From the NCBI GenBank assembly GCA_016125285.1, contig WGMA01000042.1, positions 1-64,000 on the forward strand: DNA of 64,000 bases, in the 5' to 3' direction. Made by a program: the position numbers and the translations under genes. Under the pieces are notes generated by a model. That model was not told where the DNA came from. It did not search any database and saw nothing but the letters and a program-made list of their open reading frames with translations. Within the stretch, counting starts at the first letter, position 1; every line of letters starts with the position of its first letter. This DNA is from Phycisphaera sp. Its GTDB lineage: Bacteria; Planctomycetota; Phycisphaerae; Phycisphaerales; Zrk34. Positions 1 to 64,000 of this stretch are shown piece by piece.

Positions 1-2119
1 ACTTGACCGCGCCGCGGTGGTCCTGCTCGCGGACGCCGAAGTCGATGTAGCCGCGGAACTGCACGCCCAGCGTGTTGAAGTCCGCGTCGGTCTTCTCGAC
101 GGTGGGCCGGTCCACGCCGTTGAGGAAGGCGATCTCGATCGCCGGCAGCCGGTTGGCGTCGGCCAGCAGATACCACGCCTTGCTCGAGGAGCCGGTGAAG
201 CTGGCGTTGGCCAGGTACACCGAGCTGACGACCTCGAACTTGCCGACGTGCGGATTGGTCGACGGCTTGGGCTTGTTGGCGGTGGTCGTCTCGTTGACCA
301 GCAGCGACTTCATCAGCTGCTCGGCCGGGACCTTCAGCGCGGTGGGCACCAGCAGGATGCTGGCCGGGATGCCCAGCGGGCGGCCGTTGGGCTTGGTCTG
401 CTCGCCGAACATCACCTCGGCGGCAGTCAGGCCATCGATGTTCAGCGCCGTGTCCACGCCCTCGGCGTAGTTCTTGTGGTCGGCGTGGAAGAAGGTCTTG
501 CCGTCCGACTGCACGGGGTTCTTGAGCCACAGGCTCCACACGGCGTCGGCGATCGCCTCGGCCGCGCCCATGCCGATCTGGCGCGGGATGTCCGTGAACG
601 CGCCCATGTCATCGTTGATGATCATCTGGCGGGTCAGGGCGAACATGATGCCGTGCGTGTCGGCCTTCTGCCCGAACTTCTGCTCGTCGAGCTTGCCGTG
701 CTTGAGTTCGCCGTCCGCGCCAACCTGCTCGAACTTGAACGAGCCGGTCATGCGGTAGCGGCTGTGCTCCTTGAAGTCGTTGACGCTGGCGATCTTGGCG
801 ATGCTCCGCCAGGCGTCCTCGATGTAGGAGTAGCCCTCGAGCAGCATCTTGTTGGCGACGTTGCTCAGGATGCCCGGCAGCGACGTGGTGCTGAACGCCG
901 CCTGCAGCCAGCCGGTGGCGTCGCGCCGGTAGCGCGGCAGCTGCTGGCCGTAGGCCAGCTCGCAGAACTCCTGGATGCCCACACCCCGGAGTTTGTCGGC
1001 GGCTTCGAGGACGGGCTCGTCAAACGCGGCCTCGATGCGCGACATCGGCATCCCGCTGGCCATCAGCGCCACGGCCTCGAAGACCTGCGGGGTAGCGTTG
1101 CGCGGACGCGATGCCGAGGCGGGCACCTGTGGCCGCGAGGCGCGCAGGATGTGCAGTTCGGTCTTGGTCACATCCCAGCCTTCCTCGATGGCCTTGGCCT
1201 CGATGTCGGGGTACTTACCCGAGCACAGCTTCTGGATCGCCTCGACGCGGCGCGTCTCGGCGGCCAGGCGCTGGCGCATCTGCGTCACCGGGTCGCCCCC
1301 GGCCCCGGCCCCGCCCCCGACCCCCGAAGCGTCGGCCGACGCGTTGATGGTGGAGGGAGTCGGGGCCGTCGCAGCCGGCGACGCGGACATCTTCGTCTTG
1401 GGCGTGTTCGGATTCGGCGCATCGATGTCGCCTCCGGCGTCGTCGGGCGTGTCGACGTTCGCGGCCTGGACGTCCGTGTCCTGCGCCGCGGTGTCGGTGT
1501 TCACGTCAGAGGCGGTTGAGGTGGTCGTGTCGTGTCCGTCCATTGGATGAGACTCCTTCCGGGAATTCCGGGGGCGGGGGTTGTTGGCGGCGATGCGGGC
1601 GCTGGAGTTGGTGTCCGCGCCGCTGTCGACGAATGAGATTTCCTTGAGTAGCGCCCGGCGCACCACGTGCAGCGGGCCGTTGAACGTCCTGCCGTTGACG
1701 GTCACCTGCTGACCGTTGGGGACGAACTCGGCGTCGATGACCGAAGCGCCGATGCTCGCCTGCCAGGGGAAGCCGTTGGCCGCGGACTTGGACACGTCCC
1801 GTGCCCACGATGTGTCGCGGCTGACCAGGCCCTCGGCGACGACAGCGCCGTTCTCGATCGCTACGCGCTGCGTATGGCCGACGCCTTGACGCGGGTTGTG
1901 ATCGAGCCGGACGGGGATGTCCTGGCGATCAATGGCCAGCCCTTCGAGGTCGACGACGACCGGGTGCGGGAAGCCGCTGATCCGCATCACGCCGCCCGTG
2001 TAGGCGACCATGTGGAACACCGGCGTCTTCTTCTCCGCGTCGCCCGCCGCCTCGATGGTCAGCGGGCACTGGAACGTCAGGAAGTCAGGCTGCTTGTCGT
2101 GTGTCTGCGGGTTCGACAT
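1..2119 (-). CDS. Prohead protease / major capsid protein fusion (3' end cut by window)
   Basis: One uninterrupted minus-strand frame runs from ATG 2119 to the window edge, at least 706 codons. Residues 1 to about 170 look like an HK97-type prohead protease. They hold a histidine in LDHNPRQGVGH and a WQASIGA segment whose serine is the likely nucleophile. About 190-280 is a low-complexity Thr/Asp/Ala/Gly linker. The rest resembles a phage major capsid protein (for example GYSYIEDAWRSIAKI). A second ATG at 1543, preceded by AAGGAG, lies in the same frame, so a separate capsid polypeptide could also be made. Such fusions are known in phages; the protein would normally cleave itself during head assembly. 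It overlaps the portal frame upstream by 35 bases. Confidence 0.85.
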   Translation of the reverse strand, partial: MSNPQTHDKQPDFLTFQCPLTIEAAGDAEKKTPVFHMVAYTGGVMRISGFPHPVVVDLEGLAIDRQDIPVRLDHNPRQGVGHTQRVAIENGAVVAEGLVSRDTSWARDVSKSAANGFPWQASIGASVIDAEFVPNGQQVTVNGRTFNGPLHVVRRALLKEISFVDSGADTNSSARIAANNPRPRNSRKESHPMDGHDTTTSTASDVNTDTAAQDTDVQAANVDTPDDAGGDIDAPNPNTPKTKMSASPAATAPTPSTINASADASGVGGGAGAGGDPVTQMRQRLAAETRRVEAIQKLCSGKYPDIEAKAIEEGWDVTKTELHILRASRPQVPASASRPRNATPQVFEAVALMASGMPMSRIEAAFDEPVLEAADKLRGVGIQEFCELAYGQQLPRYRRDATGWLQAAFSTTSLPGILSNVANKMLLEGYSYIEDAWRSIAKIASVNDFKEHSRYRMTGSFKFEQVGADGELKHGKLDEQKFGQKADTHGIMFALTRQMIINDDMGAFTDIPRQIGMGAAEAIADAVWSLWLKNPVQSDGKTFFHADHKNYAEGVDTALNIDGLTAAEVMFGEQTKPNGRPLGIPASILLVPTALKVPAEQLMKSLLVNETTTANKPKPSTNPHVGKFEVVSSVYLANASFTGSSSKAWYLLADANRLPAIEIAFLNGVDRPTVEKTDADFNTLGVQFRGYIDFGVREQDHRGAVK

Positions 2120-3257
2120 CCGTGTCGGACTCCTCGTCATTGCCGTCTGCGTTGGACGGCGCGGGTTGAGGTGGCGATTGCGTTACGGTCAGGCCGAGTT
2201 CCTTCATCAGCACCAGTTCCTTGGCTCGCTGGCGAAGTTCGACCTCCCAGTCCTTGCCCTGGCGGGCGTATTCGGCGGCGAGCGTGGTGGTGTTGCTCGT
2301 GAGGCGCGTGGCCTGAGCGCTGGCTTCCTTCGCCGGGTCGACGTGCTCGGTGCCGTCGAAGAACCACTGGTGGGGAATGGTGTCGTCAGGAGTTCGCAGA
2401 AACGCGAACTCGGGCAGAAGCATCGCCTCTTCGATCCAGGCGGCGAAGATGCGGTCGAGCACGACTTCGGCCAGGTGCGCCTGCTCGACGCGGATCGACT
2501 TGAAGTACGTCTGGTGATCCAACCGGCCGGAGGCGTAGTTGTAGCCGGCGCTGTTGCCGGCCGCGACGTTGAACGGAAGGTTCAGACAACGCGCGATCTC
2601 GTTGAGAATCTCGCGCTTGAATTCCGCGTAACTCGTGGTCGGCTGCTGCGCCTCGATCTGGCCGAGCCGCCAGCCGTCGGGCAGCACTGTGGCCATGCGC
2701 TTCTCGAGCTCGACCACGTCCATCGGGTCCAGCGGCTGCGCCTCACCGTTGGCCGGGGCGTCGGTGAAGAGCACCGCCGCGAAGTCCGCCGCCGTCTCCG
2801 CCGCCGCGATCACCGCCAGCGTGTAGCGCCGCAGCTGCGCGAACAGCGGCAGCGCCGGCGTGATCTCCGGCACGCCCCGATGCTGGCCAGGCCGGTCAGC
2901 GCGGAACCAGTGGATCACCGAATCGGCAGGCACAATATCGAACTGGTTCCGCCACGCCGACAGGTCGCCGGGGTGCTGACGCAGGATCGTGTATGTCCGC
3001 GGGTTGCCGAAGGGGTCGAGCGTGACGCCGTCGACCTCATTCACGATTGGTAGGAACGACGTGATGGGCGACGCGACACGGTCGGCCTCGACCAACTGCA
3101 CGTCGAGCATCACGGGCGAGTCGATCAGTGGATTCATCGTCAGCACAGCGATCGCTTCGCCGTCGGTCGACTTGGCCAAGCGCGCACGCGTGTGACGCCG
3201 TGGTTGCTCGGACGGGTGTAGACGACGTGAAAGTGTCGACAGCCACAGCCGCGACAT
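2085..3257 (-). pseudogene. Phage portal protein, lambda type, N-terminus missing
   Basis: The protein matches the lambda-type portal family from about residue 27 on. It has the DGEAIAVLT and LVEADRVASP segments, the VIHWFRADRPGQHRGVPEI loop and the C-terminal RLDHQTYFKSIRVEQAHLAEVVLDRIFAAW helix region. Family members have a further 130-180 residues before the DGEA segment, and these are absent here. The first 26 codons instead read, in another frame, through the small zinc-ribbon gene. The junction is near 3190-3205. The portal is the dodecameric DNA channel of the capsid and its N-terminal part is needed for the ring, so this copy is probably non-functional. An assembly collapse is the alternative explanation. 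A restart at ATG 3137 is possible but would not restore the missing part. Confidence 0.75.
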
Positions 3258-3313
3258 TCGAACCCCACCGGCGCCCCGGCCTCCGCGTCGTGCTTGTCGG
3301 TAAGATCGGTCAT
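3140..3313 (-). pseudogene. Small zinc-ribbon protein, 3' half lost
   Basis: This is a 57-codon frame starting at ATG 3313, overlapping the terminase stop by four bases (ATGA). Residues 17-31 carry a first zinc knuckle (FECRGCGCRHFHVVYTR). Small phage zinc-ribbon proteins of this type normally continue with an arginine-rich strand and a second CxxC knuckle. Here the frame leaves the family immediately after VVYTR and runs on in a frame that overlaps portal coding sequence. The missing second knuckle and the missing portal N-terminus sit at one junction, so a single deletion explains both. It would normally be a small DNA-binding or regulatory protein. Its exact role is unknown. Confidence 0.6.
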
Positions 3314-5643
3314 CGCCGGCCCCCTTGGAGCATCGAGAGCTTCAAACGCACACGGCGCGGTTCGGGTTTGGAGTCGGTTCCGAACAGCACACTGCCCTGC
3401 ATACTCGCCGAAACGGCACAGCCGACGAGGCAGTCGAGCCAGTGGTTGTCCAAGCCGGGCTTGCGGAGTTTCCACTCGTCCAACTGCCGGCCGCGCCCCT
3501 CGGTCCGAACGCGGTACTCGGCGGTCAGGTGTTCTGACACGAGGCGGTGATCTCCGGCAGGTGCATCCGGAGCAAACAGAGAGAGGCACCCGGGGTCGCC
3601 CATCGGCACCGCCAGACGCGCATGCACAAAACTCTTCCAGTAGTTGGTGTCGATCAGCACATGGCGCACCGCTCGATTCCGAGGGCCGTGGACGTTGGGC
3701 ACGCGCCAGTGCAGGCCGGTGCGGTCACCTCTCTTGGGCTTGTAGTCGGAGAACGGAATGCTTGATGCACCGACATAGCGACCGTGACTGGGCATGACGA
3801 TCGCCGCGTGCTCCGTCTGGCGACAGAATTGGTACACCACATCGGTCGAGTTGCCCCAGTTCGCGTCAACGAGACAACGATCCACCGCCATTTGCGCGCC
3901 ATCATCGCGGCGGTACTTGCGCCCCAGGCGGTCAGTGGTCAGCGCCTCCAGTCCCGCATAGATCGCGCCTTCCTGACCGGTGCCTTTGTGGGCGCCGGCC
4001 AGCGTGCGCTTTGCGTCGCGGAGCGTGAAATACGCCCGCTTCTGGTCGGGGTACGCCCCGTAGTCCAGCACGTAGCCGGTAAAGTCTTCTTCCCAGCCGC
4101 ACAGCATCCAGAAAAGCACGTTCCCCTGTACGTCGATGAACATGGTCAGGTGGTTCACGCCCACGGGCACCTCACCGCGCTTCATGCCGTTGGTCTTGGC
4201 GGCGATGGTCCCCGCATCGAGCACGTCACCGCCTTGGTCCGCTTCCGGCGGATCGTTCTGATACTCCGCCCAGAACGCCAATTCGCCGTGGTCGAGTTTG
4301 AGGTTCATCGCGTGCTGCAGCGCCGACAACTCATCGGGGTTATGGCGCTGCGGCCAGGCGACAACGGCGCCGGCGTCCATTTGTACGCGGTGCTGGCGGT
4401 AGAACTCGGTGGCGTCGGTGGTGCCGCGATCGGTGCGTTGTCCCTCGGCGCGAAGCTGCGCGTACTGCTGCCAGAGCTTCTCGTTCGTCGGGAACACATA
4501 GACCATCCGCGTGCGCTCGCCTTGCCACTGCGGATGTTTGTCGCGATTGAGGATGCGGTCGGCCATGTCGTCTGGTCTCACGACGGTGAGCGTCATCAGA
4601 CCGGCGATCTTGCGCCCCGGTCCGGCCAGACCGAGGATGGCGCCGGCGAGGATTTGTTCTCGCGTGGCGCACTGCGACGGCGAACGCGCGGATTCATCCG
4701 TCTGCGGGTCGTCGAGCAGCACCAGCGACGGGCGCACCGTTTTGCCGTCGGCGCGTTTGTGTTTCATGCCACGGATGCGCCCGGTGATCCCGGCGACCTT
4801 GATGATGCCCCCGCCCCCGGAAGAGCCTTCAATCGTCGGCAGCACGATCTCCTTGGCGGTCCAGCCCACATGCGTGCGCGCGCCGCAATAGAGCTGGCCG
4901 GCGGCGCGCTGGTGAATGCCCTCCAGCGCCCGGATCGGCCCGGTGACCTCCGCGAAGTCCTCGTCGAGCAGGTCGTTGTTCTCCAACTCGCTCTTGATCG
5001 AGTCGAGCATGTCGGCGGCGTGGTCCTCGTCGGAGCCGATCAGCGCAACGAAGTCGCGGTGCCCGTACAGCAGCGCCCACAGACATGCCGTCTCGCAGAG
5101 CGTGGTCTTGCCCGACCCGCGGGGCATGGCCATTGCGAATAGTCCGCCTTCGAGCACCGCCTGTTCGATCTTGTTGATGACCTTCAAGTGGTCCTGCGAC
5201 CATGCCAGGTGAAACGTCTGCGGGAAGTACTGGTCGCAGAACTCCCGGAATGAACGCCGGCAAGAATCGCGGCGTTCATGATTGACCGGCGGATGCACCC
5301 AGCCCTCGGCGGCGATGTCGCGCGACGACTCGGAGGCGGCGCGGCCGCGCGCGTTCACCGCCTCCTTGTGCTTCTGATAGTTCGCCTCGGTCCAACCCGG
5401 CTCGACCCCGGAGTCCGCCTCTCGCCGCGCGTGGAAAAGCCACGCCGCGTAGCGGGCCAGATCGATGCGTCGGCCGTCGCCGATCTTGTATGCGGCGCGG
5501 TTGAGGTGGCGGTAGACGACGTGCGGTTGAACCACCTCGCCCAGCGGGGTCGAGTTCAATAGACGCACGGCCTCGGCAACGCGCAGCTCTCGCGGATTGA
5601 CGCTCCGGGGATTCAATGGGCCTGCACCTCCCGCACCAGCCAC
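3310..5643 (-). CDS. Phage terminase large subunit
   Basis: This 777-residue protein is the ATP-driven DNA packaging motor and headful or site-specific nuclease. The Walker A motif MPRGSGKTTL lies near residues 173-182 and Walker B LVLLDDP near 305-311. The C-terminal nuclease half has acidic residues in MFIDVQGN and VDANWG, followed by the conserved WLDCLVGCAV helix. The first 60 residues form a small helical domain ending RIDLARYAAWL, which also occurs in the neighbouring small gene. It is longer than typical terminases because of this N-terminal extension. ATG 5643 lies 31 bases inside the upstream small gene, so translation is probably coupled. The downstream genes encode the zinc ribbon and portal, the usual head-gene order. 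Confidence 0.9.
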   Translation of the reverse strand: MAGAGGAGPLNPRSVNPRELRVAEAVRLLNSTPLGEVVQPHVVYRHLNRAAYKIGDGRRIDLARYAAWLFHARREADSGVEPGWTEANYQKHKEAVNARGRAASESSRDIAAEGWVHPPVNHERRDSCRRSFREFCDQYFPQTFHLAWSQDHLKVINKIEQAVLEGGLFAMAMPRGSGKTTLCETACLWALLYGHRDFVALIGSDEDHAADMLDSIKSELENNDLLDEDFAEVTGPIRALEGIHQRAAGQLYCGARTHVGWTAKEIVLPTIEGSSGGGGIIKVAGITGRIRGMKHKRADGKTVRPSLVLLDDPQTDESARSPSQCATREQILAGAILGLAGPGRKIAGLMTLTVVRPDDMADRILNRDKHPQWQGERTRMVYVFPTNEKLWQQYAQLRAEGQRTDRGTTDATEFYRQHRVQMDAGAVVAWPQRHNPDELSALQHAMNLKLDHGELAFWAEYQNDPPEADQGGDVLDAGTIAAKTNGMKRGEVPVGVNHLTMFIDVQGNVLFWMLCGWEEDFTGYVLDYGAYPDQKRAYFTLRDAKRTLAGAHKGTGQEGAIYAGLEALTTDRLGRKYRRDDGAQMAVDRCLVDANWGNSTDVVYQFCRQTEHAAIVMPSHGRYVGASSIPFSDYKPKRGDRTGLHWRVPNVHGPRNRAVRHVLIDTNYWKSFVHARLAVPMGDPGCLSLFAPDAPAGDHRLVSEHLTAEYRVRTEGRGRQLDEWKLRKPGLDNHWLDCLVGCAVSASMQGSVLFGTDSKPEPRRVRLKLSMLQGGRR

Positions 5644-5867
5644 GCGGCGTAATGAACCAGGTTGATGCGACCGCCGGCGCTTCCGGGGACGACGGGGGCG
5701 CCGGCGTCGATGTCCGCCTGGACCTGTTCGGGCGTGATCTTCTTTCCGCCCGCCGCCGAGAGCAGTCGTGACACTTCCTCAATGGACAGCGCCGCGGGGT
5801 TGACGGCCGTTTTGGCCTCGCCCCCCGGCGCTGCAGTCGCGGAATTCTGCGGGGCTTTCTCAGGCAT
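5613..5867 (-). CDS. Small packaging-associated protein, possible terminase small subunit
   Basis: This 84-residue protein is the first gene of the minus-strand head operon. ATG 5867 has an excellent GGAGGT seven bases upstream, which decides the start. The first 30 residues are Ala/Pro-rich. Residues 35-80 hold a helical segment (LSIEEVSRLL ... ITPEQVQADIDAGAP ... NLVHYAAWL) that closely parallels the N-terminus of the adjoining terminase. Position and size suggest a terminase small subunit or a terminase-docking protein. That function is inferred, not shown by a recognised motif. Confidence 0.7.
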   Translation of the reverse strand: MPEKAPQNSATAAPGGEAKTAVNPAALSIEEVSRLLSAAGGKKITPEQVQADIDAGAPVVPGSAGGRINLVHYAAWLVREVQAH

Positions 5868-5953
5868 GGCCGCAACCTCCGCACACATCGCCACATGCGC
5901 GATCCAGAAAGTTGCCCACATCGGCCAGATTCCGCTTGATGCGGGCGAAAACC

Positions 5954-5985
5954 TGTGGCTTCATGTGTGTGTAACGCAAGCCACA
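5954..5985. promoter_or_regulatory. Inverted repeat in the divergent promoter region of the head operon and the small-gene operon
   Basis: TGTGGCTT at 5954-5961 and AAGCCACA at 5978-5985 form a perfect 8-base inverted repeat with a 16-base spacer. It sits just before the AAGGAG of the gene at 6001, in the 133-base space between divergent transcription units. It could be an operator or a 5' RNA hairpin. No clear -10/-35 pair is visible. Confidence 0.4.
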
Positions 5986-6000
5986 ACAAGGAGATACGAC

Positions 6001-6270
6001 ATGCGAACCACGCGAATCGAACTCGAAGGCAGCGCCGGGCACGTCGCCATCGCCCGCGAGCGCGGCAGCACCACCATCCGCATCGACTCGATCACCCGCG
6101 AGCCCAAGCGCGGCCAGCAGGTCTGGAAGACCTGGGAACTGCCAGCCCGCGTCAGCGACGACGACCTCTTCAAGGTCGCGGAGGAAGTCCAGTACCGCTG
6201 CGACGGGGTGCGCGGCACCAACAGCATGGTCCATGACTTCTTCCGCGAGATGCAGCGGTTCCAAGACTGA
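6001..6270 (+). CDS. Small phage protein of unknown function
   Basis: This 89-residue protein has an AAGGAG ribosome site eight bases before ATG 6001. The N-terminal half is predicted beta-rich (RIELEGSAGHVAIARERGSTTIRIDSI), the C-terminal half helical (DDDLFKVAEEVQYR, VHDFFREMQRF). No family is recognised. It is the first of four tightly spaced small genes, each with its own strong AGGAG site. That arrangement is typical of early phage cargo genes expressed opposite to the head operon. Confidence 0.65.
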   Translation: MRTTRIELEGSAGHVAIARERGSTTIRIDSITREPKRGQQVWKTWELPARVSDDDLFKVAEEVQYRCDGVRGTNSMVHDFFREMQRFQD

Positions 6271-6303
6271 CCCCCGGAAGCCACCAACCACAAGGAGCAC
6301 GCC

Positions 6304-6510
6304 ATGACCGACGCGAACAACAAGCACCTGCCCGGCGGCACCAAGGTCCTCAACACCGACGACGGCGAGCCCGGCACGATCCTCAACGGGTTCACATGGA
6401 TTCCGCAGACCGGCGAGTGGACCGAGTACGAGGTCGAGACCGCCTACGGGATCGAGCGGTGGGAGCGCCGCAAGTTCATCGTGATGAGCGAGATCGAAAA
6501 CAGCGACTGA
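6304..6510 (+). CDS. Small phage protein of unknown function
   Basis: This 68-residue acidic protein follows its neighbour by 33 bases and has AAGGAG before ATG 6304. It contains a short beta-type segment, PGTILNGFTWIPQTGEWTEY, reminiscent of small barrel domains, and ends in charged residues. Nothing identifies its function. Confidence 0.6.
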   Translation: MTDANNKHLPGGTKVLNTDDGEPGTILNGFTWIPQTGEWTEYEVETAYGIERWERRKFIVMSEIENSD

Positions 6511-6543
6511 TACGAACGCCCCGCACCGCAACAGGAGCACGCC

Positions 6544-6762
6544 ATGACCAAGCACCCCCAGGGCCACGACGAAGCGGAACTCTTCGAACACATCCGCGAG
6601 CAGTTCAGCCCCGAGGCCGTCGCCGCGATCGCCGCCTGGCTTCAGCCAGCCAGCACCAACAACCCCGAGGTCGATCGGCAGATTCAATGGTTCATCGATC
6701 GCCTCGTCGAGATGCTCGGCACCGACCAATACAACGCACTGTGCAACGAGCTGGGACTGTGA
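6544..6762 (+). CDS. Small phage protein of unknown function
   Basis: This 72-residue, mainly helical acidic protein has AGGAG before ATG 6544. It contains FSPEAVAAIAAWLQP and RQIQWFIDRLVEMLG, which look like amphipathic helices. It belongs to the same small-gene cluster as its neighbours and has no recognised family. Confidence 0.6.
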   Translation: MTKHPQGHDEAELFEHIREQFSPEAVAAIAAWLQPASTNNPEVDRQIQWFIDRLVEMLGTDQYNALCNELGL

Positions 6763-6810
6763 GCCCGGCTCGTTTTCCATCCACCACTCCCTTTTCAAAG
6801 GAGCAGCATC

Positions 6811-7281
6811 ATGGCAACGAAGAAGAAAACCACGAAGAAGGCCGGCACCAAGGGCAGCGCCAAGGCCGCGAAACCGAAGCCCGCGTCCAAGGCGAAAGCC
6901 ACGCGCGCGCACGTCGCCGCTCAGGCCAAGGCCGACCAGGAGAACGCGCGGCTGCGCGACGAGCGGGCGGCCAGCGCTGACGGGATGACCGCCAGCGAGC
7001 GCGCGATGGCCCGCAGCGCATCGGCGGGCGTACCCAAGCCCAAGAAGCAGAAGAAGGCAAGCGGCCTCGATGCCGCCGCGCAGGTCCTCAAGGACGCCAA
7101 GCAGCCCATGCGGTGCAAAGACATTGTCGAGACGATGCTCGCCAAGGGGCTGTGGAAGACCGGCGGCAAGACCCCGCACGCCACGATCTACGCCGCGATC
7201 CTCCGCGAGATTCAGACGAAGGGGAAGGACGCGCGATTCAAGAAGACCGATCGCGGCCTGTTCACCTTTAGCGGTAAGTGA
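6811..7281 (+). CDS. HARE-type winged-helix protein with Lys/Ala-rich tail
   Basis: This 156-residue protein has AAAGGAG before the start. Residues 1-45 are a Lys/Ala/Thr-rich, histone-H1-like tail. Residues 45-80 are charged and helical. Residues 85-153 match the HARE winged-helix layout: LDAAAQVLKDAKQPMRCKDI, VETMLAKGLW, KTPHATIYAAILREI, then a final FKKTDRGLFTFSG strand. HARE domains are found in chromatin proteins, RNA polymerase delta and restriction systems, where they are thought to bind DNA. A basic tail plus a DNA-binding domain suggests a nucleoid-like or regulatory phage protein. The domain call is from fold pattern; the exact role is unknown. Confidence 0.75.
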   Translation: MATKKKTTKKAGTKGSAKAAKPKPASKAKATRAHVAAQAKADQENARLRDERAASADGMTASERAMARSASAGVPKPKKQKKASGLDAAAQVLKDAKQPMRCKDIVETMLAKGLWKTGGKTPHATIYAAILREIQTKGKDARFKKTDRGLFTFSGK

Positions 7282-7290
7282 GGTGGCGGC

Positions 7291-7662
7291 ATGCGAACGA
7301 ACCTCGCCAACCGTGACGTGCGCTTCTACATCGAGGACGGGTGCCTGGTGCGAACGGTCGTCGGCGATCACGCCGACGGCCGTTCGTACACCCACCGCTG
7401 CACCAAGGCGGTCTTCGAGACGGTCGCCCACGCGATCAGCGAAACCCCCGCGAGCGGGGAGGGCACCACGCTCACGCTCATCGCGCGCCAAGAGAACCTG
7501 CCCTACACGCAGGTGAACGTAGCGCTGGAGTTCCTCAAGGAGCGGTCGGTGGTCGACGTCCGGCACCGCCGGTGTTACCCGGCGACGAAGGACGTCTACC
7601 TCGACGCGATGGTCGAATTCCACGCTCTGGCACACGGAGGTGAAGAACCGCGCGTCGACTGA
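7291..7662 (+). CDS. Hypothetical phage protein, possible winged helix
   Basis: This 123-residue protein starts nine bases after the preceding stop, so the pair is probably co-transcribed. The N-terminal third is beta-rich (VRFYIEDGCLVRTVVGD). Residues 60-100 (TLTLIARQENLPYTQVNVALEFLKERSVVDVRHRRCY) read like a helix-turn-helix followed by a wing. A DNA-binding role is plausible but unproven. A strong terminator follows 25 bases after the stop. Confidence 0.6.
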   Translation: MRTNLANRDVRFYIEDGCLVRTVVGDHADGRSYTHRCTKAVFETVAHAISETPASGEGTTLTLIARQENLPYTQVNVALEFLKERSVVDVRHRRCYPATKDVYLDAMVEFHALAHGGEEPRVD

Positions 7663-7686
7663 CATCGATCGCCCTCCGCCGTGCCC

Positions 7687-7717
7687 ACCCCGGCCGTTGC
7701 AACGGTCGGGGTTTTCT
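7687..7717 (+). terminator. Rho-independent terminator of the small-gene operon
   Basis: A 12-base-pair stem with one G-T pair (ACCCCGGCCGTT against AACGGTCGGGGT) is followed by TTTTCTT. It ends the plus-strand cluster of five small genes and insulates the Fic gene downstream. Confidence 0.85.
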
Positions 7718-7748
7718 TCGGTGCAGACACAGGCCGCCAAGCCGCAAA

Positions 7749-7800
7749 GAAACGATCCCTTCCCAGCCGATTGGACTAAGAAACGATCGTTTGCTAGAGT
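7749..7800 (+). promoter_or_regulatory. Promoter with operator-like palindrome upstream of the Fic gene
   Basis: A likely -35 TTGGAC (7771-7776) and -10 TAGAGT (7795-7800) are 18 bases apart. Between them lies the perfect 12-base palindrome AAACGATCGTTT (7781-7792). A second half-site, GAAACGATC, is at 7749-7757, 31 bases (about three helical turns) upstream of the same string at 7780-7788. A palindrome between -35 and -10 is a classic repressor position. The Fic protein has a C-terminal winged-helix segment and may be the repressor; that is inference. Confidence 0.6.
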
Positions 7801-7830
7801 CTGGCTATCGGAAAGGAATGCTTCCTCACC

Positions 7831-8988
7831 ATGCCGCGTCAAACAGGGACATATCGCACCAGCACGACGACCGGCGAGTCCGTGCAGGCCTTCGTGCCCC
7901 ATCCGCTTCCGCCCGCCAAGCCGGCGCTCGACCTTTCGGGTGACCTTGGAGCCAAGTGCTCCGACGCCCTGATGGCTCTGGCCCGTCTCGAAGTCGCCGC
8001 TCATCTGGTCCCGAGCGCGAGCTGGTTTCTGTACGGCTTCGTGCGGAAGGAAGCCGTCCTGACATCGCAGATCGAAGGCACACAAGCCACGCTGCGCGAC
8101 GTGTTGGAGTTTGAAGCGACCGATCATGCAGATCGTCCCGAAGATGTCGAGGAAGTCTGCAACTACGTCGACGCATTGAACTACGCGCGCCGGGAGATGG
8201 CCAAGCCCAAGGGCCTGCCCTTGAGCGCGCGACTGCTGTGCGAGGCGCACAAGCGCCTCATGAAAGGGGTGCGCGGCAGCAACAAGCAACCGGGCGCCGT
8301 CCGGAAGAGCCAGAACTGGATCGGCGGAACGCGCCCCGGCACCGCCCGCTTTGTCCCGCCGCCCCCGGAGGACGTGCCGGACGCGCTGACGGCGCTGGAA
8401 CGATGGATTCACAGCGATGACCCGTTGCCGCCGCTGATCAAGGTAGGGCTCGCCCATGTTCAATTCGAAACCATCCACCCGTTCCTCGACGGCAACGGCC
8501 GCATCGGCAGGCTGCTGATCGCGCTGCTCCTGGAACACTGGGGCATCCTGAAGTCGCCGCTGCTTTACCTGAGCCTGGCGTTCAAGCGCCACCAGCGCGA
8601 ATACTACGACCACCTGTCCGCCGTCCGCACCGATGGCGATTGGGAACAGTGGACCGACTTCTATCTCACCTGCGTTCGGGAGGCCGCCGAAGACGGCGTC
8701 GATGTCGCGCAACGACTGTTTGCGCTGCTCGGCAAGGATCGGCGGCACTTGACGGAAAGCCCCCGAGCGACGGTGGCCGCCATCCAATTGCTGGACATGC
8801 TCCCGGACCACCCGATGGTGACGGTGCCGCGAGCAAGCCGCATGCTCAAAAGCACCGCGCCCACCGCACGCAAAGCCATCGGCATCCTCGTGGAGGTAGG
8901 CGTTCTGCGTGAAACAACCGGCAAGCAGCGTGATCGGGTATTCGCGTACCACAAGTATCTCCAGGTGCTCACGGGCGATGAGCCGTGA
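7831..8988 (+). CDS. Fic-family AMP transferase with C-terminal winged helix
   Basis: This 385-residue protein has the full Fic catalytic motif HPFLDGNGRIGR (from residue 216), with the catalytic histidine and phosphate-binding loop intact. An N-terminal TSQIEG (from residue 78) matches the self-inhibitory motif [ST]xxxE[GN] of class II Fic enzymes, so activity should be autoinhibited. Residues 1-110 resemble the Fic N-terminal domain. About 300-375 form a helix-turn-helix segment (ATVAAIQLLDML ... VTVPRASRMLKSTAPTARKAI). Fic enzymes transfer AMP or other phosphate groups to protein side chains. In a prophage this could act in host control, defence or stress response. It stands alone behind its own palindrome-bearing promoter and converges with the methyltransferase gene six bases away. 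Confidence 0.92.
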   Translation: MPRQTGTYRTSTTTGESVQAFVPHPLPPAKPALDLSGDLGAKCSDALMALARLEVAAHLVPSASWFLYGFVRKEAVLTSQIEGTQATLRDVLEFEATDHADRPEDVEEVCNYVDALNYARREMAKPKGLPLSARLLCEAHKRLMKGVRGSNKQPGAVRKSQNWIGGTRPGTARFVPPPPEDVPDALTALERWIHSDDPLPPLIKVGLAHVQFETIHPFLDGNGRIGRLLIALLLEHWGILKSPLLYLSLAFKRHQREYYDHLSAVRTDGDWEQWTDFYLTCVREAAEDGVDVAQRLFALLGKDRRHLTESPRATVAAIQLLDMLPDHPMVTVPRASRMLKSTAPTARKAIGILVEVGVLRETTGKQRDRVFAYHKYLQVLTGDEP

Positions 8989-8994
8989 ATCGAT

Positions 8995-10317
8995 TCACTG
9001 CAAATTGCCAGCGGGTGACAATCCGGCGACGCGTTCAGCCTTCCGACCCGTGAACTTCTCCCACCTCTGCACGATCACATCGCAGTACAGCGCGTCGAGT
9101 TCCATCAGGTAGGCGTTGCGCCCGGTCTGCTCGGCGGCGATCAGCGTGCTGCCGCTGCCGCCGAACAGGTCCAGCACGTTCTCGCCGGCGAGTGATGAGT
9201 ACTGCAGGGCGCGGATCGCCAGCTCGACGGGCTTCTCCGTGAGGTGAACCATCGACTGCGGGTTGACCTTCTTCACCGACCAGACATCGGGCACGTTCGC
9301 CGGGCCGTAGAACTTGTGCGCGGCGCCTTCACGCCAGCCGTAGAAGCACCACTCGTGGTTGCCCATGAAGTCCTTGCGCGTCAGCACCGGGTGCTGCTTC
9401 ACCCAGATCAGGGCCTGCGAGAAGTACAGCTCGCATCGCTTGAGCACCGGCGGGTAGTTGGCGCAGTTCGCGTATCCGCCCCAGATGTAGAAGCCCCGGC
9501 CGGGTGCGAGCACGCGCGCGATGTTGCCGAACCAAGCGTCGAGCAGCTTGTCGAACGCCTCGTCGGTCACGAAGTCGTTGGCGAGCGGCCGGTCCTTGGC
9601 GCGGAGCTTCTTCTGCGTGGGCTTGGACTTCTCCGGGTGCCGTGCAAGGTCCATCGACTGGTGATGCGTAGTGGATTGGAAGGACGACAGCCCAGCGGCG
9701 ATCGCATTGTTGCTGCGCGGTTCGACCTTCACGTTGTACGGCGGATCGGTGTTGACCAGGTGAACGACCGCACCATCGAGTAGGCGGTCGACGTGCTCGG
9801 GGTTCGAGCTGTCCCCGCAGAGCAGGCGATGATTGCCGAGCACCCACAGGTCGCCCGGGCGCGTCGTCGCCTCGTCCGGTGGCGCCGGCACATCGTCGGG
9901 ATCGGTCAAACCCTGCTCGACGTCGCCGGACATCAGGCGCGTCAATTCCTCGGCATCGAAGCCGAGCAGGCCCAGGTCGTAGTCCATCTCACGCAGCGCC
10001 GACAGCTCGATCGGCAGCAGCTCGTAATCCCACTCGGCGATGCTGGCCGTCTGGTTGTCGGCGATGCGGTACGCCTTGATCTGCGCCGGGGTCAGGTCCG
10101 TGGCGACATGCACCGGCGCCTTCGCCAGCCCCAGCTTCTGCGCCGCCTTGTAGCGCGTGTGCCCGACGATGATCGCGCCTTCGGTATCCACCACGATGGG
10201 CTGGCGGAATCCGAACTCGCGCAGCGACGCGGCGACGGCGTCCACCGCCTCATCGTTCTGTCGCGGATTGCCGGGGTAGGGTTTGATCTGGTCCAGGGGA
10301 CGGAGTTCGATCTTCAT
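8995..10317 (-). CDS. ParB-like nuclease domain fused to beta-type DNA methyltransferase
   Basis: This 440-residue protein has ParB/Srx-like residues 1-100 (IKPYPGNPRQND, GFRQPIVVD, IIVGHTRYKAAQKLG, AYRIADNQTA). Residues 155-430 form an N4/N6 amino-DNA methyltransferase. The catalytic DPPY (in NTDPPYNV) precedes the AdoMet loop VLDLFGGSGST, which is the beta arrangement. Such fusions are frequent in phages and usually methylate phage or host DNA without a partner endonuclease. CAGGAG lies before ATG 10317. It follows the hairpin array on the same strand as the replication genes. Target sequence cannot be told from the protein. Confidence 0.9.
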   Translation of the reverse strand: MKIELRPLDQIKPYPGNPRQNDEAVDAVAASLREFGFRQPIVVDTEGAIIVGHTRYKAAQKLGLAKAPVHVATDLTPAQIKAYRIADNQTASIAEWDYELLPIELSALREMDYDLGLLGFDAEELTRLMSGDVEQGLTDPDDVPAPPDEATTRPGDLWVLGNHRLLCGDSSNPEHVDRLLDGAVVHLVNTDPPYNVKVEPRSNNAIAAGLSSFQSTTHHQSMDLARHPEKSKPTQKKLRAKDRPLANDFVTDEAFDKLLDAWFGNIARVLAPGRGFYIWGGYANCANYPPVLKRCELYFSQALIWVKQHPVLTRKDFMGNHEWCFYGWREGAAHKFYGPANVPDVWSVKKVNPQSMVHLTEKPVELAIRALQYSSLAGENVLDLFGGSGSTLIAAEQTGRNAYLMELDALYCDVIVQRWEKFTGRKAERVAGLSPAGNLQ

Positions 10318-10581
10318 GGGAAGCTCCTGAGGGGATGTTTTTCACGAAAGAAAGTCAGTCGAACATGGCGACCGTTCCCGCCGCCATCTCCGGCCCGATC
10401 CGGCCGGGAAGGAACCATCGCCGCCGAGTTATCCACTGCCAGACTGGCAGATTGTGGGTATCTCGAACTTTCGCCCACGTTGGGCCGTGTCGCGCCGGTC
10501 GCGGGGTGGTACGGTTGGCCAAGGCAGGTCCAGGGTTCGCCACGTGGGCCAACGTGGGCGAACCGTCGGCAAGGTGCCGCC
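10318..10581. other. Non-coding space with a further inverted repeat
   Basis: No convincing gene lies here. Around 10531-10566 GGTTCGCC and GGGCGAACC bracket an imperfect inverted repeat. A related TTCGCCCACGTTGG occurs near 10469-10482. The stretch continues into the hairpin array to its right. Confidence 0.5.
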
Positions 10582-10788
10582 CGATTCGTTTGGTGCGCCA
10601 AACGAATCGTCCTGATCGCGGGGCACGCCGGAGCTGGTCCGTTTCGTTTTGTGTGCGCCCCTTTAGGGGCGCACAAAACGAAACGAGACCCGGCGTGCGG
10701 CTTTCGTTTTGTGCGCTGCGGGCGGCGCACAAAACGAAACCACCAGCGATTTGTTTTGTGCGCACCAAACGATTCACAAAACGAAATC
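10582..10788. repeat. Array of four related hairpins downstream of the primase gene
   Basis: Hairpin 1 (10582-10609) has perfect 12-base arms CGATTCGTTTGG and CCAAACGAATCG. Hairpin 2 (10641-10684) has arms starting GTTTCGTTTTGTG and ending CACAAAACGAAAC, with a GC-rich apex and a two-base bulge. It is embedded in a longer repeat (GCACGCCGG near 10623, CCGGCGTGC near 10690). Hairpin 3 (10702-10739) has perfect 15-base arms TTTCGTTTTGTGCGC and GCGCACAAAACGAAA. Hairpin 4 (10748-10788) has GATTTGTTTTGTG and CACAAAACGAAATC. All share CGTTTTGTG or CGTTTGG. The last ends one base from the primase stop codon. Possible roles are a replication origin, protein-binding sites or mRNA 3' structures. Confidence 0.85.
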
Positions 10789-12795
10789 TCATGACTCGTC
10801 CTCCTCGCCTTCGAGCGCCGTACCTGGGGCGCTTCCGGGGGTTCCGGGGCGCTGGTAGGTCGAGGGTTGGTTGCGCTTGCCCGTCCCGTGGCGCAGCACG
10901 AGCCCGTCGCTGTCCGCCGTACGAAGCAGGTTGTCCGCCGCCCACCTCGACAGGCCCGCGCGTATCGCCTTGCTGATGATGGCCGATCGCGTGGCCGGCT
11001 CGTCATCGACGAACGCTTCGACGAACGACTCGGGCGACCACTCGTCCTTCTTCTCGCTGCGTTTTCGCCCGCCATCCGATCGCAGTTGCGCCGGGTCCAG
11101 GTCGTCCGCGGGCGACCAGACGGGGAACGACCAGCGCAGGCAGCGCGGGGCAACCGGCGGCCACGATCGCACCGCGGCGTCGACTACGACGGCGTCGTCC
11201 TCCTCGTGCGGGCGCAAGACCATGTGCGTGTCGGTGGCGCGGCTCTGGCTGCCGGCGCCCGCGCCGACGTCGGTCACGCTCTTGGCCGACTGGTTGCCCT
11301 TGGTCGTGTGGTGGATCAGCACGAACGAGCAGCCCAACCGGTCCGCGTAGCGGTCGAGGTGGTTGTAGAGCGACGCCATCGTCCCGTTGTCGTTCTCATC
11401 CATGTCGCGCGGCATGAAGCGGTAGAAGGCGTCGAGGATGATCACCTTGAACCTGCCTGGCTCGAGCGATTGGAAGTACGCGCCGAGCGAGAACACGTCC
11501 TGCAGGTGCCCGCGGAGGTTCTGCACCCACACGCGGTCGGCGTAGGCGTCGACGGGTACTTGCCGCGCGACGGCGACCTTGGGGATGCGGTGGGCGCTGG
11601 TCTCGCCGTGCAGTTCGTTGTCGAGGATCAGCACGTCGCCGCGCTCGCAGCGGAACTGACCGAGCCAGTCGCGGCCCGTGGCCACCGAGATCGCCAGGTC
11701 GGTGACGAGCCACGACTTGCCCGTCTTGGGGCTGGCGATCAGGTTCATCGTCTCGCCCTCGCGCAGCAGGCCGTGGATGACCGGTCGTCGCAGCGCGGGG
11801 AACTCGGCGACGAGGGCGCGCACCGTCAGCGGCTCGAGCTGCGGTTGCGGCGCTGCGGGCGGACCGGTTGCCGACCCACCGAGGGATGTCGTGGGAGGCG
11901 ACGAGCCGTAGCCCTGAGATCGCAGCGCCGAGGCGGCGCGCGTGTAGTCGCCGCCGTGTTCGAGATGCGCGTACACGGCGAACGGCGAGTAGGCCCGGTT
12001 GGGCTCGAAGGGCGCGGCGTTGGCGCTGAAGACGTAGAACACACCGTCCTTGAGCGTGCCGCTCCATCCGTGGGATTTGCCGGGCCGGCGCCAGTACTCG
12101 TTCTCGCCGCCGCGCACGCACGACCAGCCGCAGCGCTCGAGGACAGCACGAACGTCGCCGCGTGTGTTGAAGTCATCGCCGGGCCTGACGGCCGTCTCGC
12201 CCAGCGGAGTGGAATGCACCCCGTGGTTCGGTCCGTCGATCGCCGGCGGCACAAACTCATTCAGTTCCCATGCCGCCTGGAGCAGCGTGTCGCGTTCGGC
12301 CTCGGTGAGCACGGGCAAGTCGCACAGGTCGCCCTGGATCAGTTCATAACCGGAGGTCGGCGCGCACAGGAACAGACCGCCTTCGCCCCGGGTCTCGATG
12401 AGCGTGACGACCTTCTGGCCGTCGTGGCGCTGGGCGAGCTTGAGGTTACCGCAGATCTCCGCTTCGCTGCGGTAGATGACGTGGTAGCCGCCCGAGGGCG
12501 TTTGCTCGACGACCAGTCTGTCGCGCAGCTCCGGCGGTATACGGTCCCACCATGCCGCGAAGAGTTCGCCGGCAGCGTCGAAGTCGATGATCTCGGTGTT
12601 CAGTGATGCGCGGCCACAGAGAACACACAGCGCGTCATGATTGTTAGCGAACCACGCCGACACCTCATCCGCCGTGGGCGGACGATCCCTGTACTGCTTC
12701 CACGAACCGACCGCCGGGCGCTTCTCAGCGCGTCGCGCGGGCAGCACGGCCAGGCCGGCTTGCTGGTACAGGATTGCGGTGTCGCGCAGGTGCAT
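10789..12795 (-). CDS. Bifunctional primase-polymerase / RepA-type helicase
   Basis: This 668-residue phage replication protein combines two activities. Residues 1-200 form a prim-pol domain (LPARRAEKRPAVGSWKQYRD, IIDFDAAGE with the acidic pair, TPSGGYHVIYR). Residues 330-560 form a RecA-like ATPase of the AAA_25/RepA type: Walker A ASPKTGKS, Walker B FKVIILDAFY, and the sensor segment CSFVLIHHTTKGN. A winged-helix-like tail follows. It would make primers and unwind the phage genome. The start codon overlaps the helicase operon closely: its GAGGAG lies at the stop of the upstream gene. The hairpin array begins right after its stop codon. Confidence 0.9.
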   Translation of the reverse strand: MHLRDTAILYQQAGLAVLPARRAEKRPAVGSWKQYRDRPPTADEVSAWFANNHDALCVLCGRASLNTEIIDFDAAGELFAAWWDRIPPELRDRLVVEQTPSGGYHVIYRSEAEICGNLKLAQRHDGQKVVTLIETRGEGGLFLCAPTSGYELIQGDLCDLPVLTEAERDTLLQAAWELNEFVPPAIDGPNHGVHSTPLGETAVRPGDDFNTRGDVRAVLERCGWSCVRGGENEYWRRPGKSHGWSGTLKDGVFYVFSANAAPFEPNRAYSPFAVYAHLEHGGDYTRAASALRSQGYGSSPPTTSLGGSATGPPAAPQPQLEPLTVRALVAEFPALRRPVIHGLLREGETMNLIASPKTGKSWLVTDLAISVATGRDWLGQFRCERGDVLILDNELHGETSAHRIPKVAVARQVPVDAYADRVWVQNLRGHLQDVFSLGAYFQSLEPGRFKVIILDAFYRFMPRDMDENDNGTMASLYNHLDRYADRLGCSFVLIHHTTKGNQSAKSVTDVGAGAGSQSRATDTHMVLRPHEEDDAVVVDAAVRSWPPVAPRCLRWSFPVWSPADDLDPAQLRSDGGRKRSEKKDEWSPESFVEAFVDDEPATRSAIISKAIRAGLSRWAADNLLRTADSDGLVLRHGTGKRNQPSTYQRPGTPGSAPGTALEGEEDES

Positions 12796-12814
12796 GCGTC
12801 GGGTAGTTCGCTCC

Positions 12815-14539
12815 TCAGAAGGGGATGTCGTCGTCGGCCGGGGCGTACTCCGGCACGTTCTCGTTCACGGAAACGCTCAGGTCGGCGGGGTCCGGCTTGG
12901 CGCCCAACTCGCAGTCCACGATGCGGTCGTACTTCTCGCCGGCCACGGAGCGCACCGTGATCGACAGCACGTCGGCCAGGGCGCCGGCGTTGGCCAGTTC
13001 CACCGCCTCGTCGACGTTGCTCGGAACCGCAAGGCACGAGCGCAATCGCCACCACGCATCGGCTTTCTGCCGGGCGTAGCCGTCGTGCTCAAGACAAATC
13101 CATTCGGACTTGTATTCGCTGAATCCGACCTCATAGTCGACGCGCATCGAGCGGGGCGCATCCGGCGGCGCGTCGCGCTTGACGTGGACGCTGTAGTAGA
13201 CGCGCCGCACCTCGTACTCGGTGATCGTGACCTCGCCCGTCAGAATCCCCGCCGCGCCGGCCTCTGCTTCATGCTTGCGTCGTTCGGGCGGCGGGAATAC
13301 GTGACCGCATTCGGGGCACGTGGCGTAACCCGTGGCGATCAGCGCCTGGCACTGCGGGCATTCCTTCGCCGGCGCCTGCCCGGTTCCTCGAGCGTCGGGT
13401 GCGGCGATGTGGATCGCATCGACCGGACCGTGGCGCATCACGTTGCCGCCGAAGTCGAGCACGAGACAGTCGGCCTTGCCCTCGCACAGTCGGAAGCCCC
13501 GCCCGACCATCTGGTAGTAGAGCCCCGGCGACATCGTCGGGCGCAGCAGCGCCACGCAATCAACATTCGGCGCGTCAAACCCTGTGGTCAACACGTTGAC
13601 GTTGACCAGGTACTTGAGCGCGCCCTCACGGAAGCGGCGGATCAACTGGTCCCGGTAGAGCGTTGGCGTCTGCCCGTCGATGAATCCGCACTCGCCGGTG
13701 AAGATGCGCTCGATGGCCTTGGCTACGTGCTTGCCGTGCTCGACGCCCGAAGCGAACACCAGGCATGCTTTTCGATCCTGCGTGGCCTCGATGATCTCGC
13801 GGCATGCCGAATGGACAAGGGCATCATCGTCCATCAGCGCCTCAACCTCGTCGGCGACGAACTCGCCGGCGCGCACGTGCAGCCCCTGAAAGTCAGGCTT
13901 GTATCGGCCGCCCTTGGTCTTCAGCGGAGACAGGAAGCCGTCGCGGATCAACTCGCGCACGCCGATCTCGTAGCAGACGGCGTTGAGGATGCCCTCCGGG
14001 GCGGGCGCACAAATCGGTCCCGACGCCATGCGGAACGGCGTCGCCGTCAAGCCGATCACGCGCAGGTGCGGGTTGATCGCATGGGCGCCTTCGAGGAAGC
14101 GCCGATACATGCCGTCGCCGCCGGCACCCGGTGGAATCATGTGGGCTTCGTCGACGATGACCAGATCGAAATGCCCGAGTTCGTCGGGTCGCTGATACAC
14201 AGACTGAATGCCTGCGATGATCACCGGGTGCGACGTGTCCCGGCGCTTGAGGCCCGCGGAGTACACGCCGACGTGGATGTCGGGGCAGACCTGGTCGAGC
14301 TTGTCGCAGGCCTGCTCGAGCAGTTCCTTCACGTGGGCCAGGATCAAAACGCGCCCATCCCACTTCGTCACGGCGTCGGAGCAGATCGTGGCGATCACCG
14401 GCGTCTTGCCGCCGCCGGTCGGGATCACCACGCACGGGTTGTCGTCACGCTCTCGCAGGTGCCGATAGACCGACTCGACCGCCTCGCGTTGGTACGGGCG
14501 AAGCGTCATGGGCTCGTGGTTGGGCCGGAACAGACTCAC
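12815..14539 (-). CDS. Superfamily II DEAD/DEAH helicase with zinc ribbon
   Basis: This 574-residue helicase has motif I IPTGGGKT, motif II VIVDEAHM, motif III GLTATPFR, motif V VNVNVLTTGFDAPN and motif VI QMVGRGFRL. After the helicase core, at about residues 395-420, a CPQCQ...CPECG zinc ribbon is followed by a beta-rich C-terminal domain. Proteins of this type are common in phage replication modules and resemble the helicase part of type III restriction enzymes. No nuclease or methyltransferase partner lies beside it, so a replication or recombination role is more likely. Confidence 0.9.
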   Translation of the reverse strand: MSLFRPNHEPMTLRPYQREAVESVYRHLRERDDNPCVVIPTGGGKTPVIATICSDAVTKWDGRVLILAHVKELLEQACDKLDQVCPDIHVGVYSAGLKRRDTSHPVIIAGIQSVYQRPDELGHFDLVIVDEAHMIPPGAGGDGMYRRFLEGAHAINPHLRVIGLTATPFRMASGPICAPAPEGILNAVCYEIGVRELIRDGFLSPLKTKGGRYKPDFQGLHVRAGEFVADEVEALMDDDALVHSACREIIEATQDRKACLVFASGVEHGKHVAKAIERIFTGECGFIDGQTPTLYRDQLIRRFREGALKYLVNVNVLTTGFDAPNVDCVALLRPTMSPGLYYQMVGRGFRLCEGKADCLVLDFGGNVMRHGPVDAIHIAAPDARGTGQAPAKECPQCQALIATGYATCPECGHVFPPPERRKHEAEAGAAGILTGEVTITEYEVRRVYYSVHVKRDAPPDAPRSMRVDYEVGFSEYKSEWICLEHDGYARQKADAWWRLRSCLAVPSNVDEAVELANAGALADVLSITVRSVAGEKYDRIVDCELGAKPDPADLSVSVNENVPEYAPADDDIPF

Positions 14540-14793
14540 CGCGCCTCCTCAGAAACGCCCACCGCCTGGAGCAAGAGGTCACGGTGACCGTGCCGGCGAA
14601 GTAATCTGGCGCCGGTCGCGCGCAGCTCGGCCTCGGCGCGGTTGAACACATCCATCGCCTCCGCCAGCGACATCTCCCCGTGCCAGCGGCAAGGGTGCGA
14701 CTCGAACCAGTCGGCCACGGCGCAGTAGCGCAGCGCTGCGCCGAGCAACTCGCTCTGCGAGACCGCCGGGTTGTCCGTCATCGTGGATGCCAT
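14536..14793 (-). CDS. Small phage protein of unknown function
   Basis: This 85-residue helical protein has a stop overlapping the helicase start by four bases (ATGA), indicating translational coupling. It has one Cys-rich short stretch (RYCAVADWFESHPCRW) and a helix MSLAEAMDVFNRAEAELR. No family is recognised. The overlap and strand place it in the replication operon. Confidence 0.65.
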   Translation of the reverse strand: MASTMTDNPAVSQSELLGAALRYCAVADWFESHPCRWHGEMSLAEAMDVFNRAEAELRATGARLLRRHGHRDLLLQAVGVSEEAR

Positions 14794-14811
14794 TGGCGCT
14801 CCATGAGGCGA

Positions 14812-15213
14812 TCAGTTGCTGTGGGTCAGCGCCGTTCCGCACAGCGGGCAACACACCAGCGGCAGCGCGTACAAACGCGCCGTGACCCGACCGCTGGGAA
14901 GTGGCTCTTGTCGTCTCGTGATCAGCAGATCGATCAGACCGTCGTCGTCGTAGACGCCGGCGTGTTCGAGCGCGTCGAGCACGGGCTTTTGGATGTTGTC
15001 GAGATCGCGCCGTCGCCGATCGGGCGGGAACGCATCCATGCACAGTGCAACGCGCCCGCCCGATGGTGGCTTACGCGGGCCGCCTCCGCCGGCCAGGAGG
15101 GCGCAGACGCTCGTTCGGAACGCCCGGCCCTCCCGGCTGATCACCATCCGCCCGCGCCACATCCGCCAGTAGTGGTTGATCGACGGCGGGTAGGGCAGCT
15201 CCAGTTCCAGCAT
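14812..15213 (-). CDS. RusA-like Holliday junction resolvase
   Basis: This 133-residue protein follows the RusA pattern. The N-terminal PYPPSINHYWR segment leads to DLDNIQKPVLDALEHAGVYDDDGLI, whose aspartates form the metal-binding active site. RusA enzymes cut four-way DNA junctions during phage recombination and packaging. The C-terminal CCPLCGTAL is an extra CxxC pair, and the second zinc-ligand pair is not evident. It lies in the recombination block with a RecE-like nuclease and a Sak4-like ATPase. Confidence 0.88.
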   Translation of the reverse strand: MLELELPYPPSINHYWRMWRGRMVISREGRAFRTSVCALLAGGGGPRKPPSGGRVALCMDAFPPDRRRRDLDNIQKPVLDALEHAGVYDDDGLIDLLITRRQEPLPSGRVTARLYALPLVCCPLCGTALTHSN

Positions 15214-15247
15214 CCGTGCCTCCGTAGGTGTCTCGAATCCGTCGAAA

Positions 15248-15336
15248 CGCCGGCCTGGGAATCGAACCCGGCGCGAAGAGTGCTTCGCGCGACCGGAGAG
15301 AAAGTCCGGTCAGGCATCCATGCCATCTGGCCGACG
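15248..15336 (-). tRNA. tRNA-like RNA with long variable arm, loop triplet TTC
   Basis: The minus strand folds into a cloverleaf. An acceptor of 8 pairs is formed by CGTCGGCC (from 15336) and GGCCGGCG (ending 15248). The D arm is GGCA-TGGA-TGCC, and the anticodon arm CCGGA-CTTTCTC-TCCGG lies inside a 7-pair stem. A perfect 8-pair variable arm is GCGCGAAG-CACT-CTTCGCGC. The T loop is canonical, GGG-TTCGATT-CCC. Odd points: the usual T8 is missing, base 37 is T rather than a purine, one C-A mismatch lies in the T stem, and CCA is not encoded. A long variable arm belongs to Ser, Leu, Tyr or Sec tRNAs, but TTC would read Glu codons. It may be an unusual phage tRNA or a tRNA mimic. Confidence 0.45.
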
Positions 15337-15339
15337 GGT

Positions 15340-15470
15340 TGTGCGGAGCGCGTCCATCCGCAGACTCCTGGATGGTTGCGGGAACGTACTGAGCCCATTT
15401 GGGTTTTCAGCCGGAGGCCCACGTTTTCGTTGCCGCGTGATCGCGCCGACTGTCGCACGCGCTCCGCACA
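15340..15470. repeat. Perfect 14-base inverted repeat enclosing about 100 bases
   Basis: TGTGCGGAGCGCGT (15340-15353) and ACGCGCTCCGCACA (15457-15470) are exact reverse complements with 103 bases between. They lie in the non-coding gap beside the tRNA-like RNA, just after the DUF669 gene. The pair could close a structured RNA or be a 3' stem of the upstream mRNA. Confidence 0.6.
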
Positions 15471-15478
15471 GGTCCGTG

Positions 15479-15937
15479 TCATCGCCGCCAGGGCGGTGTG
15501 GCGCTCGTCGCCTGCGCCGGCTGAGCGCTGCCGGCGGCGGCGGCGCGCTTCGCGTAGCCGCGCACCTCGTTGGTCATGTCCCCGGTGTCCTGGCGCTTCT
15601 TGAGCTTGACGGTGATGACCAGCGGGATGTTGTGCAGCTCGACGCTGTCGCCCGGCGTCATGACACCGACGGCGCGGCAGATGGACGACAGCTCCTGCCG
15701 CGCGATCTGCACCGTGGTGGCGTTGGCGTTGTGCAGGTTGAGACGCGCCCACACGTAGCGCCCCTTATAGGGGCCGTCGAGCATCTGGAACGTCAGCTGC
15801 AGGTACTGCCCGCCGCCGTTCTTGGTCGGTTTCATCTCCGACTCGGTAATCACCGCCAGGTACTTGCCTGCGGGGATCGGCTCGAACTCCTGAGATGGTT
15901 CGACCTGTGCCGCGTTGAATCCGTTGAGGTTGGCCAT
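15479..15937 (-). CDS. DUF669-type phage protein, probable single-strand DNA-binding partner
   Basis: This 152-residue protein has the DUF669 layout: FEPIPAGKYLAVITESEMKP at residues 18-37, the GGGQYLQLTFQMLDGPYKGR core, then the WARLNLHN strand. A flexible Ala/Gln tail ends in PPWRR. DUF669 proteins accompany phage recombinases, and the acidic-aromatic or PPW tail recalls single-strand-binding proteins; that function is inference. It is followed upstream by the Sak4-like ATPase with three bases between, a conserved pairing. Confidence 0.75.
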   Translation of the reverse strand: MANLNGFNAAQVEPSQEFEPIPAGKYLAVITESEMKPTKNGGGQYLQLTFQMLDGPYKGRYVWARLNLHNANATTVQIARQELSSICRAVGVMTPGDSVELHNIPLVITVKLKKRQDTGDMTNEVRGYAKRAAAAGSAQPAQATSATPPWRR

Positions 15938-15940
15938 AGA

Positions 15941-16801
15941 TTAGTCCTCCTTGTAATTGGCGGGGGTGGTGGTGTTCTGGTCCGCGCCGACCAGACGCAG
16001 GTGAGGCGTGGTGGCGCTTTCCAGCGAAGACGACGCGGCTTTGGCGAGCTCGCCGCCGTCAATCCTGGGGCTGGGCTGGGGGTGGGCCATGCGCGCGTAG
16101 TACTCGTAAGCGGCCCATTCGAGCGGCAGCTCGTAGGGCATCTTCAGGCGGTTCTTGGCCACGTGCGTCGGGCCCTCGCACGTGCGCATCACGCGCTCGG
16201 GCTCGGTAACGTTGCGCACCTTCTTCGGGTCCGTCGTGGTCGAGTACGTGGCGAAGAACACCTCGTCGCACCACTCCATGACCACCGACGCCGCCAGCTT
16301 GTGCAGGCGCGGCGTGAATCGATCGAAGGCCGAGTCCTCGGGCGTCTGGAACTTCTCGATCTTGGTGTGCGCGATCAGCACGACCGCCATGCCGCGCTCG
16401 AACCGCAGCGCGTCGAGCGCGTCCAGGAACTTGCGCCAGTGGTTGAGCGCGAACGTGTAGCCCTTCTGGAACCCGATCTTCTCGATGTTCGAGACGTTCT
16501 CGGCCGTGCAGACCTCCTGCCAGATCAGCCGCTCGAGCCAGTCCAGCGAGTCGACGACGACCGTCTCGAACTCGTGTGGCTGGCTCCGGAGTTCAGCGAG
16601 GGCGTCCGTGACCTCGCCGAACGTCCGGGCCAGAGGGAGTTTGGCGCAGTCGATCTCGCCCAGGCCGTCCTCCGTCTGGATGAAGATCGGCTGACGCGCC
16701 GAGGCGCCGAAGGTGCTCTTGCCGACGCCCTGGACGCCGTGGATCATGCAGCGGCGCGGTGCGGGGCGTTTGCCGGTGTGGAGTTGTGACAGCAGGCTCA
16801 T
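15941..16801 (-). CDS. Sak4-like RecA-fold ATPase (phage recombinase)
   Basis: This 286-residue protein has Walker A HGVQGVGKST at residues 21-30, Walker B FETVVVDSLDWLE near 80, and the MAVVLIAHTKIEKF strand near 140. It belongs to the AAA_24/Sak4 group of minimal RecA-like phage recombinases, which promote single-strand annealing or strand exchange with an SSB partner. The adjacent DUF669 protein, RecE-like nuclease and RusA resolvase make a complete recombination set. The start at ATG 16801 has GGAG upstream. Confidence 0.85.
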   Translation of the reverse strand: MSLLSQLHTGKRPAPRRCMIHGVQGVGKSTFGASARQPIFIQTEDGLGEIDCAKLPLARTFGEVTDALAELRSQPHEFETVVVDSLDWLERLIWQEVCTAENVSNIEKIGFQKGYTFALNHWRKFLDALDALRFERGMAVVLIAHTKIEKFQTPEDSAFDRFTPRLHKLAASVVMEWCDEVFFATYSTTTDPKKVRNVTEPERVMRTCEGPTHVAKNRLKMPYELPLEWAAYEYYARMAHPQPSPRIDGGELAKAASSSLESATTPHLRLVGADQNTTTPANYKED

Positions 16802-16836
16802 GAAGTTGGCTCCTTGGAGAAAGTGTTCGTTTCAAA

Positions 16837-16898
16837 GGGGCTGGGGCTAAGCGAAGCTCGGCTCTTTAATGGATTCGCCGTTCGCCGGCCCCAGCCCC
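16837..16898. repeat. Long inverted repeat between nuclease and ATPase genes
   Basis: GGGGCTGGGGC (16837-16847) and GCCCCAGCCCC (16888-16898) are exact complements separated by 40 bases. They lie in the 132-base leader of the Sak4-like gene. No T-run follows, so attenuation or mRNA stability is more likely than simple termination. Confidence 0.6.
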
Positions 16899-16933
16899 GT
16901 GGTTGCGTGGGCGGTGGGGTTCCGTTCCGGGGG

Positions 16934-17758
16934 TCATATCCAGTCGAAGGTGCGCATGTCCTCGTAGCCGGTGGGCCAGGTGTTGGTTTCGCGGCAGCGC
17001 CGCAGCCGCTTGACCGCCTCCTCGTTCTCCTTCTGCGCCACCGCCAGCACGTCTTCGCCGATCCGCCATACACCGCAGCGGAACGGCGTCTTTTTCTCGA
17101 CGACGATCAGGTGAACCGGCAGCTCGCGCGGGTCGGTCAGCGCCGCCGTCGCGGTGATGGAGCGGTAGAACGCCAGTTGATGGGCGTAGCGGTAGCGACG
17201 GGAGTCGGACTCGAAGTAGTCCAGGTCGTCGCAGGTCTTGAGGTCGACGATCGCGGCGCCGGCCATGTGCGTGAACCAGTCGATGCGCACCTGGCAGTCG
17301 ATCTCGTGCCAGCGCGTCCGCAGCACCGCCTCCGCGACACCGAGCACGAGAAGCTGGCGCGCCAGTTCGTGCGACAGCACGCCCGCCGCCAACTGCTCGA
17401 TCTGCTGCGCCTGTTTGCTGCTGAGGACCGGTTTGCCCTGGGCCTCGGCCCACTTCTGGTAGGCCTGCGAGTCGCTCTTGAAGGGCTTGCCGGTGGTTTT
17501 GTTGATCGGGCCATCACCGACGGCGTACTCGGAGAGGAACTTCTCGCGCCCTTCAAGGATCAGCGTGTGCGCGGCCTTGCCGATCACGTAGGCAGGTCGC
17601 TCCTCGTCGTGCGCCAGACCGGTCTGCTTCCAGTGGTAGAGCAGCGGCGACTTACGGAAATCCGCGAGGCGGTGGCTGGACAAGTTGTCCGTGACCGCCG
17701 CGTGATACGCCTCGGCGGGTTCAAACACGAAGCGATCGGCGAGTTGGGTCGGGATCAT
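16934..17758 (-). CDS. RecE-like PD-(D/E)XK exonuclease
   Basis: This 274-residue protein starts at ATG 17758, which has GGAGGG seven bases upstream; a longer frame exists without a ribosome site. The N-terminal YHWKQTGLAHDEERPAYVIGKAAHTLILE segment is typical of phage RecE/exonuclease VIII-type nucleases. The catalytic motif appears as CQVRIDWF followed by AIVDLKTCDDLD, giving the D...(D)xK residues. YAHQLAFYRSI is the conserved QxxxY helix. It would resect DNA ends 5' to 3' to feed the neighbouring Sak4-like recombinase. Confidence 0.88.
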   Translation of the reverse strand: MIPTQLADRFVFEPAEAYHAAVTDNLSSHRLADFRKSPLLYHWKQTGLAHDEERPAYVIGKAAHTLILEGREKFLSEYAVGDGPINKTTGKPFKSDSQAYQKWAEAQGKPVLSSKQAQQIEQLAAGVLSHELARQLLVLGVAEAVLRTRWHEIDCQVRIDWFTHMAGAAIVDLKTCDDLDYFESDSRRYRYAHQLAFYRSITATAALTDPRELPVHLIVVEKKTPFRCGVWRIGEDVLAVAQKENEEAVKRLRRCRETNTWPTGYEDMRTFDWI

Positions 17759-18066
17759 CGGTTGCCCTCCGCTTGCGGGTGCCCCGACACGGGCAGCCAG
17801 GTGAGACTGGGGTTGCCGGTCACGGCGCACTGGCGCACCGGGCCGTTGGTCACGAGCCCGTCCTTGCGCAGCTCGGGCAGACGACGCGATGGGACATGGC
17901 GCTGCAGATCAGCGGCGACCGCGATCTCCGCGGCAGTCTGCCCCGGCTTCTTCCACACTTCGAGAAGGCACCGGTGCCGCTGACTGGCGGCGCGGCCGCT
18001 GGCTTCAACCTCGTCAGCGGCCTGGTGGGATGTGATCGGATCGTTTTTGCGTGCCATCGCGTGCAT
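17755..18066 (-). CDS. Small winged-helix DNA-binding protein
   Basis: This 103-residue protein starts at ATG 18066, which has GGAG eight bases upstream; an alternative start is 18057. Residues 4-60 form a helix-turn-helix pattern: KNDPITSHQAADEVEASGRAASQRHRCLLEV, then GQTAAEIAVAADLQRHVPSRRLPELRKDGLV, ending in a strand pair. It is the first gene of the minus-strand replication operon and overlaps the nuclease start by four bases. It probably regulates the early operon or aids replication. It lies next to the repeat-rich strand switch, its likely binding region. Confidence 0.75.
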   Translation of the reverse strand: MHAMARKNDPITSHQAADEVEASGRAASQRHRCLLEVWKKPGQTAAEIAVAADLQRHVPSRRLPELRKDGLVTNGPVRQCAVTGNPSLTWLPVSGHPQAEGNR

Positions 18067-18162
18067 CAGCGGTGCTCCAACAGGGTGTGTCACGAACCCG
18101 CCATCGAGTCGTGGTCCATATCGCGGACACCGTGTTGTTTGCCGCTGAGGCGCGAACTTGCT

Positions 18163-18257
18163 GGGTCACGGGGATGTGACCCTGTAAACACACATGCGCC
18201 ACATATGCGCCGAACGATGCGCCGCGTGAGCCTCTACTGCGCCACACATGCGGCGCA
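18163..18257. promoter_or_regulatory. Phage control region with palindrome and iterons
   Basis: This lies in the 325-base divergent gap. GGGTCAC (18163-18169) and GTGACCC (18176-18182) form a perfect palindrome with a six-base spacer. ATGCGCC then repeats at 18194, 18205 and 18217, one helical turn apart. GCGCC (18239) and GGCGC (18252) form a further inverted pair around ATGCGG. Such arrays are typical of phage operators or replication origins. The flanking winged-helix and sigma-like genes are candidate binders. The rest of the gap (18067-18162, 18258-18391) shows no gene. Confidence 0.6.
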
Positions 18258-18391
18258 GATGAGTTTGGCGGCGCAGCGCCCAGACGACAGACATGACCAA
18301 GTAACGCGCGGAGCATGACCCGCGTGACGTCGAGCACCCCGGAATGCGGTCTCGGCGCGAAGTCAACGGCCCCTCATTGAAAGGCCATGTC

Positions 18392-18952
18392 ATGCACACC
18401 AACAGCTACGTCGGAATTGTCGAACCGGAAGTGACCCGTCTCATCGTCAGCCGCGCCCGGCGCCTGCACATCAGCCCAGACGAGATCGACGATCTGCAAC
18501 AACGGATCGTGCCCGTGCTCGCCGAATTCAAATTCGATGCGTCGCGCTCCAACGGGGCCTCGCGCACCACCGTCTTGACCGCCGTGATCGATCGGCAGTT
18601 GCTGGCCCACCTGCGGACCACACGCCGCTACGCCGAGCACATCGAGCGCATGGGAAGCAGATACCGGGCGCTCGCCAGCGGCCGGCCCATCTGGCCCAAC
18701 CACGTCACGCAGCCCGAGCCCGTGGACCTGCGCATGGACCTGGCGGACGTGATGCAGCAGTTATCGCAGCGCGACCGCGTCGTCTGCGACGGGCTCAGCA
18801 AAGGCCAGACGATCAAGGCCATCGCCGAACGGCTCGGCTGCGGGCGCGACACCATCAACCGCGCCATCGCGCGTATCCGGAACATCTTCACCGCCGCTGG
18901 CCTGAAGGTGTGGGTCGATCCCGATTACCGCGCTGAACCGGGCCAGGCCTGA
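18392..18952 (+). CDS. Sigma-70-like (ECF-type) phage transcription factor
   Basis: This 186-residue protein starts at ATG 18392, chosen for the AAAGG upstream. Residues 25-85 resemble sigma region 2 (DEIDDLQQRIVPVLAEFKFDASR ... LAHLRTTRRYAEHIERM). Residues 115-165 match region 4: LSQRDRVVCDGLSKGQTIKAIAERLGCGRDTINRAIARIR with a helix-turn-helix. No promoter recognition can be predicted. Being divergent from the early operon and upstream of the recombinase, it may turn on late or integration genes. The alternative is a plain helix-turn-helix regulator derived from a sigma factor. Confidence 0.75.
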   Translation: MHTNSYVGIVEPEVTRLIVSRARRLHISPDEIDDLQQRIVPVLAEFKFDASRSNGASRTTVLTAVIDRQLLAHLRTTRRYAEHIERMGSRYRALASGRPIWPNHVTQPEPVDLRMDLADVMQQLSQRDRVVCDGLSKGQTIKAIAERLGCGRDTINRAIARIRNIFTAAGLKVWVDPDYRAEPGQA

Positions 18953-18968
18953 ACAGGGGGAAGCCGCG

Positions 18969-19214
18969 ATGACGAAATCAGCACATTCAACTGGATTGAT
19001 GTCGCCATTTGAGCAAGGGTGTCCGTCGTCCGACGCGGTCCCGTGCCGCCCGCCCGGCGCTGCGTGGATCACGGACGAAATGATCGAGGACACCAAGCGG
19101 CACTGGTCGCCGCGCTACGGATACGAATTGTCCGACGCAGAAGCCGTGGAGATTCTCATGAACGTCAAACGCCTGGCCCAACTGCTCATTCGGACGGGAG
19201 GTGAGGCACCATGA
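18969..19214 (+). CDS. Small protein coupled to the serine recombinase
   Basis: This 81-residue protein has a stop overlapping the recombinase start by four bases (ATGA). Its C-terminal half (WITDEMIEDTKRHWSPRYGYELSDAEAVEILMNVKRLAQLLIR) is helical and well structured. It might be a recombination directionality factor or an integration helper because of the coupling, but no motif proves this. Confidence 0.7.
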   Translation: MTKSAHSTGLMSPFEQGCPSSDAVPCRPPGAAWITDEMIEDTKRHWSPRYGYELSDAEAVEILMNVKRLAQLLIRTGGEAP

Positions 19215-20716
19215 TGCATTGCGTCATCTGGGCACGAGTCTCCTCTCGCGAGCAACGGGAAGGCTATTCGATCGACGCCCAGCTCCGTGTCACGCGCGAG
19301 CGCGCCGACAAAGAGGGCTGGCCGATCGCACGCGAATTCGTGGTCGCCGAGTCGGCCAAGCGGGGTGCCGAGCGCCAGGTCTTCAATCAAATGCTCAAGT
19401 GGGTCAAGGCCAACGCCCGCAAGCAGAAGATCGGCTTCATCCTCGCCCACAAGCTCGACCGCACGTGCCGGAACATCCGCGACGCGGTGCGGCTCCAGGA
19501 ACTCGAAGACACCTGCGACGTCAAGCTCGCCTTCGTCGAGAACCACTTCGGACCGGGCGCGGCCGGAGCGCTGTCGTTCAACGTCATGGCCGCCGTCGCC
19601 CAGTACTACTCGGACAACCTGCGGGCCGAGGTGCTCAAGGGGATCGAAGAGAAAGTGCGGCAGGGATGGGCGCCGGGCCTCGCGGCGTTCGGCTACGTCA
19701 ACGTCGCCGGCGACCGAGAGAACCCCGTCCAACTCCACCCCGTGAACTCGAACGCCGTCCGGCGCATCTTCGAACTTTACGCGACGGGGACCAAGACCTT
19801 TGAGCAGATCGGCGACATCATGCGGCGCGAGGGCTACGCCTACCGACCCAGCGAGCCGCGATTCCACCGCACCGCCGTGGGGTACATCCTGCACAACCCG
19901 TTTTACACCGGCATGGTTCGATTCCGGGGCGATCTGTACGTAGGCAAGCACGAACCTCTGATCGACAAGGCCACGTTCGACGAGTGCCAGCGACTGCTCA
20001 AGCGGAAGAACCGGCGCACCAACAAGATCAACCACTACCTCGCCGGCGGCATGTTCGTCTGCGGTCACTGCGGGTTCGGCATCACCGGCGAGAAGGTCGT
20101 CCGCCGGCAAAAGAACGGGAACGTCCACCAGTACGTCTACTACCGATGCGCCAATGTCTACCCTGAAGCGGACCACCCCGTGGTGCGCTGGCGGGAAGAA
20201 CAGCTCGAGGAGGCGATCCTGACGGACCTCAAGTCGCTTCGCATCGAAGATGAAGAGGACCGCCAGTGGTTTCGGGACAACCTTGTTGCCTCCCTCGGCA
20301 ACGAGGAAGTCCTGCGCGGGGAGCGGCTCAAGTCCCTACGCCGCCGCCTGGCCGACCTGGAGGCCAAACAGAAACGTCTGCTCGACGCGTACCTGGCCGG
20401 GGCCGTGGACAAGAACACGTTCACCGCCACGTCCGCGCAGATCAAAGAGGAAACGCAGAAAACCGAGGAGGACCTCCAGACCAGCAAGGCCGGACCCCTG
20501 ACTGGATTTGAACGCGTCCTGGAGGTCTTTGATCTGGCCCAGGTGGCCGCCGAACGATGGGAAGTTTTGGATAAGGCGGGTCGCCGGGAGATTTTGGATA
20601 CGATCTTATTGAAACGCACATTGAACGCCACAAGTCTTGAAACGACAAAGAAAAAGCCCTTTGACGTTTTCGCCAAAGGGCTCTTTTCCGACAAGAGTCG
20701 GGGCGACAGGATTTGA
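19211..20716 (+). CDS. Large serine recombinase (integrase)
   Basis: This 501-residue enzyme inserts or excises the element through a covalent phosphoserine link. The catalytic serine lies in IWARVSSREQ (residues 6-15). The resolvase domain spans 1-140 (LDRTCRNIRDAV and the SFNVMAAVAQYYSDNLRAEV helix). A recombinase domain follows (GYAYRPSEPRFHRTAVGYILHNPFYTGMVRF). A zinc ribbon at about 280-330 (CGHCGFGI ... YYRC) precedes a coiled coil at about 375-430. The last 25 codons are unusual. They read through a terminator hairpin (20655-20682) and end inside the 3' end of the tRNA-Pro gene, so the protein's C-terminus is formed at the attachment site. Confidence 0.95.
   Translation: MMHCVIWARVSSREQREGYSIDAQLRVTRERADKEGWPIAREFVVAESAKRGAERQVFNQMLKWVKANARKQKIGFILAHKLDRTCRNIRDAVRLQELEDTCDVKLAFVENHFGPGAAGALSFNVMAAVAQYYSDNLRAEVLKGIEEKVRQGWAPGLAAFGYVNVAGDRENPVQLHPVNSNAVRRIFELYATGTKTFEQIGDIMRREGYAYRPSEPRFHRTAVGYILHNPFYTGMVRFRGDLYVGKHEPLIDKATFDECQRLLKRKNRRTNKINHYLAGGMFVCGHCGFGITGEKVVRRQKNGNVHQYVYYRCANVYPEADHPVVRWREEQLEEAILTDLKSLRIEDEEDRQWFRDNLVASLGNEEVLRGERLKSLRRRLADLEAKQKRLLDAYLAGAVDKNTFTATSAQIKEETQKTEEDLQTSKAGPLTGFERVLEVFDLAQVAAERWEVLDKAGRREILDTILLKRTLNATSLETTKKKPFDVFAKGLFSDKSRGDRI
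20655..20687. terminator. Bidirectional terminator inside the recombinase gene, at the tRNA 3' side
   Basis: AGCCCTTTG and CAAAGGGCT form a 9-pair stem with an inner CG-TTTT-CG apex. CTTTT follows on the plus strand and TTTTT on the minus strand. It should end the tRNA-Pro transcript and, on the plus strand, the recombinase mRNA, yet it encodes recombinase residues KKPFDVFAKGLF. Confidence 0.8.
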
Positions 20717-20771
20717 ACCTGCGACCTCTGCGTCCCGAACACAGCGCTCTACCAAGCTGAGCTACGCCCCG
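20698..20771 (-). tRNA. tRNA-Pro (anticodon CGG), element attachment site
   Basis: The minus strand folds as a standard tRNA. The acceptor is CGGGGCG/CGCCCCG with discriminator A. The D arm contains GCTCAGCTTGGTAGAGC, the anticodon arm CTGTG-TTCGGGA-CGCAG gives anticodon CGG (proline, CCG codons), and the T arm carries GGTTCAAATCC. CCA is not encoded. The serine recombinase frame ends 19 bases into its 3' end, so the tRNA was rebuilt by element-borne sequence on integration. A second copy of the 3' end is expected at the left end of the element. Confidence 0.97.
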
Positions 20772-20784
20772 CACAGAACGGGAG

Positions 20785-20813
20785 ATTGTAGGTGTGGCTT
20801 TGTCGCGTTGCAA
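20785..20813 (-). promoter_or_regulatory. Promoter of tRNA-Pro
   Basis: On the minus strand, TTGCAA (20813-20808) and TACAAT (20790-20785) are 17 bases apart and end 14 bases before the tRNA 5' end. Confidence 0.7.
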
Positions 20814-20836
20814 GCGGCGGGGCGACGGCGGCTGAT

Positions 20837-23800
20837 TTAGCCGGGCGTGCCCTTGGCGGAATGATACTCGGCGGTCAGGGTCTCGACCTTGGCCTTCGCT
20901 TCGTCGACGGCCTTGCGTGCCTCGGCGATCTGCCCCTCGGCCTGCTGGGCTTCTGTGGTGGTGCGTTTGATGTTGGACTGGGCGACCTCGAGGCGCTTCG
21001 GCGCGGTCTCGATGGTCTTGCGGGCGTCGGCCAGCGCGGTCGTGGCTTCGTCGAGCTTCGCCTTGGCCGCGGCGTACGCCTTCTGGTCCTTGTCGACTTC
21101 GGCGCGGGCGGTGGCGACCGCCTTGTTGGCGGCGTCGAGTTCACCCTTGGCCTTGGCCAACGCATCGGTGGCGGCCTTGTGCGCGCCCTCCGCGTCGGCG
21201 AGCGACTTGGCTGCGGCGTCGAACGCGGCCTTGGCCTTGTTCGTGGCGTCGGCCAGCGGCTGGTATTGTTTGACCAACTCGGCGACCGCGTCGGCTGCCT
21301 GCTTCGCTTCGTTCTGACGCGCCGCGAGCGCGGCCTCGCTTTCCTTCATTGCTTTGTCGGCCGCGGCAACCGCGGCTTCGGCGGCCTTCCGCTCGCCGTC
21401 GATCTTCGCAAGGGCCGCGTCGGCGTTTTTGCGTTCGCCGTCGATCTTCGCAACGGCGTCGGCGAGGGGCTTGTACTCACTGTCGATCTTCGCGGCGGCG
21501 TCGGCGAACTGCTTGTGCTCCGCGGCGGCCTTGGCTTCGGCGTCGACGAGCTGTTTGTGTTCCGCTTCGAGCCTGGCGACGGCGTCGGCGAGCGCCTTGT
21601 CATCGGGCTTGCCTTGCGCGGCGGCTTTCGCCTGATTCAGCGCGTCGAGCTTGGTCTTCGTCGAGGCCTGGGCCGCGACGAGGGCGTCCTGTCGGGCCTT
21701 GGCGTCGGCCTGAGCCTTGGCCAGCGCATCCTGCTTCGCCTTGGCGTCGGCTTGCGCCTTGGCCAGCGCATCCTGCTTCGCCTTGGCGTCGGCCTGCGCC
21801 TTGGCGAGCGCGTCCTGCTTGGCCTTGAGGGCGTTGCGGGCGTTGTCGAGTTCCTTGTGTTTGGCGTCGCGTGCGGCGACGGCCTGCGCCGCGGCGGCGT
21901 CCTTCGCCTTCTGGGCCTCCTTCGCCTTGTTCAGTTCCGCGAGCTTGGCGCCGGCGTCGGCGTTGGCCTTGTTCATCGCGTCCTGCACCGGCTTCACCGC
22001 GGCACGCGCCTTCTCGACGATCCCGGCCTTCGCCTTGACGTCCGCGTCGGCCTTCGCCATGGCGTCGGTCTTCGCCTTCGCGTCGGCCTCCGTCTGCTGC
22101 AGTTGCTTGCGCGCGGCGTCGAGTGGGGCGGCGAGCTTGTCGGACGCCGCCTTGAGCTGCGCGACGGTCTGCTCGTGCTGCTTGATCTGCTCGGGGACCT
22201 CGCCCATGTCCTTCTGCGCCTTCTGGGCGTTGAGGCGGGCCTGATCCGCGGCGGCCAGCGAGCTCTGCATCTGCTCGGTCACGGATTCGAGCTGCGACTG
22301 ACGCTGGGTCAGCTCGATCCGCGCGGCGTAGAGGCGGGTGTACACCTTGCCAGCCTCGTACCGCCGCAACTCACGCCGGGCGTCGGCGACCGCGTTGGCC
22401 GGGCCGTCGAGCGTCGCGAGCTGGGCCTTGGCGTCGGCGACCGCCTTGGCCAGCGCGGGCATCGATTTGCCGAGCTGGTCGAGTTCCGCCTTGGCCTGCT
22501 TCAACGCCGCGTCGGTCGCGCCGTGGTCGGCGACGAGCTTCTTCTGCTTGTCGATCGCCGCGGCGTACGCGTTGGCGGCCGCGTCGCGCTTCTGGTTCGC
22601 GTCGTTGTTCGCCGCGGTGGCCTTCGCGACGTTCGCCTCGGCGGTCTTCGCCTTGCCGTCGAGGTCCGCGATCTTCTTGTCGGCTTCGGCGAGCGTGGAT
22701 TTGATCATGGCGAGCGCGGCCTTCGCGGCCTCGGCGGCCTTGACGACGTCGGGCAGTTCCGAGCCGCTCTTCGCGGCCTCGTCCGCCGCCGCGGCCGCCT
22801 TTTCCGCCGACGCCAGCGACGCCTGCGCCTGATCACGCTGCTTGACCGCTTTACCGTGTTCCACGACCGCGCCGGCGTGCGCCTTCTTCGCGGCGTCGAG
22901 GGCCTGCGCGAGTTTGTCGGCCTCTGCCTTCGTCTGATCCATCGCCTTGTGGGCGTTGTCGACCTCGCCCTTGACCTGTTCCACGTGCTTGGTCAGCGAC
23001 GCGAGCTTGGCCTCGTTGCCCGTGATCGACGCCTTGAGCTCGCCGTCGCGCTTCTGCGCCGCCGCGAGGTTCGCTTCGGCGTCTTGCACGGCCTTCTGCA
23101 TCGCCGGTCGCTGCGCCGCGGCCTTGTCCGCCTCGGCCTGAAGCGTTGCGATCCGCTTGTTGACGTCGTCGATGCGCATCGCGAGCGTCGCGGGGTTCTG
23201 CGCGAGATCGGCGAGACGCTTGCCGTCGGCGACGTTCCACACGCGGATGTCACCGGTCCACGCGCCGCCGATCGCCTTCGTCCCGTCGTGGTTGAACGTC
23301 GCGCTGAGCGCCAGGTCGTCAAACGCCTCGAAGTCACGCACCTTCTTGCCGTCGCCTTCCCACACGGTGACCTTCTTGTCACGACCGGCCGAGATCAGAC
23401 GCCCGTCGTGGGTGAACCGCAGGTCGAGCACGCCGCCGCCGTGGGCGTTCCACGACTTGATCTGGTTGCCGTTGAACATGTCCCACAGCTTGATGGTGCC
23501 GTCTTCGCTCGCCGACGCCATCACGTTCGAGTCGGCGCGCCAGGCGATCGCGGTGATCGCGTCTTTGTGACCGGTCAGGTCGTAGAACAGCTGGCCGTTC
23601 GCCGCCTCCCACACGTGCAGCCCGCCGTTGCGATCGCCGCTGGCCATCAGCACGCCGTCCGGGCTGAACGCCAGCGACATGACCCAGTCGGTGTGCTTCT
23701 TGATGAAGTAGACCTGTTCGCCGGTCGCGGTGCTGAACGCCTTGACAAGCTTGTTGGGGCCGCCGATAGCGATCATCGTCTGCTGCGGGTTGATGTCCGC

Positions 23801-24619
23801 GGCGAGCACCGAGTCGTACTCGTCGCCAACCTGGATGATGCGCTGGGCGGTCTTCACGTCCCACACGACCGCGAGCCCGCGATCGGCGCCGCGCCCGCCC
23901 GCCGCGAGCAGCAGCTTGCCGTTGCGGCTGAAGCGCAGCACATCCGGGAAGCCTTCCTTGAACGGCAGCACGCCGACGTACTGTGCCTTGTCCGTGTCGT
24001 ACAGCACGACCTGGTGCTCGCCGCCGATCGCCAGCAGCGGGTTCCATGGGTTGTGCGCGATGGCCGTGACCGCGTCACGCTTCGGCGTGTAAACGACCGG
24101 CTCCATCAGCACGTCGTCGGGCATCGGCGGCGGGTCTTTGGGCTTGCCGGCCGACGGCGCCGCCAGCGCGAGGTTCATCTTCGGCTTGCTCAGCGGCTTG
24201 GCCTTCGAGCCGGAATTCTCCAGCAGGCCCGTCTCGATCCACGCCTTGATCAGCGCGATCTGCTTCTCGTCGATCTTCGGCTTCTTCGGCGGCATGTTCG
24301 GCTCTTCCTCGTGATTGACGACGAGGAACAGCGTTGAGTCCGCGGGGTTGCCCGACGAGACGATCTCGCCGGAGCTCGAGCCCGCCATCAGGGCCGCGTA
24401 GTTGGTCAGGTCGAGGTCGGCTTTGCGCTTGTCGGGGTTGTGACAGCTGTCGCAGTGCTCACGGAAGATCGGCTTGATCTGATCCTGGTACGTGATCTTC
24501 TCAGCCGCGTCAGCATGGATGGACGTCGCGCCGACGCACAGCGCGGCGAGCATGACAGCGGTCACCCGGCCGCGCGGAGCGGCGCCGTATGTGTCGTGAG
24601 TATTCATTTCGAACTTCAT
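20837..24619 (-). CDS. Exported planctomycete cytochrome / WD40 / long coiled-coil protein
   Basis: This 1,260-residue protein starts at ATG 24619 with AAGGTG six bases upstream. A signal peptide (VTAVMLAALCVGATSIHADA) is followed by a planctomycete cytochrome-type domain with haem motif CDSCHN and later NMPPKKPKI. WD40 repeats run from about 190 to 470 (for example MASGDRNGGLHVW, MASASEDGTIKLWD, DIRVWN). The last 780 residues are Ala/Lys/Asp-rich heptads, predicted as a very long coiled coil with three 14-residue tandem repeats. It is the last gene of the DUF1501-PPC-DUF1549/1553 operon. Such operons are abundant in planctomycetes and their biochemical role is not settled. An exported, possibly surface-spanning scaffold is inferred. 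Confidence 0.88.
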   Translation of the reverse strand: MKFEMNTHDTYGAAPRGRVTAVMLAALCVGATSIHADAAEKITYQDQIKPIFREHCDSCHNPDKRKADLDLTNYAALMAGSSSGEIVSSGNPADSTLFLVVNHEEEPNMPPKKPKIDEKQIALIKAWIETGLLENSGSKAKPLSKPKMNLALAAPSAGKPKDPPPMPDDVLMEPVVYTPKRDAVTAIAHNPWNPLLAIGGEHQVVLYDTDKAQYVGVLPFKEGFPDVLRFSRNGKLLLAAGGRGADRGLAVVWDVKTAQRIIQVGDEYDSVLAADINPQQTMIAIGGPNKLVKAFSTATGEQVYFIKKHTDWVMSLAFSPDGVLMASGDRNGGLHVWEAANGQLFYDLTGHKDAITAIAWRADSNVMASASEDGTIKLWDMFNGNQIKSWNAHGGGVLDLRFTHDGRLISAGRDKKVTVWEGDGKKVRDFEAFDDLALSATFNHDGTKAIGGAWTGDIRVWNVADGKRLADLAQNPATLAMRIDDVNKRIATLQAEADKAAAQRPAMQKAVQDAEANLAAAQKRDGELKASITGNEAKLASLTKHVEQVKGEVDNAHKAMDQTKAEADKLAQALDAAKKAHAGAVVEHGKAVKQRDQAQASLASAEKAAAAADEAAKSGSELPDVVKAAEAAKAALAMIKSTLAEADKKIADLDGKAKTAEANVAKATAANNDANQKRDAAANAYAAAIDKQKKLVADHGATDAALKQAKAELDQLGKSMPALAKAVADAKAQLATLDGPANAVADARRELRRYEAGKVYTRLYAARIELTQRQSQLESVTEQMQSSLAAADQARLNAQKAQKDMGEVPEQIKQHEQTVAQLKAASDKLAAPLDAARKQLQQTEADAKAKTDAMAKADADVKAKAGIVEKARAAVKPVQDAMNKANADAGAKLAELNKAKEAQKAKDAAAAQAVAARDAKHKELDNARNALKAKQDALAKAQADAKAKQDALAKAQADAKAKQDALAKAQADAKARQDALVAAQASTKTKLDALNQAKAAAQGKPDDKALADAVARLEAEHKQLVDAEAKAAAEHKQFADAAAKIDSEYKPLADAVAKIDGERKNADAALAKIDGERKAAEAAVAAADKAMKESEAALAARQNEAKQAADAVAELVKQYQPLADATNKAKAAFDAAAKSLADAEGAHKAATDALAKAKGELDAANKAVATARAEVDKDQKAYAAAKAKLDEATTALADARKTIETAPKRLEVAQSNIKRTTTEAQQAEGQIAEARKAVDEAKAKVETLTAEYHSAKGTPG
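21701..21826. repeat. Three 42-base tandem repeats in the coiled-coil region
   Basis: Units begin at 21701, 21743 and 21785, each starting GGCGTCGGC and differing at a few bases. A partial unit precedes them. On the coding strand they encode AKAQADAKAKQDAL-type 14-residue repeats, two heptads each, so length changes here would keep the coiled-coil register. Confidence 0.9.
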
Positions 24620-24711
24620 ACCCATCACCTTGTGAATCGGGACAGACGCTCACCCTCGAAGCGTCGTCGATGAGCCGCGCCGCGTCCGTGCGTGCGGCCT
24701 CGTCTCGTGCG

Positions 24712-27174
24712 TCAATGGTTGAACAGAAACTCCTTGCTGTTCAGCAACGCCCAGAACACATCCTCCAGCACCTGCTGCTTGTTGGCGTTCTCCGCGTTGA
24801 GGTACGGCTCGAACCGCGCCAGCTCGTCACCCGTCGGCTTGCGGCTGAGGCATCGCACGTAGAGCTCTTCGATGATCTGCCCCGGCGTCTTCTCCGCCTT
24901 CAGCAGCGTCGGCACCACCTTGCCGGAGTCGACCTTGCGGTTGACCGTGTCGCCGTTGAGCAGGTGCAGCGCCTGCGACAGGTTCGGCTCCATCTTCACC
25001 TCGCACGAACACACGGTGTCGCGCGTGGCGCGGCCGAACGTCGTGAGGAAGTACGTCGACGTCCGTCCGTCGGCGATCTGCACCGCGCGGGCGCCCTTCG
25101 GCAGCCCCTTGAACTTGTTCTGCTCCATTGTGTCCGTCACCTGCGAGATCACGTCGTACAGCACCTCGGCGCGGATACGCCGGATGTACGCGTGCGAGAA
25201 GCTGGTGTTGTCCAGCTCGTTGGTCTCGTTGGTGCGGGTCGACAGCTGATAGGTGCGCGACGTGCAGATGTCGCGCACGAGCTTCTTGAAGTCGTAGTTG
25301 TAGCCGGTGAACCGCTTGCCGAGCTCGTCGAGCAGCTCGGGGTTGGACGGCGGGTTCGACACGCGGACGTCGTCGACCTGATCGACGATGCCACGCCCGA
25401 AGAAGTGCGCCCAGACGATGTTCGCCAGGTTCTTCGCGAAGTAGGGGTTGTCGGGCGACGCCAGCCACTTGGCCAGCACCTCGCGGCGGTCCTTGCCCTT
25501 GACGTCGGGCGTCTCGCCGCCGAGGAACTTCGGCGCCATCGTGCGGTTGCCGACCGGGTGCTGCGACTCGCCGCTGGCCTTGTTGTAGACGATCTGCTCG
25601 CGCGGGTCCTCGGCGTTCTTGCGACCGATCTGCGTGAAGAACGCCACGAAGCCGTAGTAGTCGTCCATCGTCCAGCGGTCGAACGGGTGGTTGTGACACT
25701 GGGCGCATTGGATCCGCATGCCCATGAACACCTGCGCCACGTTCTCCGTGAGCTGTTTTGTGTCGCGCTCGACCTGGTAGAAGTTCGTCGCCGGGTTCGA
25801 GAACGTGCCGCCGCTCGACCCGAGCAGCTCCTGGACGATCTTGTCCATCGGCACGTTGTTGCCGATCTTCTCCTGCAGCCAGTTGTAGTAGAGCACCGAG
25901 GCCTTGTAGCTGATGCCGCGGTTGGCGTTGCCGTCCGAGCGGATCTGCAGCAGCTCGGCGAACTTCATCACCCAGATCTCCACGAACTCCTTGCGCGTCA
26001 GCAGCTCGTCGACGAGGTTCTCACGCTTCTTGGGGGCCTGGTCGGCCATGAACGCCGCGTACTGCTCCTCCGTCGGCAGCTTGCCGATGATGTCGATGCA
26101 CGCGCGACGCAGGAAGACCTCGTCGCTGCACAGCTCCGACGGGATCACACGCAGCTTCTTGAGCTTGTCGTTGATCAGCGTGTCGACGTAGTTGTTCTCC
26201 GGCGTGTTCGACCACGTGTACTGCAGGCCCTTGGGCAGCACGATCGACTGCGTCGTGACCGTGTACGCGTCGAAGCGCACCATGACGAACGCCTCGCCGC
26301 GCTGACCGGCGGTGATCACGCCGTACTCGTCGACCGCCGCGGAGCCGTCGTTGTTCGAGCTGAACGCTGCGAGCCGGGTCACGTCGCGATCGGTGCCGTC
26401 GGAGTAGTGGGCGAGCACGGTCAGCTGCTGCCGCGTGTCCTTGCCGTCCATGACCATCTTGTGCGGCAGCACCTCGATGCCCGTCACGTGCGCCACGTCG
26501 GAGCTGTCGTCGGGCACGCCCGCGTCGAGCCATCGCAGCATCGTGTTGCACAGCGGGCTGTCCGCCTTGAACAGCTCGCCGCCGGTGTGATTCACCTTGC
26601 CCAGCGCCTTTTCGACCAGCAGCGACTCGTGCGGCAGGGCGAGGTTGATGCGCCGGCCGTTGAGCTGGCGTGTGATCTTGTAGTAGTCGCCCGCCGGGTC
26701 GTAGCCGAACAGCGACAGGTGGAACCCGTCCTTGCCGCGCGCCGAGCCGTGGCACGAGCCGCTGTTGCAGCCGGCCTTGGTGAACACCGGCATCACGTCG
26801 AGGCGGAAGCTGATAGGGCGGTCCTTCGCCGCGTCGTGCACGTCGACCGGCACGTCGAGCGACTTGCCGCCGAACCCGACCTTCAGCGTCGTCGTGCCGT
26901 CCTTGACGGGCTGAACGACGTGGCCGTCGAGCTTCGCCAGCGACGGGTCGGCGAACTGGAAGCTCGACTCGCTGGTGACGTCGCGCGTGATGCCGTCGGA
27001 GTAGGTCGCCTGGACGACGACGCTCTGGAAGTCACGCGACGTGGTCAGCGACACCTTGTTGGGGTAGACCGCGACGTCGGTCAACGTAGGCTGCGCCGCA
27101 CCGGCGAGGCCGGTCGTCGCCGCCACGACAACCGCCGCGGCAAACAGATTCTGGATGAAACGTGTGTGTGTCAT
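24712..27174 (-). CDS. DUF1549/DUF1553 exported cytochrome-type protein
   Basis: This 820-residue protein starts at ATG 27174, which has a perfect AGGAGGT nine bases upstream. A signal peptide covers residues 1-25. Two Ig-like repeats (TLTDVAVYPNKVSL, VTGIEVLPHKMVM) surround a first haem-type motif CNSGSCHGSA. Then comes the DUF1549 domain (IRRACIDIIGKLPTEEQ-like segment, GSSGGTFSNPA, and a second motif CAQCHNHPFDRW). DUF1553 follows (PDNPYFAKNLANIVWAHFFGRGIVDQVDD ... NPELLDELGKRFTGYNYDFKKLVRDI). These are planctomycete-specific exported proteins always found with DUF1501 partners. Their cytochrome-like motifs suggest electron transfer, but function is unproven. Confidence 0.92.
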   Translation of the reverse strand: MTHTRFIQNLFAAAVVVAATTGLAGAAQPTLTDVAVYPNKVSLTTSRDFQSVVVQATYSDGITRDVTSESSFQFADPSLAKLDGHVVQPVKDGTTTLKVGFGGKSLDVPVDVHDAAKDRPISFRLDVMPVFTKAGCNSGSCHGSARGKDGFHLSLFGYDPAGDYYKITRQLNGRRINLALPHESLLVEKALGKVNHTGGELFKADSPLCNTMLRWLDAGVPDDSSDVAHVTGIEVLPHKMVMDGKDTRQQLTVLAHYSDGTDRDVTRLAAFSSNNDGSAAVDEYGVITAGQRGEAFVMVRFDAYTVTTQSIVLPKGLQYTWSNTPENNYVDTLINDKLKKLRVIPSELCSDEVFLRRACIDIIGKLPTEEQYAAFMADQAPKKRENLVDELLTRKEFVEIWVMKFAELLQIRSDGNANRGISYKASVLYYNWLQEKIGNNVPMDKIVQELLGSSGGTFSNPATNFYQVERDTKQLTENVAQVFMGMRIQCAQCHNHPFDRWTMDDYYGFVAFFTQIGRKNAEDPREQIVYNKASGESQHPVGNRTMAPKFLGGETPDVKGKDRREVLAKWLASPDNPYFAKNLANIVWAHFFGRGIVDQVDDVRVSNPPSNPELLDELGKRFTGYNYDFKKLVRDICTSRTYQLSTRTNETNELDNTSFSHAYIRRIRAEVLYDVISQVTDTMEQNKFKGLPKGARAVQIADGRTSTYFLTTFGRATRDTVCSCEVKMEPNLSQALHLLNGDTVNRKVDSGKVVPTLLKAEKTPGQIIEELYVRCLSRKPTGDELARFEPYLNAENANKQQVLEDVFWALLNSKEFLFNH

Positions 27175-27221
27175 GATGCTGGAACCTCCTGTTGGTCCCT
27201 GAATAACCGGATCTTCCCTGA

Positions 27222-29720
27222 TCACTTGGACTGTGGGCTCTGCTGCTCCCGCTCGAGGCGGAGCTGCTCGAGACGCGACAGCGGACGCTCGGTCTTCTTC
27301 GCGGGCTCGGGCTTCTTGTCGTCGGATTTCTTCGCGACGGCGACCGGCGCGGGCTTCGGTTTGTCGATGCGTAGGCGTCCGCCGCCCGCGAGCGATTGCA
27401 CCATCGTCTCGCCGTTCTCGACCTTTGTGAGTTGGCAGAAGAGCGACGTGTGCAGGCGCACGGGCGACTTCTCGTCGACCTTCACGTGGAACACCACTTC
27501 CTTGTCGTCCTTCGTGATCTTCTTCGGCTCGGCGCTGCACTTGTCGGGCAGCCCGACGAGCTCGAGCTCCGCCTCGCCTTCAAACTTCTCTTGCGGGTTG
27601 AGCTTGCAGATCACGTCGACGTCCTTGCCCTGTTCGGTCACGGACATCGCGATCTCGCCGGTCAGCAGCTGATCGGCGATGGTGAGCTTGACCGGCCGGG
27701 TGGCGAGGTAGAGATCGCCTCCGCCGGGCATGTCGGCCTTCGCGATCATCGCGATCGACCAGTCGCCGATGTCCGCGCTGCCGTTGGCGTTGATGCGGTA
27801 GCTGGCCTCCGTCTTGCCCTTGTCGATCGTCACCGACTGCGACGCGCCCACGCCCGGCGGGCGGAACGGCAGTTCGACGTGGATCGGCGCGTCGAAGCCT
27901 TCCTTGCGCTCCGCCACGACCTTCAGGTACATCGTGCCCGAACGCAGCAGCGGCGCCTTCGGCTCGATGATCGCGACCTTGAACGGCGCCTCCTCCGTCA
28001 CCGCGACGGGGAAGCCGTTGACCGTCGACGTGTAGTACGACGTGCTGTTGGGGTTGCCCTGCACGAGCTCGATCCGCTGACGGAACTCACCGGTGATGTG
28101 CTTCGACTCGTCGACGTGTCGGCCCCACAGCTTCGCGAGCTTGCCGTCGATCGGCGCGTCGGCCGCCGCCTCGAACACCACCATCCCTTCCGTCGCGTTG
28201 CCGGGGATCGACACCGGGTACATCTTCACGCCGGCCGGCAGGTTCTCGGCCATCATCGTCAGGTCGCCGCCGAAGTTGCCGCGCTGAGCGTCGATCTTCA
28301 CCGCGTAGCAGTTGCCCTTCGGGATCGCCGCCCACTGACGCGACTGCGTGTCGTAACGCGCCACGTCGGCGATCTTGAAGCTGAGGCTCGGCTCGCTGAG
28401 CTGCACCTCGACGCGATACACGTAGTCTTCGCCGCCCTTGCCGAGGTGGTCGCGGATCCGCACGAAGTAGTCGCCGTCGGCGGGCAGCGTTTCGCGGATC
28501 GAACCGTCGAGGTCGCCGCGCCCGTCGTCGTCATCGCCCTTGATGCTCTTGTAAGGCTCCGCCTGGTACAGGTAGATCACGGGATCCAGCGGCGTGCGCA
28601 ACCCGCGGGCGTGCACGTTGATCTCAACGGTCTGGCCCTTCTTGCCGGTGAAGCGGAACCAGTCCTGATCGTCTTCGCTCTGGATCACGCCGTTGAACGC
28701 GAGCGGCGCTTCGCCCGCGGACGTCGCGGCCTCCTTCGGGCTGTTGTTCGGCTCGGCCTCCAGCACGTTGGGGAACGCCGACACGCGGACCCAGTTCGGC
28801 GACGGGCTGATCTTGTCGCCCTGCGTCGCGAACACCGGATACTTGCCGTTCGGCGTGTCGGGCAGCTTCACCGTCGCTTCGATCGGGCCGGACTTGTCGC
28901 CGAGGTAGGTCACCTTCAGCGACTCGCCGACGCGACCGCCGGCGGGGTACACGGCGGTGGGGCGCGGGTAGTCGCCGAGGTGCAGCCGGTAGATACAGCT
29001 GCCGGACCCGCCGTACGCGCTCTCGCGCACCAGCACGACGTACGCGCCGTCCTCCGGCGCGATGATCGTCGCAAACCCGTCCTGCCGGAGCAGCGGCGTG
29101 TCGTCCGACGCGGCGAGCTCGAATCGCTTCATGTCCAGGATCGCGACGTAGGGATCGAACATCGTGCGGCCGAGGCGGATGCCCTCGATCTCGGCGGTGA
29201 TCCGCTGGCCCTTCTTCGCGTTGAACACGTAGTAGTCGACGTCTTCGTTCTGGACCACGCCCTCGATGGTCTGGTTGAGCATCACGGCCTGCGGCTTGTC
29301 GAACGCGTCGTTCGGCTCGATCTCCTTGACGACCGGCATCGTGCCGATGTACAGCGTCCGCACGTGCGACCACCCGGTCTTCGTGCGGAGGCGGAAGCGG
29401 TGCTCGCCGAGCGGGCAGTCGGGCGCGACGCGGAGCGTGGCCTTGACCTGTCGCACGCGATTCTCCTTCGGCTCGCCGGCCTCGAGCTTCACGACCTCGA
29501 TGCCGGTGTCGTAGTGCACCAGCTCGAGCGGGTCGTTGAGGCGGTCGCCGTTGAGGCTGATCACCACCTCGGCGCCGCGCTGGACGCCGGGCGGGGTGAT
29601 GCTGCCCAGGTCCGGCTGGTACGCCTGCGCCAGCGCCCGTGGCGCAAGCGCGAGCAGCAGGGCGGACAGGACGAAAGGATATGCGTTGCGGAGAACTCTG
29701 TGGGTGTGCCCAGAATTCAT
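27222..29720 (-). CDS. Exported protein with pre-peptidase C-terminal (PPC) domains
   Basis: This 832-residue protein starts at ATG 29720, chosen because the signal peptide (FVLSALLLALAPRALA) follows directly. An N-terminal Ig/IPT-like domain (DLGSITPPGVQRGAEVVISLNG) is followed by two PPC-type beta domains (EIEPNDAFDKPQAV ... VDYYVFNAKKGQRI, and EAEPNNSPKEAATS ... DQDWFRFTGKKGQTV). More beta domains follow, then a charged Lys/Arg-rich tail. PPC domains often assist secreted enzymes or adhesion. It lies between the DUF1501 and DUF1549/1553 genes and is presumably co-exported with them. Confidence 0.85.
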   Translation of the reverse strand: MNSGHTHRVLRNAYPFVLSALLLALAPRALAQAYQPDLGSITPPGVQRGAEVVISLNGDRLNDPLELVHYDTGIEVVKLEAGEPKENRVRQVKATLRVAPDCPLGEHRFRLRTKTGWSHVRTLYIGTMPVVKEIEPNDAFDKPQAVMLNQTIEGVVQNEDVDYYVFNAKKGQRITAEIEGIRLGRTMFDPYVAILDMKRFELAASDDTPLLRQDGFATIIAPEDGAYVVLVRESAYGGSGSCIYRLHLGDYPRPTAVYPAGGRVGESLKVTYLGDKSGPIEATVKLPDTPNGKYPVFATQGDKISPSPNWVRVSAFPNVLEAEPNNSPKEAATSAGEAPLAFNGVIQSEDDQDWFRFTGKKGQTVEINVHARGLRTPLDPVIYLYQAEPYKSIKGDDDDGRGDLDGSIRETLPADGDYFVRIRDHLGKGGEDYVYRVEVQLSEPSLSFKIADVARYDTQSRQWAAIPKGNCYAVKIDAQRGNFGGDLTMMAENLPAGVKMYPVSIPGNATEGMVVFEAAADAPIDGKLAKLWGRHVDESKHITGEFRQRIELVQGNPNSTSYYTSTVNGFPVAVTEEAPFKVAIIEPKAPLLRSGTMYLKVVAERKEGFDAPIHVELPFRPPGVGASQSVTIDKGKTEASYRINANGSADIGDWSIAMIAKADMPGGGDLYLATRPVKLTIADQLLTGEIAMSVTEQGKDVDVICKLNPQEKFEGEAELELVGLPDKCSAEPKKITKDDKEVVFHVKVDEKSPVRLHTSLFCQLTKVENGETMVQSLAGGGRLRIDKPKPAPVAVAKKSDDKKPEPAKKTERPLSRLEQLRLEREQQSPQSK

Positions 29721-29831
29721 TTTGAGATTCTCACCAAGTGTGTATCGAAGATGCGTCAAAGCCGCTCGCGACTCAGCACTGCGAGGCGTGTGCTGAGCCG
29801 CGAAGCGGCTCGTGTCATTCACAGCGTTGCG

Positions 29832-31166
29832 TCAGCCGAGCAGATCGGTGACGACCTTGCCGCCCTTGACGATCTCGATCGGACGTGCGCCCGGAGCCAT
29901 CAGCTCCTTGTCGGCGACGATGCCGATCTGGTTGTACACCGTGGTCGCGAGATCGGGGACGGTCAGCGGGTCTTCCTCCACACCGGTCGACGTCGAGTCG
30001 GACAGGCCGTACGCCAGTCCGCGCTTCACGCCGCCACCCGCCAACAGGATGCTGAACACCTTCGGGTAGTGGTCGCGGCCGGCGGTCTTGTTGATCTTCG
30101 GCGTGCGACCGAACTCCGAGGACACCATCACGAGCGTGCTGTCGAGCATGCCGCGCTGGTCGAGGTCGCTGATCAGGGCCGCGTAGGCCTGGTCGAGCTC
30201 GGGACCGTTGCGTTTGATGCCCGACTCGATGTTGTTGTGCATGTCCCAGCCGCCGTAGGTCAGCGAGACGAAGCGGACGCCGGCCTCGACGAGGCGACGC
30301 GCCATCAGCATGCGCTGGCCCGCGGAGTTGCGTCCGTAGGTGTCACGCAGCTTGTTGTCTTCCTTGTCGATGTCGAACGCCTCGCGCGCCTCCTTCGAGC
30401 TGATCATGCCGTACGCCTGCTGATAGAACGAGTCCATCGCGTCGAGCGCGTCGGCCTTCTCGGTCGAGCGGAAGTGATCGTCGACCACCTGCAGGAGACT
30501 GCGGCGTGTGCCGAAGCGGTTGCTGTCGACGCCGGACGGCAGCGTCAGGTCGCGCACCGAGAAGCCCTTGGAGGCCGGGTCGGAGCCGAGGCTGAACGGG
30601 CCGTAGGCGCTGGACAGGTAGCCGGACCCGGCGAACTCGTTGGGCTGGCTGGGCACCGCGACGTAGGGCGGCAGGTAGTTGCGGACGCCGAGCTCGTGGC
30701 TGACGACCGAACCCATCGACGGGAACTTGATCACCGGGCTGGGTCGGTAGCCGGTGAACATGTTGTGCGTGCCGCGCTCGTGCGCCGCCTCGCCGTGCGT
30801 CATCGAGCGGACGACGGTGATCTTGTCCGCGATCGCCGCGGTCTTCGGGAAGTGCTCCGAGAAGTAACACCCATCGATCTTGGTCTTGATCGGCTTGAAC
30901 GGCCCCTTGTACTCGATCGGCGCGTACAGCTTGGGGTCGAATGTCTCCTGCGCGGCGCAGCCGCCCGGCAGGAAGATGTGGATGACCGACTTCGCTCGTC
31001 CTTCCTTGGACTCGTAGTACTTCTGCGCACCCTGGGCCTCCATCCGCAGCACGTCGCCCAGGCCTATGCCCAGGGCGCCGATCGCTCCGACGCGAATCAC
31101 ATCGCGACGGCGCGGGCGGAAGTGCGACGGATCGTCCTGCCACGTTCCACGAATCGGGTCACTCAT
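29832..31166 (-). CDS. DUF1501 exported protein (Tat substrate, sulfatase-like fold)
   Basis: This 444-residue protein is the first gene of the four-gene operon. The start at ATG 31166 is followed by a twin-arginine signal, RPRRRDVIRVGAIGALGIGL. The DUF1501 core includes SVIHIFLPGGCAAQETFDPK, GEAAHERGTHNMFTGYRPSP and SSEFGRTPKINKTAGRDHYP. The fold is related to alkaline phosphatase/sulfatase proteins. A Tat signal implies folding, possibly with metal, before export, unlike its Sec-type partners. DUF1501 with DUF1549/1553 is a hallmark planctomycete pair with unknown substrate. Confidence 0.93.
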   Translation of the reverse strand: MSDPIRGTWQDDPSHFRPRRRDVIRVGAIGALGIGLGDVLRMEAQGAQKYYESKEGRAKSVIHIFLPGGCAAQETFDPKLYAPIEYKGPFKPIKTKIDGCYFSEHFPKTAAIADKITVVRSMTHGEAAHERGTHNMFTGYRPSPVIKFPSMGSVVSHELGVRNYLPPYVAVPSQPNEFAGSGYLSSAYGPFSLGSDPASKGFSVRDLTLPSGVDSNRFGTRRSLLQVVDDHFRSTEKADALDAMDSFYQQAYGMISSKEAREAFDIDKEDNKLRDTYGRNSAGQRMLMARRLVEAGVRFVSLTYGGWDMHNNIESGIKRNGPELDQAYAALISDLDQRGMLDSTLVMVSSEFGRTPKINKTAGRDHYPKVFSILLAGGGVKRGLAYGLSDSTSTGVEEDPLTVPDLATTVYNQIGIVADKELMAPGARPIEIVKGGKVVTDLLG

Positions 31167-31262
31167 TTTCGTGTTCCTTGTGCTCTGAGGAACGGCGGGG
31201 CCACACGCCACGCCTTTGTGGTTCGGTTAGCGCGAATAATAGCGCCGGATCAGGATCAGACT

Positions 31263-31291
31263 ATTGTAATCGAAATTTTTCATTTGACTAA
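31263..31291 (-). promoter_or_regulatory. Likely promoter of the DUF1501 operon
   Basis: On the minus strand, TTAGTC (31291-31286) and TACAAT (31268-31263) are 17 bases apart in a strikingly AT-rich patch. The -10 is about 97 bases before the DUF1501 start. The remainder of the 402-base divergent gap (31167-31568) shows no gene, and a clear dapA promoter is not obvious. Confidence 0.5.
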
Positions 31292-31568
31292 GCAATTTTG
31301 CGTATCCTCACCACGCGCGCAGCGCGTCTAACTACACACCATTGTGATCGACCGGACGCCGGTTACACGTGCAATCATCTATTTTTCGAGAAAATCGCCC
31401 CGCGCTACCCGTCGGGTGTGACACGCAACGTGCTCATGCATCACAGGTTGCAGACAACGGCACGCCGGGCCGACACGCCGATTTGCAACCCCGTGCCGTT
31501 GCCCGTAGTTTACGCGGCGGACGTTGGTCCGCGGTGGTTATTGACCCTCTTAGAAAAGGTGTGTTGAG

Positions 31569-32435
31569 ATGTTTCAGGGCGCTATCACGGCGTTGGTCAC
31601 CCCGTTTCGAGACGGGGCGGTGGACGAGCAGCGGCTCCGCGCGAACGTCGAGGACCAGATCGCCAAAGGCATCGACGGCCTGGTGCCCTGCGGCACGACC
31701 GGCGAAAGCCCCACGCTGACCCACGAGGAACACCGCCGCGTCATCGAGGTCGTCATCGACGCCGCCGCCGGTCGCGTGCCCGTGATTGCCGGCACCGGCT
31801 CGAACTCCACCGCCGAGGCGCTGTCGCTGACCAAGCACGCCGCGACCATCGGCGCGACCGCTTCGCTGCAGGTCAATCCGTACTACAACAAGCCGACGCA
31901 GGAAGGCCTGTATCGTCACTTCACGGCGATCGCCGACGCCGTCGACATCCCGCTGGTGCTGTACAACATCCCCGGCCGCTCCGCCGTGGCCATGACCGCG
32001 GCGACCATCGCCCGTCTCAATGCGCACGGCAACATCGTCGCGGTGAAGGAAGCCACCGGCTCGCTCGACATGGCGTCCGAGATCGCGAACCTGTGCGACA
32101 TCACCATCCTCTCGGGCGATGACTCGCTGACGCTGCCGCTGATGTCCGTCGGCGGCAAGGGCGTGATCAGCGTGCTGTCCAACATCATCCCCGACCGCAT
32201 CAAGCAGCTCACCGCCCTGGGGCTCGCCGGTGACTTCACCGGCGCGTGCAAGGTCCACCTCGAACTGTTCCCGCTGTTCAAGGGCATGTTCGTCGAGACC
32301 AACCCGATCCCCGTGAAGACCGCGATGAAGATGATGGGCAACGACACGGGCGATCTCCGCCTGCCGCTGTGCGAGATGGAGCCCGGCAACCTCGCCGGCC
32401 TCGAAGCGCTGCTCAAGAAGCACGGGCTGCTGTGA
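31569..32435 (+). CDS. dapA: 4-hydroxy-tetrahydrodipicolinate synthase
   Basis: This 288-residue, full-length DapA condenses pyruvate with aspartate semialdehyde in the lysine and diaminopimelate pathway. The family motifs are all present: GTTGESPTLTHEEH near residue 42, the catalytic tyrosine in LVLYNIPGRS (about 132), the Schiff-base lysine in AVKEATG (about 160), and GDDSLTLPLMSVGGKGVISV. The cytosolic enzyme has no signal sequence. It stands alone, with about 400 bases of non-coding DNA upstream. Confidence 0.96.
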   Translation: MFQGAITALVTPFRDGAVDEQRLRANVEDQIAKGIDGLVPCGTTGESPTLTHEEHRRVIEVVIDAAAGRVPVIAGTGSNSTAEALSLTKHAATIGATASLQVNPYYNKPTQEGLYRHFTAIADAVDIPLVLYNIPGRSAVAMTAATIARLNAHGNIVAVKEATGSLDMASEIANLCDITILSGDDSLTLPLMSVGGKGVISVLSNIIPDRIKQLTALGLAGDFTGACKVHLELFPLFKGMFVETNPIPVKTAMKMMGNDTGDLRLPLCEMEPGNLAGLEALLKKHGLL

Positions 32436-32442
32436 CATAGCC

Positions 32443-32517
32443 CCCGGCTTGCGGGCGTAACTCCTCGAATCAAACCAGACGCTATTGCTAAGCTCACCCC
32501 GGGTAAACCTGGGGCTA
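32443..32517. repeat. Inverted repeat between dapA and the SGNH gene
   Basis: ATAGCCCC near 32437-32444 and GGGGCTAT near 32510-32517 pair at long range. Inside, CCCCGGGT and ACCTGGGG (32498-32515) make a short hairpin. It lies between two converging genes and probably acts as a transcription end. No T-run is present. Confidence 0.45.
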
Positions 32518-32519
32518 TA

Positions 32520-33320
32520 TCAATACAGCGCGATCGTTGATCCGTCATCGAGCGTGATGGCCGGTTGCTTGCCGTGCTGTTCGACGCCGCACATCCAGCG
32601 GTGCGCCGGCACGCACGACAGGTACCGCAGCGTGCGCACGCGTGACGCGACGCGGCAGGGCGGCGCGTCGCGGCGCGGGTCATTGTCGTCGAGCCAGTGA
32701 CGCAGGAACCCGGTGTACGCCTCGGGCCAGTGTCGCCGGCGCACGTGGATCGGGTCGACGCCGTACCACCGCACGTCCTGTTCGCACATCGACACGCCGC
32801 GCGCCGCCGCCAGATCGTGCACGAGTGCGTCGAGCCGTTCGCTGTCGGCGAGCGCTTGCTCGAACGTCAGATTGGCGCGCGGGAACAGCAGGCGTACCGC
32901 GATCGTGAACCACACCGGCGATAGCCGCCGCAGCGAATCGAGCGGCAGGGCGGTCATCACGACACGCGCGTCCTGTGCAGCCAGACGATCCAGGCACATC
33001 GCCACCCATTCGGTCGTGCGCTCCGGCTCGACGCGGTACACCACGTCATTGCCGATGTCGGTCACGAACGCGTACGTCGGCAGCGGCGCCTCCGCGGCGC
33101 ACGCCTCCAACTGTTCCCACAGCGGCGAGACGACGATGCCGTTGATCGACCGCACGACGAATCGGCTGCGTATGCCGTACGACCGCCCGTGACCCGCGGC
33201 GACCATGATCTCGCAGGGCCCGCCGATCACGCGCCGCACCGCGTCGACGATCGTCGCCATCCCCCGCGCGACGTTCGACGCGCCGAGGATCACCACACGC
33301 GCTATCGGGTCGGTGGACAT
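32520..33320 (-). CDS. SGNH/GDSL-type hydrolase-like protein
   Basis: This 266-residue protein starts at ATG 33320. Block I reads VVILGASNVARG, where the usual GDS is GAS. Block III is TDIGNDVVY with the conserved Gly-Asn-Asp. Block V is DPIHVRRRHW with the Asp-His pair. These match SGNH esterases and lipases, so a catalytic triad of Ser, Asp and His is available. No signal peptide is visible, so it is probably cytoplasmic. The substrate is unknown. It converges on dapA. Confidence 0.75.
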   Translation of the reverse strand: MSTDPIARVVILGASNVARGMATIVDAVRRVIGGPCEIMVAAGHGRSYGIRSRFVVRSINGIVVSPLWEQLEACAAEAPLPTYAFVTDIGNDVVYRVEPERTTEWVAMCLDRLAAQDARVVMTALPLDSLRRLSPVWFTIAVRLLFPRANLTFEQALADSERLDALVHDLAAARGVSMCEQDVRWYGVDPIHVRRRHWPEAYTGFLRHWLDDNDPRRDAPPCRVASRVRTLRYLSCVPAHRWMCGVEQHGKQPAITLDDGSTIALY

Positions 33321-33400
33321 GCGAGGGATTGTAGGGTGAAACAAAAAACGGCCAATGACCATCAGTCATCGACCGTTTAATTTGGCAATCACAGGTTGCG

Positions 33401-34756
33401 TTACCGCCGCCCGGACTTAAACCGCGAGCCGAGCGTCTTCTTCGGCTTGCCCTTGGGGATGATGCCGCCGGGGAACAGCGTCGGGTCGAGCTTCGCGGCT
33501 TCCTCGAGGCTGTCGACCTCGTCGGGGACGCCGACGACGCCTTCGCTGCGGCGCTTCGGCGGGGGGCCGGCCGGGCGCGAGCCGGGCTTGGCGTCGGTCC
33601 AGTTGGCCGGCTGCGGGCTCGGAACGAACTCGTCGTAGTTGAGGTTCTCGATGTGCACCGACGCGAGCTTCTCGATCTCGGTGAGCAGCTGACCCTGGTC
33701 GGGCTCGACGAAGGACCACGCGGTGCCCTCGCGTCCGGCGCGGGCGGTGCGGCCGATGCGGTGCACGTAGACCTCGGGGTCTTCGGGCAGGTCGTAGTTG
33801 ATGATGTGCGTGATGCCCTCGACGTCCAGACCGCGCGACGCCAGGTCCGACGCGACGAGCACCTCGAGCTTGCCGGAGCGCAGGCGTTCGATGATGCGGT
33901 TGCGCTTCGACTGCGGCAGGTCGCCGTGGATCGCGAACGCCTCGATGTCCTTGCGGTTGAGGTACTCGGCGACCTTGTCGACCGTCTTCTTCGTGCGACA
34001 GAACACCACCGTCAGCGCCGGCTCCTCGTGCGTGAGCAGGAAGATCAGCAGCTTGCGTTTGTCCCACGGCTTGACGGGGATGTACTTCTGGACGACCTGC
34101 GACACGGTCAGCGCGTTGGCGACCGTCGTGATGCGTTGCATGTCGTCGTTCATGAACTGCCGCGCGAGCTTCTCGATGTCCGGGTGGATCGTCGCGGAGA
34201 CGAACACCGTCTGGTGCGCCTGCCTGATCTTGCCGAGGATCCGCCGGATGTCGTCGCGGAAGCCGATGTCGAGCATGCGGTCGACCTCGTCGAGCACGAC
34301 CCACTTGAGCTTATCGAACGGGATGATGCGCTTCTCGAAGAGGTCCATGACGCGGCCGGGCGTGGCGACAACGATCTGGCAACCCTTCTTGATGCCCTCG
34401 ATCTGCTTGGTGTACTTCTCGCCGCCGACGACGGACAGGGCCTTGATGCCGGTGTGCTTGCCGAGCTTGTTGAGCTCGGTGACGATCTGCAGGGCCAGCT
34501 CGCGCGTGGGGGCCAGGACGAGCGCCTGCACGCCGCCGTCGACCTCCGCCGCGGACAGGATCGGCAGGCCGAACGCGGCGGTCTTGCCGGTGCCGGTCTT
34601 CGCCTGTCCGAGGACGTCCCTGCCCGCGAGGATGGGGCCGATGATCTGGGCCTGGATGTGAGTGGGGTTCTTGAACCCGTACTCGTCGAGCCCCTTCATG
34701 ACCTGCTCAGAGAGCCCGAGCTCGGAAAAGGGCACTTCGCTGAAAACTTCGTTCAT
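33401..34756 (-). CDS. DEAD-box RNA helicase
   Basis: This 451-residue helicase starts at ATG 34756. Motifs in order: Q motif FKNPTHIQAQ, I AKTGTGKT, Ia APTRELALQ, II DEVD (instead of DEAD), III SATI, V ASDLASRGLDVEG, VI HRIGRTARAGREG. A 75-residue basic Pro/Lys tail follows. Such enzymes unwind short RNA duplexes in ribosome assembly or cold response. The SAT motif followed by I and the DEVD variant are conservative changes. Confidence 0.93.
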   Translation of the reverse strand: MNEVFSEVPFSELGLSEQVMKGLDEYGFKNPTHIQAQIIGPILAGRDVLGQAKTGTGKTAAFGLPILSAAEVDGGVQALVLAPTRELALQIVTELNKLGKHTGIKALSVVGGEKYTKQIEGIKKGCQIVVATPGRVMDLFEKRIIPFDKLKWVVLDEVDRMLDIGFRDDIRRILGKIRQAHQTVFVSATIHPDIEKLARQFMNDDMQRITTVANALTVSQVVQKYIPVKPWDKRKLLIFLLTHEEPALTVVFCRTKKTVDKVAEYLNRKDIEAFAIHGDLPQSKRNRIIERLRSGKLEVLVASDLASRGLDVEGITHIINYDLPEDPEVYVHRIGRTARAGREGTAWSFVEPDQGQLLTEIEKLASVHIENLNYDEFVPSPQPANWTDAKPGSRPAGPPPKRRSEGVVGVPDEVDSLEEAAKLDPTLFPGGIIPKGKPKKTLGSRFKSGRR

Positions 34757-35064
34757 GGTAGTCTGGTCTCCGCACCTTCTAGGATGCCGTCGATGCGTCA
34801 CCCTTTGGGGAGACGCGAGCCTGGAAGGAGCGAAAGGCCTACGCGGTTGGCGCCGAGGCTGCTTGTCGAAGCACCGGCGTGAACAGCGAAAAACCTTCCG
34901 CCCCTGTCCGTTTTTCCCTTGATAACCTGACTTACATCGGTCAGGATAGCTATGGTTACATTAGAATATGCCGTGAGTTGGCGTTAGACAAGCCCGAAAC
35001 GGATTCTCGGGCGACGCCCCCAAGCGGTTCTACATTGCAGATCGGTCGATCACGGAGGATCGCC
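34757..35064. other. Non-coding leader of the alanine racemase gene
   Basis: No gene is seen in these 308 bases. CCTGAC (34926) and GTCAGG (34940) form an inverted repeat beside AT-rich TTACATTAGAAT, so promoter and operator elements of alr are likely around 34919-34975. A precise -10/-35 pair cannot be chosen. Confidence 0.45.
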
Positions 35065-36255
35065 ATGACGCCCACCAGTCGCATCGAAGTCAACCTCAGC
35101 GCCATCGACGACAACTACGCCGAGTGGCAACGCGTGCTCGGATCGGGGGTTGACATCTGCGCCGTCCTCAAGGCCGACGCCTACGGACTCGGCGCCGTGC
35201 CGATCGCCCGCCGACTGTCGTCCATCGGCGTCAAGCTGCTCGCCGTGTACTGCATCGAGCAGGCCACCGAGATCGCGAAGACCGGCCTGCCCATCAGCCT
35301 GATGATCCTCATGCCGGTCGACAGCGTGTCGCGCACCGACATCCTCTACCGCTCCGTCGTCGCCGGTCGCCTGCACCTGACCGTCCACAGCCGCGAGCAC
35401 GTGGAGAACGTCGAGTCGATCGGCCGGCAGTTCGGCTCGCCGATCCCGGTGCACGTCGAGGTCGACACAGGCATGACCCGCATGGGCGCCTCGCCGGACG
35501 ACGTGCCCGACATCCTCGCGGACATCGCGTCGCGTCGCTACATCAAGCTCGCGGGGATCTACACGCACCCGTCGAGCGCGGATCACGACTCGGAGTTCAC
35601 CGACGCGCAGCTCGCGAAGTTTGATGACGTGCTCGCGCGGAACGCCGCGCTGATCCCGCCGACCACGAAGGTGCACTTCGCCGGCACGCACGCGGCGCTG
35701 CGCGACCGCCGCTATCACAAGTCGATGGCGCGCATCGGCCTCGGCCTCTACGGCTACGGCGCCGAGGCGCTGGCCGGACCCTGCGAAGACTTCGACCGAC
35801 CGAAGCTCACGCCCGCCGTGCGCTGGACGAGTCACATCATCCACACGCGCGCCGTCCCCGCGGGCACGCCCATCGGATACTCCGGCCTGTACACCACCGA
35901 CCGCGTCACGCGCCTCGGCATCGTGCCCGTCGGTTACGCCGACGGCTACCCGCTCGCCGCGTCGAACCGCGGCGTCATCCGCGTCGGTCGCGACCTGATC
36001 CCGTGCCCGATCCGCGGCCAGGTCAACATGGACCAGATCATCGTCGACCTCACACAGGCGCCCGACGCGCAGGTGAACACGGACGTCGAGCTGATCGCCA
36101 ACGACCCCGCCGCGCCGAACGCGCTGCCGAAGGTCGCGGAGATGGCGCACACGAACTGCTACGAGCTGCTGTGCTGCATGTCGAGCCGCGTGCAGCACCG
36201 ATATGTGGTCCGCACCGAAGTCGGCGGCCGCATGGGTCACGTAGCGACGGTGTGA
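35065..36255 (+). CDS. alr: Alanine racemase
   Basis: This 396-residue PLP enzyme makes D-alanine for peptidoglycan. GGAGGAT precedes ATG 35065; the open frame extends further upstream but without a ribosome site. The PLP lysine lies in AVLKADAYGLGA (about residue 37). HVEVDTGMTRMG, the LGLYGYG segment and PVGYADGYPL are typical, with the second catalytic tyrosine in PIGYSGLYTT. Length is normal. Presence of a D-alanine pathway agrees with a planctomycete that makes peptidoglycan. Confidence 0.95.
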   Translation: MTPTSRIEVNLSAIDDNYAEWQRVLGSGVDICAVLKADAYGLGAVPIARRLSSIGVKLLAVYCIEQATEIAKTGLPISLMILMPVDSVSRTDILYRSVVAGRLHLTVHSREHVENVESIGRQFGSPIPVHVEVDTGMTRMGASPDDVPDILADIASRRYIKLAGIYTHPSSADHDSEFTDAQLAKFDDVLARNAALIPPTTKVHFAGTHAALRDRRYHKSMARIGLGLYGYGAEALAGPCEDFDRPKLTPAVRWTSHIIHTRAVPAGTPIGYSGLYTTDRVTRLGIVPVGYADGYPLAASNRGVIRVGRDLIPCPIRGQVNMDQIIVDLTQAPDAQVNTDVELIANDPAAPNALPKVAEMAHTNCYELLCCMSSRVQHRYVVRTEVGGRMGHVATV

Positions 36256-36265
36256 CGGCCTCGAT

Positions 36266-36291
36266 GTTTAGCGACGCCCCGCAGGGGCGTG
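36266..36291 (+). repeat. REP-type palindrome, solitary copy
   Basis: This 26-base element begins GTTTAGCGACGCCCC and closes a GACGCCCC-type stem (GACGCCCC/GGGGCGT). It is identical to copies flanking the RAYT transposase gene 15 kb away. Confidence 0.85.
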
Positions 36292-36357
36292 ATTCCGCTC
36301 TGCCGCGGATGAACGCTGATGAACGCGGATGTCTAACGGCCTTGCACGCGAGTTCCC

Positions 36358-36786
36358 TTAATCAGGAGACGCGAGCTCTTTCAATTCGTTTCTCGAGATG
36401 AATGCGGGGTAACTTCCCGCGTTGATTACGATTCCTGTAAGCTCCTCACTAATCAAGCCCGCGATTCCCCGGACGTCGAGAGCGATCAGGCCCGATTTCG
36501 GATCGACCTTTCGTGCTTCGGCTACGCTTGAGAAAGCAAATGCAACGCGTCCTTCTGGACCGCTGCCGGTGAGGAATTGGATGTTAGTATCAGTGTCCAC
36601 GCGCCCCGAGTCATCGCTCGGAATGCTTTCTGCGCCGCGTGCCGCAATCCATAGCGGCGCCTTCAGCAAGGCGTGCAATAAGCTTTCGCGAACTGAAGAC
36701 GTCGGTTGTTTCGCGAATTCGGCGAGGGCACTTTCGAGTATCTGTATCGGTCCGTCGTTATGCATTGGCGTTGGACGACATTTCAC
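36358..36786 (-). CDS. SseB-like protein
   Basis: This 142-residue protein has segments fitting the SseB N-terminal family: ESLLHALLKAPLWIAARG, TNIQFLTGSGPEGRVAFAFSSVAEARK, and GIAGLISEELTGIVINAGSYPAFISRNELKEL. SseB relatives are poorly understood and include type III secretion chaperone relatives and small cytosolic proteins. Base composition is clearly less GC-rich than neighbouring genes, and no strong ribosome site is visible, so the start (36786 or 36765) is uncertain. Short repeats of the type GATGAACGC flank the gene on both sides, suggesting recent acquisition. Confidence 0.7.
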   Translation of the reverse strand: MKCRPTPMHNDGPIQILESALAEFAKQPTSSVRESLLHALLKAPLWIAARGAESIPSDDSGRVDTDTNIQFLTGSGPEGRVAFAFSSVAEARKVDPKSGLIALDVRGIAGLISEELTGIVINAGSYPAFISRNELKELASPD

Positions 36787-36913
36787 GTGTGGAGCTTGCA
36801 GATCGACAGCTTATCGATTTCGATACCCGCGTCCATCCGCGTTCATCCCCGGCCAATTCACACCTGCTTTGCCACCGCCGACCCCCTCGTCTATATTGAC
36901 GTGTCGCGTCGCG

Positions 36914-37027
36914 TCGAAGAGCGGCCGGGCCCGTTGCACGGGTGGCTCGTGAACCTGGTCAGGGCTTGACGGCAGCAGCCATAAGCGATCGTCGCCCGGT
37001 GCCGATGGTGTCCTGGTCGCTCTTCGA
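36914..37027 (+). ncRNA. ffs: Signal recognition particle RNA, small bacterial type
   Basis: The conserved apical core reads ACCTGGTCAGG, a TGAC tetraloop (fits URRC), AGCAGCC and CATAAGCGATCG, as in 4.5S RNA. Ends TCGAAGAGCG (36914) and CGCTCTTCGA (37018) pair to close a 114-base hairpin. It binds Ffh and targets nascent membrane proteins. It sits directly before dnaX, a common bacterial neighbourhood. Confidence 0.93.
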
Positions 37028-37043
37028 ATCGACGCATCCGATT

Positions 37044-37126
37044 GCGGATTGCGGGTCTGGGATTGGCGGATTGGAGCCGCGGTCCACAGCAGTCGGCAAT
37101 CCGAAATCCGCAATCCGAAATCCGCA
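37044..37126. repeat. Imperfect palindrome of GATTGCGGATT-type oligomers
   Basis: GATTGCGGATTGCGGG on the left and CAATCCGAAATCCGCAAT-type copies on the right form an imperfect inverted repeat just before dnaX. It carries the region of the dnaX ribosome site, which is weak. Confidence 0.7.
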
Positions 37127-38305
37127 ATGTCCTATACCGCTCTAGCACGACGATACCGCTCGCAGTCATTCGCTGACGTGATCGGTCAGCAGCCCATCGC
37201 CCAGACGCTCAAGGCCGCGATCGCTTCGGACCGGCTGCACCACGCGTACCTGTTCTGCGGGACGCGCGGCGTCGGCAAGACCTCGATGGCCCGGCTTTTT
37301 GCCAGGGCCTTGAACGCGCCGGACACCATCAGCGACTGCCCGAAACCCAAGGGCCACAAGTTCCCGCCGAAGGACGTCCAGCAGCGCATGGCCGACGCGA
37401 TCATGCGCGGCGAGGACATCAACGTCATCGAGATCGACGGCGCGTCCAACCGCGGCGTCGACGACGCACGCCAGCTCATCGCCAACGCCACGCTCGCGCC
37501 GACCGGGCAGGCGCGCTTCAAGGTCTACATCATCGACGAGGTCCACATGCTCACACGCGAGGCGTTCAACGCCTTGCTCAAGACCATGGAGGAGCCGCCG
37601 AGCCACCTGAAGTTCATCCTCGCCACCACCGAGCCGCACAAGGTCCTGCCGACGATCCACTCGCGATGCCAGCGGTTCGACTTCCGCAACATCCCCACGG
37701 CCCAGATCGTCGAGCACCTGCGCGAGGTGCTCAAGCAGGAGAAGATCAAGGCCGACGACGCGGTGCTGTTCGCCGTGGCGCGGCTCGGCAACGGCTCGAT
37801 GCGCGACGCGCTGTCGTTGCTCGACCGACTGCTCGCTTCGGGTGAGAACCCGCTGACCAGCGAGATCCTCGAGTCGATGCTCGGCCTGCCCGACCGGCAG
37901 ATCGTGCTGGACCTCGCCGACGCGATCGCCGAGAGCAAGCCGGGCGACGTGCTGGCCAAGACGGACGACCTGCTGCAACGCGGCACGTCGCTGGACCAGC
38001 TGGTGACCGTGCTGATCGAGCACCTGCGCAACGTCATGCTGATCTCCGCCTGCGGCGTGGACAGCCCGCTGGTCGAGCTCGACGAGGACACGAAGAAGCA
38101 GTCGGCCGAGCAGGCGACGAAGTTCGACGCCGCGGCATTGGTGCACATGGTGGCGCTGCTGGAGAACGTGCAGCGTTACGCGCGCACGAGCTCGACGCCG
38201 CGGGCTCTGCTCGACGCGGCGCTGCTGCGGCTGGCGATGAGCGAGAAGTTCGCGGACGTCGCCGCGTTACTGGCAAGCGGTGGGGCCGACGGAAAAAAAG
38301 GCTGA
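37127..38305 (+). CDS. dnaX: DNA polymerase III clamp-loader subunit gamma (tau by frameshift)
   Basis: The zero-frame product has 392 residues. Walker A is GTRGVGKTS (about 46-54), Walker B YIIDEVHML (about 136), sensor I ATTEPHKVLPT, and SRC motif HSRCQRF; the collar domain runs to about 370. The usual four-Cys zinc module is reduced: only a single Cys precedes KPKGHKFPPKD. ATG 37127 starts the family sequence SYTALARRYRSQSFADVIGQ. The frame ends GGA-AAA-AAA-GGC-TGA at a slippery site, and the -1 frame continues 116 codons into a tau-like tail. SRP RNA precedes it; ybaB and recR follow, the classic order. Confidence 0.95.
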   Translation: MSYTALARRYRSQSFADVIGQQPIAQTLKAAIASDRLHHAYLFCGTRGVGKTSMARLFARALNAPDTISDCPKPKGHKFPPKDVQQRMADAIMRGEDINVIEIDGASNRGVDDARQLIANATLAPTGQARFKVYIIDEVHMLTREAFNALLKTMEEPPSHLKFILATTEPHKVLPTIHSRCQRFDFRNIPTAQIVEHLREVLKQEKIKADDAVLFAVARLGNGSMRDALSLLDRLLASGENPLTSEILESMLGLPDRQIVLDLADAIAESKPGDVLAKTDDLLQRGTSLDQLVTVLIEHLRNVMLISACGVDSPLVELDEDTKKQSAEQATKFDAAALVHMVALLENVQRYARTSSTPRALLDAALLRLAMSEKFADVAALLASGGADGKKG

Positions 38306-38324
38306 TGCCGTCCCCGCGGGCGGC
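38293..38324 (+). promoter_or_regulatory. Programmed -1 ribosomal frameshift signal in dnaX
   Basis: A seven-A run (38293-38299) is phased as A-AAA-AAA in the dnaX frame. Seven bases later a hairpin follows: GCCGTCC (38307-38313), loop CCGC, GGGCGGC (38318-38324). The stop TGA is at 38303. A purine-rich GGTGGGG lies upstream. This matches the layout of the E. coli dnaX signal. Transcriptional slippage on the A run, as in Thermus, is an alternative. Confidence 0.75.
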
Positions 38325-38649
38325 GAGGTCCAAGCCCGGCTCCCCGACGCAAACCAACGCACGCACGCCATCCACCCCGGCGCCCGCCGCGCCGCCCCGT
38401 CAACAGGCCACGCCCCCGCAAACCCAACGCTCCGCGTCACCCGCGCCGTCGCCCGGCGCGCCCCCGCGGCGTAAGATTGTCACACAGAACGAACGCGACG
38501 CCGCGATGAACCTGCCGCTGGTCAAGCAGATCGTCGATCTGTTCGACGCCCGGCTCGTGGACCTCGCCGACGAGGCCCGCCCCGCGCCGCCCGTGACGCC
38601 GCCCGACGTAGACGCATCCGACACCACGGAGGAAGACGACGATGTTTGA
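38305..38649 (+). CDS. Tau-type C-terminal tail of DnaX, reached by -1 frameshift
   Basis: The -1 frame continues from the slippery site without a stop to 38649. It begins with a Pro/Ala/Ser/Arg-rich linker of about 60 residues, then NLPLVKQIVDLFDARLVDLADE, which resembles the short helix ending planctomycete DnaX proteins, and an acidic end. The frameshifted product would have about 507 residues. An ATG at 38305 overlaps the dnaX stop (TGATG), so re-initiation is an alternative. The stop overlaps the ybaB start by eight bases, which supports real translation of this frame. Confidence 0.7.
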   Translation: MPSPRAARSKPGSPTQTNARTPSTPAPAAPPRQQATPPQTQRSASPAPSPGAPPRRKIVTQNERDAAMNLPLVKQIVDLFDARLVDLADEARPAPPVTPPDVDASDTTEEDDDV

Positions 38650-38995
38650 TCAACTCAAGAACCTCGGCTCGCTGATGAAGAACGCCGCGGCGATGCGCGA
38701 GAAGGCCGAGCAGATGAGGGCCGAGCTCGAGAAGAAGACCGTCACCGGCGAGGCTGGCGGCGGGGCGGTCCGCGTGATCCTCACCGGCCAGGCCCGCTGC
38801 GTGTCCATCGAGATCGACAAGAACCTGATGATCGGCATCGCCGGCGACGACAAGGCCGTGGCCGAAGACCTGATCACCGCCGCGTTCAACGACGCCCAGG
38901 TCAAGGTCCACGAACTGCTCGCCGAGCACGTCAGCGAGATCACCGGCGGCATGGACCTCGGCGGGCTCCAGGGCATGATGGGACTCGGGGATTGA
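38642..38995 (+). CDS. ybaB: YbaB/EbfC nucleoid-associated protein
   Basis: This 117-residue DNA-binding protein has an N-terminal Met/Leu-rich start (MFDQLKNLGSLMKNAAAMREKAEQM) and the conserved core GGGAVRVILTGQARCVSIEID. The KVHELLAEHVSEITGGMDLGG tail is typical. It forms dimers that coat DNA. The overlap with the tau tail and proximity to recR match the dnaX-ybaB-recR operon of many bacteria. Confidence 0.92.
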   Translation: MFDQLKNLGSLMKNAAAMREKAEQMRAELEKKTVTGEAGGGAVRVILTGQARCVSIEIDKNLMIGIAGDDKAVAEDLITAAFNDAQVKVHELLAEHVSEITGGMDLGGLQGMMGLGD

Positions 38996-38996
38996 T

Positions 38997-39082
38997 TTTT
39001 GATTTTGGAATTTTGATTTTGGATTGATGGGCCGCGAAGCGCGCGACCAGATCAGAAATCGAAAATCAGAATTCAAAATTGG
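38997..39082. repeat. Imperfect palindrome of ATTTTGATTTTGG-type oligomers
   Basis: GATTTTTGATTTTGGAATTT on the left pairs loosely with GAAAATCAGAATTCAAAATT on the right, around a GC-rich centre. It is the whole spacer between ybaB and recR. Confidence 0.7.
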
Positions 39083-39088
39083 AACGCC

Positions 39089-39712
39089 ATGTCAACAGAC
39101 AAGCCGTATACGGATTCTATGAACCGCCTGATCGATCGATTCGCGCGCCTGCCCGGCATCGGGCGGCGCACCGCCGAGCGCTTGGCGTTTCACATCCTCA
39201 AGGCCACGCCCGACGAGGCCCTCGCCCTGTCGCGCGCGATCAGCGACGTCAAGACCAACGTCCGCCACTGCCCGCAGTGCTACAACCTCACCGAGTCCGA
39301 GACCTGCCCGATCTGCTCCGACACCCGGCGTGACCCGCGGGTCATCCTCGTCGTCGAGCAACCGAAAGACGTCATCGTGCTCGAGCAGGCCGGCAACTAC
39401 CGCGGCGTCTACCACGTATTGCTCGGCCACATCTCCCCGCTCGAAGGCGTCACCGCGACCGACCTGACCATCGACGCACTCGTCGACCGCGCGACCGAAC
39501 TCGCACAAGGCGGCGCGGTCGAAGTCATCCTCGGCACCAACCCCAACATGGAAGGCGACGGCACCGCCCTGACCATCGCCGAGCGACTCAACGGGATCGC
39601 CAACGTCACCATCACCCGCCTGGCGCGCGGCCTGCCCGCCGGCACGCAGCTCGAATACGCCAACAAGGCGGTGCTGTCCGACGCGATCGCCAGCCGGCAG
39701 TCGATGGGGTGA
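39089..39712 (+). CDS. recR: Recombination protein RecR
   Basis: This 207-residue protein has a helix-hairpin-helix FARLPGIGRRTAERLAFH (about residues 16-33) and a zinc finger CPQCYNLTESETCPIC (about 60-75). A TOPRIM domain follows with VVEQPKDVIVLEQ and the GTNPNMEGDGTALTIAERL motif. With RecO it loads RecA on gapped DNA. Length and motifs are canonical. Confidence 0.96.
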   Translation: MSTDKPYTDSMNRLIDRFARLPGIGRRTAERLAFHILKATPDEALALSRAISDVKTNVRHCPQCYNLTESETCPICSDTRRDPRVILVVEQPKDVIVLEQAGNYRGVYHVLLGHISPLEGVTATDLTIDALVDRATELAQGGAVEVILGTNPNMEGDGTALTIAERLNGIANVTITRLARGLPAGTQLEYANKAVLSDAIASRQSMG

Positions 39713-40969
39713 TTACTTTTTTGCGCCCGCCGCGTTCTCACGCATCAGCCGCCCGGCCCGACCGGCGAGCTTCAGGTAGTGATCGCTCGCCAGCCCCTCG
39801 TAATCGATAAACGCCGCGCCCTCGCCCGTCGGCGGATCGTTCGTGCACTTGAAGATCGCCGTGCCCTCGTCCACCTCGTCGAACATCGCCACGTACAGCA
39901 TGTCGCAGCCGACGTCCTTCGCGGCGTTGATCTGCGACGAGAAGAATTCGCCCTTCAGACGCGGGATCTGATCGAGCCGACCGCCGTGCAGGTTGTGCCA
40001 GCTGAACCCCGGGAACGCGACCGGCATGAAGTCGACGCCGCGCTCGTCGCACCACGCACGATCCGCACGCCACACCTTCTCCGCGTGTCGCTGCGCCTGC
40101 GCCGGTGTCTGGTAGCGGCCCACGGTCCACGGGCTGATCACGTCCGCCTGCTTGATGATCTCGTGCAGCAGCGCATCGTTCACCGCGTCGCGCCCGCCTT
40201 CGCGCCAGTACGACGGCACACCCAGCATCACCGCACACCCGTCGGCCTTGATCGCCTTCACCAGCTCGAGGCACTCGCGCAGCGAATACGCGCGGTCGTC
40301 GCTGAACCCCACGCCCCACACCGCGACCAGCGGCTTGCCGCGGTGACGCAGGTAACCCGCGTCGTCCGTCACCTTCAACTCGCTGCGCAACGCCGACCAG
40401 TCCGCACGCACGCTGTCGACCTGACCGGCCTTTAGCCCCGTCAGGTCGTACATCACCGCGAACGCGCGTCCGTACGCCTTCGCGCCGTCGCGCGCGTGCG
40501 CGAGCACCGTGTTGTCGTGTCGAAGCGACGCCGGGTGAGACAGGCCCGACGCGAACCGCTGCAGGAACGCGCCGTCGATGCCGTAGTCACGCATCCACCG
40601 GAAGTGCCGCAACACCGTCTTGCGGTTGGCGCTGCTGAACACCTCCGCCGCGCCGCCGTCCGCACGCTTGAACGCCGTCGCGTAACGCTCGTCGGCATCC
40701 AACTCCGACACGTCCGGCCAGAGGTCGACTGTCACGTTGTTCGGCCCCAGCGGCTTGCGGCGATTCTGCGCCCAGTGCTGCCACCCGAGCCCCGCGCCGT
40801 CGCCCTCGCACGCGAACCAGCCCTGGTAGCCGACCATCACCTTACCGGTCAGCGTCGACGTATCGACCGGCGCGGCCTCGGCGCCGGGCTGCTGCGCGAC
40901 CGCCGCCGGCGCGAAGCACGCCGCGATCACGGCAAGCCACAGGATGTCGAGGTTGCGAGCTCGTCTCAT
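39713..40969 (-). CDS. Exported GH71/GH99-like glycoside hydrolase
   Basis: This 418-residue protein has a signal peptide (ILWLAVIAACFAPAAVAQ). The mature part starts with GYQGWFACEGDGAGLGWQHW and continues with the TIM-barrel segments FRWMRDYGIDGAFLQRF, YDLTGLKAGQV, GVPSYWREGG and YVAMFDEVDEGTAIFK. These are typical of family 71/99-like proteins acting on alpha-mannans or related glucans. The acidic residues in MFDEVDEG are likely catalytic. It ends one base from recR, converging. Exact substrate cannot be read from sequence. Confidence 0.82.
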   Translation of the reverse strand: MRRARNLDILWLAVIAACFAPAAVAQQPGAEAAPVDTSTLTGKVMVGYQGWFACEGDGAGLGWQHWAQNRRKPLGPNNVTVDLWPDVSELDADERYATAFKRADGGAAEVFSSANRKTVLRHFRWMRDYGIDGAFLQRFASGLSHPASLRHDNTVLAHARDGAKAYGRAFAVMYDLTGLKAGQVDSVRADWSALRSELKVTDDAGYLRHRGKPLVAVWGVGFSDDRAYSLRECLELVKAIKADGCAVMLGVPSYWREGGRDAVNDALLHEIIKQADVISPWTVGRYQTPAQAQRHAEKVWRADRAWCDERGVDFMPVAFPGFSWHNLHGGRLDQIPRLKGEFFSSQINAAKDVGCDMLYVAMFDEVDEGTAIFKCTNDPPTGEGAAFIDYEGLASDHYLKLAGRAGRLMRENAAGAKK

Positions 40970-41000
40970 GGCAACTGCAAAGCCATCGCGGGGCGACGCG

Positions 41001-41693
41001 TCAGTGCGTCTTGATCATCACGTCGTCGATGTACATCTCGTCCTTGCCGACGACGAACGCGACGTTGCGCTTCGTCTCGTGCGCGATGCCGTCCGAGCGG
41101 TAGCTGCCCACGTCCTTGCCGTCGACCAGCAGCTCCATCAGGTCGCCCTTCACGCGCACCGTCGCGGTGACCCAGTCGCCGGACGTCATCGGGAAGTCGA
41201 CGAGCTTCTGGTGCGCCGCGATGATCGCCTTCGACGCCTCGTTGAGCGTGCCGTCCTTTTCTTTCTGCTCGTACACCTTGTTGCTGAACACGCCGTATTT
41301 GCCGTCCTGAAACTTCACGCCCTTCGGCGAGAACGCCACGCGGCAGATGTGCCCGGCGTGCGACTCCTTGTACTCACGGTCGTTGAACGTGATCTGGATG
41401 CCCACGTTCTTGTCGACCGGCTTGAACCGCACCGTCACCTCGAAGTCCGCGCCCGCCTCGACGTTCACGTTCTGCACCGCGCCGTGGCCCGGCTTCATCT
41501 TCGCGTGAACCTTGCCGTCCTCCAGCGTCGACTCCGCGGAGTAGAACCGCCACTTCTTGTCGAACGCCGGACCCGAGAAGTCGTCCTGCACGACGACCTT
41601 CGTGTAGTAGTCCGCGGGAATCTCACCGGCGAACGCCGTGCCGAGCGTCAGCGTCAGCAGGGCGGCCGAAACGATAGCGGTAGTTCTGATCAT
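41001..41693 (-). CDS. Exported lectin-fold (LamG/DUF1080-like) protein
   Basis: This 230-residue protein has a signal peptide (AALLTLTLGTAFAG). The body is a beta-sandwich pattern: VVVQDDFSGPAFDKKWRFY, VTVRFKPVDKNVGIQITFNDRE, WVTATVRVKGDLMELLVDGK, ending MYIDDVMIKTH. It resembles concanavalin-like carbohydrate-binding or 3-keto-disaccharide hydrolase-like domains. It has a relative at 49,525-50,259 in this window. No catalytic residue is clear, so binding may be its job. Confidence 0.75.
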   Translation of the reverse strand: MIRTTAIVSAALLTLTLGTAFAGEIPADYYTKVVVQDDFSGPAFDKKWRFYSAESTLEDGKVHAKMKPGHGAVQNVNVEAGADFEVTVRFKPVDKNVGIQITFNDREYKESHAGHICRVAFSPKGVKFQDGKYGVFSNKVYEQKEKDGTLNEASKAIIAAHQKLVDFPMTSGDWVTATVRVKGDLMELLVDGKDVGSYRSDGIAHETKRNVAFVVGKDEMYIDDVMIKTH

Positions 41694-41726
41694 TGTGCCT
41701 CTTTGGGGTAGGGGATTCTGTAAGGA

Positions 41727-41876
41727 ATGACGAATGACGAAATCCGAATGACGAATCAGATTTCAATGCTTCAATGTTCAAACATCGCGCATCGACCAGC
41801 GCGTGCCGGTCATTCGGACATTGAGATTTCGAGCTTGTTTCGTCATTCGGATTTCGTCATTCGTCATTTCGCCCGC
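41727..41876. repeat. Imperfect palindrome of AATGACGAA-type oligomers
   Basis: AATGACGAATGACGAAATCC (from 41727) faces GGATTTCGTCATTCGTCATT (to 41870) with a looser middle. It fills the space between two exported-protein genes. The same family occurs after rny. Confidence 0.85.
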
Positions 41877-41878
41877 GG

Positions 41879-42595
41879 TCACTTCTTCGGTGTGCCGTCC
41901 GGGTTCAGCTCCAGCAGCTTTACGTTCTTGAACCAGTTCTTGTCGCCGTGGTCCTGGAAGCCGATGTAGCCGACGCGCGCCATGTCCTTGATCGCGGTCT
42001 TGAACTTGTGCTTCGTCCCGTCCGGACGCTTGCCGTACACCGGCCACTCGTCGGTGTTCATCGACGCGACGGGCTGCCCGTTGACCTCCGTGGAGATGTG
42101 CGGCCCGACGCACTTGATGCGCAGGTGGTTCCACTCGCCTTCCTTCACGGCGTTGACCTTCGCGGGGACCAGGTCGTAGATCGCCCCCATGTCGTGCATG
42201 TCCGTGCCGCCCTTGTAGACCTGGCACTCGAAGCCGCTGTTCACCGGGTCGCCGAGCTTCGCCATCCGGAAGAACACGCCGCTGTTGGAGTCCGGCTTCA
42301 CCTGCTTCACGTCGCACTCGAAAATGAAGTCGCCGAACTGCTTGTCGTACACCACGACGTAACCGCCGGCCTTGCAGATCTCCATCGCGCCGTCGACCAC
42401 GCCGCACGCGATCGGCTTGCCGCTGTTGTTCTTCCAGCCGGTGTAGTCCTTGCCGTTGAACAGCAGCTGCCAGCCCTCGGCCTTCTCCGCGGCGGTCAGC
42501 GTGTTGTCGGCCGGCGGCGAGTCGGCCGCGGCGAACATCGCGAACCCGGTCAACACCAGCATCGTCAGCACACACAGCGAAACGTTCTTACGCAT
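41879..42595 (-). CDS. Exported DUF1080 (3-keto-disaccharide hydrolase-type) protein
   Basis: This 238-residue protein starts at ATG 42595, with TGGAGATT upstream. The signal peptide is LCVLTMLVLTGFAMFAAA. The DUF1080 pattern follows: EGWQLLFNGKDYTGWKN, DFIFECDVKQVKPDSNSGVFFR, FECQVYKGGTDMHDMGAIYDL, WNHLRIKCVGPHISTEVNG and GYIGFQDHGDKNWFKNVKL. DUF1080 proteins are exported, abundant in planctomycetes, and some cleave 3-keto-sugars. It neighbours a sulfatase and a GH99-like enzyme, suggesting use of complex glycans. Confidence 0.93.
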   Translation of the reverse strand: MRKNVSLCVLTMLVLTGFAMFAAADSPPADNTLTAAEKAEGWQLLFNGKDYTGWKNNSGKPIACGVVDGAMEICKAGGYVVVYDKQFGDFIFECDVKQVKPDSNSGVFFRMAKLGDPVNSGFECQVYKGGTDMHDMGAIYDLVPAKVNAVKEGEWNHLRIKCVGPHISTEVNGQPVASMNTDEWPVYGKRPDGTKHKFKTAIKDMARVGYIGFQDHGDKNWFKNVKLLELNPDGTPKK

Positions 42596-42744
42596 CGGAA
42601 TCTCCAGAGTCAGCGGGGGGATCGAACACGGGGTGCGGGAGATTATACGCACATCCACACCCGCGGTTCAGCGCCGCGGCCATTCCACGGCGGATGGCCG
42701 CCTGCTCCGTCTCCCTCACCCGGGGGAGAGGCGTTCAAGCCGCG

Positions 42745-44235
42745 TCAGTACTTCGGCGGCTCCCAGTCCGGGATGCCCGTGTCCTTCAGCTGCTTGTAGT
42801 AAGCCTCGTGGAACGGCTTGGTCTTCGACATCGGCGCGGTCTCGTTGACCATCAGCGGGCGGGCTTCCTTCCAGAAGCGGTCGTACGCGTCGTGAAGCTG
42901 CGTGACCTGGTCGGGGTGGGCCGACGCCACGTCCGTCGTCTCGCTCGGGTCCGCCGTCATGTCGAACAGTTCGCCTTCGACGAAGCGGAACCGCTGGTTG
43001 CGCACGCCGAACTTCTTCCACTCGAAATCGTTCGGCTCCGAGCCCGTCTTCCAGCGCGCCACCTGCGTGTACAGCGTGCGGTCCGGCCAGTCGGCCTTCG
43101 CGTCTTCCAGCAGCGGCAGCAGGCTCCGTCCCTCGACCTGGTTCTCGGGGATCTTCGCGCCCGCCAGGTCCGCCAGCGTCGGCAGGATGTCGATGTGCGC
43201 CGCGATGCGGTCGATGTCGCGGCCGGGCTGGAACTTCCCGTCCCAACGCACGAAGAACGGCACGCGCACGCCGCCCTCGTGTGGGCTGCCCTTGTGACCG
43301 TTCATCTCGTCGTTGTTCGCCAGCATCGGCGTGCCGTCGGGCAGGTGGCCCAGCGGCTTGTCGCCCTTCGAAAACCCGCCCGTCGCCGTGCCGTTGTCCG
43401 ACATGAAGATGATCACCGTGTTCTTGTACAGACCCCACTCATCCATCTTCGCCATGAACCGGCCGATGTTTTCGTCGATGTTCTCCACCATGCCGTAGAA
43501 GCCGGCGTTGTTCTTGTCGAAGCCGAGCTTCGTGAAACGCTCGGCGTTCTTCTCCGGCGCGTTGTACGGCCCGTGCGGCGCGTTCGTCGCCAGGTACACG
43601 AAGAACGGCTTGTCGTCGTCCTTGACCTTGTGGATCCAGCCCAGCGCCGCGTCGAAGAACACGTCGGTGCAGAAGCCGTGCGTCTTGACGAACTCGCCGT
43701 TGTGACGGATCACCGGATCGAAATACTTGTTGCCCGGCGCGTCGGCGCACGAGCAGTTGTACGCCTGGCCGATGCCGCCGGCGCCGTGGTGGAACGCCTC
43801 GTCGAACCCGCGGTTGTAAGGCTGGTAGGGGTCCTCGTCGCCGAGGTGCCACTTGCCGAACATCGCCGTCTGATAGCCGACCGTCTTGAGCACCTGCGGC
43901 AGGATCGTCGCCTCGAGCGCCATGCGTTCGCGCTCGAGGATCGTGTGCGTCACGCCGTTCTTCAGCGGGTGCCGCCCGGTCATGATCGCCGAGCGCGTCG
44001 GCGAGCAGGTGGGGCTGACGAGGAACCGCTCGAAACGCGTGCTGGTGTCGTGCAGCTTGTCGAGGTTGGGCGTGTGGAGCCACGTGTTGCCGTGGCAGTG
44101 CAGCGGGCCGTAGCCCTGGTCGTCGGTCATCACCAGGATGATGTTGGGCTTCGAGCCGCTGAGGGCCCCGGCGTCGAGGCGGGCGACGGTGAGACAGCAC
44201 ACCACAAGACAGACGGTAAACGTCACTCTCAACAT
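42745..44235 (-). CDS. Exported type I sulfatase
   Basis: This 496-residue protein has an N-terminal signal peptide (FTVCLVVCCLTVARLDAG). The sulfatase core has IILVMTDDQGYG (metal-binding Asp-Asp) and the formylglycine motif CSPTRSAIMTGR with C-x-P-x-R. FGKWHLGD, APHGPY and FMSDNGTATGG (Asp-Asn metal ligands) follow. It hydrolyses sulfate esters, probably of algal polysaccharides as in other planctomycetes. The Cys must be oxidised by a maturase not seen in this window. A C-terminal KPFHEAYYKQLKDTGIPDW tail completes a normal length. Confidence 0.95.
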   Translation of the reverse strand: MLRVTFTVCLVVCCLTVARLDAGALSGSKPNIILVMTDDQGYGPLHCHGNTWLHTPNLDKLHDTSTRFERFLVSPTCSPTRSAIMTGRHPLKNGVTHTILERERMALEATILPQVLKTVGYQTAMFGKWHLGDEDPYQPYNRGFDEAFHHGAGGIGQAYNCSCADAPGNKYFDPVIRHNGEFVKTHGFCTDVFFDAALGWIHKVKDDDKPFFVYLATNAPHGPYNAPEKNAERFTKLGFDKNNAGFYGMVENIDENIGRFMAKMDEWGLYKNTVIIFMSDNGTATGGFSKGDKPLGHLPDGTPMLANNDEMNGHKGSPHEGGVRVPFFVRWDGKFQPGRDIDRIAAHIDILPTLADLAGAKIPENQVEGRSLLPLLEDAKADWPDRTLYTQVARWKTGSEPNDFEWKKFGVRNQRFRFVEGELFDMTADPSETTDVASAHPDQVTQLHDAYDRFWKEARPLMVNETAPMSKTKPFHEAYYKQLKDTGIPDWEPPKY

Positions 44236-44408
44236 AAAGCGGAAACCTGCTTCCTACGTGCCCGAGGTTTAGGTTGGCTGGCGGGATACGCGGCGGCCGC
44301 GCGGATCGAACCCGTGTCCGACGCCGCATCGTACGCGGCTCGCCGTAGGTGAACGCTCGCCACGCGATGAAAATTTCATCCGGCGGGGAAGTGCGGCGGA
44401 GGTTTTTG
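44236..44408. other. Space without a recognised gene
   Basis: Between the sulfatase start and the small membrane gene. On the minus strand a GGGTTCGATCC string looks like a T-arm, but no cloverleaf or tmRNA ends can be built around it. Confidence 0.5.
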
Positions 44409-44663
44409 TCACCCGATGATGCGGCGAATCGGATTGTCCGCATGGTGCACCTGCCCGCCGCGATTTCGCCGCGCGCGACGTACCGGCTGCTGCACCACGT
44501 GGTCGGGATCCGCCAGCGCCTCGGCGTCGCCGTCCACGTCGTGCCGCGGCACGTAAGGAATGTCGCGCCCGCTGCGGAGGCATTCGCGGATCGTGTATCC
44601 GAGCACGCACAACACGACGATCGTGGCAGGCAACAGGTAGAAGATCACATCCTGGTCAGACAT
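44409..44663 (-). CDS. Small single-span membrane protein
   Basis: This 84-residue protein has AAAGGAG seven bases before ATG 44663, which makes it a believable gene. Residues 7-27 (IFYLLPATIVVLCVLGYTI) form one transmembrane helix; the rest is hydrophilic and basic. It is paired with the next gene upstream, also a small membrane protein. Function unknown. Confidence 0.6.
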   Translation of the reverse strand: MSDQDVIFYLLPATIVVLCVLGYTIRECLRSGRDIPYVPRHDVDGDAEALADPDHVVQQPVRRARRNRGGQVHHADNPIRRIIG

Positions 44664-44686
44664 GACGGGCTCCTTTCGCCTAAGCG

Positions 44687-44896
44687 CTACGGCATCGGAA
44701 ACCGCGGGTCCGGCACGCTCTGCATGCGTGACCCGGCGCGGTCCGCGCGCGGGCGAGCGGTGTTGTCCGCCATGCGCTCGAACGAGTCGGCCATGCTCCG
44801 CAGGCTCTCGCTGATCCGCCAGATCACCAGCAGCACGAACAGCAGTGAAAACATGTAAACGAACCAGAACACGCCAAAGAGGAATTCGTTAAACAT
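44687..44896 (-). CDS. Small single-span membrane protein with amphipathic tail
   Basis: This 69-residue protein has GGAGGG before ATG 44896. Residues 5-27 (FLFGVFWFVYMFSLLFVLLVIW) are a transmembrane helix, followed by RISESLRSMADSFERMADN, an amphipathic helix, then an Arg/Pro-rich end. It is 23 bases upstream of the other small membrane gene and probably co-transcribed. Function unknown. Confidence 0.6.
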   Translation of the reverse strand: MFNEFLFGVFWFVYMFSLLFVLLVIWRISESLRSMADSFERMADNTARPRADRAGSRMQSVPDPRFPMP

Positions 44897-45024
44897 CGCA
44901 GCCCTCCATGCCGGTGGGATTGACTGCCAAACCCTAGCCCGCGGCGCATTCCCGCCGACGCGAATCCGGCGTGCCCGCCTCGCGTTTTTCACAGCGGGGC
45001 GGCGAAATACTTGTTCGGGTTTTG

Positions 45025-45052
45025 TTGATATATTTGGCTTCGCCGCTATAAT
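45025..45052 (+). promoter_or_regulatory. Strong sigma-70-type promoter in the rpoN leader
   Basis: TTGATA (45025-45030) and TATAAT (45047-45052) are 16 bases apart, the best -10 match in the window. It would start a transcript near 45059, over 530 bases before the rpoN start. Confidence 0.75.
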
Positions 45053-45059
45053 GACTTGT

Positions 45060-45594
45060 GCAGGGATCTGCGCGGGGAGAAGTCCGGTGAAATCGGTCCA
45101 AAGTATCAACGGCGGGGCGGCGCGGTCGTTACGTGTCGGTAGCGCCGACCGCCCACGTTTGTGCACGCGGTGCAGCGGCGGGCCGGTCTCGTGCCGTGGT
45201 TTGGTCCTGCGCAGGTCCAACCGGTGTCCGACATCGTCTGGTACCCCCCCTCCCCCCCCGATGCGCGATTCGGAAAGGGGGTGGCGACAGGACCGTTCGA
45301 CGGCGGGGCGCGAATGGGGCATCGAAGGGGCGCCGATGGGGCGCACGAAGGGCCCAACGGTGGAGCCGCGGTGGTCGAGGAGGAGCGCGGTCGCGTCTCA
45401 AGGTATTGCTGTGGCGAGCCTTGCCCGAAAACCGCGTACTATTAGCAAAACTCTTGCCAACAGCGCGTGTCGGGTATTGTTTTTCTGTCGATTTCGACTA
45501 CTCTTGATGGCTGAGTTCGCCGATCTGTGCCGGGCGGCTCGTGGGTAAACGGAGGTTGGCACGCCTCAGCTGTAGTACGTCAGGCGATCAATCG
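45060..45594. other. Long non-coding leader of rpoN with C/G tracts
   Basis: No convincing gene is seen. It contains seven C, T, eight C at 45244-45259 (a guanine run on the other strand that could form a quadruplex). It also has repeated GATGGGGC/GAAGGGGC strings around 45310-45350 and a T5 run near 45480. It may be an untranslated regulatory leader or hold a small RNA. Confidence 0.55.
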
Positions 45595-47112
45595 ATGCGT
45601 ATCGATGCCGGTCAACACATGCGGATGGAACAGCGGATGAAGCTGTCCCCGCGCATGATCCAGTCCATGGAGATCCTCCAGCTGGCGTCGATGGCGCTCG
45701 AGGAGCGGATCGAGCAGGAGCTGGAGGCCAATCCCACGCTGGAGCTGGTCGAGGAGAGCGCCGACCGCAACAAGCTCGAGCAGGACGACGGCTACGACCC
45801 CGAAGCGCCGATGGTCGTGGCTGACACCGAGCAGGACAACGCGTCGGACGACTTCGAGCGTCTCAGCGACATGTCCGAGCAGTACGGCGACACGTGGGAG
45901 CAGAACACCGAGGGCTCGGCGGACTACCACACGCCGATGCGGAAGGCCCCGTCCGGCGAGCGCGACGCGAAGATGGACGCGATGGCGAACACCGCGTGCC
46001 GCTCGGCGAGCCTGGTCGACCAGATGCTGGACCAGTGGCGATACGTCGATATCGACGACCGCACGCGGGCGATCGGCGAGCACATGATCGCGTTCATCGA
46101 TGACGACGGGTACCTGCGGACCGAGCTGCGGGAGATGCTCGACAAGGCGTCTTACGACGTGACGGAGGATGACCTGCGGCGGGTGCTCAAGGAGGTGCAG
46201 ACGCGGCTCGACCCGCCCGGCATCGCCGCACGCGACCTGCAGGAATGCATGCTGATTCAGCTCGACGCGCTGATCCGCGACTGCGAAGACGACGAGGAAC
46301 TGCCGGTCCTGCGCAACGCCCGGACGCTCGTGGCCGATCACCTGAAAGACATCGAGATGAACCGGATGCCGCGGATCACCCGGCAGTCGGGCATGTCGAT
46401 GGACGACCTGAACGACGCGATGCTCAAGCTGCGTCGGCTCGACCCGCGGCCCGGCCGGAACCTGTCGCCCGAGCGCGTCGAGGTGATCATGCCGGACGTG
46501 CTGGTCGAGTACGACCCGATGGGCGATCGATACATCGCGGCGATGAACCGCGGCACCCAGCCGGACCTGCGGATCAGCCCGCAGTACCGCAAGCTGTCGA
46601 AGGATCGCGACCAGGACCGCAAGACGCGTAAGTACATTGCCGACAACCTGAACCACGCCCGCTGGCTGATCGACGCGCTGCAGCAGCGCGAGACGACGCT
46701 GCTGCGGGTGGTCAACATCGTCATCGAGGCTCAGCGCGACTTCCTCGACCACGGGCCCGAGCACCTCAAGCCGCTGCCGATGATCGGCGTGGCGGACCAG
46801 CTCGGCATCCACGTGGGCACGGTAAGCCGTGCAGTGGCAGAGAAATACATGCAGACGCCGCGCGGCATCTACCCGCTGCGGATGTTCTTCAGCGGCGGCA
46901 CCGAGTCGTCGGACGGCCAGGAGATGAGCTGGGCGGCGGTGCAGGCGAAGCTCAAGGCGATCATCGACGACGAGGACACCAAAGACCCGTGGTCCGACGA
47001 CAAGCTCGTCGACGAGCTCAAGAAGCAGGGCATCGACATCGCCCGGCGAACCGTTGCGAAGTACCGACAGCAGCTGAACATCCCGCCGGCCCGACGCCGC
47101 AAGCAGTTTTAG
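45595..47112 (+). CDS. rpoN: RNA polymerase sigma-54 factor
   Basis: This 505-residue protein starts at ATG 45595, which gives the family N-terminus (HMRMEQRMKLSPRMIQSMEILQLA). A GTG at 45541 is an alternative. The Gln-rich region I is weakly developed. Region II is acidic. Region III holds the core-binding part and a helix-turn-helix (VADQLGIHVGTVSRAVAEKY). The RpoN box reads ARRTVAKYR near the C-terminus. It directs enhancer-dependent transcription; no activator gene is nearby. The long leader and strong promoter suggest regulated expression. Confidence 0.96.
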   Translation: MRIDAGQHMRMEQRMKLSPRMIQSMEILQLASMALEERIEQELEANPTLELVEESADRNKLEQDDGYDPEAPMVVADTEQDNASDDFERLSDMSEQYGDTWEQNTEGSADYHTPMRKAPSGERDAKMDAMANTACRSASLVDQMLDQWRYVDIDDRTRAIGEHMIAFIDDDGYLRTELREMLDKASYDVTEDDLRRVLKEVQTRLDPPGIAARDLQECMLIQLDALIRDCEDDEELPVLRNARTLVADHLKDIEMNRMPRITRQSGMSMDDLNDAMLKLRRLDPRPGRNLSPERVEVIMPDVLVEYDPMGDRYIAAMNRGTQPDLRISPQYRKLSKDRDQDRKTRKYIADNLNHARWLIDALQQRETTLLRVVNIVIEAQRDFLDHGPEHLKPLPMIGVADQLGIHVGTVSRAVAEKYMQTPRGIYPLRMFFSGGTESSDGQEMSWAAVQAKLKAIIDDEDTKDPWSDDKLVDELKKQGIDIARRTVAKYRQQLNIPPARRRKQF

Positions 47113-47325
47113 CTCGCTGCGCTCGCCGATGCACGATGCGGGATGACTCGCTGCGCTCGCGATGCGGGATGGTTGCGACGAAGCCTAATCCCTGCGAGCA
47201 GAGCGACAGAGGGCGGGACAAGGGACTGACGAGACAGGAGGCGGATCAATGAACGTTACCGTGACACATCCGGCATCCAGCATCCGGGATCTTCACGCAA
47301 CGGCCGCGCGATGCTCACGCGTTGC
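47113..47325. repeat. Oligomer repeats after rpoN, with a tiny open frame
   Basis: GATGCGGGATG appears twice near 47133-47170, and inverted CATCCGGCATCC near 47267. Between, a 26-codon frame (47249-47329) starts MNVTVT behind a perfect AGGAGG. The frame is probably not a gene by itself. It may be the beginning of a lost gene. Confidence 0.5.
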
Positions 47326-47354
47326 TTGACCATTCCGGCGCGGCGTGATTTAAT
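47326..47354 (+). promoter_or_regulatory. Sigma-70-type promoter upstream of rny
   Basis: TTGACC (47326-47331) and TTTAAT (47349-47354) are 17 bases apart. A transcript would begin near 47361, giving a leader of about 400 bases before rny. Confidence 0.65.
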
Positions 47355-47766
47355 GCCGAGGCTGAACAACCGGCACGCGTAAGCGCAGCAATCCGCGAGC
47401 GTCGCGTGGACCGTTAAGACCCGCTAAGCGGGGCGTCCTGATCTCACCGAAGGACGGATAGATTGAATATGCAAACCTGGGTATTTGCAGAATTTGTGCG
47501 ATTTATCTTCACGTTGCTCTCCGTTGGATCCATCGAAGCATCCAGCCGGGGAGAGATCGCTGCGCGCGCGGTGCGCGCCGATCGGTGCGGATCATTCACG
47601 CCCACTGCACGCCCGATTTGGCTCAATCCATCCACCGGCGGGTGATTCACCCCCGCGCGTAGATCACGGTCGCACATAACGGTCAGCGCCTCCGCGTGCC
47701 CCAACAACCCGGTGTCGGTCCGCGTCTCACTCACGCGTCCCGCCGGTTTACAGAAAGGGGTTCGCC
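47355..47766 (+). other. Structured non-coding leader of rny
   Basis: No gene is evident. Hairpins include CCCGC-TAA-GCGGG (47420-47432), inside GGAC/GTCC, and GCAAA/TTTGC around 47471-47490. A ribosome site AAAGGGG precedes rny. The leader could hold a riboswitch or autoregulatory site for RNase Y, but no known class is recognised. Confidence 0.45.
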
Positions 47767-49368
47767 ATGTCGTACGTGCCCATTCCCTCAACCATGACAC
47801 TCGCGGTCGAGACGTCGGTTTTCGTGCTCGTCCTGGTGATCGCGATCCTGCTCGCGGCGTCGGCCACCTGGTTCCTGATCGGCAAGCTGGGCGGCAAGAC
47901 GCTCACCGAGGCCCGCGCCCTGGCCGAGAAGCTCGTCGAGGACTCCCGCCGCGACGCCGAGACGCTCAAGAAGCAGATGGAGCTGGACTTCCGCGAGGAG
48001 ATCGCCGGCAAACGCGAGGGGTTCGAGAAAGAGATCAACGCCGAGCGCAACGAGCTCAAGGAGCAGGAACGCCGGCTGACCAAGCGGGAGGACAACCTCG
48101 ACCGCAAGCTCGACGTGCTGACCACCAAGGAAAAGACGCTCGACAGCCAGGAGCAGAAGATCCGCAACCGCGAGCAGGCCATCGAGGGCAAGGAGGCGGA
48201 GCTCGACGACGTGCTCGCCCAGCAGCGTGAGCGTCTGCTCCAGCTGTCGAACCTGTCGGAGGCCGACGCCAAGAAGCTGGTGCTCGAGCGGATCGAGACG
48301 GAGGTCCAGCACGAGGCCGGCAAGATCGTCCAGCGTGAGATCGCCAAGGCCGAGGAGGAGGCGCAGGAGAAGTCGATGAAGATCACGCTCCAGGCGATCC
48401 AGCGATACGCCGCGGAGCACACTTCGGCGACGACGGTCAGCGTGGTGGACATCCCGTCGGACGACATGAAGGGCCGCGTGATCGGCCGCGAGGGCCGCAA
48501 CATCCGGGCGTTCGAGAAGGCGACGGGCGTGGACGTGATCGTGGACGACACGCCCGGCGTGGTCGTCGTGTCGTGCTTCGATCCGGTGCGTCGCGCGATC
48601 GCCGCCGAGTCGCTGCAGAAGCTCATCGACGACGGCCGCATCCACCCGACACGCATCGAGGAGCTCGTCGAGAAGGTCACCAAGGAGATGGACGAGCGGC
48701 TCGTGAAGTTCGGCAAGGACGCGTGCATCGAGGCCAACATCCAGGGTCTGCACCCCAAGCTCAGCGCCATGATGGGCCGCCTGTACTACCGCACGAGCTA
48801 CGGCCAGAACATCCTGCGGCACTCGATGGAGGTCGCGTACCTCTGCCAGGTGATCGCCGACGAGCTCGGCCTCGACGGCGCGATCGCACGCCGCTGCGGC
48901 TTCCTGCACGACATCGGCAAGGCGATGGACCACGAGATGGAGGGCGGCCACCCCGCGATCGGCATGGAGTTCGCCAAGAAGTTCGGCGAGAAGGAAGAAG
49001 TGCTCAACGCCATCGGCGGCCACCACGGCGACATCGAAGCAACCACGCCTTACACGCCGATCGTCATGGCCGCGGACGCGATCAGCGGCGCCCGCCCCGG
49101 CGCGCGTCGCGAGACGCTCGACCGCTACGTCAAGCGTCTGGAGGAGCTCGAGGGCATCGCCACGAGCTTCGACGGCGTCAAGGAGGCGTACGCGATCCAG
49201 GCCGGTCGCGAGATCCGCGTGATCGTCGACGCCAAGAGGATCGACGACGCCGTGTCGGCTAAGATCGCCCGGGACATCGCCAATCGGGTCGAAGCCGAGA
49301 TGACCTACCCCGGCGAAGTCCGCGTCACGGTCCTGCGCGAGATGCGCGCCGTAGAATACGCACGGTAA
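47767..49368 (+). CDS. rny: Ribonuclease Y
   Basis: This 533-residue endonuclease begins RNA decay. One N-terminal transmembrane helix ([21 protein letters not shown], about 18-38) is followed by a long coiled coil (40-210). A KH domain carries [15 protein letters not shown] (about 238-252). The HD domain has [22 protein letters not shown] (metal-binding His-Asp) and [12 protein letters not shown]. Architecture and length match membrane-bound RNase Y. Its long structured leader may allow self-regulation. Confidence 0.96.
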
Positions 49369-49379
49369 CGTCGTGGCCG

Positions 49380-49493
49380 AAATGACGAATGACGAAACTC
49401 GAATGACGAAATAGGCTCCAAACTCGAATGTCCGAATTTGAGCATTGAGGCTTCGTCATTGATTCGTCATTCGAATTTCGTCATTCGAATTTG
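49380..49493. repeat. Imperfect palindrome of AATGACGAA-type oligomers
   Basis: AATGACGAATGACGAAACTC on the left and TCGTCATTCGAATTTCGTCA on the right. It is the same family as the copy at 41727-41876, and here it separates rny from an exported protein gene. Confidence 0.85.
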
Positions 49494-49524
49494 ACGCGGC
49501 AACGCCGCGCACAGGAGGCACGTC

Positions 49525-50259
49525 ATGCCCATCACGCGTCGTCGTTTCGTACAGGGTTCACTCGCCGCCGGCGCCGCGGCGTTTGCCGCGCCTTCGCTGT
49601 TCGCCGCGGACAAGCCGGCCTACGTGCCCGGCAACTACGAGCTGGTCTACGAGCAGGACTTCAAGTCCGACGCCGCGGCCAAGGACTTCGTGTTCACCGA
49701 TCCCAAGGCGTGGCGTCAGACCGAGGCCGAGGGCCATCGCTGCCTCGAGCTGTTCGGCAAGAGCAAGTACGCCCCGAAGGTGCGTTCGCCGCTGAACATC
49801 GCGCTCGTCAACGATCTCGAGGTCGGCGACTACGTCATCGAGGCCGACCTGCGGCAGACCGGCAAGGAGTACGGCCACCGCGACATGTGCCTGTTCTACA
49901 GCTTCGTCGACCCGTCGCACTTCTACTACACGCACATCGCCACGAAGACCGACCCGCACGCGCACAACATCTTCATCGTCAACGACCAGCCGCGCCTGCG
50001 CATCAGCGAGAAGAACACCGATGGGTTCGACTGGGCGCAGACGTGGCACCACGTGTCACTGCGTCGCACCGCCGCGGACGGCAAGATCGAGGTCTACGCC
50101 GACAACATGGACACGCCGATCATGGTCGCTCATGACAAGACGTTCGCCCGCGGTCATGTGGGGTTCGGGTCGTTCGATGACACCGGCCTGGTCAGCAACA
50201 TCCGCGTGTACAGCCCCGACGCGAAGAAGAGCGCGGCGGGATGCTTTACGGCGATGTGA
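49525..50259 (+). CDS. Tat-exported lectin-fold protein
   Basis: This 244-residue protein has twin-arginine signal TRRRFVQGSLAAGAAAFAAP, with cleavage likely near SLFAA. The mature domain is a beta-sandwich: YELVYEQDFKSDAAAKDFVF, GDYVIEADLRQTGKEYGHRDMCLFYSF, FYYTHIATKTDPHAHNIFIV, WHHVSLRRTAADGKIEVYAD, and VGFGSFDDTGLVSNIRVY. It is related in layout to the exported proteins at 41-42.6 kb. A carbohydrate-binding role is possible. The AGGAGG before ATG 49525 supports the start. Confidence 0.8.
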   Translation: MPITRRRFVQGSLAAGAAAFAAPSLFAADKPAYVPGNYELVYEQDFKSDAAAKDFVFTDPKAWRQTEAEGHRCLELFGKSKYAPKVRSPLNIALVNDLEVGDYVIEADLRQTGKEYGHRDMCLFYSFVDPSHFYYTHIATKTDPHAHNIFIVNDQPRLRISEKNTDGFDWAQTWHHVSLRRTAADGKIEVYADNMDTPIMVAHDKTFARGHVGFGSFDDTGLVSNIRVYSPDAKKSAAGCFTAM

Positions 50260-50289
50260 GTGGGAATTGCAATTTGCATTTTGCATTTT

Positions 50290-51036
50290 CTACTCAGACG
50301 CAGCTTCCACCATCAACGCCTTCATCGAGCGCACCGCTTCGCGCAATCCGATGAACACCGCGCGGCTGATGATCGCGTGGCCGATGTGCAGTTCGCGGAT
50401 GCCGGGCAGGGCGGCGATGGGGGTGACGTTGTTGTAGTTCAGCGCGTGGCCGGCGTTGAACTGCATGCCGGCGTCGATGATGCGTTGGCCGCCGTCGGCG
50501 ACCTTCTGCAGCTCGCGCGCCGCGGCGGGGTCGGTCGCGCCGCCGACCTTGTGGAACGCGTGGGCGTACGGGCCGGTGTGCACCTCGCAGACGGTGAAGC
50601 CCGCGTCGGCCGCGGCGTCGATCTGCTTCGGGTCGGCGTCGATGAACGCGCTGGCGACCATGCCCGCGTCGCGCAGACGCGACACGACGTCCTTGAGCCG
50701 CGCGAGCTGACCGGCGACGTCGAGGCCGCCTTCGGTCGTGACTTCCATGCGGCCCTCGGGCACGAGCATCGCGAGGTGCGGCTTGATGCGGCACGCGATG
50801 CCGACCATCTCGTCGGTCGCCGCCATCTCGAGGTTGAGCTTGACGTGACACATCTCCTTGATGCGTTCGACGTCGTGGTCCTGAATGTGCCGACGGTCCT
50901 CGCGCAGGTGCACGGTGATGCCGTCAGCCCCGCCGAGCTGCGCCTCGACGGCCGCCCACACGGGATCGGGTTCATACGTGCGCCGCGCCTGACGGACGGT
51001 CGCCACGTGATCGATATTGACACCGAGTTCGGTCAT
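50290..51036 (-). CDS. pdxJ: Pyridoxine 5'-phosphate synthase
   Basis: This 248-residue PdxJ forms pyridoxine phosphate from deoxyxylulose phosphate and aminoacetone phosphate. The family signature LGVNIDHVATVRQARRTYEPDP is at the start. GADGITVHLREDRRHIQDHD, VCEVHTGPYA and NAGHALNYNNV follow, with the general-base and phosphate-binding residues in place. It supplies the PLP used by, for example, the alanine racemase encoded upstream. Confidence 0.97.
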   Translation of the reverse strand: MTELGVNIDHVATVRQARRTYEPDPVWAAVEAQLGGADGITVHLREDRRHIQDHDVERIKEMCHVKLNLEMAATDEMVGIACRIKPHLAMLVPEGRMEVTTEGGLDVAGQLARLKDVVSRLRDAGMVASAFIDADPKQIDAAADAGFTVCEVHTGPYAHAFHKVGGATDPAAARELQKVADGGQRIIDAGMQFNAGHALNYNNVTPIAALPGIRELHIGHAIISRAVFIGLREAVRSMKALMVEAASE

Positions 51037-51059
51037 GTGAATCCACCCATTTCGACGCC

Positions 51060-51085
51060 GTTTAGCGACGCCCCGCAGGGGCGTG
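51060..51085 (+). repeat. REP palindrome, copy downstream of the RAYT gene
   Basis: GTTTAGCGACGCCCC plus its hairpin partner. It is identical to the copies at 36266 and 51880 and lies 20 bases beyond the RAYT stop. Confidence 0.9.
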
Positions 51086-51104
51086 CTTCCCTGACGCTAC
51101 GCAT

Positions 51105-51707
51105 TCATTCATCTCCCACATACGGTATCACGAACCCCCAACGCTGTCTCTTGAGGCCTGCCTTGGTCGGGTTGTCCTCGACGTACTTGATCGCTCGGTG
51201 AATCTCGTCGGGCTTGTCGAGAAACACCTTCCACTGACCCTGCGCCCACGGCGTCGGCATACGCCCATTGTCGTCAATGCAATCGCCCAGCGGATGCACG
51301 CCCTTGTTGACCAGGCAGGTCGTCGCCGCGCCCTTGAGCAGGTTGCTCATCTGCTCGACTTTGTAGTGGTGCCGACCCAGCACGAGATGCGCATGGTCAG
51401 GCATGACGGCGCACGCGTAGACCTTGTAGCTGGACCTGTTCGCGACGTTCGCGAATCCCTGGGCGACGCATCGCGCCTGAAGGCCGTTGAATTTGACGGG
51501 CGGGTATTTGAGTGATTCACGCAACATTTGTCGACGTTGTCGATCATGCGGCCGCGCCGCGACGGAACGTCGTGTCTCGACCTTCGTTGCCGCGCCGCCG
51601 CGGGTATACAATTCGTAGTTGCGCACGAAGTCTGACCACGACCCGCGTTCGTCGTTGGGCAACCAGAAACCATACGCCCCGATGATGAGGTGGTACCCCA
51701 GAATCAT
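51105..51707 (-). CDS. RAYT (REP-associated tyrosine transposase)
   Basis: This 200-residue protein of the Y1/IS200-like HUH family starts at ATG 51707, with GGGGGTG upstream. The HUH motif is MPDHAHLVLG (about residues 102-111). FWLPNDERGSW at the N-terminus and a catalytic-Tyr-like segment IHRAIKYVEDNPTKAGL are typical of RAYTs, which process REP hairpins rather than full insertion sequences. Palindromes of one family lie on both sides. It is intact by eye. The HUH nuclease presumably moves or copies the REPs. Confidence 0.9.
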   Translation of the reverse strand: MILGYHLIIGAYGFWLPNDERGSWSDFVRNYELYTRGGAATKVETRRSVAARPHDRQRRQMLRESLKYPPVKFNGLQARCVAQGFANVANRSSYKVYACAVMPDHAHLVLGRHHYKVEQMSNLLKGAATTCLVNKGVHPLGDCIDDNGRMPTPWAQGQWKVFLDKPDEIHRAIKYVEDNPTKAGLKRQRWGFVIPYVGDE

Positions 51708-51731
51708 GCGCACCCCCGTGCGGTTTTCAAG

Positions 51732-51905
51732 CACGGCCCTGCGGGCCGTCGCTAAACAATATAATACATTGGTCGCCGTTTAGAGACGCCCCGCAGGGGC
51801 GTGCTCGATGGGCGTTGGGTTGGTATGCGAGCACGGCCCTTCGGGCCGTCGCTAAACATCATGCTCGTGCGGCGCGCCTGTTTAGCGACGCCCCGCAGGG
51901 GCGTG
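51732..51905. repeat. Cluster of four REP palindromes upstream of the RAYT gene
   Basis: Copies are at 51732-51757 (inverted, stem changed to ACGGCCC), 51778-51803 (direct, GTTTAGAGACGCC), 51832-51857 (inverted, ACGGCCC stem, TTCG apex) and 51880-51905 (direct). Direct and inverted units alternate, so pairs can form larger hairpins. Stem changes are compensated on both arms, showing that the hairpin, not the sequence, is conserved. Confidence 0.9.
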
Positions 51906-51925
51906 CGTCCGGCGCGCTTTGCGTG

Positions 51926-53626
51926 TCACTTGTTCGGATCGTACCGCGGGAACAGGGCGTCGCCTTTTTCGATGGGCGTGCCGGGCTTGAGCTGGCCCCA
52001 TTGCGTCCACTCGTCGAGCCTGCCACGCCCGCCGTTCGCCGCCATCTGCGCGGCGTAGTCGCAGCCGATGCGCTTCCAGAACTTCTCACACGCGTCGGGG
52101 ATGAACGGCCAGAGCAGCACGGACGCGATCCGCAGCGCCTCGGCGCAATTCGCAAGGACCGTCGCGACCTGTCTCTCGTTCTGCTCCCAATCCTTTGCGA
52201 GCGAGAAGGGCTTCTTCAATTCAATGTATGTGTCGACCCCACGAACGATTCGCAATGCGCGTTCTGCAGCAACGGTCAGATTAGTCTCGTTGATTGCAGT
52301 GCGGTAATGGCGACTGCTGCCGATGGCCACTGCGAGTAGGTTGCCAGAGTGAGATGGTCTGATTCCCAAGCCTTCATTTCCATCAAGGTGAATCGGAAAG
52401 GAATCGGTCGTGTCGCCGTCATCATTTGTTTCGGCACCTGAATTCTGGTTGTCGTCGAATTCAGCGTGGACAGGTGGCATTACCCCATCAAAGTACTTTC
52501 CAATCATATTCGCGACGCGTGAACAGCTATTGCCGAATGTATTGGCGAGGTCTTCGTTGTATGTCTTGATGAACAGGTCGGGCGAGAATGTGCTGTCGCT
52601 GACGCTGAGCGGGCCGCGGGTGGCGAGGAAGTAGCGCAGGGCGTCGAGGCCGAACTCGGCGACGTAGTTGTCGATCGCGGCGGGATCGAGGAAGTTGCCG
52701 AGCGACTTGGACATCTTCGCGCCGGACTCGCTGACCCAGTAGCTGTGGCTGTAGACCTGCGCGGGCAGATTGACCCAGTCGTACCCGTCGCACTTGCGGA
52801 GGGCCATGAGCATCGCGGGCCAGACGGAGGCGTGGAACCAGAGGATGTCCTTGGCGATGAAGTGCGTCGCGCCGCTCTGCCAGTAGCCGCGGCGGTCTGG
52901 GGTGTCGACGTAGGAGAGGTAGTTGAACAGGGCGTCGATCCAGACGTAGATGGTCTGCTCGGGGTCGCCGGGCACGGGGATGCCCCAGCCGCCGACGCCG
53001 GTGCGGCTGATCGGCACGTCCTGCGCTTCCTTGATGCGGTTGACGATCTCGTTGCGTCGCGCGTCGGGCTGGACGAACGTCGGGTGCTTCTCGAAGTGAT
53101 CGAGCAGCGCGGGCACGTACGACGACAGCTTGAAGAAGTAGTTCTTTTCCTTCTTGCGGACGAGCGGCTTGCGGTTGACCTCGGACTTGTAGTCGTTGTC
53201 TTTCGCCTTGTTTTCCGGGACGTACTCTTCCTGCCCGGCGTCGTACCAGCCCTCGTATTCGCCCTCGTAGACGTCGCCGGACTTCAGCAGGGCGGCGACG
53301 TATTCGGTGACCTTCCGCTTGTGATGATCGGACGACGTGCGGACGAAGTCGTCATTGGTCATCTCAAGCTTCTCGAACGTCTGGCGGAAGGCGGTGGCGT
53401 TCTGCTCGGCCCAGGCTTCGGTGGTCAGGCCTTTCTCGGCGGCCTTGTCGACGACCTTGGTCGAGTGCTCGTCGACGCCGGTGAGGAAGAACACGTCGTC
53501 GCCGCGCAGGCGGTGGTAGCGCGCGACGACGTCGGCCACCATCGTCGTGTAGACGTGCCCGAGGTGGGGCTTGTCGTTGACGTAGTAGATCGGCGTGGTG
53601 ACGTAAAACTTGTTCGGCTCAGGCAT
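51926..53626 (-). CDS. metG: Methionyl-tRNA synthetase
   Basis: This 566-residue class I synthetase has the HIGH signature as PHLGHVYT (about residues 20-27) and KMSKS in SGAKMSKSLGNFLDP (about 308). Anticodon-binding helices end the protein. No C-terminal tRNA-binding EMAP domain is present, which is common. Within the anticodon domain an unusual segment (DDNQNSGAETNDDGDTTD...) and the following helices are encoded by clearly less GC-rich DNA with different codon choice (about 52,170-52,560), a mosaic patch. The frame is intact. Confidence 0.95.
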   Translation of the reverse strand: MPEPNKFYVTTPIYYVNDKPHLGHVYTTMVADVVARYHRLRGDDVFFLTGVDEHSTKVVDKAAEKGLTTEAWAEQNATAFRQTFEKLEMTNDDFVRTSSDHHKRKVTEYVAALLKSGDVYEGEYEGWYDAGQEEYVPENKAKDNDYKSEVNRKPLVRKKEKNYFFKLSSYVPALLDHFEKHPTFVQPDARRNEIVNRIKEAQDVPISRTGVGGWGIPVPGDPEQTIYVWIDALFNYLSYVDTPDRRGYWQSGATHFIAKDILWFHASVWPAMLMALRKCDGYDWVNLPAQVYSHSYWVSESGAKMSKSLGNFLDPAAIDNYVAEFGLDALRYFLATRGPLSVSDSTFSPDLFIKTYNEDLANTFGNSCSRVANMIGKYFDGVMPPVHAEFDDNQNSGAETNDDGDTTDSFPIHLDGNEGLGIRPSHSGNLLAVAIGSSRHYRTAINETNLTVAAERALRIVRGVDTYIELKKPFSLAKDWEQNERQVATVLANCAEALRIASVLLWPFIPDACEKFWKRIGCDYAAQMAANGGRGRLDEWTQWGQLKPGTPIEKGDALFPRYDPNK

Positions 53627-53693
53627 AGTCGGCCCATTCTACTGACCTGCCGCATGCCTGCCAGTGCGTCGCACGGCGGGCTATGATGAAGAG

Positions 53694-53906
53694 ATGGAGA
53701 CGACCGAAAAGCTCGACGCCCCAACGGGCGAGACCGGCGCGACGGACGCGACGCCGCGGAAGCGGCGCGGCGTGTGGGCGGCGGTGAAGGGGTTTTTCTC
53801 GGCGTGGCTGGGGATCTACGGCGGGTGCGCGTGCAACATGGACCACTGTGAAACGCGCGACGCACGATCGGATTCCTCTCCCCCAGGTGGGGGAGAGGCT
53901 AGGTGA
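53694..53906 (+). CDS. Possible small protein, ends in an intergenic repeat
   Basis: This 70-codon frame (METTEKLDAPTG...) has a hydrophobic centre, VWAAVKGFFSAWLGIYGGCAC, that could insert in a membrane. The ribosome site is weak (GAAGAG). The last 15 codons read through a common hairpin repeat, so the true end or reality of the gene is uncertain. Confidence 0.4.
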   Translation: METTEKLDAPTGETGATDATPRKRRGVWAAVKGFFSAWLGIYGGCACNMDHCETRDARSDSSPPGGGEAR

Positions 53907-54002
53907 GGGGGTCGATTCTTCGGACGCGGCGCATCGCGTGAGGTCACCGCAATGTATCCGTGCGGTTCACCCGCACCCCGGCCCTCTCCCTCAAGGGAGA
54001 GG
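53874..54002. repeat. Two CCTCTCCC-type hairpins
   Basis: CCTCTCCCCCAGGTGGGGGAG-type (53876-53899) and CCCTCTCCCTCAAGGGAGAG-type (53982-54004) perfect hairpins flank about 80 bases. This is a repeat family common between genes of high-GC bacteria. It may act as a transcription end for the gene at 54,012-55,037. Confidence 0.8.
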
Positions 54003-54011
54003 GCGTTTCGA

Positions 54012-55037
54012 TCACGGCAGTTTCTTGATCAGTTTCTCCAGGTTCATCAGCGCGGCGTGCAGGTGCACGGGGTCGGGGCGGTCGGTGTGCTGCGCGGGGG
54101 CGGCGGCGGCGAGCAGGGCGCGGCGGATGTCGGCCAGGAGCGGCCAGTCTGCGCCGGTGTGCAGGCCGTGCTTCTTGCGTTCGGTGTTGATCATGCGGAC
54201 GACGTCGCGTCCGGCGAGGCGCGAGGGCGTGGACCAGAACAGGTGCTCGAAGTAGACGGCGTCCTCGACCCAGTGGCCGCGGCGCATGGTCGCGAGGTCA
54301 AACAGCACGGCGGGGCCTTCGGGCGCGGGCGTCATGGTCATGGCGTTGGCGAGGTGGAGGTCACCGTGGCACCAGTCGTCGACGGGTCGCTTCGTCCATT
54401 TCTTGAGCCACTTGGGCAGGTGCTTCTGCGCGGTCTTGAGGGCGGCGTTCCACCGCTGCGACTCGTGCAGTTCGTTCTCGCGGACGGCCTTGCGGGAGAG
54501 CTTGATGACGTCGGCCCAGTTGTGCGCCTTGGGCGGGCGGTCTTCGTCGATGAGCGCGGCGGCGGCGTAGAAGCGTCCGGCGGCTTCGACGAGCAGGTCG
54601 AACTCCGTGCCGTCCCACGTGTGATCGAGCGGGCCGTGCGGCATGCGCTGCATCACGACCCACGGCAGGTCGTACTGGCCGCACTCGCGTCCGCAGGCGT
54701 AGATGTCGGGCACGACCTGGCCGAAGTCGTGGCGGTCGCGCTGGAGGCGTTCGAGCCAGGCGAGTTCCTGCGGGGGCACGGGGAGCTTGACGACGGCGGG
54801 GCGGTCGACGCCGTCGGCGCGGAACGTGGCGTAGCCGGTGAGCGCGCCGCTGCGTTGCCAGTCGGTGCGGAACCAGTGCAGGTCGTGGAGGTGATCGCCG
54901 GTGGCGTGCTGGAGCGCGATCTCGAGGCCGGCGCCGAAGAGCGATTGGGCGTCGTAGTGATCGTGAGCGGTGTGCGGCGCGTCCGGCAGAGCGGACGATT
55001 GCGGCGTAGGTGACTTCGGGGCGCGCCCCTTGGTCAT
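54012..55037 (-). CDS. Phosphotransferase of the APH/kinase-like fold
   Basis: This 341-residue protein has the active-site loop WCHGDLHLANAM (Brenner-type HGDxHxxN, about residue 230), followed by VLFDLATMRRGHWVEDAVYFEH with the metal-binding aspartate in place. The N-terminal lobe has VVKLPVP, the ATP-binding lysine strand. Members phosphorylate small molecules or sugars. It is not linked to resistance genes here, so a housekeeping substrate is likelier than an antibiotic. Confidence 0.85.
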   Translation of the reverse strand: MTKGRAPKSPTPQSSALPDAPHTAHDHYDAQSLFGAGLEIALQHATGDHLHDLHWFRTDWQRSGALTGYATFRADGVDRPAVVKLPVPPQELAWLERLQRDRHDFGQVVPDIYACGRECGQYDLPWVVMQRMPHGPLDHTWDGTEFDLLVEAAGRFYAAAALIDEDRPPKAHNWADVIKLSRKAVRENELHESQRWNAALKTAQKHLPKWLKKWTKRPVDDWCHGDLHLANAMTMTPAPEGPAVLFDLATMRRGHWVEDAVYFEHLFWSTPSRLAGRDVVRMINTERKKHGLHTGADWPLLADIRRALLAAAAPAQHTDRPDPVHLHAALMNLEKLIKKLP

Positions 55038-55074
55038 CTACTCCCTCCGAAGATGTTGCGGTCCGCGTGTGAGA

Positions 55075-56175
55075 TCATTGGGCGGAGCTGGGTTGCGCGT
55101 AACGCGTCATCACGACGTCCATGATGCCGCGCAGCATCAGTTCAACGGAGGTGTAGTTGCCGTTGCGGAGCAGTTCGACGAGGTACTTGTTCTGCTCGAG
55201 GCGGAACTTGTTGCCGCGGATGCGGTTCTCGATATCGATGAAGACTTCCTGAAGGCCCTTGGCCTCGCCCTGTTCGAGGCTGTCGACCATGGCCCAGCCG
55301 AAGCCGGGGGCGATCTTGGTGCGGTCGGAGTGCTGGCCGGCCTTGAGCGTGCGGACCTTCTCGTTCATCTCCTTCCACGCCAGCGCGGAGAACTCGTTCA
55401 TGGGGCCTTCGAGCTTGAAGGTGTCCATGAGGCCGCCCTTGTCGGCGCGGAAGCGGCTGTACTCCTTGGCGACGTCGGCGAAGGGCTTGCCGGCGTTGAG
55501 CGCGGCGTCGACCTCGTCGGCGACGTTGGGGTCGGTGACGATGATCACGCGGACGGTCACCGACGGCGTGGGGTTGAATTCCTTCTCGTGATTGCGGTAG
55601 TACCGCTCGACCTCGCGGCGGTTGACGTGGATCTTCGGCTGGATCTCGTCACGCATGAACTTGTCGACGATGACCTTCTGCCGCCAGCGTTCGAGCTCGA
55701 CCTCGAGCGTGTGGCCTTCCTCTTTCTGGATGTTGCGCTCGGCCTCGGCCAGCACGCCGCCGCCGTACTTCGCCAGCAGTTCCTCGCGGCGCTTCTGCTT
55801 GAGCGACGCCAGGCCCAGCTGCTCCTGCTCGGTGAGGTTGCGTTCGGCCTCGGCGAGCAGCATCTCGTTCTGCACGTGCGAGCGGAGCTCGGCGTCGACC
55901 AGCTTGAACGCCTCCTGCTGAAAGCCGAGGCGCGGCAGTGACGTGCCGAGGCGGCGCAGCTGTTCCTCGCCGATGCGTTCGATGACCTCGTTGGCGTAGA
56001 TCGGCTTGCCGTTGACCTGCCCGACCATGGCGTCGACGATGAGGCCGGTTGGCTCGCTCTGCGACGGGGGCTTGGGCGCGTCGGCGGCGCACGCGAGGTG
56101 CGCGGCCGTCAGCGCGACGACGGCGGTGGCGGCGACGTTCAGGCAACGGCTGAGGCGGGTACGAAACTCGGGCAC
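55075..56175 (-). CDS. Exported SurA/PpiC-type peptidyl-prolyl isomerase
   Basis: The start is best placed at GTG 56175, with GGGAG eight bases upstream and a signal peptide right after (CLNVAATAVVALTAAHLACA). That gives 366 residues. Residues 50-190 resemble the SurA chaperone domain (AMVGQVNGKPIYANEVIERIGEEQLRRLG). About 190-330 form a parvulin-like domain (VRVIIVTDPNVADEVDAALNAGKPFADVAKEYS, DKGGLMDTF). It would help fold exported or outer-membrane proteins, consistent with the many exported proteins in this window. Confidence 0.85.
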   Translation of the reverse strand: MPEFRTRLSRCLNVAATAVVALTAAHLACAADAPKPPSQSEPTGLIVDAMVGQVNGKPIYANEVIERIGEEQLRRLGTSLPRLGFQQEAFKLVDAELRSHVQNEMLLAEAERNLTEQEQLGLASLKQKRREELLAKYGGGVLAEAERNIQKEEGHTLEVELERWRQKVIVDKFMRDEIQPKIHVNRREVERYYRNHEKEFNPTPSVTVRVIIVTDPNVADEVDAALNAGKPFADVAKEYSRFRADKGGLMDTFKLEGPMNEFSALAWKEMNEKVRTLKAGQHSDRTKIAPGFGWAMVDSLEQGEAKGLQEVFIDIENRIRGNKFRLEQNKYLVELLRNGNYTSVELMLRGIMDVVMTRYAQPSSAQ

Positions 56176-56330
56176 TGCGGCTTCTCCCATAGGGAAGGTT
56201 GTTTGAGCCAACTATACCGCACGGACACGCCGAAACAAGCGGTTTGTCGTGTCGATTTGGGGTCGTCGTCGACGCGTCGTATACTGTGGCCCGCTCAAAC
56301 CAGAAACATCATCACCCGATCGGAGCCGAA

Positions 56331-56804
56331 ATGTCAGACGAGTCCAACGACGAACTGCCGAAGATCCACGTGGACAGCGACTGGAAGGCTCAGGCGCAGG
56401 CCGAGAAGGAACGTCTGGCGCAGGAGGCCGCGGAGGCCGAGGGCGAGGGCGACTACCAGCTGCCCGACGCGGACTTCAAGACGCTCGTCTCGACGCTCGT
56501 CAGCCAGGCCCTGCTCGCGATGGGCGCGATCCCGGACCCGATGACCGGCCAGCGGATCATCAGCCTCGAGCTGGCCAGCCACCACATCAACATGCTCGAC
56601 GTGCTGGAGCAGAAGACCCAGGGCAACCTCGACGAGGACGAGTCCAGCCTGCTCAAGCAGGCGCTGCACGAGCTGCGGACGAACTTCGTGGAGCTGTCGA
56701 AGCACGTCGCGGCGCACCAGGCGCAGCAGGCGGCGGGCGGTGGTCAGCGGGGCCCGCTCGGCGGTCAGCCCGGTGGCGGCGCCGGCCCCATCATCGCGCC
56801 GTGA
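56331..56804 (+). CDS. DUF1844 protein
   Basis: This 157-residue protein has CGGAG before ATG 56331. The DUF1844 core is LPDADFKTLVSTLVSQALLAMGAIPDP, then LELASHHINMLDVLEQKTQGNLDEDESSLLKQALHELRTNFV. The N-terminus is acidic; the C-terminus is Gly/Gln-rich. Function is unknown. Its stop overlaps the MerR start by four bases, a translationally coupled pair frequent in planctomycetes. Confidence 0.88.
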   Translation: MSDESNDELPKIHVDSDWKAQAQAEKERLAQEAAEAEGEGDYQLPDADFKTLVSTLVSQALLAMGAIPDPMTGQRIISLELASHHINMLDVLEQKTQGNLDEDESSLLKQALHELRTNFVELSKHVAAHQAQQAAGGGQRGPLGGQPGGGAGPIIAP

Positions 56805-57094
56805 CCCGAACCCCGCGTCGTATCCGCGTGACACCATTGGCTCGATCTGAAGAAACGCCCGACGGCCTCGTGCGACTCGGCGAAGCGGCTCGCCGCGGCG
56901 GTATCACCACGCAGCAGCTCGAGTATTACGTGATGGTCGGGCTCGTCGAGCCGACGAAGCTGTCGCTGGGCCGCCAGCGGCTGTTCGACCGGCGTGCGAT
57001 CAAACGCATCCAGATGATCCGGCTGCTGAACGAGTCGGGCTACGCGCTGCGCGACATCCGTGAGATTTTTGTCGAGGGTCCGTCGCGGAAGTAG
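56801..57094 (+). CDS. Short MerR-type regulator
   Basis: This 97-residue protein starts at GTG 56801, overlapping the DUF1844 stop. The winged helix is GLVRLGEAARRGGITTQQLEYYVMVGLVEPTKLSLGRQRLFDRRAIKRIQMIRLLNESGYALRDIREIF, a complete MerR DNA-binding domain. No effector domain or Cys-rich loop follows, so it is a minimal form. Confidence 0.88.
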   Translation: MTRTPRRIRVTPLARSEETPDGLVRLGEAARRGGITTQQLEYYVMVGLVEPTKLSLGRQRLFDRRAIKRIQMIRLLNESGYALRDIREIFVEGPSRK

Positions 57095-57099
57095 GCGGG

Positions 57100-57714
57100 C
57101 TACTGCTTGTCGTTCTGCGACTGGGCCGCGGCGATCAGCGCTTCCATGCGGCCGAGCGTGCGTTCCATCTGGGCGCGGAAGGCGTTGTACGGGAACAGCA
57201 CGACCAGCGCGATCACGAGGCCGACCACCGTGGTGAGCAGCGCCTCGGCGATGCCCGAGCCGACCTGCGCGGGGTCGGTGACGGTCTGATCGCCGAGCAC
57301 CTTGAAGGCGGAGATGATGCCGGTGACGGTGCCGAGGATGCCGAGCATGGGGGCGGCGGTGATGATGGTGCCGAGCGTGGTCATGAAGCGGGCGAGTCGC
57401 GGGCGCTGCGACTCGACGGCGTCGACGGCCGCGGCGTCGGTCGGGTCCTCGCTGAGCAGCCGACGCACGAGCTGGCCGTACACGCTGTCGTCGCCCTCGA
57501 TCATCTTCAGCACGTGACCGGCCTGCCCGGAGCGCATGGACTGGCCGATGACGCGGTACCGCTCGACGCGGCCGGGCGAGTTCGTCCGCAGCCAGAACCA
57601 GCACCGCTCGAAGATCAACGTCACGGCGACGACGCTCAGCACGCCGAGGGGCCACATGACCCACCCGCCGCGCTGCAGCACCTCGCTCACTAATTCCAAC
57701 GCATCATTCAACAT
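57100..57714 (-). CDS. MotA/TolQ/ExbB proton-channel protein
   Basis: This 204-residue protein starts at ATG 57714. Three transmembrane helices are visible (MWPLGVLSVVAVTLIF; FMTTLGTIITAAPMLGILGTVTGIISAF; LTTVVGLVIALVVLFPYNAF). APMLGILGTVTGII is the family signature. It would use proton flow to drive outer-membrane transport or cell-envelope work. An ExbD/TolR partner is not seen next to it. It ends six bases from the MerR gene, converging. Confidence 0.9.
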   Translation of the reverse strand: MLNDALELVSEVLQRGGWVMWPLGVLSVVAVTLIFERCWFWLRTNSPGRVERYRVIGQSMRSGQAGHVLKMIEGDDSVYGQLVRRLLSEDPTDAAAVDAVESQRPRLARFMTTLGTIITAAPMLGILGTVTGIISAFKVLGDQTVTDPAQVGSGIAEALLTTVVGLVIALVVLFPYNAFRAQMERTLGRMEALIAAAQSQNDKQ

Positions 57715-57803
57715 GCGGGCATGATAGACCACCGGCCCCGTCGCGACCACGCGCCCCCGGCCGTAACGCCCGCCGAGCCATGCGCATCGTAGAATACGCA
57801 CCC

Positions 57804-58550
57804 ATGGTTCCACCGATCACACAGCCCGGAGCGTGGTACGTCGAGTCGTTCGGCGAGATGTATCCGTTGCTCTACCGGCACCGCGACGACGAGTCGGCGG
57901 CGGCGGAGGTGCGCGGGCTGGTGGGGCTGATGGGCGTCGCCCCTGCGGCGCGGATGCTGGACATCTGCTGCGGCAACGGGCGTCATATGGCGACGCTGCT
58001 CGACATGGGGTTTGACGTGACGGGTGTTGACCTGTCGGAGGCGCAGCTGCGTCGCGCCGCCGAGCGTGAGGGGTTCGACGGGCGGCTCGTGCAGGCCGAT
58101 GTGCGCGACCTGCCGTTCGACGCGTGTTTCGACGCCGCGGTGAACCTGTTCACCAGCTTCGGCTACTTCGAGTCCGACGACGAGAACGCCGCCGCGCTTC
58201 GGCAGATGGCCCGGGTGCTCAGGGCCGGCGGCGTGCTCGCGATGGACCTGATCAACCGTGAGAATCTCGAGCGCATCTTCGAGCCGCTGACACGCGACGA
58301 GATCGACGGCGTAACCGTCGAGTCGCGCCGCAGCCTCACCGACCAACGCAGCTACAAGCACACGACGGTGACCGACGGCGACGGCCGCGTGCACACGTTC
58401 AAGGAGTCCGTGCGGCTTTACCGGCCCGGCGAGATCGCGGCGCTGTTTGCCGATGCCGGACTGGGCGACGTGCGGATGTACGGCGATTACCACGGCCGGG
58501 CGTTCGAGCCCGACGCGCCGCGCATGATTGTGATCGGGACACGTGTATGA
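57804..58550 (+). CDS. Class I SAM-dependent methyltransferase
   Basis: This 248-residue enzyme starts at ATG 57804, near the family start YVESFGEMYPLLY. Motif I is MLDICCGNGRHMATLLDMG; VDLSEAQLRRA, DVRDLPFDACFDAAVNLFTSFGY and GGVLAMDLINRENL follow. It is the first gene of the bacillithiol operon: its stop overlaps the bshC start by four bases (ATGA). Its substrate may be a small thiol-pathway or unrelated molecule; this is not known. Confidence 0.88.
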   Translation: MVPPITQPGAWYVESFGEMYPLLYRHRDDESAAAEVRGLVGLMGVAPAARMLDICCGNGRHMATLLDMGFDVTGVDLSEAQLRRAAEREGFDGRLVQADVRDLPFDACFDAAVNLFTSFGYFESDDENAAALRQMARVLRAGGVLAMDLINRENLERIFEPLTRDEIDGVTVESRRSLTDQRSYKHTTVTDGDGRVHTFKESVRLYRPGEIAALFADAGLGDVRMYGDYHGRAFEPDAPRMIVIGTRV

Positions 58551-60118
58551 GAGAGATGACCACGCTGCCGATGACGACTGAGCCGGTCGATTACGCGCGT
58601 GACCTCGGCGTGCCGGGGTTCGGGCCGGGTGGTGTGATGGCGCGGCTCGCGGCCGGTGAGCTGACGGGCCGGGTGCCGCTGCTCAGCTTCGAGTCGCCCG
58701 CCGCGGCGAGCGCGTCACGTCACCTCGACCGCGCGGCGCTCGCGGACGTGTTGGCTTCGATCAACGCCGAGGCGGGCAACACGCTGGACGAGCGCGTCGT
58801 CGAGTCGATCCGGCACGACGCGGTGTTCGTGATCGCCGGTCAGCAGCCGGGCCTGCTGCTCGGGCCGATGTACACGCTGCTGAAGGCGGTGTCGGCGATC
58901 GGCGTAGCGCGGCGGCTGCGCGACACGCTGGGCGTGCCGGTGATCCCGGCGTTCTGGATCGCCGGGGAAGATCACGACATCGAGGAGGTCAATCGATGTT
59001 GGTTGGGCGGGCAGAAGCTCGTGCTGCCGCACGCGGAGCTGAATCACGCGGGGCCGCGCCCGCCGGTGGCGACGCTTTCGCTGGAGCCGTTCCGCGACGA
59101 CATCACGCGTTTCGTCGCGGAAACGCTCGGCGGACTGCCGCACGGGGCGTCGGTCACGGACCTCGTCGCGTCGGTGCGGTTCGACAGCTACGCGTCGATG
59201 TGTGCGGACCTGATGGCGCGGCTGCTCGGCCCGCACGGGCTGGTGCTCGTGGACCCGATGCGGCTGCGCCAGCTCGCCGCGCCGGTCATGGCTGACATGG
59301 CGGATCGGTGGGGCGAGTTGCGCGACGCGTTCGAGCGCGGCGGGGCGGCGATGCGCGACCTCGACCTCGCCGCGCCGATCGATCGACTCAACCTGTTCCG
59401 CCTCGGCCCCGACGGGCGCGACAGCGTCGACGATCCGTCCGGCCTCGGCGACGCGATCCGCGCCGACCCCAAACGCTACAGCCCCGGCGCGGCGCTGCGG
59501 CCGATTGTGCAGGACGCCGTGCTGCCCACCGTCGCGACGATCGCCGGGCCGACGGAGTTGCAATACCTTTGGCAGATCGACGCGATGTACGGCGTGGTCG
59601 GCGTGACACGGTCGGCGACGTGGCCACGTGTCAGCGCGACGTTCGTCGACCCGGCGACCGCGCAGATCGCGTCGCGTTTCGGCCTCCGCGGCGGTGACCT
59701 CCTCACGTGTCGCGCGAACGCCGACAGCCTTGAACGTGCCGCGGACTCCGACGCCAACGCAGATGTGGAAGAAGTGCGATCGCTCGGCGATGAGCTGCTC
59801 CGCCGCATCGATGCGCTGATGCAGCGGCACGACAGCAAACCCGTACGTAAGGCGCGCGAGTCGATCGAGTACCAGGTCGGCCGGGTGGTCGAGCGGGTCA
59901 CGCAGGACCGCGCCGCGCAGGCCGGGCTCGGGCGCAGTAACCTGCGTCGCGTGATCGACGCGGTGCTGCCCGACGGCGCGCCGCAGGATCGGCGGCTGTG
60001 TCCGCTGGAGATGCTCGCGGAGCACGGCACGGCGTGGATCACGTGGCTGATCGATCACCTCGACCCCGCGGCGGTGAAGCACTGCCTGGTCATCGAAGGA
60101 GCGACGAACGGTGGATAG
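58547..60118 (+). CDS. bshC: Bacillithiol biosynthesis cysteine-adding enzyme
   Basis: This 523-residue protein has the BshC core VFVIAGQQPGLLLGPMYTLLKAVSAI, then PVIPAFWIAGEDHDIEEVNRC. TELQYLWQI and a C-terminal coiled coil (SIEYQVGRVVERVTQDRA) complete a normal-length BshC. It adds cysteine to glucosaminyl-malate. Operon order is methyltransferase, bshC, bshB1, bshA, with starts overlapping. Confidence 0.93.
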   Translation: MREMTTLPMTTEPVDYARDLGVPGFGPGGVMARLAAGELTGRVPLLSFESPAAASASRHLDRAALADVLASINAEAGNTLDERVVESIRHDAVFVIAGQQPGLLLGPMYTLLKAVSAIGVARRLRDTLGVPVIPAFWIAGEDHDIEEVNRCWLGGQKLVLPHAELNHAGPRPPVATLSLEPFRDDITRFVAETLGGLPHGASVTDLVASVRFDSYASMCADLMARLLGPHGLVLVDPMRLRQLAAPVMADMADRWGELRDAFERGGAAMRDLDLAAPIDRLNLFRLGPDGRDSVDDPSGLGDAIRADPKRYSPGAALRPIVQDAVLPTVATIAGPTELQYLWQIDAMYGVVGVTRSATWPRVSATFVDPATAQIASRFGLRGGDLLTCRANADSLERAADSDANADVEEVRSLGDELLRRIDALMQRHDSKPVRKARESIEYQVGRVVERVTQDRAAQAGLGRSNLRRVIDAVLPDGAPQDRRLCPLEMLAEHGTAWITWLIDHLDPAAVKHCLVIEGATNGG

Positions 60119-60830
60119 CGTAGACGTGCTGGCGATCGGGGCGCACCCCGACGACGTGGAGATGACGATCGGCGGGACGCTGGCGAAGCTGATCGACCGC
60201 GGCAAGACCGTGGCGATCCTCGACATGACCCGCGGCGAGATGGGCACGCGCGGCACGCCCGAGACGCGTGACGCCGAGGCCGCCGCCGCCGCGCGCACGC
60301 TCGGCGCCGTCGCACGCTACAACCTCGACCTGCCCGACGGCATGATGCAGAACACGCTCGAAGCCCGCGCGATGCTCATCGAAAAGATCCGCCAGCTCAG
60401 GCCCAAGGTTGTGTTTGCCAACTACTGGGAAGACCTGCACCCCGATCACGCCGCGACCGGCCGGATCGTCTGCGACACGATGTACCCGTCGGGATTCGCG
60501 AAGTATCCCGTCGACGCGCCGCCGCACCGGCCGAAGGAATACTTCTTCTACCTGTCGCACTTCGTCTACGAGCCGAGCTTCATCGTCGACGTGACCGGCT
60601 ACTGGGACAGGAAGGTCGAGTCGGTCAGCTGTTATCACTCGCAGCTGCACAACCCGAACAACGACGAGAAGCTGACGTGGATCAGCGAGCCGACGTTCCT
60701 CACGCGGCTCGAGGCGCGGGCGCGGCACTACGGCAGCATGATCCGCTGCGAGTTCGGCGAGCCGCTGATCACGCGTCGGCCGGTGCCGATGGTGGACCCG
60801 GTAGACCACTACGAGCCGTTCTTTAACTGA
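60111..60830 (+). CDS. bshB1: Bacillithiol N-acetyl-glucosaminyl-malate deacetylase
   Basis: This 239-residue enzyme starts at GTG 60111, overlapping bshC by eight bases. The zinc-binding motif is AIGAHPDDVE, with HPDHAATGRIV carrying the third ligand. TRGEMGTRGT and the GMIRCEFGEPL-like end fit BshB1. It removes the acetyl group from GlcNAc-malate. It is the second step of bacillithiol synthesis. Confidence 0.93.
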   Translation: MDSVDVLAIGAHPDDVEMTIGGTLAKLIDRGKTVAILDMTRGEMGTRGTPETRDAEAAAAARTLGAVARYNLDLPDGMMQNTLEARAMLIEKIRQLRPKVVFANYWEDLHPDHAATGRIVCDTMYPSGFAKYPVDAPPHRPKEYFFYLSHFVYEPSFIVDVTGYWDRKVESVSCYHSQLHNPNNDEKLTWISEPTFLTRLEARARHYGSMIRCEFGEPLITRRPVPMVDPVDHYEPFFN

Positions 60831-60849
60831 CTCATCGGAGGGCGCGACG

Positions 60850-61965
60850 ATGAAGATCGCGATTTCGTGTCATCCCACGCAGGGCGGTTCGGGCGTCGTC
60901 GCGACGGAGCTGGCGATGGGCCTGGCCGAGCGCGGGCACGAGGTGCACCTGGTGTCGATGGAGAAGCCGTTCCGCCTGCCCGACAGCAGCAGCGTGGTGT
61001 ATCACTCGGTGCCGGTGACGGACTACCCGCTGTTCAAGCACCCGCCGCACGACCTGTCGCTGGCGAACAAGCTGGCGGAGGTGACGGTGCAGCACGACAT
61101 CGACGTGATCCACGCGCACTACGCGGTGCCGCACGCGGTCAGCGCGATCCTCGCGTCGAAGGCCGCGGCGCCGAACCACGTCAAGGTCGTCACGACGCTG
61201 CACGGCACGGACATCACGCTCGTCGGCTCGCACCGCGACTTCTACCGCGTGTGCCGCTGGGCGATGCTCGAGTGCGACGGGCTCACCGCCGTGTCGCAGT
61301 GGCTGACCGACGAGACCGTCAAGGCGTTCGCGCTCGACACGCCCCCGGCGATCATCCCGAACTTCGTCGACCGCGCGCGGTTCACCGACGTCGGCCGGGT
61401 CGCGCTGCCCGACTCCGGCGAGGTGCAGATCATGCACGCGTCGAACTTCCGCCCGGTCAAACGCGTGTTCGACGTCATCCGCGTGTTCCACCGCATCCAG
61501 GAGCAGCGGCCCGCGCGGCTGATCATGGTCGGCGACGGCCCGATGCGCGGCATGACCGAAGAGCTCGTCGCCGAGCTCGGCATCGTCGACCGCGTCAACT
61601 TCGTCGGACCGCAGAAGAACATCGAAGACCTCTACCGACGCAGCCACCTGTTCATCCTGCCCAGCGACTACGAATCGTTCGGCCTGTCGGCGCTGGAGGC
61701 GATGGCCTGCGGCACGCCCGTCGTCGCCAGCCGCGCGGGCGGCCTCGTCGAGGTGATCGACCACGGCGTGACGGGCCACCTGTGCCCGGTGGGTCACATC
61801 GACCGCTTCGCGGACTGTGCGCTGGCCATCCTGGCCAACCCGGAGGCCTGGTCGGCGATGAGCGCCGCCGCGTCGCGTGTGGCGATGGAGCGGTTCTGCA
61901 AGGACAAGATCCTCGCGCAGTACGAGGCGTTCTACGACCAGGTCGTCGCGGCGCCGGTCGCGTAA
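60850..61965 (+). CDS. bshA: N-acetyl-glucosaminyl L-malate synthase
   Basis: This 371-residue GT4 glycosyltransferase makes GlcNAc-malate, the first bacillithiol step. [30 protein letters not shown] is the BshA N-terminus, [11 protein letters not shown] the acceptor loop, [15 protein letters not shown] the domain link, and [20 protein letters not shown] the UDP-sugar motif. GGAG precedes ATG 60850, 19 bases after bshB1. Confidence 0.94.
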
Positions 61966-62036
61966 GAATCGTTGCGAAGAGACATACGGATTGTCGCTCC
62001 GCCCGGTTATATTGATGTGTCAGCGACGGGCGCATC

Positions 62037-64000
62037 ATGGAACCGGACTCACAGCACCTCATCAATGAACTCCAGCGCGTTGGGATCCTCGCGCCGGACG
62101 ACGCCGAGGCGACGATCAGCTCGCTGGGCGGCGACCTGTCGTCCGTGGCCCCGGCGGAGCTCACGCGGACGCTGGCGCGGCGGGGCGTGCTGACCGAGCA
62201 CCAGGCGACGGTCACGCAGAATGGACAGGTCGACACGCTGACGATCGGCGAGTACGTCGTGCTCGACAAGATCGGCGCCGGGGGAATGGGCACGGTCTAC
62301 CGGGCGCGGCACAAGCTGATGCGGCGTGAGGTCGCGGTGAAGGTGCTGCCGAAGCACGTCGCGCAGGACGAGGCGCTGGTGCAGCGGTTCGTCCGCGAGG
62401 TGCAGGCGGCGGGGCGTCTGGTGCACCCCAACATCGTCACGGCGTTCGACGCGGGTAAGAAGGACGACCTCATCTACCTCGTGATGGAGTGCGTCAACGG
62501 CAAGGACCTCGGCGCGATCCTCACGCAGCGCGGCTCACCGCTGCCGGTAGAGCAAGCCATCGACTACGTGATCCAGGCGGCGCGCGGTCTGGCGTATGCC
62601 CACGCGCAGGGCGTGATCCACCGCGACATCAAGCCGGGCAATCTGCTGTTGAGCGATCAGGGCGTGGTGAAGGTCCTCGACATGGGGCTGGCGCGTGTCG
62701 AGTCGGAGGTGGGGGGCGCGGGTGACTATCAAACGCTGACGCACAGCGAGATGACGATGGGGACCGCGGCGTACATGGCGCCCGAGCAGGCGCGCGACGC
62801 CCGCACCGCGGACCACCGCGCCGACATCTACAGCCTCGGCTGCACGCTCTACCGCCTGCTGACCAACACCTATCCGTACTCGGGCGACTCGATGGTCGGC
62901 ACGCTGCTGGCGCATCAGCAAAGCCCGATCCCGCGGCTGCCCGCCGGCTTCTCGCCGCACCTCCAGCACGTGCTGGATCGCATGCTCGCCAAGGACCCGA
63001 GCGAACGCTTCGACTCGTGCGACGCGCTGATCGCATCGCTCGAATCAGTGTTGCGTGAGCTGCGGGGCAAATCGGCTGACACGGCCCCGCACATCCCCGT
63101 CGCGAAGCTCGCTCGGCACGAGCGCGACGCGTCGACCGGCGGAGCCGCGGATGAGTCGGTCTTTGCGCTCGACGATGGCGGCGACAGCGCACTGATGGAT
63201 CTCGCCGAGCAGTCGATGTCGCCGCGCTCATCGCATACGCCCGCGCCAACCCGCGCGGGATCCTACGTCTCGCCGAAGCGCGGCGGCGGCGTGGGCCTGT
63301 GGATCGGGCTTGGCGCGGGGCTCCTGGTCATTGTCGTGCCGATCGTCATGATCCTCTCCAACCGTGGCGTCGACAGACCGGCTGCATCGACCGGCCCGAC
63401 AACGAGCCAGAATGCAGCGCGCCCCGCTGGGGACAGCGATGTCACGCCGAGCGCGGCCTCTACGCCAGACGTGTTCACACGCGTGCCGGTCGTGCGCGCG
63501 GCGGACTCTCCCGACGCGTCGGCCTTGATGAACGGTGTCGAGCTTTCCGATTCGGAGTTCCCATCGCTCCCGATCGCCGAGGTCAAGGCGACGGGGCCCA
63601 ACGGACGGGTCATCGTCACAGCCGATCGTGACCGCAGGCAGGGCATGATCGCTGTGGGGCGCGGCGGTCGAGGCAAAGTCATCGCGGTGGGCACGCACCT
63701 GCTGGTCCTCCACCGGCCGGACCTCGTCGAGGCGATCCTCCGGTGGCACAATCCGCGCCCCGGCGGGCGGCTGTTCCTTGGCTCGACACGCTTTCAGGAC
63801 CTCCTCCGCGACCTGCCGACGCTGCCCGAGCGCTACACGATCGAAGCGTGGAGCCCGGGCCAGGCTGTGTCGCCGGGCGACGTGCTTATCTTTGATATCC
63901 TCGAGCGAACGCCGCAGCCGAACAAGCAGCAACTTGTACAATTGCAGCGGGAGATCGCGCAGGGCGCGTGCTTGGTCGTTGACGTTCCGCTGTGGTCGCG
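62037..64000 (+). CDS. Membrane-anchored Ser/Thr protein kinase (3' end outside window)
   Basis: At least 654 codons run from ATG 62037 to the window edge without a stop. Residues 1-60 form a helical N-terminal domain. The kinase domain spans about 64-340: glycine loop KIGAGGMGTVYRA, VAVKVL lysine, catalytic HRDIKPGNLLL, DMGLAR (in place of DFG) and APEQARDARTADHRADIYSLG. After a linker a transmembrane helix (LWIGLGAGLLVIVVPIVMIL, about 422-441) is followed by an exported domain with no recognised family (VIVTADRDRRQGMIAVGRGGRG). It is a PknB-type receptor kinase. The exported part probably senses or binds a ligand. Confidence 0.93.
   Translation, partial: MEPDSQHLINELQRVGILAPDDAEATISSLGGDLSSVAPAELTRTLARRGVLTEHQATVTQNGQVDTLTIGEYVVLDKIGAGGMGTVYRARHKLMRREVAVKVLPKHVAQDEALVQRFVREVQAAGRLVHPNIVTAFDAGKKDDLIYLVMECVNGKDLGAILTQRGSPLPVEQAIDYVIQAARGLAYAHAQGVIHRDIKPGNLLLSDQGVVKVLDMGLARVESEVGGAGDYQTLTHSEMTMGTAAYMAPEQARDARTADHRADIYSLGCTLYRLLTNTYPYSGDSMVGTLLAHQQSPIPRLPAGFSPHLQHVLDRMLAKDPSERFDSCDALIASLESVLRELRGKSADTAPHIPVAKLARHERDASTGGAADESVFALDDGGDSALMDLAEQSMSPRSSHTPAPTRAGSYVSPKRGGGVGLWIGLGAGLLVIVVPIVMILSNRGVDRPAASTGPTTSQNAARPAGDSDVTPSAASTPDVFTRVPVVRAADSPDASALMNGVELSDSEFPSLPIAEVKATGPNGRVIVTADRDRRQGMIAVGRGGRGKVIAVGTHLLVLHRPDLVEAILRWHNPRPGGRLFLGSTRFQDLLRDLPTLPERYTIEAWSPGQAVSPGDVLIFDILERTPQPNKQQLVQLQREIAQGACLVVDVPLWS

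What the first reader, a model, noticed from the sequence alone, without database searches (positions are those of the whole stretch)
10582..10788. Four related hairpins in tandem directly after the phage primase gene
Hairpins with arms of 12-19 bases share CGTTTTGTG/CACAAAACG but differ in apex and spacing, so the stems are conserved as structure. They sit in a 471-base non-coding island between primase/helicase and methyltransferase genes. Candidate roles: replication origin with primase recognition hairpins, partition-like sites for the ParB domain protein, or RNA structures.
Basis: partly seen in the sequence, partly recalled or inferred. Interest (0 to 1): 0.62.

Follow-up and report, generated by a model that had tools for sequence, protein, structure and literature searches.

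The report
Self-matched phage replication origin
A patch of DNA hairpins right behind a viral DNA-copying gene is most likely the virus's replication start site, and comparison of over a hundred related viruses suggests that the tail of the neighbouring enzyme reads it like a matched lock and key.

Summary
The hairpins are real. The 471-nt island (10318-10788) begins at the stop codon of a prophage PrimPol/RepA-like helicase gene and carries inverted half-sites TTTCGTTTTGTGCGC as nested hairpins (DNA-fold z = -10.5). CGTTTTGTGCGC occurs in the 6.1-Mb host genome only here and in one sister prophage.

In 115 related islands the same place carries such arrays (best 8-mer 4.3 copies; 1.9 in shuffles, 2.1-2.2 in flanking genes), but the half-site sequence switches between lineages. 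Which half-site is present tracks the enzyme's C-terminal winged helix (r = 0.70; partial 0.64; 0 of 1000 permutations), not its primase domain (0.11) nor the neighbouring ParB-methyltransferase (partial ~0). The best-associated residues lie at the start of the predicted recognition helix and in the wing. A second clade (PrimPol + DUF3987) gives the same result. Stem covariation is strictly Watson-Crick, so DNA rather than RNA.

Best explanation: a cis-located replication origin bound by the C-terminal winged helix of the initiator-helicase-primase encoded just upstream; a new variant of the pRN1 stem-loop-origin and P4-alpha kind. Binding and initiation are inferred. A parS role and an RNA role are disfavoured.

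The parts
10789..12795 (-). PrimPol-AAA_25 (RepA-like helicase) replication protein, 668 aa; proposed initiator. Its stop codon abuts the hairpin array.
   Evidence: Pfam Prim-Pol PF09250 5e-11 (res. 10-148), AAA_25 PF13481 4e-33 (res. 316-502); PHROG DNA polymerase/primase and primase families; helicase part ~30% identical to IncQ RepA helicases
10846..11040 (-). C-terminal winged-helix domain of that protein (about residues 586-650), the proposed reader of the half-sites
   Evidence: AlphaFold2 on 55 tails: a1, short b1, a2, a3, b2, wing, b3; core pLDDT about 90; Foldseek and VIA-align hits are winged helices; tracks the motif
10906..10947 (-). Predicted recognition helix a3 (residues 617-630); R617, W618, D621 and N622 are among the positions best associated with the motif
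10748..10788 (.). Hairpin 4, first after the stop codon: GATTTGTTTTGTG / CACAAAACGAAATC with a one-base bulge; its loop holds a degenerate half-site
10702..10739 (.). Hairpin 3: 18-nt arms, 94% complementary
10640..10685 (.). Hairpin 2, the central one: CGTTTCGTTTTGTG-GCGCCCC-TAAA-GGGGCGC-CACAAAACGAAACG on the PrimPol-sense strand, with a 2-nt bulge
   Evidence: strong Watson-Crick covariation over 14 relatives
10623..10698 (.). Outer stem enclosing hairpin 2: GCACGCCGG...CCGGCGTGC; lies outside the half-sites but also covaries
   Evidence: 5 of 9 pairs with changes on both sides
10582..10609 (.). Hairpin 1: CGATTCGTTTGG-TGCG-CCAAACGAATCG, variant half-sites with both arms changed together
10470..10562 (.). 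Long inverted repeat TTCGCCCACGTTGGGCC / GGCCAACGTGGGCGAA in the distal half of the island; role unknown
   Evidence: 25-nt arms, 84%; kept in the sister prophage
10429..10460 (.). TTATCCAC-TGCCAGACTGGCA-GATTGTGGGTA: DnaA-box-like inverted pair around a TGCCANNNTGGCA palindrome
   Evidence: TGCCANNNTGGCA counted 38 times in islands against 2 and 0 in flanks
10341..10416 (-). Second conserved element before the methyltransferase: GGTTCCTTCCCGGC...GCGGGAAC...GACTGACTTTCTTTCGTGAA; possibly a packaging (cos-like) or leader element
   Evidence: found in 30 of 97 islands across different half-site lineages
8995..10317 (-).
   Evidence: no partial correlation with motif

Best explanation
The array at 10582-10788 is the replication origin of this prophage and works as a matched pair with the replication protein encoded immediately upstream. 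The C-terminal winged helix of the PrimPol-RepA-type helicase protein binds the inverted TTTCGTTTTGTGCGC half-sites. Binding of several copies opens the region, perhaps by extruding the DNA hairpins. The fused helicase loads on the exposed strand, and the fused primase makes the first primer in or near the central hairpin, whose apex is C-rich on the PrimPol-sense strand. Shown here: the array, its restriction to one locus per prophage, its conserved place in relatives, covariation as DNA, and co-variation of site sequence with recognition-helix and wing residues. Inferred: physical binding, unwinding, cruciform extrusion and initiation.
For: (1) Position and confinement: in 115 islands downstream of PrimPol genes the best 8-mer averages 4.3 copies against 1.93 in shuffles and 2.17/2.10 in coding flanks; 77 of 115 are matched by at most 1 of 100 shuffles, and most copies lie within about 270 nt of the stop. 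133 hairpins in islands against 5 in equal lengths of upstream coding DNA. (2) The half-site sequence switches between lineages and tracks the C-terminal tail: r 0.70, partial 0.64 given primase and AAA domains, 0 of 1000 permutations; primase domain r 0.11, partial 0.03. The signal sits in the winged-helix part (r 0.76), not in the linker (partial -0.04) or the methyltransferase (partial 0.04). (3) Best-associated columns are W618, R617, D621, Q643: start of predicted a3 and the wing. (4) Not simple hitchhiking: L162/L232 share the motif with tails 93% identical in protein but 58% at 4-fold sites; L207/L208 differ in motif with 76% protein and 85% 4-fold identity. (5) Independent repeat in a PrimPol+DUF3987 clade: partial 0.63, 0 of 1000. 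(6) Precedent: in pRN1 a stem-loop of about 100 nt starting 54 bp after the prim-pol/helicase gene is required for replication (PMC4234260).
Against: No binding or replication data exist. GC skew shows no clear switch at the island. 38 of 115 islands lack a significant array. Other PrimPol phages (Arthrobacter Shambre1 and Constance, Cellulophaga Calle_1, Mycobacterium Yinz) have no comparable island. Mantel-type tests can be inflated by shared ancestry, and the C-terminal codons lie next to the array. Arrays bound by a winged helix could also be operators.
Confidence: 0.78

Rival explanations
1. The array is an operator: the winged helix binds there to control transcription of the methyltransferase-terminase genes or to autoregulate, and replication starts elsewhere.
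For: It is a winged-helix binding array located upstream of the next gene; conserved elements follow it before the methyltransferase.
Against: The reader domain is fused to a primase and helicase; the array lies 3' of its own gene; its distance to the methyltransferase varies from about 260 to over 1900 nt; no sigma-70-like promoter was found at 10300-10850, although that scan does not cover other promoter types.
Confidence: 0.1
2. The hairpins are single-strand initiation sites of the RSF1010 ssi kind, recognised by the primase domain itself after something else opens the DNA.
For: Hairpins next to a primase; the helicase domain resembles IncQ RepA; RepB' binds ssiA hairpins (PMC4434180); C-rich apex elements are strand-specific.
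Against: The primase domain does not track the half-site: pairs with 92-96% identical primase domains differ in motif, and pairs with unrelated ones (2-3%) share it. The apex elements could still be primase sites, so this may hold for part of the region.
Confidence: 0.08
3. Partition or centromere-like sites (parS-like) for the ParB-domain methyltransferase.
For: The adjacent gene has a ParB_N domain.
Against: Neither half of the methyltransferase tracks the motif (partial 0.01 and -0.03; 0.04); four significant arrays have no methyltransferase in the DNA held downstream.
Confidence: 0.02
4. A structured RNA or transcription terminator at the end of the PrimPol transcript.
For: Strong fold on the sense strand (RNA z = -7.6) and covariation of stems.
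Against: Pairs change by strict Watson-Crick replacement; the only G-U cells are at the loop-closing apex pair. Over 133 hairpins mismatches are G:T 24, A:C 32, with no excess of wobble. Rfam: no match near threshold. Terminator-like sites are at chance level (2 against 1.0).
Confidence: 0.02

Closest known systems
pRN1 stem-loop origin (Sulfolobus plasmid; PMC4234260) and the similar stem-loop noted behind the BIP-1 phage gene
   Same: Prim-pol, helicase and C-terminal winged helix in one protein; non-coding stem-loop immediately 3' of the gene; structure kept while sequence changes
   Different: Helicase is RepA-like AAA_25 (or DUF3987 in the second clade), not SF3; here there are several hairpins built from repeated half-sites, whose sequence co-varies with the winged helix
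Phage P4 alpha protein with ori/crr
   Same: Primase-helicase-initiator whose C-terminal winged helix binds repeats at the origin (as described in PMC4234260)
   Different: P4 alpha has a Toprim-type primase (per PMC4234260); here the primase is archaeo-eukaryotic Prim-Pol and the sites form hairpins next to the gene
RSF1010 oriV (RepA helicase, RepB' primase, RepC iterons, ssiA/ssiB hairpins)
   Same: RepA-like helicase, AEP primase, repeats plus hairpins
   Different: Three separate proteins in RSF1010; here one fused protein, and half-sites track the winged helix rather than the primase
PrimQH family of mobile-element AEPs (PMC5862659)
   Same: AEP primase, PriCT or similar, RepA/DUF3987 ATPase, C-terminal winged helix; origin recognition by the winged helix was suggested there as a possibility
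   Different: No origin or site had been linked to the winged helix in that paper's text as searched here

Membership tests
pRN1-type 3' stem-loop origin | Prim-pol + helicase + C-terminal winged-helix replication protein encoded immediately upstream | tested here: met
pRN1-type 3' stem-loop origin | Long stem-loop directly 3' of the gene, structure conserved with sequence changing | tested here: met
pRN1-type 3' stem-loop origin | SF3 helicase domain | tested here: not met
   Pfam gives AAA_25, RepA-like
pRN1-type 3' stem-loop origin | Stem-loop required for replication | not testable with these tools
   needs deletion experiments
RSF1010 ssi sites | Hairpin recognised by the primase catalytic domain | tested here: not met
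   For the half-sites: primase domain does not track motif. Apex elements not tested
P4 alpha-ori system | C-terminal winged helix reads repeated sites | tested here: inconclusive
   Strong co-variation but no binding assay
P4 alpha-ori system | Toprim-type primase domain | tested here: not met
   Prim-Pol PF09250
parS/ParB partition site | Site read by the ParB-domain protein | tested here: not met
   partial correlations about 0
PrimQH AEP family | AEP domain with RepA/DUF3987-type ATPase and C-terminal winged helix | tested here: met
   formal placement in the PrimQH sequence cluster not tested
PrimQH AEP family | PriCT-1/2 or Zn-binding domain after the primase domain | tested here: inconclusive
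   PriCT_1 found in relatives L069 and L119, no such Pfam hit in the window protein
Structured RNA (Rfam) | Match to a family, or G-U tolerant covariation on the transcript strand | tested here: not met

The most novel reading that the evidence does not exclude
These phages carry a modular origin-recognition code: one replication-protein scaffold with exchangeable winged-helix readouts (recognition helix and wing), each paired with its own hairpin-forming half-site array, plus a strand-specific C5-A(T/C)A-C5 or CCCC-TAAA-GGGG apex where the fused primase starts. Sister prophages in one cell could thus replicate independently. The DNA hairpin itself, not only the duplex sites, is part of the recognised structure.
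Probability: 0.4. Interest if true: 0.78.

Novelty: new variant of a known kind. Interest (0 to 1): 0.64.

Why it matters
Origins of PrimPol-encoding phages and integrated elements are rarely known. That the C-terminal winged helix of mobile-element AEP primases recognises the origin was raised as a possibility (PMC5862659); here natural variation across more than 100 loci gives a strong computational test and predicts matching protein-site pairs and the residues that set specificity. This can be tested directly with purified domains. It also gives a rule for finding origins in uncultured phages: look behind the PrimPol gene.

Tried and rejected
Rfam search: no family at its threshold. Similar DNA in 50,697 phage records: none. 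GC skew: no clear switch. RNA reading: rejected by the wobble test. ParB-methyltransferase as reader: rejected. C6-ATA-C6 as an element specific to PrimPol loci everywhere: rejected; only 2 of 124 sites in a capped scan of viral contigs lay behind a PrimPol match, although inside the islands it is strictly one-stranded (54 forward, 0 reverse). Perfect DnaA boxes: too rare to count as a defining feature. The conserved 2-nt bulge of the central hairpin is not universal (L046, L047, L107 and L305 lack it). AT-rich unwinding region: only a mild rise in A+T from about 0.36 to 0.43. Pfam has no family for the C-terminal tail.

Full report
1. What is there. The window is the first 64 kb of a 231-kb contig of a 6.1-Mb genome; relatives of the replication protein come mostly from Planctomycetota, chiefly Phycisphaerales, so the host is probably of that group. 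A prophage occupies the left part: portal, GpA-type terminase, a ParB_N-methyltransferase (8995-10317), a PrimPol-AAA_25 protein (10789-12795), a DEAD-type helicase and RusA, then Sak4 and exonuclease genes, all on the minus strand. The 471-nt island 10318-10788 lies between PrimPol and methyltransferase. Its PrimPol-proximal half holds four hairpins; the second sits in a longer outer stem. DNA folding of 10440-10800 gives -120 kcal/mol, z = -10.5.

2. Not a host repeat. The island occurs at two places in the genome: here and, 94% identical, in a sister prophage on another contig whose surrounding genes are about 77-89% identical. CGTTTTGTGCGC occurs six times in 6.1 Mb, three in each island. 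Two further PrimPol loci in the same genome (C64, C2) have different islands: C64 carries GGGTGAAACG half-sites, C2 a CCCCCCATACCCCCC element and no significant array.

3. Relatives. I collected loci from whole genomes of the order, IMG/VR and GTDB genomes and cut the DNA after each PrimPol stop codon. In 115 distinct islands of at least 200 nt, the commonest 8-mer (both strands, non-overlapping, first 400 nt) has 4.3 copies on average, against 1.93 in dinucleotide shuffles and 2.17 and 2.10 in the coding flanks; 77 of 115 are matched by at most 1 of 100 shuffles. Most copies fall in the first 270 nt or so. Architecture is kept, for example positions 23/84/94/117/240 in one group, but the half-site changes: CGTTTTGTG, CGTGGTG, CTGTGTGGTGAG, CTTTCACC, CCTTCACC, AATCCGTCAC, GAGAAAACCG, GCGGAACAA, CGCTCAACCC, CGAACCAA and others.

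4. DNA, not RNA. Fourteen central hairpins of the window's group were aligned. 96.5% of cells pair; 14 of 29 pairs show changes on both sides (shuffles 4.0; slid controls 0-4). The outer stem, which lies outside the half-sites, contributes 5 such pairs. The only single-side (G-U) cells are at the loop-closing pair. Over 133 hairpins in 94 islands there are 24 G:T and 32 A:C mismatches; a transcript would favour G:T. The selected object is therefore DNA. Two causes remain mixed: each arm is a binding site, and the arms must pair. Covariation of the outer stem and the apex speaks for pairing as well, but palindrome-correcting mutation could mimic this.

5. Who reads the sites. Over 64 loci with full-length PrimPol-AAA proteins, similarity of repeated 7-mers between islands was compared with identity of protein parts. 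Primase domain r = 0.11, AAA r = 0.44, C-terminal tail r = 0.70; partial for the tail given the other two 0.64, 0 of 1000 permutations reach it; partial for the primase 0.03. Within the tail the signal lies in the winged-helix part (r 0.76; partial 0.68), not in the linker (partial -0.04); the methyltransferase N-terminus has partial 0.04 and its two halves 0.01 and -0.03. Among close pairs (AAA at least 93%, primase over 60%), tails are 89% identical when the motif is shared and 64% when it differs (p = 6e-6; the pairs are not independent), while primase identity is 86% and 83% (p = 0.22).

6. Hitchhiking control. The tail codons neighbour the array, so joint transfer could mimic co-evolution. 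Fourfold-degenerate sites argue against this for key cases: L162 and L232 share the motif with tails 93% alike in protein but only 58% at fourfold sites; L207 and L208 differ in motif with 76% protein but 85% fourfold identity. The methyltransferase on the other side shows no link.

7. Structural sense. AlphaFold2 on 55 aligned tails gives a winged helix with core pLDDT about 90; the listed Foldseek and VIA-align matches are mostly winged-helix DNA-binding domains (Foldseek E-values 0.04 and up, Z at most 8.2, so this supports the fold only). Ranking alignment columns by association with the motif, without using the structure, puts W618 (0.68), R617 (0.50), D621 and Q643 (0.46) on top: the first turns of predicted helix a3 and the wing. 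Region means are 0.30 for a3, 0.29 for the wing, 0.07 for a1 and 0.06 for the disordered part.

8. Independent repeat. In 42 loci whose middle domain is different (DUF3987 in the two members scanned that gave a Pfam hit for it), the C-terminal 110 residues again track the motif (r 0.73, partial 0.63, 0 of 1000). Their arrays have a first hairpin, a stretch with CT and AT runs, and a long second hairpin. In the AAA_25 clades many islands carry C5-A(T/C)A-C5 near the apex of the long hairpin, always on the PrimPol-sense strand (54 forward, 0 reverse). Its reader is unknown; a primase start site is my guess.

9. Function. The simplest reading is a replication origin next to its initiator gene. 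In pRN1, deletion and mutation showed that a stem-loop of about 100 nt, 54 bp behind the prim-pol/helicase gene, is needed for replication, and its structure rather than sequence is kept among relatives (PMC4234260). P4 alpha binds origin repeats by a winged helix (same source). A possible origin-recognition role of winged helices in mobile-element AEPs was suggested in PMC5862659. Among named phages with related helicase domains, Streptococcus phage Javan161 and Paenibacillus phage Vadim also have inverted repeats directly behind this gene (no shuffle test was made), whereas Arthrobacter, Cellulophaga and Mycobacterium phages with a PrimPol gene have no comparable gap.

10. Limits. No experiment shows binding or initiation. 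GC skew is uninformative. A third of islands have no significant array, by this simple 8-mer test. Mantel permutations do not fully remove phylogeny; the column ranking, the fourfold control and the second clade reduce but do not abolish this concern.

Noticed in passing
window 10341-10416 (minus strand) and 30 of 97 related islands: A second conserved element before the methyltransferase gene, GGTTCCTTCCCGGC...GCGGGAAC...GACTGACTTTCTTTC, shared by phages with different half-sites. It lies on the packaging-gene side (methyltransferase, then terminase), so a cos-like site is possible.
   Followed up: partly
window 10429-10460; 17 of 97 related islands: TGCCANNNTGGCA palindromes, 38 counts in islands against 2 and 0 in flanks; in the window flanked by DnaA-box-like TTATCCAC / GTGGGTA.
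   Followed up: partly
L207 island position 117 and about 54 of 176 islands: C5-A(T/C)A-C5 element, strictly on the PrimPol-sense strand, near the apex of the long hairpin; the half-site around it differs between loci. What reads it is unknown.
   Followed up: partly
G000:C24, C64, C2 and C44:230136-230540 (outside the window): The same genome carries further PrimPol loci: a sister prophage with the same half-site, one with GGGTGAAACG, one with only the C6-ATA-C6 element, and a fragment with three in-frame TAG codons.
   Followed up: partly
G033:C1 (L183-L196): One genome of the same order has at least 14 PrimPol loci; several share the AGAAAACC half-site at nearly identical spacing, others differ.
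   Followed up: partly
L311 (Streptococcus phage Javan161) 5219-5474; L312 (Paenibacillus phage Vadim) 5243-5500: Named phages with a RepA-like helicase-primase gene carry inverted repeats directly behind it; culturable hosts would make them good test systems.
   Followed up: partly
window 21001-24000: Strong AT skew (-0.58 to -0.21) over a long open reading frame outside the prophage core.
   Followed up: no
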